From contig JAMOVU010000065.1 in the NCBI GenBank assembly GCA_027067555.1, positions 1 to 45,148 of the forward strand: a stretch of 45,148 bases of DNA. Direction: 5' to 3'. This document shows positions 1 to 45,148 of this stretch, piece after piece. Every line of letters begins with the position of its first letter. Positions within the stretch are counted from its first letter, which is position 1. The notes under the pieces are model-generated. The model worked only from the letters and a program-made list of their open reading frames with translations, was not told the DNA's origin and did no database searches. The DNA is from Candidatus Aminicenantota bacterium (GTDB lineage Bacteria; Acidobacteriota; Aminicenantia; JAMOAD01). The position numbers and the translations under genes were made by a program.

Positions 1-1143
1 CTTCCGCTCTTCCCTTTCTTCACTATCCTTAGTAGTTCTGGTAGAAGAGGCAAACTCTCTAATCTTGGTATTAAAAAGAAAAAATAAACCTATGATTAAG
101 AAAAAAATATTTGGCCCCCATAAACCTAAGAATGGAGAAAGATAGCCATCTATCGCAAAGTTTTCCCCCCAGGAGAATGTTGTAAAATAAACAATTATTA
201 TTATTAAACTTAAAGCAAAACCTCCCCTTTTAACACTGAGACCAAGACCAACCCCCAAAATAGCAAATATAATTGCAGAAAACGGTAGAGCCACTCTCTT
301 GTGGAGTTCCGCTTTATAAGCTAATTTGACTTTTCGGGGTAAAATTTTCTTTTTCAAATCTCTCAGAAGTTCTTTAAAGCTTTTATCTCGCCTTCTTTTG
401 GCAACATTAAATTTTCTGAAAAAGAACTCAGTATCAAGAGGTTGAAGCATGTAACTGAACTTTGCAGTAGTGTATTTTTTCGGCTCCTCTTTATCATACA
501 TATGCAAAAAGCCATCAACAAGTTTTATCTCAGCTTTCCTTTTCTTTTTATCTATCTTTAATTCTCCATATTTTGCAATAAGAATTTTATTTTTCTTGGA
601 ATCCATTTGATTGTAAACAAAAACATTTTCCCAGATACTCCTGTTTTTTTTATCCTGAATGTAAAGAACAACTCCAGGAAGACCTTTGACAAACTTTCGA
701 GGTTTGATTTCCTGTCCCGTTTTCTCAAGAATTATTTTTACTATGGTTTTTGTGAAATTATAATTGGAATTCGGAGCTATATAAAAAGTAACAGCCAAAT
801 GAGTGAAAAAGACAAATAAGGAAAGATAAAAAACAGGTTTAAAAACTCTATTTAAAGAAATTCCGAGGGATCTCATTGCAAGATATTCCGAATCCGCAGA
901 AAGCCTGCTCATCCCCATTAAGACAGCAAAGAGGAAAGCCATAGGAATAGTAATTGATAAAATGGCAGGAAGTAAGAAAATAAATAATTTTATAACAGTA
1001 AGAAAATCAACATTCTTTGAGATTAAAAGATCAGTTAAATCAAATAATCTGCTTGTTAATAAAGTAAAAGTATAAAGAAATAACCCTACCCAAAAATATG
1101 GTAATATTTCCTTTATTATGTATCGGTCAAGGCTTTTTCTCAT
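1..1143 (-). CDS. LptF/LptG (YjgP/YjgQ) family lipopolysaccharide export permease, 3' end cut by window edge
   Basis: The frame is open for 381 codons from an ATG at 1143 to the window edge without a stop. It begins MRKSLDRYIIKEILPYF, followed by a first membrane segment, two more hydrophobic segments up to about residue 75, and the family motif RLSADSEYLAMRSLGIS near residues 80-96. A soluble middle region follows, and hydrophobic helices return at the visible C-terminal part (ANIFFLIIG-like segment near the edge). LptF and LptG are inner-membrane partners of the LptB ATPase that extract lipopolysaccharide toward the outer membrane. Only one permease is visible, so F versus G cannot be decided. 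The ATG overlaps the stop of the PfkB gene (ATGA), making it the last visible gene of the mtnP operon. It supports a Gram-negative envelope. Only a short C-terminal tail should be missing. Confidence 0.85.
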   Translation of the reverse strand, partial: MRKSLDRYIIKEILPYFWVGLFLYTFTLLTSRLFDLTDLLISKNVDFLTVIKLFIFLLPAILSITIPMAFLFAVLMGMSRLSADSEYLAMRSLGISLNRVFKPVFYLSLFVFFTHLAVTFYIAPNSNYNFTKTIVKIILEKTGQEIKPRKFVKGLPGVVLYIQDKKNRSIWENVFVYNQMDSKKNKILIAKYGELKIDKKKRKAEIKLVDGFLHMYDKEEPKKYTTAKFSYMLQPLDTEFFFRKFNVAKRRRDKSFKELLRDLKKKILPRKVKLAYKAELHKRVALPFSAIIFAILGVGLGLSVKRGGFALSLIIIIVYFTTFSWGENFAIDGYLSPFLGLWGPNIFFLIIGLFFLFNTKIREFASSTRTTKDSEEREERK

Positions 1144-2042
1144 ACGGAAAAGTTTAACATCTCCATGTACTCACCAAGTCTTTGTTCAACATCCTCTCTC
1201 TTTAAATTTCTTAACCTTTCCACACCAAAATCTTCTATGGTAAAAGAAGATACAATAGTCCCATACACCATAGCTTTCTTCAATGTTTTCAAATCAATAT
1301 TTCCTGCCTCTTCGAGAAAACCCATAAAGGCTCCACCATAACTATCCCCTGCACCTGTGGGATCTATTACGGTTTCTATCGGATACGGAGGAATCACAAC
1401 AAATTTATTATCATAATATAACATTGAACCATTTTCCCCTTTTTTAATAAGAGCAAAGGAAATTCCGTAATTCTTCAAAGCTTTGGCAGCATCATAAATA
1501 TAGGATTTTTCCGTAAGCATTCTTGCCTCTTCATCATTAAGAATAATACCATCAACTTTTCTAATTACATCTTCCAGCCCTGCCCTGTCAATATTAATCC
1601 AGAGATTCATTGTATCCATAACATAAAATTTGTCCTCCCCCAATTGTTCCATAACTTTTTTCTGAAGAGAAGGAGCGATATTTGCTAAGAAGACATTTCT
1701 TTCACCTTTGTAAAAATCCGGAATTTTCGGGTCAAAATGCTCAAAAACATTAAGCTCTGTAGTGATGGTTTCCCTTTCAAGAAAATCATCCGAATATTTG
1801 CCTTCCCAGAAAAAGGTTTTCCCTTCCTCTTTTTCAATACCACGGACATCTATTCCCCTTTTTTTCATCTCATTTATAATAGCCTCAGGAAAATCCTCTC
1901 CTATAACCCCCACTAACTTGGGTTTTTCAAACAAAGATGCTGCATAAGCATAATAGGTTAAAGATCCACCTACAATCCTTTCCCTTTTTCCGTGAACATT
2001 TTCAATCGTATCAAAAGCTAATGATCCTATGGAAAGACTCAT
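1140..2042 (-). CDS. PfkB/ribokinase-family carbohydrate or nucleoside kinase
   Basis: This 300-residue protein is a cytosolic ATP-dependent kinase of the PfkB family. The C-terminal signature DPTGAGDSYGGAFMGF (residues 227-242) carries the anion hole and the catalytic Asp233. The N-terminal glycine pair (GGS at 25-27) and an NDEEA motif at 169-173 also fit the family. The substrate is not evident. The gene lies 11 bp downstream of MTA phosphorylase, with a good ribosome site (AGGAGG) before its ATG, so a role in handling the ribose product or a nucleoside is plausible but inferred. The stop overlaps the start of the Lpt permease gene. Length is normal for the family. Confidence 0.85.
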   Translation of the reverse strand: MSLSIGSLAFDTIENVHGKRERIVGGSLTYYAYAASLFEKPKLVGVIGEDFPEAIINEMKKRGIDVRGIEKEEGKTFFWEGKYSDDFLERETITTELNVFEHFDPKIPDFYKGERNVFLANIAPSLQKKVMEQLGEDKFYVMDTMNLWINIDRAGLEDVIRKVDGIILNDEEARMLTEKSYIYDAAKALKNYGISFALIKKGENGSMLYYDNKFVVIPPYPIETVIDPTGAGDSYGGAFMGFLEEAGNIDLKTLKKAMVYGTIVSSFTIEDFGVERLRNLKREDVEQRLGEYMEMLNFSV

Positions 2043-2053
2043 TAAATTTCCTC

Positions 2054-2920
2054 CTAAATGTATTTACCTATAATTAATCTTAATCTATCCTTTGTCTCCT
2101 CAGAAATAAGTTCGGGAGATGTTATTATTGAATATTTCAAAGCATGTTTGCACATACAATCTTCTCCTCTCTCCTCTGGAATCATGGGAATTACCTTTTT
2201 TATGATTTTCTGAGCATTTTCAGTATTCTTTTTCAGGTTCGCAATTACCATCTCAACACTAACATCCTCCTCATCCTCCTTCCAGCAATCATAATCTGTA
2301 ACAAGAGCCATTGTCGTATAGCAAAGCTCGGCTTCTCTCGCAAGTTTTGCCTCCGTGGCATTTGTCATCCCGATAACATCAAAGCCCAATTTTCTATATG
2401 TTTCAGACTCCGCTATTGTGGAAAACTGAGGACCTTCAATATTTATGTAAGTACCACCATTGTGAACATTTAAACCTAACTCCTTTCCGGCCTCAAAAAG
2501 TAAGCCTCTCAATACCGGACAGGTAGGCTTTGCAAAGCTTACATGGGCGACAATTCCATCTTTGAAAAATGTGTTTTCTCTCCTGTATGTTCTATCATAA
2601 AATTGATCAACAAGCACAATATCCAGAGGTCTAATTTCTTCTTTAAGAGAGCCAACAGCAGAAACAGAGATAATTCTCTCAACTCCCAACATCTTAAATC
2701 CGTAAATATTTGCTCTGTAATTTATCTCAGAAGGACTTATTTTGTGTCCCCTTGAATGCCTCGAAAGAAAAGCGACCTTTCTTCCTTCAATTTCAACAAT
2801 TATATAATTGTCAGAAGGAGAGCCAAATGGTGTTTTAATTGTTTTCTCTTCTAAAACCTTAACACCTTCCATTTGATAAAAACCACTTCCCCCGATAATT
2901 CCTATGTTTAATCTTTCCAT
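2054..2920 (-). CDS. mtnP: S-methyl-5'-thioadenosine phosphorylase
   Basis: This 288-residue enzyme cleaves 5'-methylthioadenosine with phosphate to adenine and methylthioribose-1-phosphate in methionine salvage. The N-terminal IGIIGGSGFY and the phosphate-binding RHSRGHK motif (54-60), followed by INYRANIYG, are characteristic. The middle/C-terminal MTNATEAKLAREAE and TDYD motifs bind the purine and distinguish the MTAP branch. The related 5'-methylthioinosine and purine nucleoside phosphorylases are alternatives, but the TDYD context favours MTAP. The ATG follows AAGGAGG. It is the first gene of an operon with the PfkB kinase and the Lpt permease. Confidence 0.9.
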   Translation of the reverse strand: MERLNIGIIGGSGFYQMEGVKVLEEKTIKTPFGSPSDNYIIVEIEGRKVAFLSRHSRGHKISPSEINYRANIYGFKMLGVERIISVSAVGSLKEEIRPLDIVLVDQFYDRTYRRENTFFKDGIVAHVSFAKPTCPVLRGLLFEAGKELGLNVHNGGTYINIEGPQFSTIAESETYRKLGFDVIGMTNATEAKLAREAELCYTTMALVTDYDCWKEDEEDVSVEMVIANLKKNTENAQKIIKKVIPMIPEERGEDCMCKHALKYSIITSPELISEETKDRLRLIIGKYI

Positions 2921-2948
2921 AATACCTCCTTATTACAAAAGATAATAC

Positions 2949-2984
2949 AGACTATAAAATATTATTTTTAAAGGAGAATGTCAA
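2949..2984 (-). promoter_or_regulatory. Predicted sigma-70-type promoter of mtnP operon
   Basis: On the minus strand a perfect TTGACA (2984-2979) is followed after 17 bp by TATTTT (2961-2956). The predicted start is near 2949, about 30 bp upstream of the mtnP ATG. The -10 match is only moderate (4 of 6). Confidence 0.5.
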
Positions 2985-3007
2985 ATTGTAAGAGTTTTAT
3001 TTATTCT

Positions 3008-4462
3008 TTATCCTGCAAGATGCTCCAGTGTTTTCGTAAGAAGTGTCCAGAATCTTTCAACAGTGGAAATCTGAACCTTTTCATCGGGAGAATGGGGATT
3101 TTTAATTGTGGGACCAAATGAAATCATATCCATTCCTGGGAATTTTTCTCCGATAATACCTGTTTCCAATCCAGCATGAATAGCCTCAGCCACTGCCTCT
3201 TTTCCAAAAAGCTCTTTGTGAAGCTTCATCATTGTTTTAAGTATTTCCGAATCCGGATTAGGTGCCCATCCGGGATAAGGATTCGGCTGCTCAATATCAG
3301 CATCTATAAGATTGGCAAATGCTTTCAAAGACTTTAATACAAATTTAAGCTCTGAATTTATTGAACTTCTGCTACTTTTCACTATTTCAACAATATCATC
3401 ATGGGTGTGAACAGCTGCCAAATTGGTTGAAGTCTGAACAAGCCCCTCTATAGCCTGACTCATAGCAAGAACGCCATGGGGAAGAGCAAGAATTGTATTT
3501 ATAACTTTATCCCTCAAAAGCTTTGTCAAGACCTTCTGGGGCATACTCTCGTTCTTTATTTCAATTAACACTCCATCATCTGTTCCTTTTAGCTCTGTCT
3601 TAACTTCAGAAAGTACACAATCAGCAATCTTTTTAGCATCATCCATTTCATTATTATTTAAAACAACTATAGCATAAGCCTCTCTCGGGATTGCATTTCT
3701 CTTATCACCACCTTCTATTACGGCAAGTTCAAAATCAATCTTTTCTCTCATCTCATAAAGAACTCTTGCAACAATCTTTACAGCATTGCCTCTTCCTGTG
3801 TTGATATCTATACCAGAATGTCCTCCCTTTAAGCCTGATACTACTATCTTAACAGCCTTTTCATTGCCGGGATTGATTGTCTCTGTTTTAATCTTAAAAA
3901 TAGAATCTCCTCCTCCCGCACAACCAATAGTAAAAACACCATCATCTTCACTATCAAGGTTCAAAAGTATTTTCCCCTTTAAAGAACCCGGTTTTATATG
4001 GGCGGCTCCAGTTAAACCTCTCTCCTCATCAACTGTAAAAAGTGCCTCAATGGGCCCATGAACCAATGAATCATCTTCAAGAACAGCAAGAGCTGCTGCA
4101 ACACCTATGCCATTATCAGCACCCAATGTTGTTCCGTCAGCAGTTATCCAATCCCCCTCTCTTTTAAGTTTAATCGGATCCTTTGAAAAATCAAAGTCCA
4201 CATCAGAATTTTTTTCACAAACCATATCAATATGTCCCTGCAAAACCACTCCGGGAGCATTCTCCTTGCCTTTAGTGGCAGGTTTTCTTATGATTATGTT
4301 TCCCACTTCATCTCTTGTGTATTCAAGATTGTGAGCCTTTGCAAAATTAACAATATAATCTCCTATTGCCTCTTCATGACCGGAACATCTCGGGATCTTC
4401 CTTATTTCGTCAAAATGCTTCCATAAAAGCTCAGGTTTTAAGCCCTCTAAGACTTTATCCAT
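3008..4462 (-). CDS. pepD: Cytosolic nonspecific dipeptidase / aminoacyl-histidine dipeptidase (M20C, PepD)
   Basis: The 484-residue protein matches the full length of PepD, a di-zinc cytosolic dipeptidase hydrolysing Xaa-His and many other dipeptides. Visible metal ligands and catalytic residues include H77 and D79 in GHIDM, D116 in LGADNGIG, the glutamate pair in DEERG (146-147), and a C-terminal histidine in NPHSPDE (about 457). The lid domain sits between them (roughly 210-390) with the GGHSGIDINTGRGNA motif that is highly typical of PepD. The start is supported by TAAGGAGG just upstream. It is a single-gene unit with its own promoter; no signal peptide is seen. Confidence 0.93.
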   Translation of the reverse strand: MDKVLEGLKPELLWKHFDEIRKIPRCSGHEEAIGDYIVNFAKAHNLEYTRDEVGNIIIRKPATKGKENAPGVVLQGHIDMVCEKNSDVDFDFSKDPIKLKREGDWITADGTTLGADNGIGVAAALAVLEDDSLVHGPIEALFTVDEERGLTGAAHIKPGSLKGKILLNLDSEDDGVFTIGCAGGGDSIFKIKTETINPGNEKAVKIVVSGLKGGHSGIDINTGRGNAVKIVARVLYEMREKIDFELAVIEGGDKRNAIPREAYAIVVLNNNEMDDAKKIADCVLSEVKTELKGTDDGVLIEIKNESMPQKVLTKLLRDKVINTILALPHGVLAMSQAIEGLVQTSTNLAAVHTHDDIVEIVKSSRSSINSELKFVLKSLKAFANLIDADIEQPNPYPGWAPNPDSEILKTMMKLHKELFGKEAVAEAIHAGLETGIIGEKFPGMDMISFGPTIKNPHSPDEKVQISTVERFWTLLTKTLEHLAG

Positions 4463-4493
4463 TTTAATCCTCCTTAATATAAATTTATTATAT

Positions 4494-4529
4494 TTAATAT
4501 ACTTTATTACTCTAAAATGAAAAAGTCAA
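4494..4529 (-). promoter_or_regulatory. Predicted promoter of pepD
   Basis: On the minus strand TTGACT (4529-4524) is followed after exactly 17 bp by TAAAGT (4506-4501). A start near 4494 would leave a 5' leader of about 30 nt containing the AAGGAGG ribosome site. Confidence 0.5.
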
Positions 4530-4606
4530 TATATTTTTCTATTACTGCTCTTGATAAAAAATATATCCTGCCATAAATAAATTAACTCAACTAAATATAA
4601 CAGACG

Positions 4607-5455
4607 CTATTTACGAACCTTTACAACTATAGTTCTCTTCACACTCCCCTTAGGCCCCCTAACGGTCAAAATATAAGTCGTTGTTTCCTTAGGTTTTACA
4701 ACAAAACCTCTCTCCTGAACTGGGTTACTATTAATCAATATCATACTTCCATTACCTTTAAGCATAGTCTTATTTTTATATACTCCGACAGCTTTCCAAT
4801 ATAATTTTACATTCTCCCCATATTTTATTTCATACTTATCAGCTTTAAAATATAGAATTTTAGGTTTAAAATAAACGACTACAGACTTCGAGGTGTCCGC
4901 ACCAGCATCATTTTTAACATCTAACTTATAAAAAAATTTCAAATATCCCGGATCAGGAGTATCCTCAAAACTCCCAATTGCTTTATTATCCTCGTGTATA
5001 AGAACTTCTTTTATGTTCTCGTTCTTCCTAATAATACTTACCTTTTCCACTCCTCCCTTAACCTTCCAGCTTAAATTAACACTTTCCCCCGGATAAATAG
5101 AATTTTTATCAACTTTAAAATATGAAATTACGGGAGATACTTTGACTTTCACAGTTTTTTCATCTTCCCCCTGCTCTGAAGATATCCTCAGTTTATACAC
5201 AGTTGTTTTAGACGGCCTAACATAAACACTTCTTTTGCTTATAATATTTCCAATACCAGGTTCAATAATAGCTTTTTCTGCTCCAATAAATGACCAGTGT
5301 AGCCTTACCCTGCTTCCAGCCTTAATCAAACTTGGAGAAACCTTAAAAGAAATAATTTTAGGTTTTATCTGAATCCCAATGGATTTTTCTGTTTCAAAAT
5401 AGGTATTTCTGGCTTTTAAAACACATTTTGTTTTATTGTATATCGGGACTGACTC
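4607..5455 (-). CDS. C-terminal part of frameshifted Ig-like repeat surface protein
   Basis: This open frame has no convincing start: the only start codon near its 5' end is a TTG at 5329 without a ribosome site, whereas the frame stays open up to 5455. It carries three tandem Ig-like repeats, each opening with a pattern like P-x-I-x-x-F-K-V/A and then G-x-x-V-x-L-x-W (near 5370, 5120 and 4860). The same repeat continues from the gene immediately upstream in another frame. Removing one C from the CCC opposite 5445-5447 joins the two frames with the repeat pattern unbroken. I therefore read it as the second half of one secreted protein of about 580 residues. Function unknown; such repeats usually form extracellular rods. 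Confidence 0.7.
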   Translation of the reverse strand, partial: ESVPIYNKTKCVLKARNTYFETEKSIGIQIKPKIISFKVSPSLIKAGSRVRLHWSFIGAEKAIIEPGIGNIISKRSVYVRPSKTTVYKLRISSEQGEDEKTVKVKVSPVISYFKVDKNSIYPGESVNLSWKVKGGVEKVSIIRKNENIKEVLIHEDNKAIGSFEDTPDPGYLKFFYKLDVKNDAGADTSKSVVVYFKPKILYFKADKYEIKYGENVKLYWKAVGVYKNKTMLKGNGSMILINSNPVQERGFVVKPKETTTYILTVRGPKGSVKRTIVVKVRK

Positions 5456-6350
5456 TTACTATATCACCCCAAGGATTTATTTTATAAATACTTCCTCCAC
5501 ATATGAGTTTTGCCTCAGTAGCTCCACGAATATCACAATTAATTCTTGTTTCCGCGGGATATCTTGTACTGGAACTCGGAGTGACAACAGAAGGATCTGC
5601 TTTAAAATACTTTATCAATGGTCTTGTTTTTACTTTAACGAGCTTTGAAAGTTCAAACACTTTAAAATGTGATGAGTTGTCAATAGCCTTTCGAATAAGA
5701 AATTTAGCAACCAATTTATAAGTAGTAGGAAATTCAGGTTTAACAGTAATGGAACCAACCTTTCTATTCCTTACTCTAATATATCCACTTCTTCTTTTTA
5801 GCTTATGTCCTAATACTTCATATTTTATTTTTAACTCTTTTACAATTCCTCTCAGTCCCCAATACAGTTTCACTGTATCACCAGAATTTACAACACTTTT
5901 AGAAGTCTTAAAATATACAATAATAGGATTAATATCTTCACTCTTAACCTCAACCGTTTTTAATAATTGAGGCTCCTCTTCATCTCCAAATTTCACAAGA
6001 AAAGCTAATTTTTGTTCTTTTTCAGGCGGAATATAAAGACGAAAAACCTTTCTAAAAACCTCTCCCGCGCGAAGTCTACGGATTACAAATGTAAATTCTT
6101 TGGAAAAATGATTTCTTACTATAAGCTTGCTTTTTACTCTTCTCAATTCCTCATAACCAACATTTCTAATAATAAGTTTAATACTCAAATACTCGCCAGG
6201 GACAGGTTCTTTTGGATATAAAACAATTGACTCAACTTTCAAATACTTTGAAGCATCATAAGAAGAAGCATAAATCACTGAAAAAGAAATCACTATCATC
6301 ATAAAAAATATTAAAAGTCTTTTTGCATAGATGATAAAAACTTTTCTCAC
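5433..6350 (-). CDS. N-terminal part of frameshifted secreted CARDB/Ig-like repeat protein
   Basis: The 305-residue frame begins at a GTG preceded by GGAGGAGGG. Residues 1-28 are a signal peptide with a long hydrophobic stretch (LLIFFMMIVISFSVIYAS). Residues about 38-135 resemble a CARDB-type adhesion domain (PGEYLSIKLIIRNVG, followed by a GEVFRKVF strand). Two Ig-like repeats follow, opening INPIIVYFKTSKSVVNSG and RPLIKYFKADPSV. The frame ends early after VRVSP, eight codons into a frame that elsewhere continues as the next repeat. Together with the downstream frame it makes five Ig-like repeats. The split could be a real mutation, a +1 frameshift site or a base-call error. The target or role of the protein is not recognisable. 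Confidence 0.7.
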   Translation of the reverse strand: MRKVFIIYAKRLLIFFMMIVISFSVIYASSYDASKYLKVESIVLYPKEPVPGEYLSIKLIIRNVGYEELRRVKSKLIVRNHFSKEFTFVIRRLRAGEVFRKVFRLYIPPEKEQKLAFLVKFGDEEEPQLLKTVEVKSEDINPIIVYFKTSKSVVNSGDTVKLYWGLRGIVKELKIKYEVLGHKLKRRSGYIRVRNRKVGSITVKPEFPTTYKLVAKFLIRKAIDNSSHFKVFELSKLVKVKTRPLIKYFKADPSVVTPSSSTRYPAETRINCDIRGATEAKLICGGSIYKINPWGDIVRVSPDIQ

Positions 6351-6381
6351 TGCTTCCCTCCTCCCATTTCAAACATCTTAA

Positions 6382-6417
6382 TATAGAAAAAATAGGATTT
6401 TTTCATAAAACAGTCAA
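6382..6417 (-). promoter_or_regulatory. Predicted promoter of the Ig-repeat protein gene
   Basis: On the minus strand TTGACT (6417-6412), a 17-bp spacer and TATTTT (6394-6389) lie about 40 bp upstream of the GTG start. The promoter is back to back with the tetR promoter at 6424. Confidence 0.45.
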
Positions 6418-6423
6418 CTTTTC

Positions 6424-6452
6424 TTGACAATCTAAAAAAAAGGAGATATTAT
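6424..6452 (+). promoter_or_regulatory. Promoter of the tetR efflux operon
   Basis: A perfect TTGACA at 6424-6429 is separated by 17 bp from TATTAT at 6447-6452. The predicted transcription start is about 6459, immediately before the palindromic operator at 6464-6485, so a bound repressor would block the initiating polymerase. Confidence 0.7.
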
Positions 6453-6463
6453 TAACCATTTAG

Positions 6464-6485
6464 TTTAACTAATTGGTTAGTTAAA
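6464..6485 (+). promoter_or_regulatory. Palindromic operator, probably bound by the adjacent TetR regulator
   Basis: A perfect inverted repeat has 9-bp arms TTTAACTAA and TTAGTTAAA around a TTGG spacer. It begins five bases after the predicted transcription start and ends at the ribosome site of tetR. Size and placement are typical for TetR-family autoregulation. Binding by this regulator is inferred. Confidence 0.65.
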
Positions 6486-6495
6486 GGGGAAAATT

Positions 6496-7098
6496 ATGAG
6501 TAAAGAAAAGATTCTCGAAGCAGCAAGAGAAGAATTTGCAGAGTATGGCTTTTCAGGAGCAAGGGTTGATAGAATAGCTGAAAAAGCCAAAATAAACAAA
6601 GCAATGCTATTTTACTATTTTTCATCCAAAGAGAATTTATACAAAAGTGTTTTAAAAGAAGCTGCGGAAAAATTAATGTCACAGATTAAAAGCATAGTCA
6701 CTCCCGAACTTAAAGCAAGGACATTCTTAGAAAAGATGCCGGAAATCTACATAAGATATTTTTCAAGAAACAGGGAAATAGTCAAAATCTTAGGAAGAGA
6801 GCTAATGAATGAAGATAATTATTATAAATTAATAATAACAGAGCTCTTAGAAAATGAGGAGAGAAAAACACCTCATTTAATAAAAAAATTAATTGATAGA
6901 TGGATTAACAATGGTGAAATTGTTGAAACCGACCAATTTAATCTTTTAATGAACATAATATCCCTATCGGTTTTTTCCTTTATGGGAAAGCAAATCGCAG
7001 AAGCTGTGCTCGGGATAAAAGTAAAAGAGGATAAAGCTTTTTTTGATAAAAGAATAAAAAGTGTTTCAAATCTTTTAAAAAGGGGAATGTTAAAATGA
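6496..7098 (+). CDS. TetR/AcrR-family transcriptional repressor
   Basis: The 200-residue protein has the usual TetR length. Residues 1-50 form the helix-turn-helix domain, with the pattern FAEYGFSGARVDRIAEKAKINKAMLFYYFSSKENLY matching the family DNA-binding region. The remainder is an all-helical ligand/dimerisation domain without an assignable ligand. It heads an operon of TolC, HlyD and ABC genes, so it most likely senses an exported compound and represses the operon through the palindrome directly upstream. The ATG follows AAGGGG. Its stop overlaps the tolC start. Confidence 0.92.
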   Translation: MSKEKILEAAREEFAEYGFSGARVDRIAEKAKINKAMLFYYFSSKENLYKSVLKEAAEKLMSQIKSIVTPELKARTFLEKMPEIYIRYFSRNREIVKILGRELMNEDNYYKLIITELLENEERKTPHLIKKLIDRWINNGEIVETDQFNLLMNIISLSVFSFMGKQIAEAVLGIKVKEDKAFFDKRIKSVSNLLKRGMLK

Positions 7099-8390
7099 AA
7101 AGAATTTTTGTTTTTTTTACGGTTTTATACTTTGCAGCATTTGGTTGGGGAAAAATTCCTCTTGAACAAGCAATAAAAAACGGGATACAAAAAAATTACA
7201 GCCTGATTAATGAAAATATTTCAAAAAAGATAATTTCTTTGGAAAAAGAGATTGCTGAGAAGGAGAAACTCTTCTCTTTGAATTTCGGAGGATTCTATAT
7301 TTACAAATCCGAACAACCCGAATTAAACATGCCTGATATTAACCCTGCTCCCGGAATTACCATTCCCGGTATTCATATGACAGCAGGGACAAAACATATA
7401 TTTGATTTTCAAATAGGTTTAAAACAGCCCCTCTATTCCGGAGGAATCCTTTCTCTTAGAGCAAAAATTCCTGAAATTAAAAATATGCAAAATAAATATA
7501 AAAAAGAATTGCTCGAAAATAGTATTTCAACTTCCATTAAATTAACTTTTTTGAATTATGAATATCTTCTAATAAAAAAAAGACAGCTTGAGCTCACTCT
7601 TAAAAATCTTGAAAATCATCTGAAAAGATTAAAGGAATTTTATAAGGAAGAGTTAATTAAAAAATCGGACATAATAGAGACAGAGTTAAAGTGTGAAGAG
7701 CTGAGAATAAATATAAAAGATCTTGAAATAGCAATATCGGATGCGGAAAAAGAATTTAAAAAACTCACGGGAATAAATATAAATGAGATTGATGAAAATT
7801 TTAAAGAACCCGTTTTACCTTTAAAAGAATCCCTAAAATATCTTACAAATAATCATCCGTTTATAAAAAATCTTGAAACAAATATTGAATTAATTGATAT
7901 TTCAAAAAAGATTGAAAAGGGGAAATATCTTCCTCAAATTTCAGCTTTCGGTGAGACTCATTATGGAAAACCAGGAATAGATTTTTTCAAGGATGAGTGG
8001 TCTTTATATTTTCAAGGAGGAATTACAATCGGTTTAAGGCTTTTTGATTGGGGAAAACTTAAAAAAACAAGGAAAATTTATGATTATTCAATAAAAAAGA
8101 TAAAAAACAGTGAAAAGGATTTCATAGAAAACTCCTCAAAAGATTTGAAAAAGCTCTATGATGCCAAGAAAATATTGGAGAATAAGCTTAAAATTTCAGA
8201 AAGACTTCTCACTTTATCAAAAGAAAATTCGGTTTTAAAGGAAAAGCTTTTCAAAGAAAAACAAATTAATAATACTGACTACATATCATCTGTCCTGAAA
8301 AAAGAGACATACGCTTCATTAAATGAAATGCTAAAACTTCAATTGGAAATAATAAAGATAAAAATAAACAGTCTAATATGCAGGAGGTAA
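7095..8390 (+). CDS. TolC-family outer membrane efflux protein
   Basis: The 431-residue protein has an N-terminal signal peptide (about residues 1-19, ending FGWGK) and long helical, lysine/glutamate-rich segments (about 140-225 and 345-425) separated by short amphipathic strands, as in outer-membrane channel-tunnel proteins. The GLKQPLYSGG motif and its second-half counterpart GLRLFDWGK are typical of the two TolC half-repeats. It would provide the outer-membrane exit for the ABC exporter encoded downstream. The start overlaps the tetR stop by ATGA. Confidence 0.88.
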   Translation: MKRIFVFFTVLYFAAFGWGKIPLEQAIKNGIQKNYSLINENISKKIISLEKEIAEKEKLFSLNFGGFYIYKSEQPELNMPDINPAPGITIPGIHMTAGTKHIFDFQIGLKQPLYSGGILSLRAKIPEIKNMQNKYKKELLENSISTSIKLTFLNYEYLLIKKRQLELTLKNLENHLKRLKEFYKEELIKKSDIIETELKCEELRINIKDLEIAISDAEKEFKKLTGININEIDENFKEPVLPLKESLKYLTNNHPFIKNLETNIELIDISKKIEKGKYLPQISAFGETHYGKPGIDFFKDEWSLYFQGGITIGLRLFDWGKLKKTRKIYDYSIKKIKNSEKDFIENSSKDLKKLYDAKKILENKLKISERLLTLSKENSVLKEKLFKEKQINNTDYISSVLKKETYASLNEMLKLQLEIIKIKINSLICRR

Positions 8391-8391
8391 T

Positions 8392-9273
8392 ATGAAAAAA
8401 TTAACAATATTAATACTTTCGGTTTTCCTCATTCAATTTTGTGCTAAAAAAAATGAGAATTCAATAATTGTCCAGGGAATAGTTGATGCGGATATTATAA
8501 CAATGAAACCAATTGCAAGCGGTAAAGTGGAGAAAATCTTCTTTAATATAGGAGATAGTGTTACAAAAGATGCTATACTTCTTAAAATAAACTCGGATAA
8601 AATAGAAAACAAACTAAATGAGATAGAAATAGCGTTAAAAGAGATAAAAGTTAACAGGGAAAAGCTTTTGTTAAGAAAAAAGACATTAAAGGAGAAACTA
8701 TCATACCTTAAGAAACAGTATGAAAGGCTCCGTAGATTAAACCTAAAAAAAGCGGTTTCCGGAGAAAAACTCGAAAGGGCCAAACTTTCTCTGGATGAAG
8801 CAATATCTTCTGATAAAGAGATTGAAAAATCATTAACTCTTTTAACTTTAAATGAAAAAAAGCTTATTAACCAGAGAGAATATCTTAATATTGAATTAAG
8901 GAATTTTTTTATAAAATCACCTGTAACCGGAGAAATCCTGGATAAGTTCGTATCCGAAGGGGAAAATGTTTTTCCCGGAACACCGGTTTTTGATATCTAT
9001 GACAGAAACAGTATTTACATAGAAGTCTTTCTTGAAGAGGGTGAAATCGGAAATTTAAAAGTAAATCAGAATGTAAAGATAACCATTGATGGTGTGAAAA
9101 AAAATCTTAAAGGTAAAATATTCTATTTTGGTAAAAAGGCTGAGTTTTCCCCGAAATATATTATTTCCGAAAAAGAGAGAAAAGAACTTCTCTACCTTGT
9201 AAAGATAAAACCGACAAACCATATTGAGCTTTACAAAATCGGTATGCCTGTAACAGTAGAAATCGAGAAATGA
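8392..9273 (+). CDS. HlyD-family periplasmic adaptor (membrane fusion protein)
   Basis: The 293-residue protein is a periplasmic adaptor linking inner-membrane ABC permeases to TolC. After the N-terminal hydrophobic stretch there is a lipoyl-like half motif (IASGKVEKIFFNIGDSV, about residues 36-52), a central coiled coil (about 65-165), the returning lipoyl half (FIKSPVTGEILDKFVSEGE, about 170-190) and a beta-barrel C-terminus. An N-terminal cysteine at 17 might be lipidated, but phenylalanine at the -1 position makes the lipobox poor. AGGAGG precedes the start; the stop overlaps the next gene by ATGA. Confidence 0.88.
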   Translation: MKKLTILILSVFLIQFCAKKNENSIIVQGIVDADIITMKPIASGKVEKIFFNIGDSVTKDAILLKINSDKIENKLNEIEIALKEIKVNREKLLLRKKTLKEKLSYLKKQYERLRRLNLKKAVSGEKLERAKLSLDEAISSDKEIEKSLTLLTLNEKKLINQREYLNIELRNFFIKSPVTGEILDKFVSEGENVFPGTPVFDIYDRNSIYIEVFLEEGEIGNLKVNQNVKITIDGVKKNLKGKIFYFGKKAEFSPKYIISEKERKELLYLVKIKPTNHIELYKIGMPVTVEIEK

Positions 9274-10187
9274 TTGAAGTAAACAATCTTTCCAAAAGCT
9301 TTGACTCAATAGATGCATTAAAAAATCTCTCATTTAAAATTAAAAAGGGTAAAATCACAATCTTCGCCGGAGCGGATGGTGCAGGAAAAACAACACTTTT
9401 TAAGATTTTAATCGGACTGATAAAAAAAGACAAAGGGGAAATACTGCTCAATGGTGAAAATGCCGGAGAAAACAGTGAGAGAATAAGAGATATCGCAGGC
9501 TATATGCCTGAAAAATTTTCCCTTTACGAAGATCTTACAGTGGAAGAAAATCTGAATTTTTTCGGAGAAATCTATGGGGTTGAAAAGAAAAAGATAGAAA
9601 AGATGAAATCCACCCTTCTTAATAAAACAGGAATGGCAGAATTCAAGGACAGAAAAGCCGGAGCTCTTTCCGGAGGGATGAAACAAAAGCTTTCCCTTTC
9701 AACAATACTTTTGTCTTCTCCCGATTTAATTATCTTGGATGAGCCAACTACAGGAGTTGACCCTCTCTCCCGAATAGAGTTTTTCAATATTATCGAAGAA
9801 TTGAGAGATGAAGGAAGAACAATTCTTATCTCAACCCCTTACCTTGATGAAGCGGAGAAAGGGGATTATGTGGTTTTTTTGAAAAACGGCCAAATTTTAA
9901 AACAGCAGGAACTTCAGAGATTAAAGGAAAATTTCAAACTAAAACTTTTCAGATTAAAAGTTTCGGAAAATGTATTTAAAATAATGGAAGAACTTGAAAG
10001 CAAAAGGGAGATTAAAGACAGATTTTATTTGAGGGGGAGATACATTCACTATCTTCACACAGGGGAAAAGGATTATTCCCTTGAAATCCCCTATAAGGAA
10101 AAAGAGGAAATAAAGCCTAAACTTGAAGATATCTATATGTTTTACGAAAGATTTTATGATATTCAAAAAGAGGAGAAGTATGAATAG
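9270..10187 (+). CDS. ABC transporter ATPase, first of an asymmetric pair (YbhF N-half-like)
   Basis: The 305-residue protein is an ATPase of an ABC-2 exporter. Walker A is GADGAGKT (34-41), the signature LSGGMKQ (133-139) is intact and Walker B is LIILDEP (153-159). The H-loop histidine is replaced: the sequence reads STPYLDEAE instead of STHxxDEAE. It overlaps a second ATPase gene by 8 bp whose signature is degenerate while its H-loop is intact. In E. coli YbhF two such domains are fused; here they are separate polypeptides that probably heterodimerise. A C-terminal extension of about 90 residues follows the ATPase core. Confidence 0.9.
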   Translation: MIEVNNLSKSFDSIDALKNLSFKIKKGKITIFAGADGAGKTTLFKILIGLIKKDKGEILLNGENAGENSERIRDIAGYMPEKFSLYEDLTVEENLNFFGEIYGVEKKKIEKMKSTLLNKTGMAEFKDRKAGALSGGMKQKLSLSTILLSSPDLIILDEPTTGVDPLSRIEFFNIIEELRDEGRTILISTPYLDEAEKGDYVVFLKNGQILKQQELQRLKENFKLKLFRLKVSENVFKIMEELESKREIKDRFYLRGRYIHYLHTGEKDYSLEIPYKEKEEIKPKLEDIYMFYERFYDIQKEEKYE

Positions 10188-10902
10188 AAAAGATATTGTT
10201 GAGGTTGTAAATCTTACGAAAAAATTCGGTGATTTTATTGCTGTAAAGGGCATAAACTTTAAAATAAAAAGAGGTGAAATTCTTGCTCTTTTGGGTCCGA
10301 ATGGAGCGGGAAAAACCACAACCATAAAAATGATAACAGGTCTTTTGAGAGTAAGCTCCGGCAAAATCCTGTTAAACGGAGAAGATATAACCGAAAATAG
10401 TGATAAAATAAAAGAATTGTCAGGATATATGTCTCAAAAATTCTCCCTTTATCCTCTGTTGACAGCTCTTGAAAACATAGAGTTTTTCGGAGGAATTTCC
10501 GGCTTGAAAAGAAAGGAAATCAAAGAGATGAAAAACCGGATAAAAAAAATGATTCCAATTGAATTTTTAAAAATAAAGGTTGAGTCTCTTCCACCCGGGA
10601 TAAAACAAAAGATAGCTCTTTTTGCAGCCCTTATTCCGAATCCGGAAATTTTGTTTTTGGATGAGCCCACATCAGGGGTTGACCCCGAGGTAAGAAGGAA
10701 CTTCTGGTTTGAAATTTACAAATTAAGAGAATCAGGTAAAACAATATTGGTGAGCACACACAATCTCGATGAAGTGGAATTTGCCGACAGAGTTATAATT
10801 TTGCACAAAGGAGAGATAATTTTGGAGGGAGAGCCTGAAGAGCTCTTAATTAAATACAATAAGGAAAATTTTGAAGAAATTTTCAGAGAGGTAATAGTTT
10901 AA
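10180..10902 (+). CDS. ABC transporter ATPase, second of the pair (YbhF C-half-like)
   Basis: I place the start at 10180, where AGGAGAAGT precedes the ATG, giving 240 residues; an upstream ATG at 10123 lies inside the previous gene without a ribosome site. Walker A is GPNGAGKT (39-46), Walker B is EILFLDEP and the H-loop STHNLDEVE is intact (H194). The signature is LPPGIKQ (137-143) in place of LSGGQ. Paired with the upstream ATPase it would form one canonical ATP site (this Walker A/B/His plus the partner's LSGG) and one degenerate site. It is followed with no gap by the permease gene. Confidence 0.9.
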   Translation: MNRKDIVEVVNLTKKFGDFIAVKGINFKIKRGEILALLGPNGAGKTTTIKMITGLLRVSSGKILLNGEDITENSDKIKELSGYMSQKFSLYPLLTALENIEFFGGISGLKRKEIKEMKNRIKKMIPIEFLKIKVESLPPGIKQKIALFAALIPNPEILFLDEPTSGVDPEVRRNFWFEIYKLRESGKTILVSTHNLDEVEFADRVIILHKGEIILEGEPEELLIKYNKENFEEIFREVIV

Positions 10903-12018
10903 ATGAGAAGATTAAAAGCTGTTATAAAAAAGGAATTTTTACACATTCTCAGAGATCCCAAAAGTCTTACGATTGTTTTTATAATGCCTGTAATTATGGT
11001 TTTTATTTACGGATATGCCATATCCTATGATTTGAAAAGGATAGATGCTGCGATAATAGATTATTCCAATTCAAGATATTCAAAAGATTTAATCAAACTT
11101 TTTCAAAATAACAAATATTTTAAGTTAATCAATTTAATAGGAGAAAAAAAGCTAATTGAAAAAGCAGAAAAACTCTTGCAAGGGGGAAAAATCAAGGAGA
11201 TAATAATCATCCCACCTGATTTTTCAAAAAAAATCGCAAAAGGAGAAAAGGGAGAGATAGGTTTAACCATAGATGGAAGTGATGCCAACACCGCAAACAT
11301 TGTATACCAGTACAGTGAAATGATAATAAAAACTTATACCCTCTCACTTCAAAGAAAATCAGTTCCATACACAGTTAAAACAAAGGTTTACTTTAACCCT
11401 GAGCTTAAAAGTTCTTATTTCTTTGTTCCGGGTCTCATTGCCATTCTTCTTCTAATGGTTTCAGCTCTTCTCACCTCTTTAAGTATAGCAAGGGAAAAGG
11501 AAACAGGCTCTCTTGAGCTTATCTTTGTATCCCCCCTCAAATCCGTTGAAATAATTATCGGGAAAACAATTCCTTATGTATTTATTGCTCTTTCGGAAGG
11601 AGTAATAATTCTCCTGTTTGCCTATTTTTGGTTTAAGATTCCGATACGGGGAAATCTTCTTTCTCTAACCTTTTTCTCACTTTTATACATAATAGCCGGA
11701 CTTTCTCTCGGGATATTCATATCCACTTCATCCGAAGATCAGAGAACAGCAATGTTAGGCTCTTTGATGCTAACAATGCTACCTTCAATTATGCTTTCGG
11801 GTTTTATCTTTCCGATAAAATCCCTGTCAAAGACATTACAAACTTTTACTTACATTATTCCTGCAACATACTATTTGAAAATCATAAGAGGCATGGTGCT
11901 TAAAGGAGCCAGTATGAAAAGCTTTGTAACCGAAGGAACTGTTCTTGCCGGAATGAGTATTTTTCTTTTGCTTGTTTCAACAATAAAATTTTCAAAAGAG
12001 AGGAGCAAATCAAAATGA
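10903..12018 (+). CDS. ABC-2 type transporter permease (YbhS/YbhR-like), first
   Basis: The 371-residue protein has the ABC-2 permease layout: an N-terminal cytoplasmic stretch (KKEFLHILRDPKSL), TM1 at about 22-42, a large periplasmic domain (about 45-165) and five C-terminal membrane segments. The conserved cytoplasmic coupling motif REKETGSLE lies near residue 198. It starts directly after the ATPase stop and overlaps the next permease by ATGA. It would form half of the membrane channel of the TetR-controlled exporter. Exported substrate unknown; drugs or cationic compounds are exported by relatives. Confidence 0.88.
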   Translation: MRRLKAVIKKEFLHILRDPKSLTIVFIMPVIMVFIYGYAISYDLKRIDAAIIDYSNSRYSKDLIKLFQNNKYFKLINLIGEKKLIEKAEKLLQGGKIKEIIIIPPDFSKKIAKGEKGEIGLTIDGSDANTANIVYQYSEMIIKTYTLSLQRKSVPYTVKTKVYFNPELKSSYFFVPGLIAILLLMVSALLTSLSIAREKETGSLELIFVSPLKSVEIIIGKTIPYVFIALSEGVIILLFAYFWFKIPIRGNLLSLTFFSLLYIIAGLSLGIFISTSSEDQRTAMLGSLMLTMLPSIMLSGFIFPIKSLSKTLQTFTYIIPATYYLKIIRGMVLKGASMKSFVTEGTVLAGMSIFLLLVSTIKFSKERSKSK

Positions 12019-13118
12019 GAATTTTTTATCTTATGAAAAAAGAGATAATAGAAATATTAAGACAAAAACAGATGATTTTTATGATAGTGGTCTCACCCAT
12101 ATTTCAACTTATTTTATTCGGGTATATTGCAACAACGGATGTTAAAAACCTACCGGTGGAGATTATAAATATCTCAAACAGTAAGTATGCAGTTGAGATA
12201 ATAAACAGAATCAAAAGCTCCCCTCTTTTTGTGGTAAAAAAAGTCAGCTCAAGGTATGATAATCCTGTAAAGAATATGAAAGAGGGAAAGATAAGAGCTG
12301 CAATACTGTTCAGAAATCCTTTTGATAAAAAAAGAAACCCTCTTGGTTTTCCGGAAATCGAGATTCTGATGGATGGTGTTGATTCAAACTCCTCACTTAT
12401 CGCAGCCGGCTATTTTAATGGTATAATCAGCAATTATCTTACGGAAATAATGGAGAAAAAAGGAGTAAAGACACCAATAAGAAGCAAATCCCTTATAAGA
12501 TATAATCCTGAGCTTAAAAGTATAAATTATATGGGGCCTGCAATTGTTGCCATGCTACTTACTGTAATTGCAATTTTCCTCACTTCAAGTTCACTTGTAA
12601 GAGAAAAAGAGCAGCAGACTATAGATACTCTTATGATTTCAAGATTAAGTCCCATTGAAATATACCTTGGAAAGGCTCTCCCGATGTTATTAATAGGAAT
12701 TTTAGAGATGTTCATGGGAGTGGTTTTTGTTGTCTTATGGTTTAGAATCCCGATGAAAGGGAATATGTTTGAACTTTTGTTTGCTTCAATGATCTATCTT
12801 ACGGCAATTTTATCAATTGCCCTTTTAATTTCAACTTTCACTAAAACACAGCAGGAATCCATGTTTTTTGCATGGTTTTCAATGATAACATTTATACTGC
12901 TTTCCGGCCTTTACACCCCTATAGAAAACATCCCGATAGGATTAAGATGGATAACATATATTAATCCCCTTCAATATTTGATGAAAATAATAAGAGAAAT
13001 ATTTTTAAAGGGTAATGGTATGGAGTTTTTCTACAAAGACCTTCTTGTCCTTTTTGCAATGGGAGCTATTACACTGACTATTTCATTATCAATATTTAAA
13101 AGATCAGTATCAAAGTAA
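12015..13118 (+). CDS. ABC-2 type transporter permease (YbhR/YbhS-like), second
   Basis: The 367-residue protein is a paralog of the preceding gene with the same order: cytoplasmic start (KKEIIEILRQKQM), TM1, a periplasmic domain with the shared RYNPELKS motif, coupling motif REKEQQTID near 199, then five membrane segments. The two permeases would heterodimerise and carry the two ATPases. It is the last gene of the tetR operon; no strong terminator is visible after it. Confidence 0.88.
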   Translation: MRIFYLMKKEIIEILRQKQMIFMIVVSPIFQLILFGYIATTDVKNLPVEIINISNSKYAVEIINRIKSSPLFVVKKVSSRYDNPVKNMKEGKIRAAILFRNPFDKKRNPLGFPEIEILMDGVDSNSSLIAAGYFNGIISNYLTEIMEKKGVKTPIRSKSLIRYNPELKSINYMGPAIVAMLLTVIAIFLTSSSLVREKEQQTIDTLMISRLSPIEIYLGKALPMLLIGILEMFMGVVFVVLWFRIPMKGNMFELLFASMIYLTAILSIALLISTFTKTQQESMFFAWFSMITFILLSGLYTPIENIPIGLRWITYINPLQYLMKIIREIFLKGNGMEFFYKDLLVLFAMGAITLTISLSIFKRSVSK

Positions 13119-13178
13119 AGAAAAAAATTAAGCATATCCCTTTTCAAAAAACAAATTAAAAAAACCATAAAAATCAGA

Positions 13179-13207
13179 TTAACTTTTAATACCTTTTATC
13201 GTATAAT
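13179..13207 (+). promoter_or_regulatory. Predicted promoter of the M14 peptidase gene
   Basis: TTAACT (13179-13184), a 17-bp spacer and a perfect TATAAT (13202-13207) precede the gene, with a start predicted near 13214 and a strong AAGGAGG before the ATG at 13241. Confidence 0.5.
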
Positions 13208-13240
13208 TTTTATTAAGGAATTTATACAAAAGGAGGTATT

Positions 13241-15874
13241 ATGAAAAAAAAGCGCAAACCGATTCTTGCTGCTTTATTTATCTTTTTATTTGTAATCACT
13301 TTAACCAATCTTTTCTCAACGGTTAAAATCACAACCCCAAAAGAATACTTCGGATTTATGCCCGGAGCTGACAGAATGCTTTTGGATTATGAGCAACTTA
13401 TAGGATATCTGAAAAAAATTGAAAAGCAAACGGATAAGCTCAAATTGGTAAAAATCGGAGAAAGTCCTATGGGAAAGCCCATGTATATTGCTTTCATTTC
13501 TTCAAAAGAAAACCTGGACAGACTTTATGAGTTAAAAAAAATCAACAAGGAGCTTGCTTTAAACCCGAATCTTTCTCCTTCCGAACTAAAAACATTTGTA
13601 CAAAATGGTAGGGTTTTTGTTTTAGGAACACTCTCAATGCACTCAGGAGAAGTTGGCCCTTCGCAGGCTGCTCCCTTGATAGTTTACAAATTAATCACTT
13701 CGACAGAGCCAAAAACACTAAATATTCTAAAAAATGTTGTTTATGCAATGGTACCATGTCATAATCCGGATGGCATGGATATGGTGGTAAATCACTACAG
13801 AAAATACAAAGGGACAAAATATGAAGGCTCTTCAATGCCCGGCGTTTATCACAAATATGTAGGTCATGATAATAACAGAGACTTTGTCTCTTTAACACAA
13901 AAAGATACAAAGGCTATTGCAAGAATCTCAAACAAGGATTGGTTCCCTCAGGTAATGGTGGAAAAACATCAAATGGGCTCCACAACTGCAAGATACTTTG
14001 TTCCACCCTTCCATGATCCAATAGCTGAAAATGTTGATGCGGGTATCTGGGATTGGATAGGAGTATTCGGCTCAAATCTATTAAAAGATATGACGAAGGA
14101 TGGATGTGCAGGTGTATCCCAGCACTATCTTTTCGACGATTATTGGCCAGGCTCAACAGAAACACCTCTCTGGAAAAATGTCATCTCAATGCTTACGGAA
14201 GCTGCAAGTGCTAAATATGCAACACCTATTTATGTGGAACCGACCGAGCTTAATGCCCACGGGAAAGGCCTTTCTGAGTACAAAAAAAGCGTAAATATGC
14301 CTCTCCCCTGGAAGGGAGGATGGTGGAGATTATCAGATATAGTTAAATATGAGATCTCTTCCACATATTCCATCCTTAATACTGCAGCTCTTCATAAAGA
14401 AGAAATACTAAAATTTAGAAACCATATGTGCAAAAAGGAAGTGAATTTAGGCAAAACAACCCCTCCCTATTACTACATCATTCCCAAAAAACAGCATGAT
14501 TTAAGTGAATTTGTAAATTTGATTAATCTCTTGGACGAGCATGGAGTGAATGTTTATAAATTAAGTAAAGATATTGTTTATAAAAATAAAATTTATGAAA
14601 AAGGCGACATCGTGGTACCGTTAGCGCAACCATTCAGAGCATTTATAAAAGAGGTTATGGAAAAGCAGAATTATCCCGTAAGACACTATACTCCCGGAGG
14701 AGAAATTATAAAACCTTATGATATAACCTCCTGGTCTCTTCCTCTTCACAGAGGGGTAAAATCATATGAAATTAATTACAAAATTCCTGAGCTTGAAAAA
14801 TCAATTATTCGAGTAAAAATACCATTTACATTAAAAACAGTAATACCTCAAAACTATAAACTTGCTCTTTTCCCGGTAAATAACAACGAAAGTTTTAAGG
14901 CAATGTTTCTCGCCAAAAAGATGGGATTAAAAGTTCTCAGGTTAAGCAAGTGTCTTAAGATTGATGATAAACATTTTTGTAAAGGAAGTTTTATAATAAA
15001 AGCTCCTGTATCAAAACTCCAAACAATTCTGAAAGAATTAAAAGTTTCTCCGGTCTTTATTGATAAAGATATTAAATATTCAGCTTCGGAAGTAAAGCTT
15101 CCGAGAATTGCTCTTGTTGAAACATTCTTCCATGACATGGATGCAGGATGGACAAGGTTTATCTTTGACACATACCATATTCCTTATAAAGTATTACATC
15201 CGGGAGATTTTGCAAAAACCGACCTTGAAAAAGAATTTGATATGATTATATTCCCCGATGCGAATAGTCAAATTCTTTTATCCGGTAAATACGGGGGAGA
15301 AGGACATTATTTCATACCAAGCTATCCTCCCCAATACACAAGAGGCATTGGGAAAAAGGGACTTTCAAAAATAGCAAAATTCATAAATGATGGCGGAACA
15401 GTTCTTTCATGGGGGCAGTCAACAAAACTCTTTATGTCAACTCTGAGTTTTAAAGATAAAAAGGGAAATATTGAAATGTTCAACCTTCCGATCTCTGACA
15501 TTTCTCAGAGATTGAGAAAATCAGGACTATATTGTCCCGGTTCTCTTGTAAAAATCAAATTTATAAAAGACACACCTTTGACTTATGGAATGGAGCAGGA
15601 AATAGGGGTCTTTTTCAGAGGTAGACCTGTTTTTGCCACAAGAATACCAAACTTTGACATGGACAGAAAAGTAATCGCAGCATTTCCTGAAAATGGTAAT
15701 TTGCTTATGAGCGGATATTGTGAAAACTGTAAATTACTCAACAATAAAGCAATATTTGTCTGGCTAAAAAAGAACAGGGGACAGCTTATCTTGTTAGGAT
15801 TTAATCCGCAATTCAGAGCATCCACTCCTGTCTCCTATAAATTAATATTCAACTCAATATTAATGGCAAAATAG
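13241..15874 (+). CDS. Secreted M14-family zinc carboxypeptidase-like protein
   Basis: The 877-residue protein starts with a charged stretch and a signal peptide (residues 1-27). The zinc-binding pair HxxE is H134-E137 in MHSGEVG, an NPDG motif follows at 175-178, NNRDF at 211-215, and the third zinc ligand is probably H243 in EKHQMG. A glutamate in MLTEAAS (about 318-324) is a candidate catalytic base. The region from about 590 to 870 looks like the Rossmann/glutamine-amidotransferase-like C-terminal domain that accompanies large M14 proteins in Acidobacteriota and Bacteroidota (GGTVLSWGQS). Likely a periplasmic or exported peptidase feeding amino-acid fermentation. Whether it is a carboxypeptidase or another M14 hydrolase is open. 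Confidence 0.85.
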   Translation: MKKKRKPILAALFIFLFVITLTNLFSTVKITTPKEYFGFMPGADRMLLDYEQLIGYLKKIEKQTDKLKLVKIGESPMGKPMYIAFISSKENLDRLYELKKINKELALNPNLSPSELKTFVQNGRVFVLGTLSMHSGEVGPSQAAPLIVYKLITSTEPKTLNILKNVVYAMVPCHNPDGMDMVVNHYRKYKGTKYEGSSMPGVYHKYVGHDNNRDFVSLTQKDTKAIARISNKDWFPQVMVEKHQMGSTTARYFVPPFHDPIAENVDAGIWDWIGVFGSNLLKDMTKDGCAGVSQHYLFDDYWPGSTETPLWKNVISMLTEAASAKYATPIYVEPTELNAHGKGLSEYKKSVNMPLPWKGGWWRLSDIVKYEISSTYSILNTAALHKEEILKFRNHMCKKEVNLGKTTPPYYYIIPKKQHDLSEFVNLINLLDEHGVNVYKLSKDIVYKNKIYEKGDIVVPLAQPFRAFIKEVMEKQNYPVRHYTPGGEIIKPYDITSWSLPLHRGVKSYEINYKIPELEKSIIRVKIPFTLKTVIPQNYKLALFPVNNNESFKAMFLAKKMGLKVLRLSKCLKIDDKHFCKGSFIIKAPVSKLQTILKELKVSPVFIDKDIKYSASEVKLPRIALVETFFHDMDAGWTRFIFDTYHIPYKVLHPGDFAKTDLEKEFDMIIFPDANSQILLSGKYGGEGHYFIPSYPPQYTRGIGKKGLSKIAKFINDGGTVLSWGQSTKLFMSTLSFKDKKGNIEMFNLPISDISQRLRKSGLYCPGSLVKIKFIKDTPLTYGMEQEIGVFFRGRPVFATRIPNFDMDRKVIAAFPENGNLLMSGYCENCKLLNNKAIFVWLKKNRGQLILLGFNPQFRASTPVSYKLIFNSILMAK

Positions 15875-15880
15875 AATAAA

Positions 15881-15911
15881 AGAGGGGATTTGCTTGAAGC
15901 AAATCCCCTCT
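15881..15911 (+). terminator. Strong hairpin after the M14 gene, overlapping the next promoter
   Basis: Perfect 13-bp arms AGAGGGGATTTGC (15881-15893) and GCAAATCCCCTCT (15899-15911) enclose a 5-base loop, seven bases after the stop codon. No T-run follows on either strand, so it may act as a transcript 3'-end protector or a weak terminator rather than a classic intrinsic one. The -35 element of the next gene starts in its loop. Confidence 0.65.
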
Positions 15912-15922
15912 GATACTATAAT
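15894..15922 (+). promoter_or_regulatory. Promoter giving a leaderless transcript for the ABC ATPase gene
   Basis: TTGAAG (15894-15899), a 17-bp spacer and a perfect TATAAT (15917-15922) put the expected transcription start at 15929, the A of the ATG. There is no Shine-Dalgarno sequence before that ATG. Confidence 0.65.
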
Positions 15923-15928
15923 TAATAC

Positions 15929-16633
15929 ATGTCCTATCTGGAAATAAGAGAGATTGAAAAGAGTTATATAAAGACACCTGTTTTAAAAAACATATCCTTT
16001 TCAATTCCTGAAAAATCAATTACAGGAATAATAGGGCCCAATGGCGCTGGAAAATCAACTCTCTTTAGAGTAATTGCAGGATTTGAGTTCCCGGATAAAG
16101 GAGAAGTAATAATAAATCAAAAAGTATTAAAAAATTTTAATGAGAGAAAAAGATACATTTCATTTATGCCTGAAGAATTAAAACTTTATCCTGAATACTA
16201 TGTGGTGGAATTTTTGAGATTTTTTAACAGAGCAAACGGATTTACCGATAATGAACTTTTGGAGGCTTTATCATTAAAGAGTGTTTTTCATAAAAAAATT
16301 AAACATCTTTCAAAAGGATGGCATCAGAGGTTAAAACTCTACACTGCTCTATCAACCAAAAAACCATTTATTATCCTTGATGAGCCTTTTGACGGATTTG
16401 ATCCGCTACAAATGAAAGGAATAATAGAGATAATAAAAAAGAGGAATGAACTTGGATTCTCTTTTATACTTTCAATTCACCAATTGGCTGATGCTCAGAA
16501 GATATGCAATTATTACATATTAATAGACAATGGCTCAATTGTAACAATGGGTAATTTAGCGGAACTGAAGGAAAGGTACAATTGTGAACAGGATGATCTT
16601 GAAACTATTTTTTTAAGGGCACTGGAAAAATGA
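15929..16633 (+). CDS. ABC transporter ATPase (Gld/ABC-2 export type)
   Basis: The 234-residue ATPase has Walker A GPNGAGKS (36-43), signature LSKGWHQ (127-133), Walker B FIILDEP (147-153) and the H-loop histidine H184 in SIHQLADA. It is followed by a permease with ATGA overlap. The start has no ribosome site and coincides with the predicted transcript start, so it is probably translated from a leaderless mRNA. The partner permease suggests an export system related to the GldA-GldFG group; the substrate is unknown. Confidence 0.88.
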   Translation: MSYLEIREIEKSYIKTPVLKNISFSIPEKSITGIIGPNGAGKSTLFRVIAGFEFPDKGEVIINQKVLKNFNERKRYISFMPEELKLYPEYYVVEFLRFFNRANGFTDNELLEALSLKSVFHKKIKHLSKGWHQRLKLYTALSTKKPFIILDEPFDGFDPLQMKGIIEIIKKRNELGFSFILSIHQLADAQKICNYYILIDNGSIVTMGNLAELKERYNCEQDDLETIFLRALEK

Positions 16634-17934
16634 AAGGATTGCTTGTGTTAAAAGAAACTAAAGATATTTTCAAAAACAAAAGTCTTTTAATTTACTTTAT
16701 TATTCTATTCGCCGTTATTGTTTATAGTTTTTATTCGGCGGTTGACCTTTACTCAAAAGCAAGTATTGCGGCAATTAACAATCCTCTTTATGCTGCAGGA
16801 TTTGAACCGGTCCCAGGAGTCTTTGTCCCGACTTTCGGAGGCCTTTTTATTGTGTTTTCCCTGATTGCTCCGTTTATTCTAATAAGATTAATAGGAGATG
16901 AAAAAACTAACAATACTATCTACCTTCTATCTCAGCTTCCTTTTTCATTAAAGGAAATTTTTGTTTCAAAACTATCAGCAGGTCTTATCTTTATATTTAC
17001 ATCTCTTGCTGCATTTTTACCAACCTATGCTATCTGGAGCTATCTTGGAGGACACATCCCCTGGAAAGAGATTGTTTTGCTAAACTCTGGTTATTTTTTA
17101 TACGGGCTTTTTATCCTCTCAGTATCCTTTCTTGCCTCTGTTTTATTCAGGACAAATGCGCAGGCTTCCATCTTTGCTCTCTCATTAATCATTCTTTCTT
17201 GGTTTCTTGATTTTGGAAAAGAGATGCATATCTTTTCTTTTTTAAATAAAATATCAGAATGGACAGTTACAAAACAGCTCAAAGAATTTGAGGAGGGAAT
17301 TTTTTCCTTTCAAGCAATAATGTACTTTTTTCTTCTAAGTGTCTTTTTTTTCATCATAGCTTTCCTGTTTTTTGATTTTAATATTAGAAAAAAGGCTATT
17401 TCAGTTTTTATAACAGTATTATTATTTATCCCTCTTTTTATCTTAAATGCGAATTTTCAATATAAAAAAGACATAAGCGAAAGTGGAAAGAATTCATTTT
17501 CTCCGAGCCAGATAGAATTTTTAAAAAAGCTTCCGGCTATAAAAATTAAGGTTTTTCTTGAGCCCACAGACAGTAGATTCAGAGATTATGCAAATGATTT
17601 TTTAAAAAAGCTTAAAATGGTTAAAACAGATGTAAAACTTGAATTTGCAGAAGGGAAGGAGTTAAAAGATAATTACGGTTTGTTCAGGTATAAAATTAAT
17701 GGACACACAGATCAAACATATTCAAACAGTTCCCATGAAATATTTATGGTTTTGCAAAATCTTTCCGGAATTAAGATAGAAAAGACAAATGACAGAAAGC
17801 AATTCAAAGGATATCCTCTATTTGTAAAAAAAAGGTGGAGTTTAATTATTATAGTTATTTATTTTTTTGTTTTTCCGGTAATAATTCTCTTATATCAAAT
17901 AAAAAAACCAAGGAGAGGAAAAGATGAAGCTTAA
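16630..17934 (+). CDS. ABC-2 permease with GldG-like extracytoplasmic C-terminal region
   Basis: The 434-residue protein has about six membrane segments in residues 20-270, including a GDEKTNNTIYLL coupling motif near residue 96. After these comes a soluble region (about 285-390) that begins with a FSPSQIEFLKKLPAIKIKVF motif like the start of the GldG/DUF4350-type domain, and a final membrane segment (about 400-422). Full GldG proteins are much longer, so this looks like a shortened permease-GldG fusion. It overlaps the ATPase start and the next gene by 11 bp. Function beyond membrane transport is not assignable. Confidence 0.75.
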   Translation: MKGLLVLKETKDIFKNKSLLIYFIILFAVIVYSFYSAVDLYSKASIAAINNPLYAAGFEPVPGVFVPTFGGLFIVFSLIAPFILIRLIGDEKTNNTIYLLSQLPFSLKEIFVSKLSAGLIFIFTSLAAFLPTYAIWSYLGGHIPWKEIVLLNSGYFLYGLFILSVSFLASVLFRTNAQASIFALSLIILSWFLDFGKEMHIFSFLNKISEWTVTKQLKEFEEGIFSFQAIMYFFLLSVFFFIIAFLFFDFNIRKKAISVFITVLLFIPLFILNANFQYKKDISESGKNSFSPSQIEFLKKLPAIKIKVFLEPTDSRFRDYANDFLKKLKMVKTDVKLEFAEGKELKDNYGLFRYKINGHTDQTYSNSSHEIFMVLQNLSGIKIEKTNDRKQFKGYPLFVKKRWSLIIIVIYFFVFPVIILLYQIKKPRRGKDEA

Positions 17935-18637
17935 AACTTTCTTTATTTTGATTATGGTATTCGCACTTTTAGGAGCTACGACAACTCCTTTGAAAAAACT
18001 GTTTTTTAATTTTGACAATCAAATTGTAGGAGCGGAGGCCAAAGGATTTTCTTCTTTTGTAGGTAAGTGGCACATTGATAAGGATGGAGAAAATATTGTC
18101 TATGCGGTTGACGGGAGAAAGTGGGAGCAGGGACTTTTATCAGAGGGAATAATAAGCAAAGCAAAGGGTTTATACGGAGAAAGATATGCCGAATTTCTGG
18201 ATAATCTTGAAGCATACAAATATTTTCCTCTTTCAATTTGTACTGAAATTAAAAATTTTAAAGATGGAATAATAAAGGTAAGATTTAAAGGAATAAGCGG
18301 AAGAATTGATCAGGCAGCCGGAATAGCATTTAATATAAAAAAGAATGGGGATTATCTTGTCGTAAGGGCGAATCCTCTTGAAAACAATATGGTACTATTT
18401 AAAATGGAAAAGGGTAAAAGGAGAGCTGTCCAGTGGATAAGAGGAGCGAGAACACCTTCGAGGGTCTGGCACAGACTTAAAGTCGTAATAAAGGGGAGAA
18501 AAATAAAAGGCTTTTTAAATGGTAAACTTTACATAAACTATAACTGGAAAGAACCCATCAATGGTAAAATAGGACTCTGGTCAAAGGCAGACAGTTATGT
18601 TTTCTTTGATGATTTTGAGATAATAAAGGAAAAATAG
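17924..18637 (+). CDS. Secreted concanavalin A-like (DUF1080/LamG-type) protein
   Basis: The 237-residue protein has a signal peptide (residues 1-18). The rest is rich in beta strands with features of the ConA-like lectin/glucanase fold: AGIAFNIKKNGDYLVVRANPLENN, WHRLKVVIKGRKIKGFLNGK, and a closing GKIGLWSKADSYVFFDDFEI, which resembles DUF1080 proteins. It overlaps the permease gene by 11 bp, so the three genes form one transcript. It might be the exported or surface-bound partner of the ABC system; enzymatic activity is not evident. Confidence 0.7.
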   Translation: MKLKTFFILIMVFALLGATTTPLKKLFFNFDNQIVGAEAKGFSSFVGKWHIDKDGENIVYAVDGRKWEQGLLSEGIISKAKGLYGERYAEFLDNLEAYKYFPLSICTEIKNFKDGIIKVRFKGISGRIDQAAGIAFNIKKNGDYLVVRANPLENNMVLFKMEKGKRRAVQWIRGARTPSRVWHRLKVVIKGRKIKGFLNGKLYINYNWKEPINGKIGLWSKADSYVFFDDFEIIKEK

Positions 18638-18796
18638 AAACCCCTTTTAAACTGTATAATATTTATGGCACTTGATAAATTTTTATTACAAAGAGAGAAT
18701 TTTCTCATTGTTAAAAGCCTAACAATTATATGAAACTATAAAACGGAACACTTTTTGAAATATACTTTCTACATTCTTTTTAATGGAGGTTTTCAG

Positions 18797-20386
18797 ATGA
18801 AGAAAATTTATATTCTCATAAGTCTTCTTTTATTAACACTAACATTTCTCTTTCCTCAGAAAAAAATTTATAAATATAAAGTGGAAGTTGAAAACAAAAC
18901 AGTTTATGCAAGGGTTTTTAATAATGGAAAGCTTGTGGACAATCTTACAAAGGATGATTTTATTCTCTATGAAAATGGTAAAAGAGTCGAAATCAATGGT
19001 GTTGACATTATAAGGAAGACCTTTGGTGAGGAAGAGGTTAATTGGGAAGCTAAAAAGCATGAAAAGTACAAACCGAGATTTTTTATTTTAACATTTAAAA
19101 TCATAGATTATGGAGATTATCTTGACAAAGGTATAGATTATCTTTTTGACAATATCATAAGAAAGGATGATAAATTGATGTTTCTCAGTGAACACAATTA
19201 TTTTGTGGAAGATAATATAAAAGATAAGGAAAAGATAAAAAAGAAAATAAAGAAGATTCTTAGAAGAGAGAGTATTCTTGCAAGAATGAAATTAAACAGA
19301 ATAATTTCACAATTAAAAACCCTGACATCCACGATAAGTGATATAAGCCTGTCTTTACGAAATACCGCTTTTTCCACCGGAACACAATCAGCTATGGAGA
19401 TGGACAAATTGGAAAGAACAATACAAAGATTTTTAAGCTTCTTAAGAGAATATAGAAACAGATACCTTACACCTGAAATTGATAGATTCTATTATTTCTC
19501 AGAATACATAAAAGGAGTAAAGCTTAAAAAATGGGTTATAAACTTTTACCAATTTGAAAAAATCCCCATTCCCACTGCAATAAGGGATTTTCTTGAGAAA
19601 TTTATCGGAGGCAATGCAGAAAATCGTTACAGCTGGGCAACTGTAGAGGTTAAATCAGTGGAAATAAAACAGGAACTTGAAAAGGAATTAAACCAACCGG
19701 GAGATTTTCCGGCTGATGAGGTTTCAAGACTCTTTTACAAAGGGGATACTACTTTTTATACGATACTTTTAAACAAACCAAGAGAAACGGGAGATAATAA
19801 TTTTTATTATAAAGATATATACTCTGACCTTGAAAAAACATTGAAAGAGATTTCAACTTCAACCGGAGGAGAAGTTATATTATCAAATAACATAGTTGAA
19901 GCTGTAAATAAGTTTAAAAAGAAAAAAGATATTATTTATCTAATAAACTACACTCCTTCAGTTAATAATCCCAGAATAAAAATCAAAATGAAAAATCCCA
20001 AATATAAAGTAAAGTATGATCCCGATCAATTTTCGGATTTTATTGAAAGATACCTTGAAAAAAAGAGAAGAGAGAATCCGGAAATAATAATTGACACTTT
20101 TAAATTTTTAAACAATTCTCTCAGGTTTTCAATAACTGATTTTAAAATGGAAAAAGATGGAAAGGAAAAGACAGGAAAACTTTTGGTTTCTTTAAAAATC
20201 ACAGACGAAAACGGCAAATTAGCCTATAATGCTCAAAAAACAATGAAAACAAAAAATAATTCTGTCAAAATAAATATAGGCCTGGGAAATATATTAAAAA
20301 AAGGGATATATTATCTTTACCTTGATGTTTATGATCTTTTAACAAAAAAGATGGCAAGCAGATTTGAGATTATTGAGATTAAATAA
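18797..20386 (+). CDS. Secreted VWFA-related domain protein, copy 1
   Basis: The start is set at 18797 because GGAGG lies eight bases upstream; an earlier ATG at 18755 has no ribosome site. The 529-residue product has a signal peptide (about 1-20). The opening domain carries the hallmark of the VWFA-related family found mostly in Acidobacteriota: ARVFNNGKLVDNLTKDDFILYENGKRVEI. The following region is lysine-rich and helical with few classic MIDAS residues. It is a tandem duplicate of the next gene, and both end FDLLTKKMASRFEIIEIK. Function unknown; probably periplasmic or surface protein interactions. Confidence 0.8.
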   Translation: MKKIYILISLLLLTLTFLFPQKKIYKYKVEVENKTVYARVFNNGKLVDNLTKDDFILYENGKRVEINGVDIIRKTFGEEEVNWEAKKHEKYKPRFFILTFKIIDYGDYLDKGIDYLFDNIIRKDDKLMFLSEHNYFVEDNIKDKEKIKKKIKKILRRESILARMKLNRIISQLKTLTSTISDISLSLRNTAFSTGTQSAMEMDKLERTIQRFLSFLREYRNRYLTPEIDRFYYFSEYIKGVKLKKWVINFYQFEKIPIPTAIRDFLEKFIGGNAENRYSWATVEVKSVEIKQELEKELNQPGDFPADEVSRLFYKGDTTFYTILLNKPRETGDNNFYYKDIYSDLEKTLKEISTSTGGEVILSNNIVEAVNKFKKKKDIIYLINYTPSVNNPRIKIKMKNPKYKVKYDPDQFSDFIERYLEKKRRENPEIIIDTFKFLNNSLRFSITDFKMEKDGKEKTGKLLVSLKITDENGKLAYNAQKTMKTKNNSVKINIGLGNILKKGIYYLYLDVYDLLTKKMASRFEIIEIK

Positions 20387-20394
20387 GATTTGAG

Positions 20395-21915
20395 ATGAAA
20401 AAACTATATTTAGCTCTTATCTTTTTCTTCTCATTAATTTACACATTCCCACAAAACAAAATCTTCAGATATAAGATAGAAGTTAAAAACAAAACCGTTT
20501 ATGCAAGAGTTTTTTGCAATGGAGACCTTGTGGACAATCTTACAAAGGATGATTTTATTTTATATGAAAATGGGAAAAGGCGAAAAATTGAATCGGTTGA
20601 GATAATAAGAAAAACACTTGGAGAAGAAAATATTACCTTTAATATTAAAACTCATAACTCTTATGAACCGAGATACTTTGTGCTAACCTTTGACATTCTG
20701 GATTATGGGCCATATCTTGAAAAGGGAATTAACTATTTATTTGAAAAAATTCTGAGAAAGTCAGATAAGCTTATGTTTATGAGTAAGAATTATTTTTTTA
20801 CGGAAGATAATTTGAGCAGCAAAGACAAAATCAAGAAAAAGATGCTAAATATTTTAAAAAGGGAAAGTATTCTTGCAAGAATGGAGCTTAACAGTGTGTT
20901 CTCTCAAATAAGATCAATCAAAAGTGCAATCAAAGAGTATTTTGCTTCCCAGAGATGGAGAAATCCGGAATTCTTCGATCCAAGAGAAATTCAAATGATT
21001 AAGGATAAGACTTTAATGTTTTTAAGATGGTATAAAAAAAGATACCTGATCCCCGACATAGACAAATTTTATTATTTTGCGCAATATCTTAATAAGATAA
21101 GGATGAAAAAATGGGTATTGAATTTTTATCAGATAAAAAAAATTCCCATTCCGAAAGAGATTGTGGATTTTTGGAATAAAGAAGGCTCCAAATGGGCTTT
21201 TGATCCTTTGCAAAGCGAATTCGATATACCACATGATTTCCCTTCGGAGGAGATAAAAAAACTTTTCTATAAAGTTGATACAACTTTTTATACTTTTCTT
21301 TTGACAAAAGATAGGGAAACACTTGACAAGGATTATGTGTTTAAAAATGTATACACTGATCTTGAAAAAACATTGAAAGAAATAACTTTTTCCACCGGTG
21401 GTGATGTTAATCTGTCAAATAACATAGAAGAATCCTTTAGAAAATTTAAAAGAAAAAAAGATATCATATATTTGATTAATTATCCTCCCTCAGTTAATAA
21501 TCCCAAGATAAAAATTAAGATGAAAAACTCAAAATACAAAGTTAAATATGATCCCAATCAATTCTCTGATTACATAAAAAATTATATAAAAAAGAAAAAG
21601 AGAGAAAATCCTGAAATAGAAATAAAAGCTTTTAAATTCAAGGAAAACACAATCTCTTTTAGAATCACAAATTTCAAAACTCAAAAGGGAAAAGGGGGAA
21701 TATACGGAAAAGTCATAATTTTCTTAAAAATAACAGATACAAATGGAAATACTGTTTTAAATGAAAGGAAAAATCTTATTTTCTCCAGAAAAAGTGGAAA
21801 AATTAAAATAAAACTCAATAATATAAAAGCCGGAATTTATCATCTTTATCTTGATTCCTTTGATCTTTTAACAAAAAAGATGGCAAGCAGGTTTGAGATT
21901 ATTGAGATAAAATAA
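20395..21915 (+). CDS. Secreted VWFA-related domain protein, copy 2
   Basis: The 506-residue product is a paralog of the preceding gene, with the same signal-peptide start, the LTKDDFILYENGKRRKIE motif, the shared segments KWVLNFYQIKKIPIP and VNNPKIKIKMKNSKYKVKYD, and the same C-terminal sequence. The copies differ most in the middle (about residues 170-270), where copy 1 carries an extra insertion. The two genes are 8 bp apart and surely co-transcribed. The stop touches the convergent peroxiredoxin gene. No function can be assigned beyond the family. Confidence 0.8.
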   Translation: MKKLYLALIFFFSLIYTFPQNKIFRYKIEVKNKTVYARVFCNGDLVDNLTKDDFILYENGKRRKIESVEIIRKTLGEENITFNIKTHNSYEPRYFVLTFDILDYGPYLEKGINYLFEKILRKSDKLMFMSKNYFFTEDNLSSKDKIKKKMLNILKRESILARMELNSVFSQIRSIKSAIKEYFASQRWRNPEFFDPREIQMIKDKTLMFLRWYKKRYLIPDIDKFYYFAQYLNKIRMKKWVLNFYQIKKIPIPKEIVDFWNKEGSKWAFDPLQSEFDIPHDFPSEEIKKLFYKVDTTFYTFLLTKDRETLDKDYVFKNVYTDLEKTLKEITFSTGGDVNLSNNIEESFRKFKRKKDIIYLINYPPSVNNPKIKIKMKNSKYKVKYDPNQFSDYIKNYIKKKKRENPEIEIKAFKFKENTISFRITNFKTQKGKGGIYGKVIIFLKITDTNGNTVLNERKNLIFSRKSGKIKIKLNNIKAGIYHLYLDSFDLLTKKMASRFEIIEIK

Positions 21916-22392
21916 TTAAGCGGAAAGCTCTTTCAGTTTTTCATAAACAGCATTAACATGTCCTGCGACTTTAACTTTTGTCCAGATATAGGCAATTTTG
22001 CCATCTGGAGAAATCAAATATGTGCTTCTGACAACTCCATAGTATTCTCTTCCATACATCTTTTTAAGCTGCCATGCTCCATATGTTTCAAGCACATTAT
22101 GTTCGGGATCACTTAAAAGGGTTATTTTAAGCTCCTTTTTCTCAATAAAGTTTCTATGACTTTTTGTTGAATCAGGGCTTACTCCTAAAATCACAGCATT
22201 CAATTTTTCAAAATCTTCCTTTCTCTCTGTAAAACCTATAGCCTCTTTTGTACATCCGGATGTATTATCTTTCGGATAAAAGTAAAGAACAATCCATTTC
22301 CCTTTGAAATTTTCCAAACAAATATCTTCATCATTCTGATTTTTCAGACAAAATTCGGGAGCTTTATCTCCGATTTCCAATTTTTTCTTCAT
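21916..22392 (-). CDS. bcp: Bcp/PrxQ-type peroxiredoxin lacking the usual resolving cysteine
   Basis: The 158-residue protein is a thiol peroxidase of the PrxQ group, reducing hydroperoxides in the cytosol. The peroxidatic cysteine is C47 in DNTSGCTKEA, and the conserved arginine lies in VVRSTYLI. In most PrxQ proteins a resolving cysteine stands five residues after the peroxidatic one; here that position is Ile52. Other cysteines at 15 and 25 are in unusual places. It may therefore work as a one-Cys enzyme or resolve through another thiol. It is followed upstream by hutI on the same strand, 10 bp apart. Confidence 0.88.
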   Translation of the reverse strand: MKKKLEIGDKAPEFCLKNQNDEDICLENFKGKWIVLYFYPKDNTSGCTKEAIGFTERKEDFEKLNAVILGVSPDSTKSHRNFIEKKELKITLLSDPEHNVLETYGAWQLKKMYGREYYGVVRSTYLISPDGKIAYIWTKVKVAGHVNAVYEKLKELSA

Positions 22393-22402
22393 CTTTTCCC
22401 TC

Positions 22403-23665
22403 CTAATAAATTAGCTCGCATCCGTCAAGAATAATTTCACCCTCTTTTATAACATACTTCAAATAATTTTTCGAAGGTTCGTAAAAAATATTTATATAGG
22501 AGTCTGTGTCAAAAATAATAAGATCCATCTTCTTTCCGGGAACAAGGGAACCAACTTCTTTGTCCATTCCTATTGCATAGGCAGCATTAATGGTAGCTGA
22601 AGTTATTGCTTCCTCAATTGAAAAACCTTCCAGAAAAACCGCGAGCTTCATTATGAAAAGCATATTGTTAATATGGGAACTTCCCGGATTATAGTCAGAG
22701 CCAAGAGCAACAATAACTCCCCTTTCAATCATCTCTCTAACAGGTGGCTTTTTGTCTTCTCTTAAAAAGAAATATACTCCGGGCAAAATAACGGCAGCTG
22801 TACCACTCTTTGAAAGGGCCTCTATTCCTGTTTTGGAAATTCTGACCAAATGCTCTGCGGATCTCGCTCCATATTCTGCCGCAAGTTCGGCCCCCCCAAG
22901 ATTTGTAAATTCATCTGCATGAAGTTTGAGCTCAAAACCATTTTCTTTTGCTGCTTTCAGCATTTTTTCAGTTTCTTCCCTATTGTAAACTCCATCTTCA
23001 ATAAAAGCATCAAAAAACTTGGCAAGGTTTCTCTTTTTTATCTCAGGGATAAACTCATTGATAAGTTTTTCAAGATATTCCTCTTTCCCTGTATCAGGTG
23101 GAACATCATGGCCACCAAGATAGGTGGGAATTATGTCAAGAGGATGAAGCTCATTTAAAGTTTTTATGGCTTCGAGCTGTTTTATTTCTGTTTCAAGATC
23201 AAGACCATATCCGCTCTTTGCCTCAATCGTAGTAGCTCCACCCTTCACCGATTCATCAAGCCTCTTCTGTGATATCTTTATAAGCTCACTCAGAGGAATT
23301 TCTCTTGTAGCTCTTACGGTTGATTTAATTCCCATCCCCCTTTTTTGAAGCTCCATATATGGCACACCATCAAGTTTCATTTTAAATTCTTCGGACCTAT
23401 CCCCACCAAAGGGAAGATGGGTATGGGAATCAACAAGGCCGGGCATACATACTTTTCCGGTGGCATCTATTATTTTTGCATTTTCATCAATTTCATAATC
23501 TTTAAGCATATCTTCGTTACCAATAAAAACTATCTTTCCTCCGTAGGATCCAATAAAACCATCTTTTATGATTTTAAGATCTTTCATATCCTCTCCCCTT
23601 CTGGGGGAATCCCCGAAAAGAGTAATTAATTGAGAGCAATTTTTAACCAGAAAATCTATTTTCAT
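22403..23665 (-). CDS. hutI: Imidazolonepropionase
   Basis: The start is placed at 23665, where AAGGAGGAGAAAGGT precedes the ATG, giving 420 residues; a start 11 codons upstream lacks a ribosome site. The enzyme opens imidazolone-5-propionate to formiminoglutamate in histidine degradation. Visible motifs are the zinc-binding DSHTHLPFGGDRSEEF, a HADE motif in the barrel middle, and GSDYNPGS near residue 320. The rest of the hut pathway is absent from the window, so either it is elsewhere or the gene serves alone. Length is normal. Confidence 0.9.
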   Translation of the reverse strand: MKIDFLVKNCSQLITLFGDSPRRGEDMKDLKIIKDGFIGSYGGKIVFIGNEDMLKDYEIDENAKIIDATGKVCMPGLVDSHTHLPFGGDRSEEFKMKLDGVPYMELQKRGMGIKSTVRATREIPLSELIKISQKRLDESVKGGATTIEAKSGYGLDLETEIKQLEAIKTLNELHPLDIIPTYLGGHDVPPDTGKEEYLEKLINEFIPEIKKRNLAKFFDAFIEDGVYNREETEKMLKAAKENGFELKLHADEFTNLGGAELAAEYGARSAEHLVRISKTGIEALSKSGTAAVILPGVYFFLREDKKPPVREMIERGVIVALGSDYNPGSSHINNMLFIMKLAVFLEGFSIEEAITSATINAAYAIGMDKEVGSLVPGKKMDLIIFDTDSYINIFYEPSKNYLKYVIKEGEIILDGCELIY

Positions 23666-23874
23666 ACCTTTCTCCTCCTTCTTTAAAAAGGTTAACATAC
23701 GAAATATTAAAAATCAAGAATTTAGCTCCTCAATTCCCTTCTTAAAAATTTATCTTTTACAGAAATACTTTATTAAACTAACCTACCCTTTCAATAATAT
23801 GTAAAGATTTGTTTGCCCATAATCAAAGGAAAGAATAAAAAGCCAGAATTCTCCGATTTTTATTTAAAAATTAT

Positions 23875-23905
23875 AAAAAAGAAGGCGGAGAATAATTCCG
23901 CCTTC
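23875..23905 (-). terminator. Intrinsic terminator of the dsrE-qmo operon
   Basis: On the minus strand the arms GAAGGCGGA (23905-23897) and TCCGCCTTC (23889-23881) surround a 7-base loop and are followed by a run of six T. It begins directly after the qmoC stop codon. This is a textbook Rho-independent terminator. Confidence 0.9.
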
Positions 23906-24997
23906 TTATTTTCTCGAATTCCTTAATTCAACCAAAAAAAGCGCAAATGGGCGGTACAAGATATGAGCAAATTTTGTGAAAGGGAAGGATACAATCAGCT
24001 CAAATACCACCAATATATGAAAAGCAAAAGTAAAATAATATACTTTAAAAAGGGAAGACCATCTTAAAATGTCAAGAGCAAAACCTGAAAGGATAGCAAG
24101 GAAAACAAGAAGTATAAACATCCAATCAGTATGATGGGAAAACTTTGCATAGCTTCCCTTCTTTTTTGCCCTTATTATCATAAAATATAATGTCCCGTAG
24201 AGTGCCGGTAATCCTGAAATCAGCCCCAATATTTTAGGTATGATTCTTATTCCTTCACTATGAGGAGCAAAAAAATCCATCATCATAATTGTTATAGTCG
24301 CAATAAAAAGACCAATAAATCCCCATACAAGCAAAAGATGGGCAAAATATCTACTCTTATCCTCACATTTTTCGAATCTCTCCTGAAAAAAAACCTCCCT
24401 GAAAAGAACTGTAAAAAATGTTTTAAAATAGTTCCCGCTCTTATTACTGCTTTCGGATTTAAAATTGGTGCTTTTCAACATAATGTAAAGTTGTGAAAAA
24501 ACAATCACAAGTAAAAATACAAAAGCAATTATTCCAGCATAGTGAAGTAAGTCAAGACTGAATAATGAGAGAGGTTTTATCTCCTCCATATCCGGATTAC
24601 CCTTAAAATAAAAAATTCCTGCAACTCCTATTAATGTTAATATCAACCAAACAAAGAATGAATGAAAACTCTTATAAAAAAAGTCTCCTATCTTGCCTAC
24701 AGAGAATTTTCTTATCTGATACCTTCTCAATGCCATCATTAAGCCCCCGGGGTCCGCATCTCTCGGGCAGGTGTCAGTGCATTCACCACAATAGTAGCAA
24801 AGCCAGGGATCTACAGAGGAATCAATTCTCTCTTCAAGACCAAGAATTGCCGCTCTTATCATTCTTCTTGGAAAGGAATTGTTTTCTGTTGAAAGGGGAC
24901 ATATTGCAGTACAGTTTCCACAATTATAACAGGCATTTATATCAAAACTACCGTAACTTCTTAGCTTTTCAATGAACGCGGAGTTTATTCTTACCAT
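23906..24997 (-). CDS. qmoC: QmoC-like membrane subunit: HdrC-type ferredoxin domain plus cytochrome-b-like membrane domain
   Basis: The 363-residue protein has two CxxCxxCxxxCP clusters (C23, 26, 29, 33 and C67, 70, 73, 77) for two [4Fe-4S] clusters, as in HdrC. From about residue 105 it continues with six or so membrane helices of the NarI/HdrE type, with histidines that could bind heme. This fusion is the defining layout of QmoC, which links the cytosolic Hdr-like flavoproteins to the quinone pool. It is the last gene of the operon and starts at the stop of a small wHTH gene. The direction of electron flow cannot be told from sequence. Confidence 0.85.
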   Translation of the reverse strand: MVRINSAFIEKLRSYGSFDINACYNCGNCTAICPLSTENNSFPRRMIRAAILGLEERIDSSVDPWLCYYCGECTDTCPRDADPGGLMMALRRYQIRKFSVGKIGDFFYKSFHSFFVWLILTLIGVAGIFYFKGNPDMEEIKPLSLFSLDLLHYAGIIAFVFLLVIVFSQLYIMLKSTNFKSESSNKSGNYFKTFFTVLFREVFFQERFEKCEDKSRYFAHLLLVWGFIGLFIATITIMMMDFFAPHSEGIRIIPKILGLISGLPALYGTLYFMIIRAKKKGSYAKFSHHTDWMFILLVFLAILSGFALDILRWSSLFKVYYFTFAFHILVVFELIVSFPFTKFAHILYRPFALFLVELRNSRK

Positions 24998-25281
24998 TAT
25001 TTCCTCCCTTTAAGTTCATAATAATAGTAATCATCATCCGATACTTCCCCTGTTTCTTCAATATAACCGTATTTCCTGCATGTCATTACATTATAAGTAA
25101 CATCAGCAAGCGGAAGTCCCATAATTTCCGCAATCTGAGGTATAGTCTTCGGCCCTGAAGAAAGAGCCTTTGCAATTGCTTTTCTTATCTTCATAAATTC
25201 CCTCGTCTCTTCAACCTTCTCCTCTGAAACCTTATGTTTTTTCTTGATGTATTTTAAAGTTTTCTCCTTATCCCAGCTCAT
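24997..25281 (-). CDS. Small winged-helix DNA-binding-like protein inside the qmo operon
   Basis: The 94-residue protein has a region (about 33-82) with the pattern KALSSGPKTIPQIAEIMGLPLADVTYNVMTCRKYGYIEE, a typical winged-helix/ArsR-like fold, preceded by a charged helix and ending in an acidic-tyrosine tail. Its start and stop touch the flanking genes, so it is fully embedded in the operon. It could be a redox or sulfur-responsive regulator of the operon or a structural subunit that has kept only the fold. It has few cysteines (one, in MTCRK), so a metal or persulfide switch of the common CxxC type is not visible. Confidence 0.65.
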   Translation of the reverse strand: MSWDKEKTLKYIKKKHKVSEEKVEETREFMKIRKAIAKALSSGPKTIPQIAEIMGLPLADVTYNVMTCRKYGYIEETGEVSDDDYYYYELKGRK

Positions 25282-27221
25282 TATCTCACCTCCTCTAACA
25301 TACCATCAATCATTCCAATAATTTCTTTGTTAGTATAACCTTTAATCTCAATTGCCCTTGATTCGCAAACAGGCACACATGAGCCACAACCTTTACAGAG
25401 GGCTTCATTAACAACTGCAATTTCTTTTCCATCCTGATTTTCCTTTTCTATAGCATCATAAAGGCATACCTCCGCACAATCTCCACACCATTTACATCTT
25501 TCGCTATCCACAAAAGCAACAATAGGCTCCAATTTAAGGGTACCGCTTGAAAGTAATGAGTAAGTCTTAGCTGCGGCTGAGAGAGATGAAAGAATACTCT
25601 CAGTAAGATTTTTCGGTCCCTGACCTGTTCCTGCAATAAAGACACCATCAATTACAGTTTCAACAGGTCTTAATTTCGGATGAATTTCATTGAAAAAATT
25701 ATCTCTTCCCACAGGAACTTTAAAAATTCTCTCTATTTCACTGTTTTTTCTCGGGATCATTCCTGTAACAAGAACAACAAGATCCGGTTCAATCTCTATC
25801 TCCTCTCTCTCGGTAAGAAGGTCTTTAACTTTAACTATTGCTCTGTTATTTAAATCTTCAACAACAGGAGGCTCATTTTCATCAAATTTTAGATATATAT
25901 CCCCCTGCTTACAGGAATCCCTGTAAAGGATTTCCTGTTTCCCGTAAGTCCTTATATCCCTGAATAGATGATAACTTCTTATATAAGGATACTTTTTTTT
26001 CAACAGAAGAGATGTGTGAATGGCAGCAGTGCAACAATACCTTGAACAGTATTTGTTTTCACCACTTTTCTGCCTGCTTCCCACACAATAAATAAAAGCT
26101 ATCTCTTTCACCTCTTTGCCTTTCCATTTTAAATTCCCATTACTTAGCTCCATAATTCTTCTTAATTGCTGCAGAGTAATGACTTTATCATTTTTCTTAT
26201 ATCCATATTCACCTTCAGATGGCTCGTAAGGGGAAAAACCGGTTGTTAAAATCACAGCTCCTACCTTAAGAGCAAGCTTTTCCTCTTTTTGATTAAAATC
26301 AAAAGCATCGGGACAGAGTTTTTCGCATAATCCACACTTAGTACAATTTTCAAAATCAACGGCGGGCAAATCAGGGTAAGCATTTTTGTAAAATTTATAA
26401 ATAGCTTTTCTTTTAGTTAATCCAAAGTTAAATTCATCATCAACTTCAACAGGACATCCTTCCTCAATTTTTTCAAATTCATTACACTCAATCCCACTTT
26501 TTACATAACGAGGCTTTATTTTTACTTCCAGATTAAAATTTCCTACACATCCTGAAAATGATTCAACTTCAGTCCCTGTAAAAATCTTAATATTATTCCT
26601 TTTAATTATTTCATTATAAAGTTTCTCAATTAAAATATCGCCCCTTTCATTTGTTTCGAAAAGCTCACCCCATTGTGGTATTCTTCCACCCAGAAAGTGC
26701 TCTTTTTCTATCAGGTAAACCTCCAAACCTGTATCAGCAAGTTCAATAGCAGCTCTCATACCGGATGCTCCTCCTCCTATAACTGCAACACTATCCGTTA
26801 CCGAAATTTCATTTGGCAAAAGAGGTTGTGCTTCCCTTAATCTTCTTATACCAGCTCTTACAAGGCGAATAGCTTTTTCTGTTGCCTCTTCAGGTTTATC
26901 AGAGTGTGCCCATGAATCCTGTTCCCTGATATTCACCTGAACATACTCATAAGGATTAAGGCCAGCTCTTTCGGCAACACTCCTGAAAGTATGAAGGTGA
27001 AGTTTTGGAGAGCAGGAAGCCACTACAATTCCATCAAGTTTGTTTTCAATAATATCGGAAATCATCTCTTTCTGGCTTGAATCAGAGCAGGCAAAAACAG
27101 TTGTCTTGGCAAGAACAACTCCATCTTCATCTTTTACAGAATCTTTCACTTTATTAACATTAACATAATCGGAGATATTTCCTCCGCAGTAACAAATATA
27201 CACTCCTATTCTCTCTTTCAT
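25281..27221 (-). CDS. qmoB: HdrA/QmoB-like FAD and iron-sulfur flavoprotein
   Basis: The 646-residue protein starts with the HdrA-type IGVYICYCGGNI motif, followed by a conserved Cys in FACSDSSQ. The FAD-binding GGGASGMRAAIELADTG appears near residue 153. One [4Fe-4S] motif CTKCGLCEKLCP is in the middle (about 293-304), and two more, CKWCGDCAEVC and CKGCGSCVPVC, are near the C-terminus. QmoB proteins of sulfate reducers carry an extra MvhD domain at the C-terminus; here that domain is missing and an MvhD-like gene is encoded separately. The stop of this gene overlaps the wHTH start. Confidence 0.88.
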   Translation of the reverse strand: MKERIGVYICYCGGNISDYVNVNKVKDSVKDEDGVVLAKTTVFACSDSSQKEMISDIIENKLDGIVVASCSPKLHLHTFRSVAERAGLNPYEYVQVNIREQDSWAHSDKPEEATEKAIRLVRAGIRRLREAQPLLPNEISVTDSVAVIGGGASGMRAAIELADTGLEVYLIEKEHFLGGRIPQWGELFETNERGDILIEKLYNEIIKRNNIKIFTGTEVESFSGCVGNFNLEVKIKPRYVKSGIECNEFEKIEEGCPVEVDDEFNFGLTKRKAIYKFYKNAYPDLPAVDFENCTKCGLCEKLCPDAFDFNQKEEKLALKVGAVILTTGFSPYEPSEGEYGYKKNDKVITLQQLRRIMELSNGNLKWKGKEVKEIAFIYCVGSRQKSGENKYCSRYCCTAAIHTSLLLKKKYPYIRSYHLFRDIRTYGKQEILYRDSCKQGDIYLKFDENEPPVVEDLNNRAIVKVKDLLTEREEIEIEPDLVVLVTGMIPRKNSEIERIFKVPVGRDNFFNEIHPKLRPVETVIDGVFIAGTGQGPKNLTESILSSLSAAAKTYSLLSSGTLKLEPIVAFVDSERCKWCGDCAEVCLYDAIEKENQDGKEIAVVNEALCKGCGSCVPVCESRAIEIKGYTNKEIIGMIDGMLEEVR

Positions 27222-28510
27222 TTCAAACTCCTGATATAAGCTGCGACTTCAGCGGAAGCTGCCCCGGCAGAAAGTATGGAATCCGGAATATCCTTTGGCC
27301 CTGTTGCGGTCCCGGCTGCAAAAACTCCCTTCAAATTGGTCTTAGCCGGGCTTAAGAGGGCATCAGCTTGCTTTACATAATTATACTCATCAAGCTCAAG
27401 ATCCTCGTATTTGAAAATAGAAGTTATTCCAGTATTAGCAAGCATTCCAACAGAAAGAACAACAAGATCATGCTCTGCCTCTTTAACTCCACCGGAACCT
27501 TCCATATCTTCATACCTTACAATAAGATTTCCTGTTTCCTTTATTTCTTCAATCTTTGCGACCTTTCCTTTAACAAACTGGACTCCCATATCCTTTGCCT
27601 GTTGATAAAATTCCTCAAATCCCTTTCCGAAAGCCCTTATATCAATATAATAAATAGTAATATCCGCGAGCGGTAATGCACCCATTAAAAGCTGAGCCTG
27701 TTTAATCGAATACATACAGCAGATTTGAGAACAAATGGGGTTTCCGACAGATACATCTCTTGAGCCTGTGCAAAGAACATAGGCAATATTTTCAGGGATT
27801 TTGCCATCAAGTGGTCTTACAACAGCATTATACGGTCTTGTCGGGGATAGCAATCTGTCCATTTCCATTGCATCCATAACATTGGGAAACTTCCCGAATC
27901 CGTATTGAGGTTTTCTCCTTGCAGGGAAAAGATTAAAACCTGTTGCCAGTACCACTGCCTTCACTTTTAAGGTATAACACTCGGGTTCCTGAGTAAAATC
28001 AATTGCATTTGCCGGACATACTCTCTCACAAACTCCGCAAAGGATACAATTTTCTATGTCAATTACTGCTGTTTTAGGAATAGCTGTACTAAATGGGATA
28101 TAAACAGCTCTTCTTCCTACCAATCCAAAATTAAATTGATCTTCAACATTTACCGGACAGTTTGCTTCACACTCCTGGCATCCCGTACAAAGGTCTTCCC
28201 TTACATACTTTGGCTTTTTTAATATCTTAACCTTAAACTTTTTATCAATTCTTTCTATACTTGTTACCTCACTATAACTGAGGACTTCAATATTTTCATG
28301 ACGCATTGTCTCTGACATCTTAGGAGTAGCAATACAACTGGCGCAATCAAGTGTGGGAAAGACTTTGCTCAAAAGAATCATCTTCCCTCCGATTGAAGGC
28401 TCCTTTTCAATCATGATTACTTTAAAACCCATGTCAGCGAGATTCAGAGCTGTCTCCTGCCCGGCAATTCCTCCTCCTATAACAAGCACATCATATTCAA
28501 GATGAAACAT
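27218..28510 (-). CDS. qmoA: QmoA-like FAD/iron-sulfur subunit (HdrA family)
   Basis: I choose the ATG at 28510, which follows CAGGAGGAAAAA, rather than an ATG six codons upstream that itself contains the ribosome site. The 430-residue protein has the FAD motif GGGIAGQETALNLAD near residue 14, a CASC motif in TLDCASCIATPKM (near residue 50), and two ferredoxin clusters CTGCQECEANCP and CILCGVCERVCP. Size and motifs match QmoA rather than full HdrA. It is expected to bifurcate or relay electrons with QmoB and QmoC. Its start overlaps the end of mvhD. Confidence 0.88.
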   Translation of the reverse strand: MFHLEYDVLVIGGGIAGQETALNLADMGFKVIMIEKEPSIGGKMILLSKVFPTLDCASCIATPKMSETMRHENIEVLSYSEVTSIERIDKKFKVKILKKPKYVREDLCTGCQECEANCPVNVEDQFNFGLVGRRAVYIPFSTAIPKTAVIDIENCILCGVCERVCPANAIDFTQEPECYTLKVKAVVLATGFNLFPARRKPQYGFGKFPNVMDAMEMDRLLSPTRPYNAVVRPLDGKIPENIAYVLCTGSRDVSVGNPICSQICCMYSIKQAQLLMGALPLADITIYYIDIRAFGKGFEEFYQQAKDMGVQFVKGKVAKIEEIKETGNLIVRYEDMEGSGGVKEAEHDLVVLSVGMLANTGITSIFKYEDLELDEYNYVKQADALLSPAKTNLKGVFAAGTATGPKDIPDSILSAGAASAEVAAYIRSLK

Positions 28511-28943
28511 TTTTTCCTCCTGACTCATTCGTGTTTTCTTTTAATTTTTTTAGAGCTTCGGAAAATTTTTTCATATGATTCACAAAAGATTCAGCACAAA
28601 CGGAGCACACAGCTGCCATTTTAATTCTTGAAGGGTCAATTCCCATCTCTTTCGCTCTTTCCTGAGATGAAAGAACAATTCTTGCTGTTAGTTGAGAACA
28701 ATCTTCCCTGTAAGGACAATCAGAACCATCAGCTGCAATAAAAACTCCGTCAAAACCTTTTTTTAAAGCATAAATTATCCAATCCGGATTTATTCCGCTT
28801 GAGCATGGAACAGTAATTGTATAAACCGTGGGTGGATAATGCATTTTCAAAAGACCCGCAAGATCTATTCCCGGATCAGAGATACTGTTTGTAGAAAAAA
28901 CAAGGATTTTGGGGGGAAGCCCCCCCTCCTTTCTCTCCCTCAT
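28497..28943 (-). CDS. MvhD/HdrA-associated iron-sulfur subunit, divergent
   Basis: The 148-residue protein resembles MvhD (the [2Fe-2S] adaptor of heterodisulfide reductase complexes) in length and pattern: PKILVFSTNSISDPGIDLAG at the start, VPCSSGINPDWIIYALKKGFDGVFIAAD in the middle and a late AVCSVC. The usual N-terminal Cys pair after the first strand is missing (FSTNSIS instead of FxCxxC), while later cysteines at about 51, 82 and 87 remain. In QmoB this domain is fused; here it is a separate gene placed first after tusA. ATGA links it to tusA. A G-run/C-run hairpin (28911-28926) lies in its first codons. Confidence 0.75.
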   Translation of the reverse strand: MRERKEGGLPPKILVFSTNSISDPGIDLAGLLKMHYPPTVYTITVPCSSGINPDWIIYALKKGFDGVFIAADGSDCPYREDCSQLTARIVLSSQERAKEMGIDPSRIKMAAVCSVCAESFVNHMKKFSEALKKLKENTNESGGKNVSS

Positions 28944-29197
28944 TTCATTTTTTTCATAAAAATTCTCCAGTATCCAGCTTCCTCTATTATTCCCAAAAAT
29001 TCATGACCCATTTTATTCGCCCATTTGGGAATATCCTTTGTTGTTCCCTCATCAGAGGATAAAACTTCCATAACACCACCAACGGGGACTTCGGCGAGAG
29101 CCCTTTTTGCAGCAAGAAGAGGGCCAGGACATGCAGTTCCTCTTGCATCAACTGTTTTTGCTACTTCCAAAGTTTTTAATTCTTCCTGACTTAACAT
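28940..29197 (-). CDS. tusA: TusA-family sulfur carrier protein
   Basis: The 85-residue protein has the TusA signature with the persulfide-carrying cysteine in ARGTACPGPLLAAKRAL (C23 in the CPxP motif), followed by the typical VLSSDEGTTKDIPKWANKMGHEF strand-helix pattern. Unlike tRNA-modifying TusA, it sits next to dsrE and Hdr/Qmo genes, a setting in which TusA usually delivers sulfane sulfur to or from respiratory sulfur enzymes. The stop is shared with the mvhD start; a AAGGAGG site precedes its ATG. Confidence 0.9.
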   Translation of the reverse strand: MLSQEELKTLEVAKTVDARGTACPGPLLAAKRALAEVPVGGVMEVLSSDEGTTKDIPKWANKMGHEFLGIIEEAGYWRIFMKKMK

Positions 29198-29249
29198 ATT
29201 ATTCCTCCTTATATAAATTTTGTTATTAAAATCTTTTTGTTGAAAAAAA

Positions 29250-29666
29250 TTAAATAAAAAGACTTATATCAGCCTCTTCAGCCGCTGAGATATATTCACC
29301 AATTCCTACAATATCATCCGCAATATCAACAAAATCCTCTAACTTTTCTCCTCCCCAGATCTTTCCGGCAAGTCCGCAGATATGAATTTTCACATTTGTA
29401 AGCTCCTTGGCCTGCTTAAAAAAATCAATCCATTTCGGGACTTTTAATCTTTGAAGGGATGCAAAGAATTCCTCCTTTTTGTCCTGAAGTTCAGCCATGT
29501 GAGTATTGGTGTCAACATTCTCTTTCTTAAAAGCATATGCTCCCATAAGAAGCACATAAACATCAATTTCATAATCCTGTGCAGCAGCTCCGCTCAACAC
29601 CACACCGGCTGCCGTTAGTTTGTCAACACTACCAGAAAAGATAGCCATAACCATTTTTTTTGCCAT
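29250..29666 (-). CDS. DsrE/DsrF-like sulfurtransferase-family protein, first gene of the qmo operon
   Basis: The 138-residue protein belongs to the DsrE-like family (large DsrE/peroxiredoxin-type group): the opening KMVMAIFSGSVDKLTAAGVVLSGAA and the segment VYVLLMGAYAFKKEN are typical, and a conserved Cys lies in KIHICGLAGKIWGG. Such proteins pass sulfur to TusA and appear in Hdr-like sulfur-oxidation and Dsr clusters. The ATG follows AAGGAGG, about 20 bp from a perfect 13-bp inverted repeat. A longer frame starting at 29865 overlaps it but has low-complexity content and no support. Confidence 0.82.
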   Translation of the reverse strand: MAKKMVMAIFSGSVDKLTAAGVVLSGAAAQDYEIDVYVLLMGAYAFKKENVDTNTHMAELQDKKEEFFASLQRLKVPKWIDFFKQAKELTNVKIHICGLAGKIWGGEKLEDFVDIADDIVGIGEYISAAEEADISLFI

Positions 29667-29690
29667 AATAATCCTCCTTAAAAATTTTTT

Positions 29691-29720
29691 TATTAATAGT
29701 TATAAGAATAACTATTAATA
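29691..29720 (-). promoter_or_regulatory. Perfect palindromic operator of the dsrE-qmo operon
   Basis: Arms TATTAATAGTTAT (29691-29703) and ATAACTATTAATA (29708-29720) form a perfect 13-bp inverted repeat around a 4-base spacer. It lies 25-54 bp upstream of the dsrE ATG and covers the predicted start site and part of the -10 element. The cognate factor is unknown. Confidence 0.7.
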
Positions 29721-29747
29721 TAATATTATTTGATATTTTTCTAACAA
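29713..29747 (-). promoter_or_regulatory. Predicted promoter of the dsrE-qmo operon
   Basis: On the minus strand TTGTTA (29747-29742), a 16-bp spacer and TATTAT (29725-29720) predict a start near 29713 inside the palindrome. The layout suggests repression by a palindrome-binding factor. Confidence 0.5.
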
Positions 29748-29946
29748 AATAATTAATTCTTGACGAGAAGTTTTTAAAAAGCTTTGTTGATAGTATTTTA
29801 TTACTGGTCTTACAATGTTTTTTAAAAATCAAATATTCACAACAATCCTTTTCCTTCACACCCATAGTAGTATAATTTAACTCATTTTTTTTTATTTGTC
29901 AATATTTTAACAAAAAAATATTTTAAAAATTCTCTAAAATCAAACC

Positions 29947-29975
29947 TTGACTTAATCAAAAAACTCATTTATATT
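29947..29975 (+). promoter_or_regulatory. Promoter giving a leaderless transcript for pyrK
   Basis: TTGACT (29947-29952), 17 bp and TATATT (29970-29975) place the predicted transcription start at 29982, the A of the pyrK ATG. No Shine-Dalgarno is present. The 29721-29946 stretch between the two divergent promoters is AT-rich and holds nothing else I can support. Confidence 0.6.
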
Positions 29976-29981
29976 TTCTTA

Positions 29982-30752
29982 ATGAATGGGTATAAGAGCT
30001 TAAAAATAGTGGATAAAAAAGAATGGGGGGATAATTATTTTTCTCTCTTTTTAAAAGATAAAGAAATAAGTGAGATTGTTTTTCCCGGAAATTTTTTTAT
30101 GGTGAAAATTCCATATTTTGAAAGTGGGGCTATTCTTCCCCGCCCCTTTTCAATAGCAAGAGTTTTTAAAGAAGAAAATGTATTTGAGTTATTTTTTCAG
30201 GTGGTAGGAAAAGGAACGGAAGTATTTTCAAAACTTAAAGAAGGGGATTATCTTGAAATTTTAGGCCCACTGGGGAATAAATTTCCAATAAAAACAGAAA
30301 AAAAAATAATAATGGTTGCCGGAGGAAGGGGGATATCTCCTTTTCTTTATCTTTCCGAAATATTAAAAAGAGAAAAAAAAGATTTCCTTTTAATTTACGG
30401 AGGGAAAAGCGAAAAAGACATAAAGTTCAGACACTATCTTTCATCATATAATACTCTTTTTATAACAGAAGATGGTAGTTATGGTGAAAAGGGATTAGTT
30501 ACTGATTTTTTACCCAAAGGCGCTTTTACGGTTTTTTCTTGCGGGCCGGAGATAATGATGGAAAAGGTTTATGAATTTTACAAAAAAACAAACTCCGAAG
30601 TTTTTGTATCACTTGAAGAGAGGATGGCATGCGGAACAGGTGTGTGTTATGGATGCGCAAAAAAGATAAGAAGAGGAGATAAGATAGAAATGGTGAGAGT
30701 TTGTCAGGAAGGCCCTGTCTTTAATGCAAAAGAGGTGGTTTGGGATGAGTGA
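29982..30752 (+). CDS. pyrK: Dihydroorotate dehydrogenase electron transfer subunit
   Basis: The 256-residue protein is the FAD/[2Fe-2S] partner of class 1B dihydroorotate dehydrogenase, passing electrons from PyrD to NAD. The FAD-binding RPFSIA motif, the nucleotide-binding MVAGGRGISPF near residue 107 and four C-terminal cysteines C217, C222, C225, C241 (CGTGVCYGC and VCQEGP) are all visible. It overlaps pyrD by 8 bp. The start has no ribosome site but matches the predicted transcript start. Confidence 0.93.
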   Translation: MNGYKSLKIVDKKEWGDNYFSLFLKDKEISEIVFPGNFFMVKIPYFESGAILPRPFSIARVFKEENVFELFFQVVGKGTEVFSKLKEGDYLEILGPLGNKFPIKTEKKIIMVAGGRGISPFLYLSEILKREKKDFLLIYGGKSEKDIKFRHYLSSYNTLFITEDGSYGEKGLVTDFLPKGAFTVFSCGPEIMMEKVYEFYKKTNSEVFVSLEERMACGTGVCYGCAKKIRRGDKIEMVRVCQEGPVFNAKEVVWDE

Positions 30753-31668
30753 AATAGATTTAACCACAAAAATAGGAAATCTTGCACTTAAAAACCCCAT
30801 AATTCTTGCATCAGGCACAGCAGGTTATGGATACGAACTTGAAAAATACATCAATTTCAATGAAATCGGAGGCTTTGTTTCAAAGGGAATATATTTTGAC
30901 CCGAGAAAAGGTAATGATTCACCGAGGATTTATGAGACACCTTGTGGTATGCTCAATGCAATTGGTCTTCAGGGAATAGGAGTAAAAAGATTCAGAGATG
31001 AAATTATCCCTTTCTGGGAAAAATATGATACTGTTTTCGGAGTTAATGTAGCAGGTGAGACAGAGGATGAGTATGTGAAAGTTGTGGAATACCTTGAAAG
31101 GGAAAAAAGAGTTGATTTTTTTGAGATAAATTTATCCTGTCCCAATGTTCATGAAGGGGGAAAATCTCCGTCATGGGATTCTCAAAAAACCTTTTCAATA
31201 ATCAAAGAAATAAAAAAGATTAGCAAAAAGCATATTATGGCAAAACTATCTCCGAATGTAACTTATATAGAGGAAATTGCTAAAGCGGCCGAAGAGGCGG
31301 GAGCGGATAGTATCAGCCTTGTGAATACCTTTGTTGGGATGGCTGTGGATATAAAAACAAAAAAACCTCAGATAAAAAATGTTTTCGGTGGGGTTTCGGG
31401 ACCTGCTATAAAACCAATGGCGCTTGCACTGGTCTTTAAAGTATTTAAATCAGTCAAAATTCCAATTGTAGGAATGGGAGGAATCTCCTCCGCAGGGGAT
31501 ATTCTTGAATTCATAATATCGGGAGCTTCGGCAATTGAAATTGGGACAGCAACAATTGTAGATCCACGTGCATCTTTGAAAATGCTTAAACAGCTAAAAG
31601 ATTTAATGAGAGCGCTCAACCATAAAAATATTAAAGATTTAATTGGGAGTATAATAACCGGAGGTTAA
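30745..31668 (+). CDS. pyrD: Dihydroorotate dehydrogenase, class 1B catalytic subunit
   Basis: The start is placed at 30745, where GAGGTGG precedes the ATG, giving 307 residues. The enzyme oxidises dihydroorotate to orotate with FMN in pyrimidine synthesis. The class 1 motif NLSCPNVHEGG carries the active-site Cys132, which marks the 1B type; SLVNTFVGMA and GMGGISSAGD supply FMN contacts. Co-transcribed with pyrK, as usual for this heterotetramer. Length fits. Confidence 0.95.
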   Translation: MSEIDLTTKIGNLALKNPIILASGTAGYGYELEKYINFNEIGGFVSKGIYFDPRKGNDSPRIYETPCGMLNAIGLQGIGVKRFRDEIIPFWEKYDTVFGVNVAGETEDEYVKVVEYLEREKRVDFFEINLSCPNVHEGGKSPSWDSQKTFSIIKEIKKISKKHIMAKLSPNVTYIEEIAKAAEEAGADSISLVNTFVGMAVDIKTKKPQIKNVFGGVSGPAIKPMALALVFKVFKSVKIPIVGMGGISSAGDILEFIISGASAIEIGTATIVDPRASLKMLKQLKDLMRALNHKNIKDLIGSIITGG

Positions 31669-31669
31669 A

Positions 31670-32401
31670 ATGAAAAAAATCATAATTTTACCAATAATTT
31701 TATTGTTTATTAGTTCATGTATAACAATTTATGCCCCCTCTCCAACCTATCCCGGGGGGCAATTTTCAAATCCAAAGACAAAAGTAATAAAGAAAAGTTT
31801 TGAGTTTTCTCCCGGCTCTCTTTTAAAAATAAATGCGGAAGTCGGAACTTACAAAATAGAGGGGAAACCTCAAAAAAAGCTTGTTTATAATGGAAAAGTT
31901 TCCGCTTCCACTCCCGACTTTTTTTATGACACAGACTTTAGCATAAAAAAGGAAGGTGATAAAACAGTTGCGCTCAAAGCATCAGTATTTAAAAAAAGCA
32001 TCAAAGAAATTGAAATCACAGGAAATATTTTTGTGCCATTTGAAACAAATATAAAAGGTATTTTTAAAGAGGCGAAAGTGGATATTACTTCCATAAGAGG
32101 AAATATTTCTCTAACCTCAAATTATCTCAACTCCACACTTGCGGATGTTTCCGGAAAAGTATCCGTATTCTCAAAAAGCGGGCATGTGAGATTAACGATT
32201 CTTGAGTGGGATAAATCAGATTCTTTTAGTATTGTCCTTGATGAAGGAGATATTGAATTTTTCGCTCCAAAAGAGGCAAAGTTAGACATTATTACAGACA
32301 CCGGAGATAATAAAGTTACAAAAAAGTATGAATTTAAAAAGGGGAAAACAAGAGTTTATTTAAAAGTTAAAAAAGGTGAGATTTTAATTGATAAAATCTA
32401 A
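31670..32401 (+). CDS. Lipoprotein with DUF4097-like beta-helix domain
   Basis: The 243-residue protein has a lipoprotein signal with lipobox ISSC (Cys17). The mature part is rich in short strands with GNISLTSNYLNSTLADVSGKVSVFSKSGHV, VLDEGDIEFFAPKEAKLDIITDTGD and a terminal GEILID, the pattern of DUF4097/adhesin-like beta solenoids. It starts two bases after pyrD and overlaps the next gene by one base, so it belongs to the pyr transcript. Its role is unknown. Confidence 0.72.
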   Translation: MKKIIILPIILLFISSCITIYAPSPTYPGGQFSNPKTKVIKKSFEFSPGSLLKINAEVGTYKIEGKPQKKLVYNGKVSASTPDFFYDTDFSIKKEGDKTVALKASVFKKSIKEIEITGNIFVPFETNIKGIFKEAKVDITSIRGNISLTSNYLNSTLADVSGKVSVFSKSGHVRLTILEWDKSDSFSIVLDEGDIEFFAPKEAKLDIITDTGDNKVTKKYEFKKGKTRVYLKVKKGEILIDKI

Positions 32402-33720
32402 TGAAAAAAGGTAAGATAAAATTTATTTTAACTTTTGCAGTTGGTTTTTTCTTTTTTCTTTTTCCCATAAAATTCCATGGAGAGTGGACAGTATCATTTG
32501 ATATATTTATCAAATTTTTAAGAAAAAACATTCCCCTGACCCTCTCTTACTACTCATTTTTCCTTATAATAGGAGGGGTTATTTTATCCTTTTTCACTCT
32601 TTTTTCAAAAAAGAAAAACAATAGCCTAACATATTTCAAATCATCCCCATTAATAATTTTACTTAGAACTATTGGACTTCTCTTTTCCATTTTCTTTGTA
32701 CTTAAAATCGGACCTTCAATACTGCTCGAAAAGAGGATTTCACACACAATTTGGGATATTCTGGTAGTTTCCGTTGCCACAATAATACCTATCGGGGCAA
32801 TTTTCATAAATATATTTACAAACTTCGGAGGGCTTGAATTCATAGGTGTTCTTGCAAGACCATTGATGAGACCTCTTTTCAAAATACCGGGAAGAGGAGC
32901 TCTTGATGCAATAACATCATGGGTGGGAAGCTATTCTGTTGCTTTATATTTGACACACAATTTATTTCATAGTGGAAAATATAACAAAAGAGAGGTATTT
33001 ATTATAGCCACCGCATTTTCAACTGTAAGTATCGGATTTGTGGGAGTTGTGGCATCAACACTTAAAATTTTAAACTACTTTCCTTACATATTTGTCGGTT
33101 ATTTTTTAGGAACAGTTTATACGGCTTTTATAATTGTAAGAATCCCACCAACCTCCAAAGTAAAAGATGAATATATAACAACACCGGATCCTGAGCCTGA
33201 AGTTAAACCAACAATAAAAGAAGCTTACAGGATAGCCGTAAAAAAAGCCGAAAAATCCGGATCCGTTTTTTCAATTTCATTAAAAGGCTTTTTTGATGGG
33301 ATTTTTCTTGCTTCATCAATAATAGGAACAATAGTGGCTGTGGGAACTATATCACTTTTAATTGCTTACCATACTAAATTTTTTGATTATCTTGCGATTC
33401 CGTTTATCCCCATTTACAAACTTTTGAATGTTCCCAATGTAAGGGAAATTTCAATCGCAACAATTATTGAAGTTGCGGAAATGTATTTGCCATCGCTTAT
33501 ATGTATAAACACAGCGCTCTTTACAAAACTTTTTGTAGCAATAATGTCCACAACCCAGCTTATCTTTTTCTCTTCAGTGGGTCCTATGATAATAGATATG
33601 TTCAAAGATGTTCCCATAAAATTTTCTCATCTTTTAATTCTTTTTCTCGAAAGAACCCTGCTCTTAATCCCTTTCACCTATCTTTATGTAAAATTGATTA
33701 TGGTTCTCATAGCACCATAA
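32401..33720 (+). CDS. YjiH-like integral membrane protein with nucleoside-recognition (Gate) domains
   Basis: The 439-residue protein has about ten membrane segments. Two Gate-like halves are visible: one around GGLEFIGVLARPLMRPLFKIPGRGALDAITSWVGSYS (about 143-180) and the other in the C-terminal third around VPNVREISIATIIEVAEMYLPSL. The layout matches YjiH/nucleoside-recognition membrane proteins related to SpmA/SpmB and FeoB gate domains. Substrate unknown. Position after pyrKD could hint at nucleoside or nucleobase handling, but that is only context. Confidence 0.75.
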   Translation: MKKGKIKFILTFAVGFFFFLFPIKFHGEWTVSFDIFIKFLRKNIPLTLSYYSFFLIIGGVILSFFTLFSKKKNNSLTYFKSSPLIILLRTIGLLFSIFFVLKIGPSILLEKRISHTIWDILVVSVATIIPIGAIFINIFTNFGGLEFIGVLARPLMRPLFKIPGRGALDAITSWVGSYSVALYLTHNLFHSGKYNKREVFIIATAFSTVSIGFVGVVASTLKILNYFPYIFVGYFLGTVYTAFIIVRIPPTSKVKDEYITTPDPEPEVKPTIKEAYRIAVKKAEKSGSVFSISLKGFFDGIFLASSIIGTIVAVGTISLLIAYHTKFFDYLAIPFIPIYKLLNVPNVREISIATIIEVAEMYLPSLICINTALFTKLFVAIMSTTQLIFFSSVGPMIIDMFKDVPIKFSHLLILFLERTLLLIPFTYLYVKLIMVLIAP

Positions 33721-33732
33721 ACCTTTAAAAAT

Positions 33733-34281
33733 TCATCTCAAAATAGGCAAAAGCTCTGAATCAAGATATTCTTTCAAAAAAGATAATACTTCCGGAGCAC
33801 AAATTGGGATATCCTCCCCTATCTCCTTTTTAATCTCCGCTGTGTCAAGAATAAACTCTCCTTTATCGGTTTTTATTTTAAATAGTATGTCAAAACTTTC
33901 AGCTGAAATTATGATTGTTAAAATCGTATCCTTAAGATTACCGAGAGGAGGCAAATCAATATGGGATTTTTTGAATTTTGCAAAAACTTCTGTCCCTTTA
34001 CCCGGAGAGCTTTTTATTCTAAAATCACCATCACAATGGAGAGCCGTCTCCTTTAAAAGGGGAACTCCAAGTCCCACTTTTTTCTCTTTTTTTGTCGTAT
34101 AAAAAGGGTCCTCAACTTTTCTTATTGTTTCCTCATCCATACCGGAGCCATTATCTTTCACACTAATAATCAATTCATCCTCTTTTTCAGAATCTTTGAT
34201 AAAAACCTCAATTTTTTTTGCTCCTGCCCTTATTGAATTCTGAACAAGGTCTAAAATATGATAAGATAATTCTTCCATCAT
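33733..34281 (-). CDS. Stand-alone histidine-kinase-type ATPase domain protein
   Basis: The 182-residue protein contains only a HATPase_c domain: N-box ELSYHILDLVQNSIRAGA, G1 box DNGSGMD, an F-box-like DPFYTTKK and G2 box GLGVPLLK. There is no dimerisation/phosphoacceptor region and no sensor. The C-terminal 50 residues are separate and not recognised. It overlaps the PHP gene by ATGA. Such an ATPase plus PHP pair is frequently seen near NADH- or ferredoxin-linked hydrogenase genes in anaerobes, but none is here. It may be an anti-sigma or partner-kinase type factor; function is open. Confidence 0.82.
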   Translation of the reverse strand: MMEELSYHILDLVQNSIRAGAKKIEVFIKDSEKEDELIISVKDNGSGMDEETIRKVEDPFYTTKKEKKVGLGVPLLKETALHCDGDFRIKSSPGKGTEVFAKFKKSHIDLPPLGNLKDTILTIIISAESFDILFKIKTDKGEFILDTAEIKKEIGEDIPICAPEVLSFLKEYLDSELLPILR

Positions 34282-35012
34282 TTTCTTATCACCCTGTATT
34301 TACCTTCCTTTGCCGCTTTATAAATTTGTTTAAGATTGATTTCACTTACTTCATACTCTGTATATGCTCTTCCGATATCATCAGGATAGTGAGCATCAGA
34401 GTTTGAAATAAGGGAATAACTTTTTAAAAAAGGATAAAATTTGAATATTTCTTCTAAGTTAGCATTATAGGAAATTTCCATAATACTATCTTTTAAAATA
34501 TCCGGAACCTTATAAAGATTCGTTAGAAGACCGTATCTTTCTCTCTCAATATGAGAAGGAATTACAAATCCTCCGTATTTTAAAACAAGTTCAACAAGTT
34601 CCTCTATCGAAAGCTCCAATGAATTCGCAAGAAGCTTTTTCTCCTCTCCTATCACATTTTCATCCTTGTCAACAATAATCTGATCTCCGAAATAATCCGG
34701 GTCATTTTCAATATTAGGAAGATGGGGATAAATCTCCGAATAAAAATTTTCTATCCTTTTCCAATCTTCAAACAATGTTAAAATATGCACCTCTTCAATT
34801 GTCTGAGCTTCCATACCGTAAAAAACCTTAACACCCTCTTTCTCTCCAATCTCCTTTACCGCCAGTGCATTGTAAATTGAGTTATGGTCACTTATAGCTA
34901 TTGCATCAAGCTTTAAAGCTTTTACTCTTGAGATTATATTCTCCGGAGACATATCAAATGAGCCGCAAGGTGAAAGAACAGTATGAATATGAAGATCAGC
35001 CTTTATTAACAT
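34278..35012 (-). CDS. PHP-domain metal-dependent phosphoesterase-like protein
   Basis: The 244-residue protein carries PHP motifs: ADLHIHTVLSPCG (metal-binding HxH), an ISDHNSI motif near residue 41, a histidine in VIPSHIERE (about 153) and a closing SNSDAHYPDDIG (about 207). The family includes histidinol and nucleotide phosphatases and DNA polymerase-associated domains. It is co-transcribed with the stand-alone ATPase. There is no ribosome site before the ATG, and a promoter predicts a start within one base of it, so it is probably leaderless. Confidence 0.85.
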   Translation of the reverse strand: MLIKADLHIHTVLSPCGSFDMSPENIISRVKALKLDAIAISDHNSIYNALAVKEIGEKEGVKVFYGMEAQTIEEVHILTLFEDWKRIENFYSEIYPHLPNIENDPDYFGDQIIVDKDENVIGEEKKLLANSLELSIEELVELVLKYGGFVIPSHIERERYGLLTNLYKVPDILKDSIMEISYNANLEEIFKFYPFLKSYSLISNSDAHYPDDIGRAYTEYEVSEINLKQIYKAAKEGKYRVIRK

Positions 35013-35017
35013 TTGAA

Positions 35018-35046
35018 ACTATAATATAGAATTTTTCTTTTTTCAA
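35018..35046 (-). promoter_or_regulatory. Promoter giving a near-leaderless transcript for the PHP gene
   Basis: On the minus strand TTGAAA (35046-35041), 17 bp and TATAGT (35023-35018) place the start at 35011-35012, at the ATG. A second, divergent leaderless promoter lies beside it. Confidence 0.55.
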
Positions 35047-35071
35047 TTTTTCGGGGGAGTTTAAACTTTTG

Positions 35072-35100
35072 TTGAATATAAGAAAAAAATAATATATATT
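35072..35100 (+). promoter_or_regulatory. Promoter giving a leaderless transcript for the GT2 gene
   Basis: TTGAAT (35072-35077), a 17-bp spacer and TATATT (35095-35100) place the expected start at 35107, the A of the ATG; no Shine-Dalgarno precedes it. Confidence 0.6.
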
Positions 35101-35106
35101 TTATCA

Positions 35107-35994
35107 ATGAAGAGCTTTTCTGAGTTAAAATTATCAATAATTATAGTAAATTTTAATTCGGGAGAGTATCTTTCCAAAACAGTAAATTCAATATTGGAAA
35201 ACTATAAAGGAGATGATTTTGAGATAATTATAGTTGATAATAATTCCACTGATGATTCCCTTGAAAGAATAGATAAAAACGAAAAAATCAAAATAATAAA
35301 GTCAGACAAAAATATTGGGTTTGGAGCTGCAAACAACATAGGAGCGGAGAAAGCTCAGGGTAAATATTTATTAATTTTGAATAATGATACCCTTATAAAT
35401 AAGGAAACAATACCAAGGCTAATGGATTTTTATGAAAATTCCAAATACGCAGCCATTGGTCCATTGGTACTTTATCCGAAGGGAAGCTTCCAAATTTCTT
35501 TTGGAACTGATCTTAATCTCTTTTCAGAGTTTATCCTCAAATACATCTACGAACCATATTACAAGCTACTGTATAAACTAAAAAAAGGGAAGATTTCCCG
35601 CAAAGTTGATTGGCTTAGCGGAGTCTGTTTTTTGATAGAAAAAGAGATTTATCAAAAGATCGGAGGCTTTGATGAGAATTTTTTTATCTATCTTGAAGAT
35701 TGCGATTTTTTCAGAAGATTGAGAGAAAAGGGATACACTCCTTACTATTATACAGAAGCTTCAATTATACACTTTAAAGGGAAATCAACTGAAAAGCATC
35801 TGTCATTCGTATATCCCCTTAATAAAAAGAGTCAACTTTATTATTATTGCAAATATAATAAAAAAAGTTTGCCTTTATTAAAATTTTATCTTTTATCCAA
35901 ATTAAAAATAAAACTTATTTTTTCCGGAAATAAAAAAATTATAAAAGATACCATAAAAACAATAAGGGAGTTTAAGTGTGAAGATAATATTTGA
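35107..35994 (+). CDS. Family 2 glycosyltransferase (rhamnosyltransferase-like)
   Basis: The 295-residue protein has a GT-A fold of GT2: SIIIVNFNSGEYL at the start, IIVDNNSTDDS (about 41-51), a DxD-like LILNNDTLI near residue 95, and the acceptor region LSGVCFLIEKE followed by DENFFIYLEDCDFFRRLREKG. These are typical of WbbL-like transferases that add rhamnose or similar sugars to polysaccharides. It overlaps the next glycosyltransferase by 17 bp. The product likely acts on lipopolysaccharide or capsule; the sugar cannot be identified. Confidence 0.88.
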   Translation: MKSFSELKLSIIIVNFNSGEYLSKTVNSILENYKGDDFEIIIVDNNSTDDSLERIDKNEKIKIIKSDKNIGFGAANNIGAEKAQGKYLLILNNDTLINKETIPRLMDFYENSKYAAIGPLVLYPKGSFQISFGTDLNLFSEFILKYIYEPYYKLLYKLKKGKISRKVDWLSGVCFLIEKEIYQKIGGFDENFFIYLEDCDFFRRLREKGYTPYYYTEASIIHFKGKSTEKHLSFVYPLNKKSQLYYYCKYNKKSLPLLKFYLLSKLKIKLIFSGNKKIIKDTIKTIREFKCEDNI

Positions 35995-37036
35995 CATAAG
36001 AAAAATAGATGATTATGGAATCGGAACATACATTAAAAATATTTTCGGAGGATTAATAAAATCCGGAAATTTTGATTACAAAATCATATCCCTCAAAGGG
36101 AAAATCCGGGATATATCGGATACAAAAAACACAATAGAAGTTAATTCAAAAAATTATACAATCACAGAGCATTTTGAAATCCCTTCCAAAATAAAAAATC
36201 TTAATGATTATTACTACTTTTCGCCTCACTATGTTTTTCCATATTTTATTAAGAACAGATTCTTCATAACAATTCACGATATAATCCACTTTAAATTTTC
36301 AAAACTTTTTCCATTTTACAAGGTTGAGCTTGCGAAACTTTTTATAAAAAAAGCCAAAAGAGAGGCTGAAATTATTTTCACAGTTTCAAATACCACAAAA
36401 AAAGATTTGATAAATTATTTTGGATTCAGAGAAGAAAAGATAAAGGTTATTTACAATGGGATAGATGAAATTTTCTTTAAAATGGAAAAGAAGGATAATA
36501 AAACAGATTTTCCATACATTCTCTATATCGGAAACACAACTCCCCACAAAAATCTTAAAACCCTTTTATACTCATTCCTGATTTTTTCAAAAAGAGTCAG
36601 GGATATCAAACTTATGCTCGTAGGGATAAGGGATAAAAGGGAAATTCTCAATTTCATAAAAAAATACAAGCTTGAAAACAGAATAATCATCAAATCATTT
36701 TTATCATTTAGTGAATTAATTCCCGTAATTGATAATTCCCTCTTTTTTGTATTTCCTTCACTCTATGAAGGCTTCGGACTTCCTCCCCTGGAAGTTATGG
36801 CAAGGGGAAAAGCTGTGATTAGCAGCACAGGCGGAAGTTTACCGGAAGTTTTGGGTGATAATGCCTTATTTTTTAGCCCTTACTCAGAGGAAGAGCTCTC
36901 TGATAAAATGTATCTTTTAGCTGAAAACCCCGAGCTCAGAATAGATTTTGAAAAAAAAGCTTTAAACCACTCTAAAAAATTCAAATGGGATAAATTCATT
37001 GAAACTTATGTTAAAATTCTTGAGGATTACAATTAA
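35978..37036 (+). CDS. Family 4 (GT-B) glycosyltransferase
   Basis: The 352-residue protein starts at a GTG preceded by AGGGAG within the previous gene's end. It has a GT-B layout with an N-terminal Rossmann-like half (DYGIGTYIKNIF), a linker, and the C-terminal donor-binding half: YIGNTTPHKNLKTLL near residue 185 and the E-x7-E region SLYEGFGLPPLEVMARGKAVI near residue 265. It probably cooperates with the upstream GT2 in building a surface glycan. Donor and acceptor unknown. Confidence 0.88.
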   Translation: MKIIFDIRKIDDYGIGTYIKNIFGGLIKSGNFDYKIISLKGKIRDISDTKNTIEVNSKNYTITEHFEIPSKIKNLNDYYYFSPHYVFPYFIKNRFFITIHDIIHFKFSKLFPFYKVELAKLFIKKAKREAEIIFTVSNTTKKDLINYFGFREEKIKVIYNGIDEIFFKMEKKDNKTDFPYILYIGNTTPHKNLKTLLYSFLIFSKRVRDIKLMLVGIRDKREILNFIKKYKLENRIIIKSFLSFSELIPVIDNSLFFVFPSLYEGFGLPPLEVMARGKAVISSTGGSLPEVLGDNALFFSPYSEEELSDKMYLLAENPELRIDFEKKALNHSKKFKWDKFIETYVKILEDYN

Positions 37037-37046
37037 GGAGGAATAA

Positions 37047-37235
37047 ATGACAGAAGATAAAAAGAATTGCCTTGATGGTGAAATTTACAGAGAGATAGTT
37101 GAAATCGAGGGAAAACCTTATGAACATCTTGGATTTAGAGACTATGAGAATAAATTCGGACAGATGCTTGAAAAATTGGTGGGTAAAAAGGTCAGAGTTT
37201 GCATAACAGTGGTTGAAGATGAGGGGAATAATTAA
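37047..37235 (+). CDS. Small hypothetical protein, 62 residues
   Basis: The ORF has a strong ribosome site (AAGGAGG) seven bases from its ATG and sits 10 bp after the glycosyltransferase. The product is acidic and hydrophilic, with the pattern IEGKPYEHLGFRDYENKFGQMLEKLVGKKVRV, two cysteines (residues 8 and 52) and no signal or membrane segment. I do not recognise a family. Translation looks likely from context. Confidence 0.6.
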   Translation: MTEDKKNCLDGEIYREIVEIEGKPYEHLGFRDYENKFGQMLEKLVGKKVRVCITVVEDEGNN

Positions 37236-37342
37236 GAATTCCCGAAAAGCCGAATAATCGAGGAACAAAAAGCCGAGCAACGGGAAATTGCAAACTGTTA
37301 GTTTCTGCAAATTAGAATGATGAACAATTGCACATAAAATTT

Positions 37343-37384
37343 GTAGAGACCTTGCATGCAAGGTCTCTACTGCAAGGTCTCTAC
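37343..37384 (+). repeat. REP-like palindrome, copy 1, plus duplicated half
   Basis: A perfect 28-bp palindrome (37343-37370) opens GTAGAGAC, closes GTCTCTAC and has core CTTGCATGCAAG. Directly after it a second copy of the right half, TGCAAGGTCTCTAC, sits at 37371-37384. The surrounding 37236-37515 region holds no gene I can support. Confidence 0.8.
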
Positions 37385-37515
37385 AATGAAATTGAATTAA
37401 AAAACAAATTGTTGATAAATAATCACCAATTTCCAATAGTGAAATATCATTTGATTTGATTGAAATTTAGTTGTAAAATTTCAAATAATGTAAAAGCATT
37501 ATGAGGTAGCGGGAA

Positions 37516-38724
37516 ATGAAAAAAAATTTTTATTATTTTGCTTTTCTGCTTTTTGTTTTAATCTTGTTTTTTAATTTATCCTGCAAAAAAGCCTCCGAGC
37601 CTGAGGATAATACTCCGAAAACTCAGGAATACTGCATAACACTCGTTGACACATTCACGGGAAACCCTCTCTCTGATTTCAGAGTGGCAATGGTAAGAAA
37701 TGACACTGAGCTTTCAAATGGAAAAACTGACTCCTCGGGCAAGGTTTGTTTTGTGGTAGATACGGGAGTTTATGATATATATTCAAACATAGACATTTCA
37801 AAGAATGTTTTGGATAAAGAGTATTTCGGTAGCATAATGAAGCTTGACTTATACAATACATCTCACATAGATGTTAAGATAGACATACCTAAAAAAGATG
37901 ATATATTTGACCCTAAATTTCCTGTACATGGTGGTTTAGTAGCATATTTTCATCCTGATGACCATTGGTATATTTCAGGAATAAGAAAGAGATTAAAGCC
38001 GAAGGTATATCCTGATAAGGAAGTATTTAATTATCCGAACATAAAGCAGGTTCTTACGGTTGATTTGAAAAGGCTGACACAGGGTAAATTAGATTATACA
38101 ATAGATGAATTTGAAGTTGCTAGTGATACCCAAGCTGAAAATGATGTGTTTAAATTTGTATTAAGTGATTATGGTAGTGCAATATCTAAAATGAATAATT
38201 TTGAGATTATAGCAGCTCAAGCAAGAGCTCCGCTTGGTTTGATAAACAAGATAAGAAGAGAAGTATTTAAATCAATTGTAGGTGGAGATGATACTGATGT
38301 ACCATATGCTTATGATAGTATTATGGGTCATATTGATGGATTTACACAAAGAGATATAAGGGTATTACATTATAAGATGGATAAGAGGAATCCTGATGAT
38401 TATATTGTAGAGAATAATGAGCATCCCTATGAGGTGAGGACAATACCGGAGAACACCTACTCGGAGGAGGAGACAGGAGTGGTACTTTACGGAGGGTGGG
38501 CGGAGGTAGTGGAGCCTGATGGGTTTTATATGAGGAAGAGGTATATAATGATACCCCCACCGAGCGCGGGAGCTATAATAGGGACAAATTCAGGTGTTTA
38601 CATAAACGGTGAAAATTGTAGAGACGGTGCATGCACCGTCTCTACGGGAAATAGCCCCTATCCCCCGTCCCCATTCAAAACCCCGGAGCATTTAATGCCG
38701 GAATACCGGGAGCATAAAAGGTAA
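37516..38724 (+). CDS. Putative lipoprotein with carboxypeptidase-regulatory-like domain and REP insertion in its 3' end
   Basis: The 402-residue protein starts MKKNFYYFAF with a hydrophobic segment ending in FNLSC (Cys23), a lipoprotein signal. Residues about 35-100 resemble a carboxypeptidase-regulatory-like beta domain (SDFRVAMVRNDTELSNGKTDSSGKVCF). The rest is unrecognised, with conserved-looking aspartates around GGDDTDVP. Near residue 368 the reading frame runs straight through a 28-bp REP-like palindrome, which adds CRDGACTVST and a proline-rich tail. The tail also has a higher G+C content than the body. The native C-terminus may therefore be lost or altered. A GAGG site precedes the ATG. 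Confidence 0.65.
   Translation: MKKNFYYFAFLLFVLILFFNLSCKKASEPEDNTPKTQEYCITLVDTFTGNPLSDFRVAMVRNDTELSNGKTDSSGKVCFVVDTGVYDIYSNIDISKNVLDKEYFGSIMKLDLYNTSHIDVKIDIPKKDDIFDPKFPVHGGLVAYFHPDDHWYISGIRKRLKPKVYPDKEVFNYPNIKQVLTVDLKRLTQGKLDYTIDEFEVASDTQAENDVFKFVLSDYGSAISKMNNFEIIAAQARAPLGLINKIRREVFKSIVGGDDTDVPYAYDSIMGHIDGFTQRDIRVLHYKMDKRNPDDYIVENNEHPYEVRTIPENTYSEEETGVVLYGGWAEVVEPDGFYMRKRYIMIPPPSAGAIIGTNSGVYINGENCRDGACTVSTGNSPYPPSPFKTPEHLMPEYREHKR
38618..38645 (+). repeat. REP-like palindrome, copy 2, inside the lipoprotein gene
   Basis: A perfect 28-bp palindrome with the same GTAGAGAC/GTCTCTAC ends as copy 1 but a different core, GGTGCATGCACC, which is itself self-complementary. It lies in frame near the 3' end of the lipoprotein gene. 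Confidence 0.8.
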
Positions 38725-38760
38725 AACAGATGAACGAACGGCGAATCATGGAAAATAACC

Positions 38761-38789
38761 GTAGAGACGCACAATTTGTGCGTCTCTAC
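38761..38789 (+). repeat. REP-like palindrome, copy 3, before the transposase remnant
   Basis: A 29-bp palindrome with GTAGAGAC and GTCTCTAC ends, 14-bp arms around a single T, and core GCACAATTTGTGC. It lies 81 bp before the frame of a REP-associated transposase remnant. Confidence 0.8.
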
Positions 38790-38841
38790 ATCGATAAAAG
38801 ATATGAAAAAACACGGAAATCCCAAATAGAAATCCGGTTCA

Positions 38842-39027
38842 TTGGGTGTAATCATAAACCAACACAAAAGAATTTGCACAATTGAAGCCCGTAAAATTAA
38901 CAAAAATTTCTCATGGCAACCTCGATTTTATGAATACATCATTAGAGATGAAAATGATTTTTTAAAAATCTCTGAATATATCCTCACAAATCATATCAGA
39001 TGGGAGGAGGATGAATATTATTTGTGA
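38842..39027 (+). pseudogene. C-terminal remnant of a REP-associated (Y1/RAYT) transposase
   Basis: The 61-codon frame opens with TTG and reads GVIINQHKRICTIEARKINK, then FSWQPRFYEYIIRDEN and a closing IRWEEDEYY. This order (NQxKR..ARK..WQxxFYxxIIR...W-x-D) is the C-terminal end of tyrosine HUH transposases of the RAYT type. The catalytic HxH and Tyr parts are missing upstream, where stops occur in all frames close by. It is therefore a decayed 3' fragment. It sits next to REP-like palindromes, its usual partners, which strengthens the call. Confidence 0.7.
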
Positions 39028-39091
39028 TTGTCTGCAAAATTTAAAAAATTAATTATCTTTCTCTTATTTGTTTGTAAATGGTATTAGCATA

Positions 39092-39361
39092 CTAATAAAC
39101 TTCATCATGGGTTCCAATACTGACAAAAACTGCTCTATCTTTTCCTTCAAAGAAAAAAATTACTCTTAGATCATAATCAATACTAAAGCTCCATAAATCC
39201 TTTAGTTTACCTGATAATTTATGTGTTCTTAAACCGGGAGAAAAAGGATTATTAATAAATTCCTCAAGCTTTTTAAAAAACCTCTCTTCAAGTTCCTTTT
39301 TGCCTTTTATCTTCTTTTTGAATGCTCTTTTAAAGGATGAACTGAATGCTACTTTTACCAT
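39092..39361 (-). CDS. RelE/YafQ-type mRNA interferase toxin
   Basis: The 89-residue basic protein has a RelE/ParE superfamily pattern: FSSSFKRAFKKKIKG at the start, LRTHKLSGKLKDLWSFSIDYDLRVIFFF in the middle and the terminal IGTHDEVY, which is highly typical of the YafQ/HigB-like group. Such toxins cut mRNA on the ribosome and are neutralised by the antitoxin. Here the antitoxin is the upstream gene, sharing one base with this gene. A conserved His near the C-terminus (THDE) fits the catalytic site. Confidence 0.85.
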   Translation of the reverse strand: MVKVAFSSSFKRAFKKKIKGKKELEERFFKKLEEFINNPFSPGLRTHKLSGKLKDLWSFSIDYDLRVIFFFEGKDRAVFVSIGTHDEVY

Positions 39362-39585
39362 TAATCTTCTTTTAAGAGTTCTTCTTTTAATTCTTCTATA
39401 TTACTGCTGAATGTTAACTTTTTTTCTTTTAATTCTTTTAATGTTTCTTTATATTCTTTTTCTATTTCATCTCTTCTCTCTTCTATTAGATACTTTTCAA
39501 TAAGGTTTTTAAGATCCTCTTTTTCTTCTTTATCCATCAACTTTATAGCTTCTACTATATTATTAAATGTCTCTTTCTTTTTCAT
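39361..39585 (-). CDS. Putative antitoxin of the RelE-like toxin
   Basis: The 74-residue acidic, strongly helical protein (many Glu and Lys, e.g. KEEKEDLKNLIEKYLIEERRDEIEKEYKE) stands directly before the toxin gene and shares a base with it, the standard order for type II modules. The ATG follows AGGAGG. I do not recognise a DNA-binding motif; an inverted repeat further upstream may be its operator. The function is inferred from position. Confidence 0.7.
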   Translation of the reverse strand: MKKKETFNNIVEAIKLMDKEEKEDLKNLIEKYLIEERRDEIEKEYKETLKELKEKKLTFSSNIEELKEELLKED

Positions 39586-39603
39586 CTTTTCCTCCTCAAT
39601 TTT

Positions 39604-39631
39604 ATTATAACATTTTTTCCGTTTTATACAA
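39604..39631 (-). promoter_or_regulatory. Promoter of the toxin-antitoxin module
   Basis: On the minus strand TTGTAT (39631-39626), a 16-bp spacer and a perfect TATAAT (39609-39604) lie just before the antitoxin ribosome site. Confidence 0.5.
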
Positions 39632-39642
39632 TTATATCAAAA

Positions 39643-39663
39643 ACAAATTAACTATTAATTTGT
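39643..39663. promoter_or_regulatory. Inverted repeat upstream of the toxin-antitoxin promoter
   Basis: Arms ACAAATTA and TAATTTGT are 8 bp each around a 5-base spacer, a few bases beyond the -35 element. It could be an operator for the antitoxin, but the AT-rich sequence makes chance possible. Confidence 0.35.
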
Positions 39664-39718
39664 GCACCTCTTGTATCTACACCATTGACAAACAACTAAT
39701 AACAAAATAAAAATTCCT

Positions 39719-39765
39719 CTTGACTTTTTACACAATATCTACGAGATATTGTGTAAAAAGTCAAG
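39719..39765. repeat. Perfect 22-bp inverted repeat spanning the proposed right end of the IS110 element
   Basis: Arms at 39719-39740 and 39744-39765 are fully complementary around the 3-base spacer ACG. Each arm contains a TTTTTACACAATATC segment or its complement. The proposed element end falls at the centre, so the outer arm belongs to the flank and the inner arm to the element. It could also act as a bidirectional terminator between the IS and the toxin-antitoxin module. Confidence 0.8.
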
Positions 39766-39802
39766 TGAAATATTTGGAAATATCAAGGAATATTTCAATA
39801 TA

Positions 39803-40795
39803 TCAAGCAGCGGAATAATTGTAATCCTCCCTGAAAAATGTCATATTTTTATAAAGAGCTCTGGTTATTAAAAGAGTTTTTCTCATTATAGCAACATAGG
39901 CAGCTTTTTTTGATTTTCCTTTACTAAGAAGTTTTTCATACATATCTTTGAATCTTCCATCTTTTCTTGAAAGCCTCATTGCTGACATAAAGAGTAGTTT
40001 TCTTACAAACTTATTTCCTCTTTTGCTTATCTTACTCTTTCTTTTCACACTTTTTCCCGAACTTGAATGCACAACATCAAGTCCAGAAAGTGATACTATC
40101 TGGCTTCTTGAAGCATTAGGATATCTCATAAAGAAAACCAACAATGCCATTGATATTACTTCACCTACACCATACATACTTCTTATGTATTCCCTTCTTC
40201 TTTTTAATTCTTTATCTTCATTTATTATGCTGTTTATATCTTTGAGTAATCTCCTTTTATTCTTTTCAAGATTTTTTATTACTCCTCTCATATCCTCTAT
40301 AACTTCTTTCTTCTCGGAGAGGTATTCTTTCATATGATTTAATCTGTTTTTCCAGTTTGTTATGTCCTTTTGTGTTTTCTCGTAAAGACTTACAAGTGTT
40401 TTTAATTTCTCAAGTCTTTCATCTAATCTTATCTCTTTTACTTCCTCAGGAAACACAAATACAAATTTTCTTAAATCCTCTGCATCTTTTTTATCATTTT
40501 TTCCTCTTGTTTTTTGTGATTTGAAAAAATGTGAGGCTCTGTAAGGATTAACTCTCACTACCTTTATTCCTTTTTTGCTACAAAACCTAAAAAGATGATA
40601 TGAGTATCCTCCTGTAGGCTCATAGCTTATTATTACTTTCTCATACTCTTCTCCAACTCTTCTTCTTATCAACCTATCAAGTTCTTTTAATCTTTTCTCA
40701 TTTCTTACTGTGTAATGCTCGTTCCCATCATAAACAGTTAAATACTCTTTTGATACATCAATTCCCAATACATAATATTCATTGAGATTTAACAT
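39803..40795 (-). CDS. IS110-family transposase (DEDD recombinase)
   Basis: The 330-residue protein has the IS110 layout. The N-terminal RuvC-like DEDD domain has D13 in GIDVSKE, E58 in YEPTGGYS and D100/D103 in GKNDKKDAEDL. A coiled-coil linker runs through about 125-200. The C-terminal Tnp_20 domain has the catalytic serine in the conserved GLDVVHSSSGK segment (Ser245 is the best candidate). Length and motifs are complete, with no frameshift. The ATG follows ATAGGAGGTG. The noncoding stretch upstream on the same strand carries the predicted guide RNA. Confidence 0.95.
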   Translation of the reverse strand: MLNLNEYYVLGIDVSKEYLTVYDGNEHYTVRNEKRLKELDRLIRRRVGEEYEKVIISYEPTGGYSYHLFRFCSKKGIKVVRVNPYRASHFFKSQKTRGKNDKKDAEDLRKFVFVFPEEVKEIRLDERLEKLKTLVSLYEKTQKDITNWKNRLNHMKEYLSEKKEVIEDMRGVIKNLEKNKRRLLKDINSIINEDKELKRRREYIRSMYGVGEVISMALLVFFMRYPNASRSQIVSLSGLDVVHSSSGKSVKRKSKISKRGNKFVRKLLFMSAMRLSRKDGRFKDMYEKLLSKGKSKKAAYVAIMRKTLLITRALYKNMTFFREDYNYSAA

Positions 40796-40824
40796 CTTTC
40801 ACCTCCTATTGTATAATTTAATTA

Positions 40825-41004
40825 TGAGATTGGAAGGAGGAGGATTATTACCCTGCATAACCTTTCCTTGTAGATACAGTCTGAAGAGGTTATCCTCTTC
40901 GACTATGATATTGTTGAGGATTGTGCAGGGAGGGAATGATCTCGCAGAGAAGCTGTCTTTTTTAAGACGCTTTCGTGGAAAAGATTCTCCTCCTCCAATC
41001 CTCA
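40825..41004 (-). ncRNA. Predicted IS110 bridge RNA with two guide-containing internal loops
   Basis: Read on the minus strand, a long outer stem pairs TGAGGATTGGAGGAGGA (41004-40988) with the complementary 40844-40825. Inside are two stem-loops. Loop 1 is capped by the hairpin at 40972-40950; its strands contain CTTTTCCAC (40983-40975) and TCTGCGAG (40948-40941). Loop 2 is closed by CCCTGCA/TGCAGGG (40930-40924 with 40857-40851) and capped by a strong hairpin (40903-40879); its strands contain ACAATATC (40914-40907) and TACAAGG (40872-40866). The order and about 180-nt size match the known IS621 bridge RNA (target loop first, donor loop second). Guide matches to the element ends are described in the findings. 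Confidence 0.7.
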
Positions 41005-41348
41005 TTTTTTTCTCTTTTTTATCCTTTTTTACCATTTTTTATTTTATTCATTTTCTCTTATTTTCTCCATTTTTCGCCGATTTACAGATATTTTTATAAA
41101 TAAAAATATTAATATATTAAGATACAAAGTGGAAAAAGGGACATTACACAGTGCGGTTGACAATAATAGAATTAAATTGGTTGACAATTAGGTTTATTAT
41201 AAATTCTTAGTACGCTGTTTTTATTACTCTCTTATAATTTAAAATCTCAAAATTATTGTTAAAATATCCACTAATGTTTTGTTATTAATTTTTTTATATT
41301 TTTATTTTCACAATAAATTGTTGACCTATTTTAGAACAAGACAGGAAC

Positions 41349-41406
41349 AGCTGCTCTGCCCTGTTCGCCGTGGCGAATGCACGGCTTTATGAAAGATAGA
41401 GCAGCT
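41349..41406. repeat. GC-richer foldback element, possible REP-type or structured RNA relic
   Basis: An outer stem AGCTGCTCT (41349-41357) pairs with AGAGCAGCT (41398-41406). Inside, GCCGTG (41367-41372) pairs with CACGGC (41380-41385), and an alternative stem TTCGCC/GGCGAA (41364-41377) is mutually exclusive with it. Base composition is clearly above the AT-rich surroundings. Confidence 0.5.
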
Positions 41407-41418
41407 TTGATTTAATTG

Positions 41419-41447
41419 TTGAAATAAGAGGGAAAAAACTATATTAT
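41419..41447 (+). promoter_or_regulatory. Predicted promoter of the Trm112-like gene
   Basis: TTGAAA (41419-41424), a 17-bp spacer and TATTAT (41442-41447) predict a start near 41454, followed by GAGGAGG and the ATG at 41477. Confidence 0.6.
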
Positions 41448-41476
41448 ATTTAATTAAAAAATGTGAGGAGGTTAAG

Positions 41477-41671
41477 ATGAGTGAAGATAAAAATTTGCCC
41501 ATAGACAAAGAGCTTCTGGATATTCTTGCCTGCCCGGTATGTAAAACGGATGTTGTATTAACCGAAGATAAAAAGGGGCTCAGATGCGTTAAGTGCGGAA
41601 GGATTTATCCGATAAAAGACGGAATTCCTGTAATGTTAGTGGATGAGGCAACACCACCGACAAACAAATAA
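41477..41671 (+). CDS. Trm112/YcaR (UPF0434)-like zinc-ribbon protein
   Basis: The 64-residue protein has two CxxC pairs (C19/C22 in ACPVCK and C37/C40 in RCVKCG) followed by RIYPIKDGIPVMLVDEA, the standard sequence of the Trm112-like family. These small proteins bind zinc and often partner with methyltransferases; the bacterial role is not settled. A strong ribosome site precedes it, and it is the first gene of the transcript that runs into the glycosidase gene. Confidence 0.9.
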   Translation: MSEDKNLPIDKELLDILACPVCKTDVVLTEDKKGLRCVKCGRIYPIKDGIPVMLVDEATPPTNK

Positions 41672-41696
41672 TTATTTTTTCACGAAGAGGGATAAA

Positions 41697-44036
41697 ATGA
41701 AAAAAATATTATTAACCCTTAATCTGTTTTTATTTGTTTATTCCATTTTATTTTCATCTCAGCCTCAGGTTAAAAACCCATCACTTCAGGAAGAATTATC
41801 AAATCCGTTTTGCTTTTTTTTAGTCCCCTCAGATGAACTCGGGTTTAAAAATTCACCCAAAGGCAGTCAGATAACTTATGATGGAGCGATTTTCACAGGA
41901 CACGGAGAGCTTGATTTTTTCATTGGTCCCGACTTTAAACCTGTAAATCAGAGAATAAGAACACTTTACAGGAATTATATCCCTGTTTACACATACATTG
42001 AAAAATCAAACGGGATTACCTACACAATCAGGGAATTTGCCGCTCCCATTAACCTAAATCCTCTTAATATTCTCATTAATTTTATAGAAATAAAGGCTGA
42101 AAATAAAACAAAAAGTCCCCAAAAAGCCGGTGTGGGTTTCTCCTTTGTGTCAGGAAAAGGTAAATTCAGAAGATGCAAAAAAATTAATTATAGAAATTGG
42201 TATGAAAAAAAGTTTATGAAATCGGAAATTTACACCCAAAAAGAATTAAAAACAGAGTTTAGGATCAGGAAAGCTTACAAAAACAAACATTTTGTATTCT
42301 CTTATGGATACAATGGAGATGTCAAGGATTTTAAAATTTGGGCAGAGCAAAGGGCAAAGCTTAAAATAAGATTTTCATTCACTTTAAAACCAGATAAAAA
42401 AGAGAGCTTTATAATTAAAATGCCCTATGTCCCCATATATGAGGAAAGAGCAAAACTAATAAAGCAGGTAGTTGATAGCAATTATGCCTTATACTTGAAA
42501 GATATTATAAATTTCTGGGAAAGGGAGCTTTCAAAGGGTACTCAAATATTCATACCGGAGAAAAAGGTAAATGATACCATAAGAGCTGGATTTGCCTATC
42601 TTTTAATGGCAAGGGATACTATGGAAGACGGAAAAATTGAGCAGCATGTAAATCAATTTCAGTATGATTTTTTCTATCCCCGTGATGGTACTTACATGGC
42701 AAGAGTGTACAATATGTACAACAGACTTGATCTTGCAAAGGAAACAGTAAACAATTTTATAAAATATGATAAAAGAGGGGACCCAACATCTTTTGTTAAC
42801 AAATATCCCGATGATTGGGGCCAATCACTATGGGCAGTAGGCTCATACTTCAGAGCATCAAAAGATCTGAACTTTATTAAAAAGATTTATAAAATTATCC
42901 CAAACCACATAAATAGATTCATAAATTTTTGTAAAAAAGATCCCATAGGATTATGGCCCGTAGCAGGTCCCTATGATAATGAAGCGATAAACGGACATTA
43001 CACAGGCCATAGCTTCTGGGCTCTTTTGGGATTAAAAGATGCAATTTTCATAGCAAAAACCCTTAAAAAAGAAAATGATGCAAAATTTTTTGAAAAAATT
43101 TACAAGCAATATGAGAGCGTTTTCTTTAAAATATTAAATAACATAATTAAGAAAACCGGAGGTTATATCCCACCGGGGCTTGATAAACCAGAAGACGGAT
43201 ATGATTGGGCAAATGCCTCCGCAGGTGTTTATCCCTTTGAGATTTTATCTCCTTACGGGATAATTTCCGAAGCGACTACCTCTCTTTTAAGAAAGTACAA
43301 ATACAGAGAGGGAATTATGACCTATGGCCCCAATGCCTATACCTTAAAATTAGCTGAACTTAGCGGAAATAATCTTAAACCGGGATGGCTCCATCATTAT
43401 GAAACCTTTTATGTAACAGAAACTCTCCTTGCAATGGGAAAGCAGGAAGAGGTAATAGAGGATCTTTACTCAATCCTTGCCCATACTGGAAGTACAAACG
43501 ATGGTTTTGAGTTCTCAGTAAAACCGTGGAGTAATAGGGATACGGGGCACAATTTTCCTCCCCACGGCTGGTTTGCAGCAAGGTACAATGAACTCATAAG
43601 AAATATGCTATTAAGGGAATTCAAAAATGAGCTTCACCTTTTCTCCGCAATATCTCCCGAATGGGTAAAACCCGGAAATATTATAAAGGTGCAAAATGGT
43701 CTTACATATTTCGGGAAAATTTCAATGCAATATAAGATAAAAAAAGAGGGAGCAAAAATTGAGATAAAATCAGAATTCAATTCTCCGCCTGAGAAAATTC
43801 TATTCCACATCCCTTATTTTGCCAAAGTAAAAGAGATAAAAGTTGATGGTAAAAAAGTAAAAATAACAAATCTGAAGTATGACAGAGCTATTGTTCTTCA
43901 AAAAGTTCCCAAAATAATTGAAATCAGGTGGAAATTGCAAAAGACCAAAAAACTAAATTTCAAAACAGCTACAATTTCCCTTCTGAAAAAATACCATTCA
44001 AAGGATAAAAATTTTAATAAAAAATACCTTTTTTAA
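41697..44036 (+). CDS. Secreted GH15-like glycosidase (six-hairpin glycosidase fold)
   Basis: The start at 41697 has GAAGAGGG upstream and a signal peptide (residues 1-20, ending LFSSQ), giving 779 residues. The N-terminal part (about 25-260) is beta-rich like the supersandwich domain of glucoamylase-type enzymes. The helical catalytic part shows YDFFYPRDGTYMARVYNMY, DWGQSLWAVGSYFRA, GPYDNEAINGHYTGHSFWAL and FEFSVKPWSNRDTGHNFPPHGWFAARY. A short beta domain ends the protein. Candidate catalytic acids are the Glu in DNEAINGHY and an acidic residue in the C-terminal half, but I cannot fix them. It may act on alpha-glucans or related glycans in the periplasm. Confidence 0.7.
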   Translation: MKKILLTLNLFLFVYSILFSSQPQVKNPSLQEELSNPFCFFLVPSDELGFKNSPKGSQITYDGAIFTGHGELDFFIGPDFKPVNQRIRTLYRNYIPVYTYIEKSNGITYTIREFAAPINLNPLNILINFIEIKAENKTKSPQKAGVGFSFVSGKGKFRRCKKINYRNWYEKKFMKSEIYTQKELKTEFRIRKAYKNKHFVFSYGYNGDVKDFKIWAEQRAKLKIRFSFTLKPDKKESFIIKMPYVPIYEERAKLIKQVVDSNYALYLKDIINFWERELSKGTQIFIPEKKVNDTIRAGFAYLLMARDTMEDGKIEQHVNQFQYDFFYPRDGTYMARVYNMYNRLDLAKETVNNFIKYDKRGDPTSFVNKYPDDWGQSLWAVGSYFRASKDLNFIKKIYKIIPNHINRFINFCKKDPIGLWPVAGPYDNEAINGHYTGHSFWALLGLKDAIFIAKTLKKENDAKFFEKIYKQYESVFFKILNNIIKKTGGYIPPGLDKPEDGYDWANASAGVYPFEILSPYGIISEATTSLLRKYKYREGIMTYGPNAYTLKLAELSGNNLKPGWLHHYETFYVTETLLAMGKQEEVIEDLYSILAHTGSTNDGFEFSVKPWSNRDTGHNFPPHGWFAARYNELIRNMLLREFKNELHLFSAISPEWVKPGNIIKVQNGLTYFGKISMQYKIKKEGAKIEIKSEFNSPPEKILFHIPYFAKVKEIKVDGKKVKITNLKYDRAIVLQKVPKIIEIRWKLQKTKKLNFKTATISLLKKYHSKDKNFNKKYLF

Positions 44037-44045
44037 GGGAAAAGA

Positions 44046-45148
44046 TTAAAGCTTTTCCACAACAAGCTCATAAATTCGTGAATTTCTTTTAAGAGGAGTA
44101 TTGTTGCGCACCGCCATTTCCAGAGCTTTGGGATCTCCGACAAAAATAAGCATTTTTTTTGCTCTCGTAATAGCAGTGTATATAAGATTCCTCTGAAGCA
44201 TAATACCCTGTGATTTGCTTATCGGTACTATTACATAATCGTATTCACTCCCCTGTGATTTGTGTATTGAAATTGCATAAGATAGAGTTATCTCATTAAA
44301 TTCCTTTCTCTCGTAAACAACCGTGTTTCCGTAAAAATCCACTTCAACCGTTTGAGTATAATGGTTTATTCTTTTAACATTACCTATATCACCATTGAAA
44401 ATATCCTTTTCATAATTATTTTTCAATTGCATAACTTTGTCGCCCTTTTTAAGCTCCCTTTCATAATGCTTTATCCCTCTTTTTAAGCCATTTAATCTTT
44501 TTTGAATTATACTGTTAATATTATCAACACCTATTGTCCCCCTGTAAACAGGAGTAAGAATCTGAATTGAATCTGAGAATGGGTCAACCATAAATTTCGA
44601 AGGAATTCTTTCAGTATAAAGCTCTATTACAAGCTCCAAAATATCCTCTTCTCTTTCCTTTTTTACAAAATAAAAATCAGAAATAGTCTCTCCGGAAGAA
44701 TTCAGCTCCGGCATCTCTCCCATTTTAACTTTAAGAGCATTTATATTAATAAGACTATCCTCTGATCTTCTGTAAATCTTATCCAAAAAATAGACCGGAA
44801 TTTTACCTGAATTTACCAAATCTCTGAAAACATAGCCGGGTCCTACGGGGGGAAGCTGGTAGTGATCCCCCACAAGAATAAGCTGAGTGTTGGGACCAAG
44901 AGCATCTAAAAGTCTGTAAAAAATGAAAATATCCATCATTGATGCTTCATCAATAATAACAGCATCAGCTTCCAATGGATTAAATCGGTTTTTCATAAAG
45001 CCATCTTTTCCCGGTATGTATTCTAAGAGCCTGTGAATCGTCTTTGCATCTTCTCCTGAAGTTTCACTTATTCTCTTTGCCGCTCTACCTGTTGGAGCTG
45101 CAATCATCACAGTTTTTCCATTTTCTTTTAAAAGGGAAACTATGAACT
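44046..45148 (-). CDS. recD2: RecD2-type helicase (exodeoxyribonuclease V alpha subunit-like), 5' part beyond the window
   Basis: The frame is open to the right edge, so the N-terminal third is missing. Visible superfamily 1 helicase motifs: motif Ia MIAAPTGRAAKRISE near the edge, motif II as DAVIIDEASMMD, motif III LILVGDHYQLPPVGPG, then DKIYRRSEDS, and motifs V/VI as YAISIHKSQGSEYDYVI and NLIYTAITRAKK. The Walker A motif would lie just outside. It is a 5'-to-3' DNA helicase used in repair; the stand-alone RecD2 form is likely because no recBC genes are adjacent. It is convergent with the glycosidase gene, 9 bp apart. Confidence 0.9.
   Translation of the reverse strand, partial: FIVSLLKENGKTVMIAAPTGRAAKRISETSGEDAKTIHRLLEYIPGKDGFMKNRFNPLEADAVIIDEASMMDIFIFYRLLDALGPNTQLILVGDHYQLPPVGPGYVFRDLVNSGKIPVYFLDKIYRRSEDSLININALKVKMGEMPELNSSGETISDFYFVKKEREEDILELVIELYTERIPSKFMVDPFSDSIQILTPVYRGTIGVDNINSIIQKRLNGLKRGIKHYERELKKGDKVMQLKNNYEKDIFNGDIGNVKRINHYTQTVEVDFYGNTVVYERKEFNEITLSYAISIHKSQGSEYDYVIVPISKSQGIMLQRNLIYTAITRAKKMLIFVGDPKALEMAVRNNTPLKRNSRIYELVVEKL

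What the first reader, a model, noticed from the sequence alone, without database searches (positions are those of the whole stretch)
40825..41127. IS110 bridge RNA whose four loop guides match the element's own proposed ends
The left end of the element folds into two internal loops, and each loop strand has a short match to a flank with the polarity expected for a bridge RNA. All are read on the minus strand. (1) Loop 1, 5' strand TTTTCCAC (40982-40975) equals 41136-41129. (2) Loop 1, 3' strand TCTGCGAG (40948-40941) pairs with CTCGTAGA (39745-39738), one G-T wobble. (3) Loop 2, 5' strand ACAATATC (40914-40907) equals 39752-39745. (4) Loop 2, 3' strand TACAAGG (40872-40866) pairs with CTTTGTA (41129-41123), one G-T wobble. 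All four meet at a CT dinucleotide at both ends, giving a 1384-bp element. Loop 1 then acts as target loop and loop 2 as donor loop, in the known order. Stem, loops and matches are visible; the function is known for IS621 and inferred here.
Basis: partly seen in the sequence, partly recalled or inferred. Interest (0 to 1): 0.8.

Follow-up and report, generated by a model that had tools for sequence, protein, structure and literature searches.

The report
IS110 jumping gene with bridge RNA
This is an IS110-type jumping gene whose small guide ("bridge") RNA can be read directly from the sequence, and other copies in the same genome sit at sites that match that guide; it is a well-supported new member of a system described in 2024, not a new kind of system.

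Summary
All eight quoted strings are at the stated coordinates. The region folds far better than shuffles (z -5.96) into two internal loops, upstream of an IS110 recombinase related to IS621 (E 8.7e-21).

The same genome holds two more insertions of this element. Including the window copy, the three left flanks share TTTCCA and the right flanks read CGTAGA, CGCAGG and CTCAGG. They match the target guides at 12, 11 and 10 of 13 positions; 0 of 90,268 background positions reach 11.

A sister subfamily carries the same RNA with rewritten target guides: two copies differ at 8 of 16 guide positions but 2 of 168 others. Their right guides match that subfamily's right flanks, and donor guide and donor end co-vary (ACAATAT/ACAACAT).

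Two corrections: the donor left end is most likely CT-TGTATC (1383 bp, not 1384), and in the sister subfamily the left guide does not match the known left flanks, which is unexplained.

Bridge RNAs and their natural retargeting are published, so this is a new member of a known kind.

The parts
39744..41126 (-).
   Evidence: boundaries shared by other copies in the genome; extra left T assigned to the target at C171/C97 by frame and relatives
39803..40795 (-). IS110 recombinase gene, 330 aa
   Evidence: Pfam PF01548 and PF02371; IS621 8wt6 E 8.7e-21
40825..41004 (-). bridge RNA (structured part of the left end)
   Evidence: z -5.96; same stems in sister copies
40975..40982 (-). left target guide TTTTCCAC
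   Evidence: matches 7/7, 6/7, 6/7 non-core bases of three left flanks
40941..40948 (-). right target guide TCTGCGAG
   Evidence: pairs with right flanks CGTAGA, CGCAGG, CTCAGG at 5, 5 and 4 of 6 non-core bases, G-T pairs counted as mismatches
40907..40914 (-). left donor guide ACAATATC
   Evidence: equals right end 39752-39745; sister subfamily has ACAACATC in both places
40866..40872 (-). right donor guide TACAAGG
   Evidence: TACAAG pairs with left end CTTGTA
41129..41136 (-). left flank of the insertion site, TTTTCCAC
39738..39743 (-). right flank of the insertion site, CGTAGA (after core CT 39745-39744)
39759..39764 (-). -35-like TTGACT in the right end, half of the predicted circle-junction promoter
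   Evidence: TTGACT-17-TATCTT in the joined ends of both subfamilies; consensus match only
41119..41124 (-). -10-like TATCTT in the left end, other half of the predicted junction promoter
   Evidence: consensus match only

Best explanation
An IS110-group insertion sequence whose upstream non-coding end encodes a bridge RNA. The first internal loop pairs with the target (guides read TTTTCCA-CT-CGCAGA) and the second with the element's own joined ends (ACAATAT-CT-TGTATC). The recombinase excises the element as a circle, and the junction rebuilds a promoter (TTGACT-17-TATCTT) that drives the RNA. The RNA aligns circle and target at a 2-bp core, where conservative strand exchange inserts the element. 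Shown here: anatomy, guide matches at three sites, one empty site without net gain or loss of bases, rewritten target guides and donor co-variation in a sister subfamily. Inferred from IS621: transcription, RNA-protein complex, circle and strand exchange.
For: Coordinates and strings verified. Fold z -5.96. Protein is IS110 and aligns with IS621 and ISCro4 with DEDD residues and serine in place. Three sites in the genome match the target guides at 12, 11 and 10 of 13 positions against 0 of 90,268 background positions at 11 or more and 17 at 10 or more. Empty site TTTCCACTTCTCAGG supported by gene frame and two relatives. Sister copies differ in the target guides at 8/16 positions and at 2/168 elsewhere, Fisher 1.9e-8. 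Right guides fit the right flanks of their own subfamily at 5/6 (C139, C113, C10), 4/6 (C188) and 3/6 (C44), cross matches 0-3/6. Donor guide and right end change together, ACAATATC/ACAACATC. Junction promoter with 17-base spacer in both subfamilies.
Against: The left guides of the sister copies (TCTCGGG, TTCGAGG) do not match the left flanks of C43, C29, C39 or C190 (0-3 of 7). The loops of the C171 and C191 copies lie beyond their contig ends and are assumed to equal the window's. The core at C171/C97 seems to be TT in the target against CT in the donor. No RNA data.
Confidence: 0.94

Rival explanations
1. The structured left end is only a leader, attenuator or antisense regulator of the recombinase mRNA, and the flank matches are coincidence.
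For: Strong fold directly upstream of the gene; no RNA data show a separate transcript. A weak Rfam resemblance to an sRNA family (RF02937) is below its cut-off.
Against: The guide strings recur at two further independent insertion sites, and variation between sister copies is concentrated in the guides; a leader predicts neither.
Confidence: 0.03
2. The recombinase itself recognises a fixed target motif (TTTCCA-CT-CGCAGR) and the RNA copy of that motif has no guiding role.
For: The three sites of the window's subfamily share one motif, which protein recognition would also give.
Against: The motif is present in the RNA with the polarity and order of IS621 guides. The sister subfamily has other right flanks, and its RNA guides have changed to match them. 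The protein is an IS621 homologue.
Confidence: 0.02
3. Detail: the reader's version of the ends (donor CT-TTGTATC, 1384 bp) is the right one, and copies with CT-TGTATC have lost a T.
For: Window and C171 copies both read CCA-CT-TTGTATC, and the core would then be CT on both sides, as in IS621.
Against: C191 and all three sister-subfamily left ends read CT-TGTATC. At C171/C97 a two-base core leaves the interrupted gene out of frame; three bases (CTT) restore it and both relatives have three bases there. The guide pairs with CTTGTA without a wobble, and the junction promoter spacer is 17 rather than 18.
Confidence: 0.25

Closest known systems
IS621 bridge RNA and recombinase (PMC11208160, PMC11208158; PDB 8wt6)
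   Same: DEDD/Ser recombinase; RNA in the left end; target loop first, donor loop second; 5' strand of each loop equals the left half-site, 3' strand is the reverse complement of the right half-site; CT core; promoter rebuilt across the circle junction
   Different: Protein only remotely similar (phmmer E 8.7e-21); left end of about 330 bp with an A-rich stretch of about 120 bp before the structured RNA; other guides and target; one site with an apparent TT target core
ISEc21 and other IS110/IS1111 elements with seekRNA (PMC11187229)
   Same: Non-coding RNA upstream of the gene with matches to both target strands; natural reprogramming between related elements reported there
   Different: Two guide-divergent subfamilies coexist here in one genome; no experiments here
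ISCro4 recombinase (PDB 9t56)
   Same: Homologous IS110 recombinase (E 4.6e-20)
   Different: Its RNA was not compared here
IS1111 group
   Same: Same recombinase superfamily and RNA-guided targeting
   Different: IS1111 carries the RNA in the right end and has longer sub-terminal inverted repeats (PMC11208160); here the RNA is in the left end

Membership tests
IS110 group insertion sequence | Recombinase with DEDD RuvC-like domain (PF01548) and C-terminal domain with conserved serine (PF02371) | tested here: met
   both Pfam models above cut-off; alignment to IS621 places the DEDD residues and the serine
IS110 group insertion sequence | Long non-coding left end upstream of the gene (as opposed to IS1111, right end) | tested here: met
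   about 330 bp left of the gene, 59 bp right of it
IS110 group insertion sequence | Conservative insertion at a short core, no net gain or loss of bases | tested here: met
   empty site at C171/C97 reconstructed and in frame with two relatives; one site only
Bridge RNA | Structured RNA with two internal loops | tested here: met
   z -5.96 and loop positions; shared by sister copies
Bridge RNA | Target-loop guides match the insertion site on both sides with the IS621 polarity | tested here: met
   three sites in the window's subfamily; in the sister subfamily the right side is met, the left side is not
Bridge RNA | Donor-loop guides match the joined ends of the element | tested here: met
   ACAATATC and TACAAG against right and left end; co-variation with the sister subfamily
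Bridge RNA | Guides co-vary with target sites among relatives | tested here: inconclusive
   right target guide and left donor guide co-vary; left target guide of the sister subfamily does not fit; few relatives available
Bridge RNA | Promoter rebuilt across the circle junction | tested here: met
   TTGACT-17-TATCTT; consensus match only, 5 such matches in 90 kb of background
Bridge RNA | RNA is transcribed, bound by the recombinase and required for recombination | not testable with these tools
   needs RNA sequencing and an in vitro assay
Rfam RF02937 (Clostridiales-2) | Score at or above the gathering cut-off (58.6 bits) | tested here: not met
   19.1 bits

The most novel reading that the evidence does not exclude
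In the sister subfamily only the right half of the target loop constrains the site (right guides fit, left guides do not), and the core can shift by one base (target TT against donor CT): a relaxed, half-guided variant of bridge RNA targeting, possibly with RNAs of other copies acting in trans.
Probability: 0.1. Interest if true: 0.5.

Novelty: new member of a known kind. Interest (0 to 1): 0.27.

Why it matters
It gives an IS110 bridge RNA system, with no close relative found in the genomes and viral contigs searched, whose four guides, target motif and donor junction can be written down from genome data alone. A second lineage in the same genome shows target guides rewritten while the rest of the RNA stayed almost unchanged. 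It is a natural test case for guide evolution and for core and half-site tolerance; the principle itself is published.

Tried and rejected
(1) Relatives of the protein elsewhere: no match at E 1e-40 in 59 related genomes and only 28-33% identical proteins at looser cut-offs; one 28% relative (Sporomusa ovata) in genome contigs; none in viral contigs. Co-variation across many orthologues could therefore not be done. (2) Rfam: nothing at gathering score; a sub-threshold hit to RF02937 was followed into 142 genomes and dropped: no match over the cut-off, and the multi-copy weak matches in one genome are an unrelated palindromic repeat. (3) A 71-bp mini-element reading of 39670-39740 (+): one copy only in the genome (one search used a wrong pattern letter and is void), and part of it resembles a dispersed repeat, so not claimed. 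(4) Other registers, or other parts of the RNA, as an explanation of the left flanks in the sister subfamily: nothing above chance. (5) Left partners of C10, C188 and C44 and right partners of C29 and C39 were sought through relatives; only C190 (probable partner of C113) was found.

Full report
What was claimed and what is there. All eight strings are exactly where stated. The gene at 39803-40795 (-) encodes a 330-aa protein with both IS110-family Pfam domains. It aligns over almost its full length with the IS621 recombinase (8wt6, E 8.7e-21) and matches ISCro4 (9t56); in the IS621 alignment the DEDD residues and the serine fall on matching positions (the residue assignment is read from the printed alignment with known IS621 numbering). 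The 180-nt stretch 40825-41004 (-) folds at -66.8 kcal/mol, z -5.96, with the four guides in two internal loops.

Other copies in the genome. The genome (2.82 Mb, 202 contigs) holds more copies, most of them cut at contig ends by the repeat. Three insertions belong to the window's subfamily (right end TTGACTTTTTACACAATAT-CT). Homologous regions of two same-genus genomes pair the contigs into whole sites: C171 with C97, and C191 with C175. The left flanks are TTTTCCA (window), CTTTCCA (C171) and ATTTCCA (C191); the right flanks are CGTAGA (window), CTCAGG (C97) and CGCAGG (C175). Against the guides TTTTCCA and CGCAGA these score 12, 10 and 11 of 13, while none of 90,268 background positions reaches 11 and 17 reach 10. 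The boundaries used were fixed by the shared IS sequence, not by the guides. The loops of the C171 and C191 copies are not in the assembly; that they equal the window's loops is an assumption, based on 95-100% identity of the visible ends.

An empty site. C171/C97 interrupts a gene whose product looks like a penicillin acylase (this name is from recall, not tested). Joining the flanks with CTT gives an open frame (KPE-K-W) that fits the relatives (RPS-N-W, RPS-T-W). Joining them with CT shifts the frame, and both relatives have three bases there. So the target most likely read TTTCCACTTCTCAGG and no base was lost or gained, but the extra T of the left junction came from the target. C191 and three sister copies read CT-TGTATC, so the donor left end is most simply TGTATC, the element 1383 bp and the circle junction ACAATAT-CT-TGTATC. 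The right donor guide then pairs with CTTGTA without a wobble. The junction makes TTGACT-17-TATCTT, as expected of the promoter that IS110 circles rebuild (PMC11208160).

A sister subfamily with other guides. Copies ending in TTGACTTTTCAGACAACAT-CT carry the same RNA scaffold. The left donor guide changes from ACAATATC to ACAACATC together with the right end. The target guides of the C43 and C39 copies differ from each other at 8 of 16 positions, but at only 2 of 168 elsewhere in the RNA (Fisher 1.9e-8). The right guide of C43 predicts CT-TTAGGA; right flanks found are TTAGGC (C139, C113), TTGGGC (C188) and TTATAC (C44). The right guide of C39 predicts CT-GCTCGA; C10 has GCTCGG. Cross matches between loops and the flanks of other groups are 0-3 of 6. 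C43 pairs with C139 by synteny, and C190 probably with C113 (the C190 contig ends with CTTG, only the first four bases of the element).

What does not fit. The left guides of C43 (TCTCGGG) and C39 (TTCGAGG) do not match the left flanks of C43, C29, C39 or C190 (0-3 of 7). Shifting the register or searching the whole RNA gives nothing above chance. Possible reasons are chimeric contigs within the repeat, insertion directed in trans by the RNA of another copy, change of the loop after insertion, or truly relaxed left pairing. The data do not decide.

What is known. The two loops, guide polarity, core and junction promoter of IS110 bridge RNAs are described in PMC11208160. PMC11187229 describes the guide as seekRNA, places it upstream of the gene in IS110 types, and reports natural reprogramming between related elements. 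The element met the defining features that could be settled by sequence, except that guide-target co-variation is only partly shown. It is a new member of a known kind. Close relatives of its protein were not found in the genomes and contigs searched. Transcription, protein binding and activity are inferred.

Noticed in passing
window 39719-39740 (+), directly beside the element's right end: An inverted 22-bp copy of the right end (CTTGACTTTTTACACAATATCT) lies tail to tail with the element, 3 bp away, forming a 47-nt hairpin that scans as a terminator. It looks like a remnant of another copy; CTTGTATCT occurs about 40 bp upstream of it, but no second such 71-bp unit exists in the genome.
   Followed up: partly
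L107, L109, L110, left flank of C43 (L097), and window about 39674-39700 (+): A dispersed intergenic repeat (TGTAGAGCCGTAGC...GCTCTACACC..., with GCTT-rich ends such as AAGCTTTAAGCTTT) occurs several times in the genome. The C43/C139 insertion of the sister subfamily lies in or beside such sequence, and the window's right flank resembles part of it.
   Followed up: partly
L101 (G000:C10), the 116 bases before the right end: Only the last 40 or so bases before the right end match the element; upstream is unrelated sequence with an inverted repeat (CACCTCTGTGTGAAG). It may be a derivative that lacks the recombinase gene, or a nested insertion.
   Followed up: no
L108 (G000:C128), right-end-like ATGACTTTTCAGACAATATCT: A solo right-end-like sequence, intermediate between the two subfamilies, lies beside dispersed-repeat sequence without a recombinase gene seen next to it.
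   Followed up: no
window 41643-44036 against G001:C229 and G002:C89: In both same-genus genomes a homologue of this stretch lies beside the gene that the element interrupts at C171/C97; in this genome the two are on different contigs, which suggests a rearrangement between places that now carry copies of the element.
   Followed up: no
G009 loci L118, L126-L137: A related genome holds about 25 copies of a roughly 190-bp palindrome-rich repeat that weakly matches Rfam RF02937 (below its cut-off) and was not linked to IS110 in the one locus read.
   Followed up: partly
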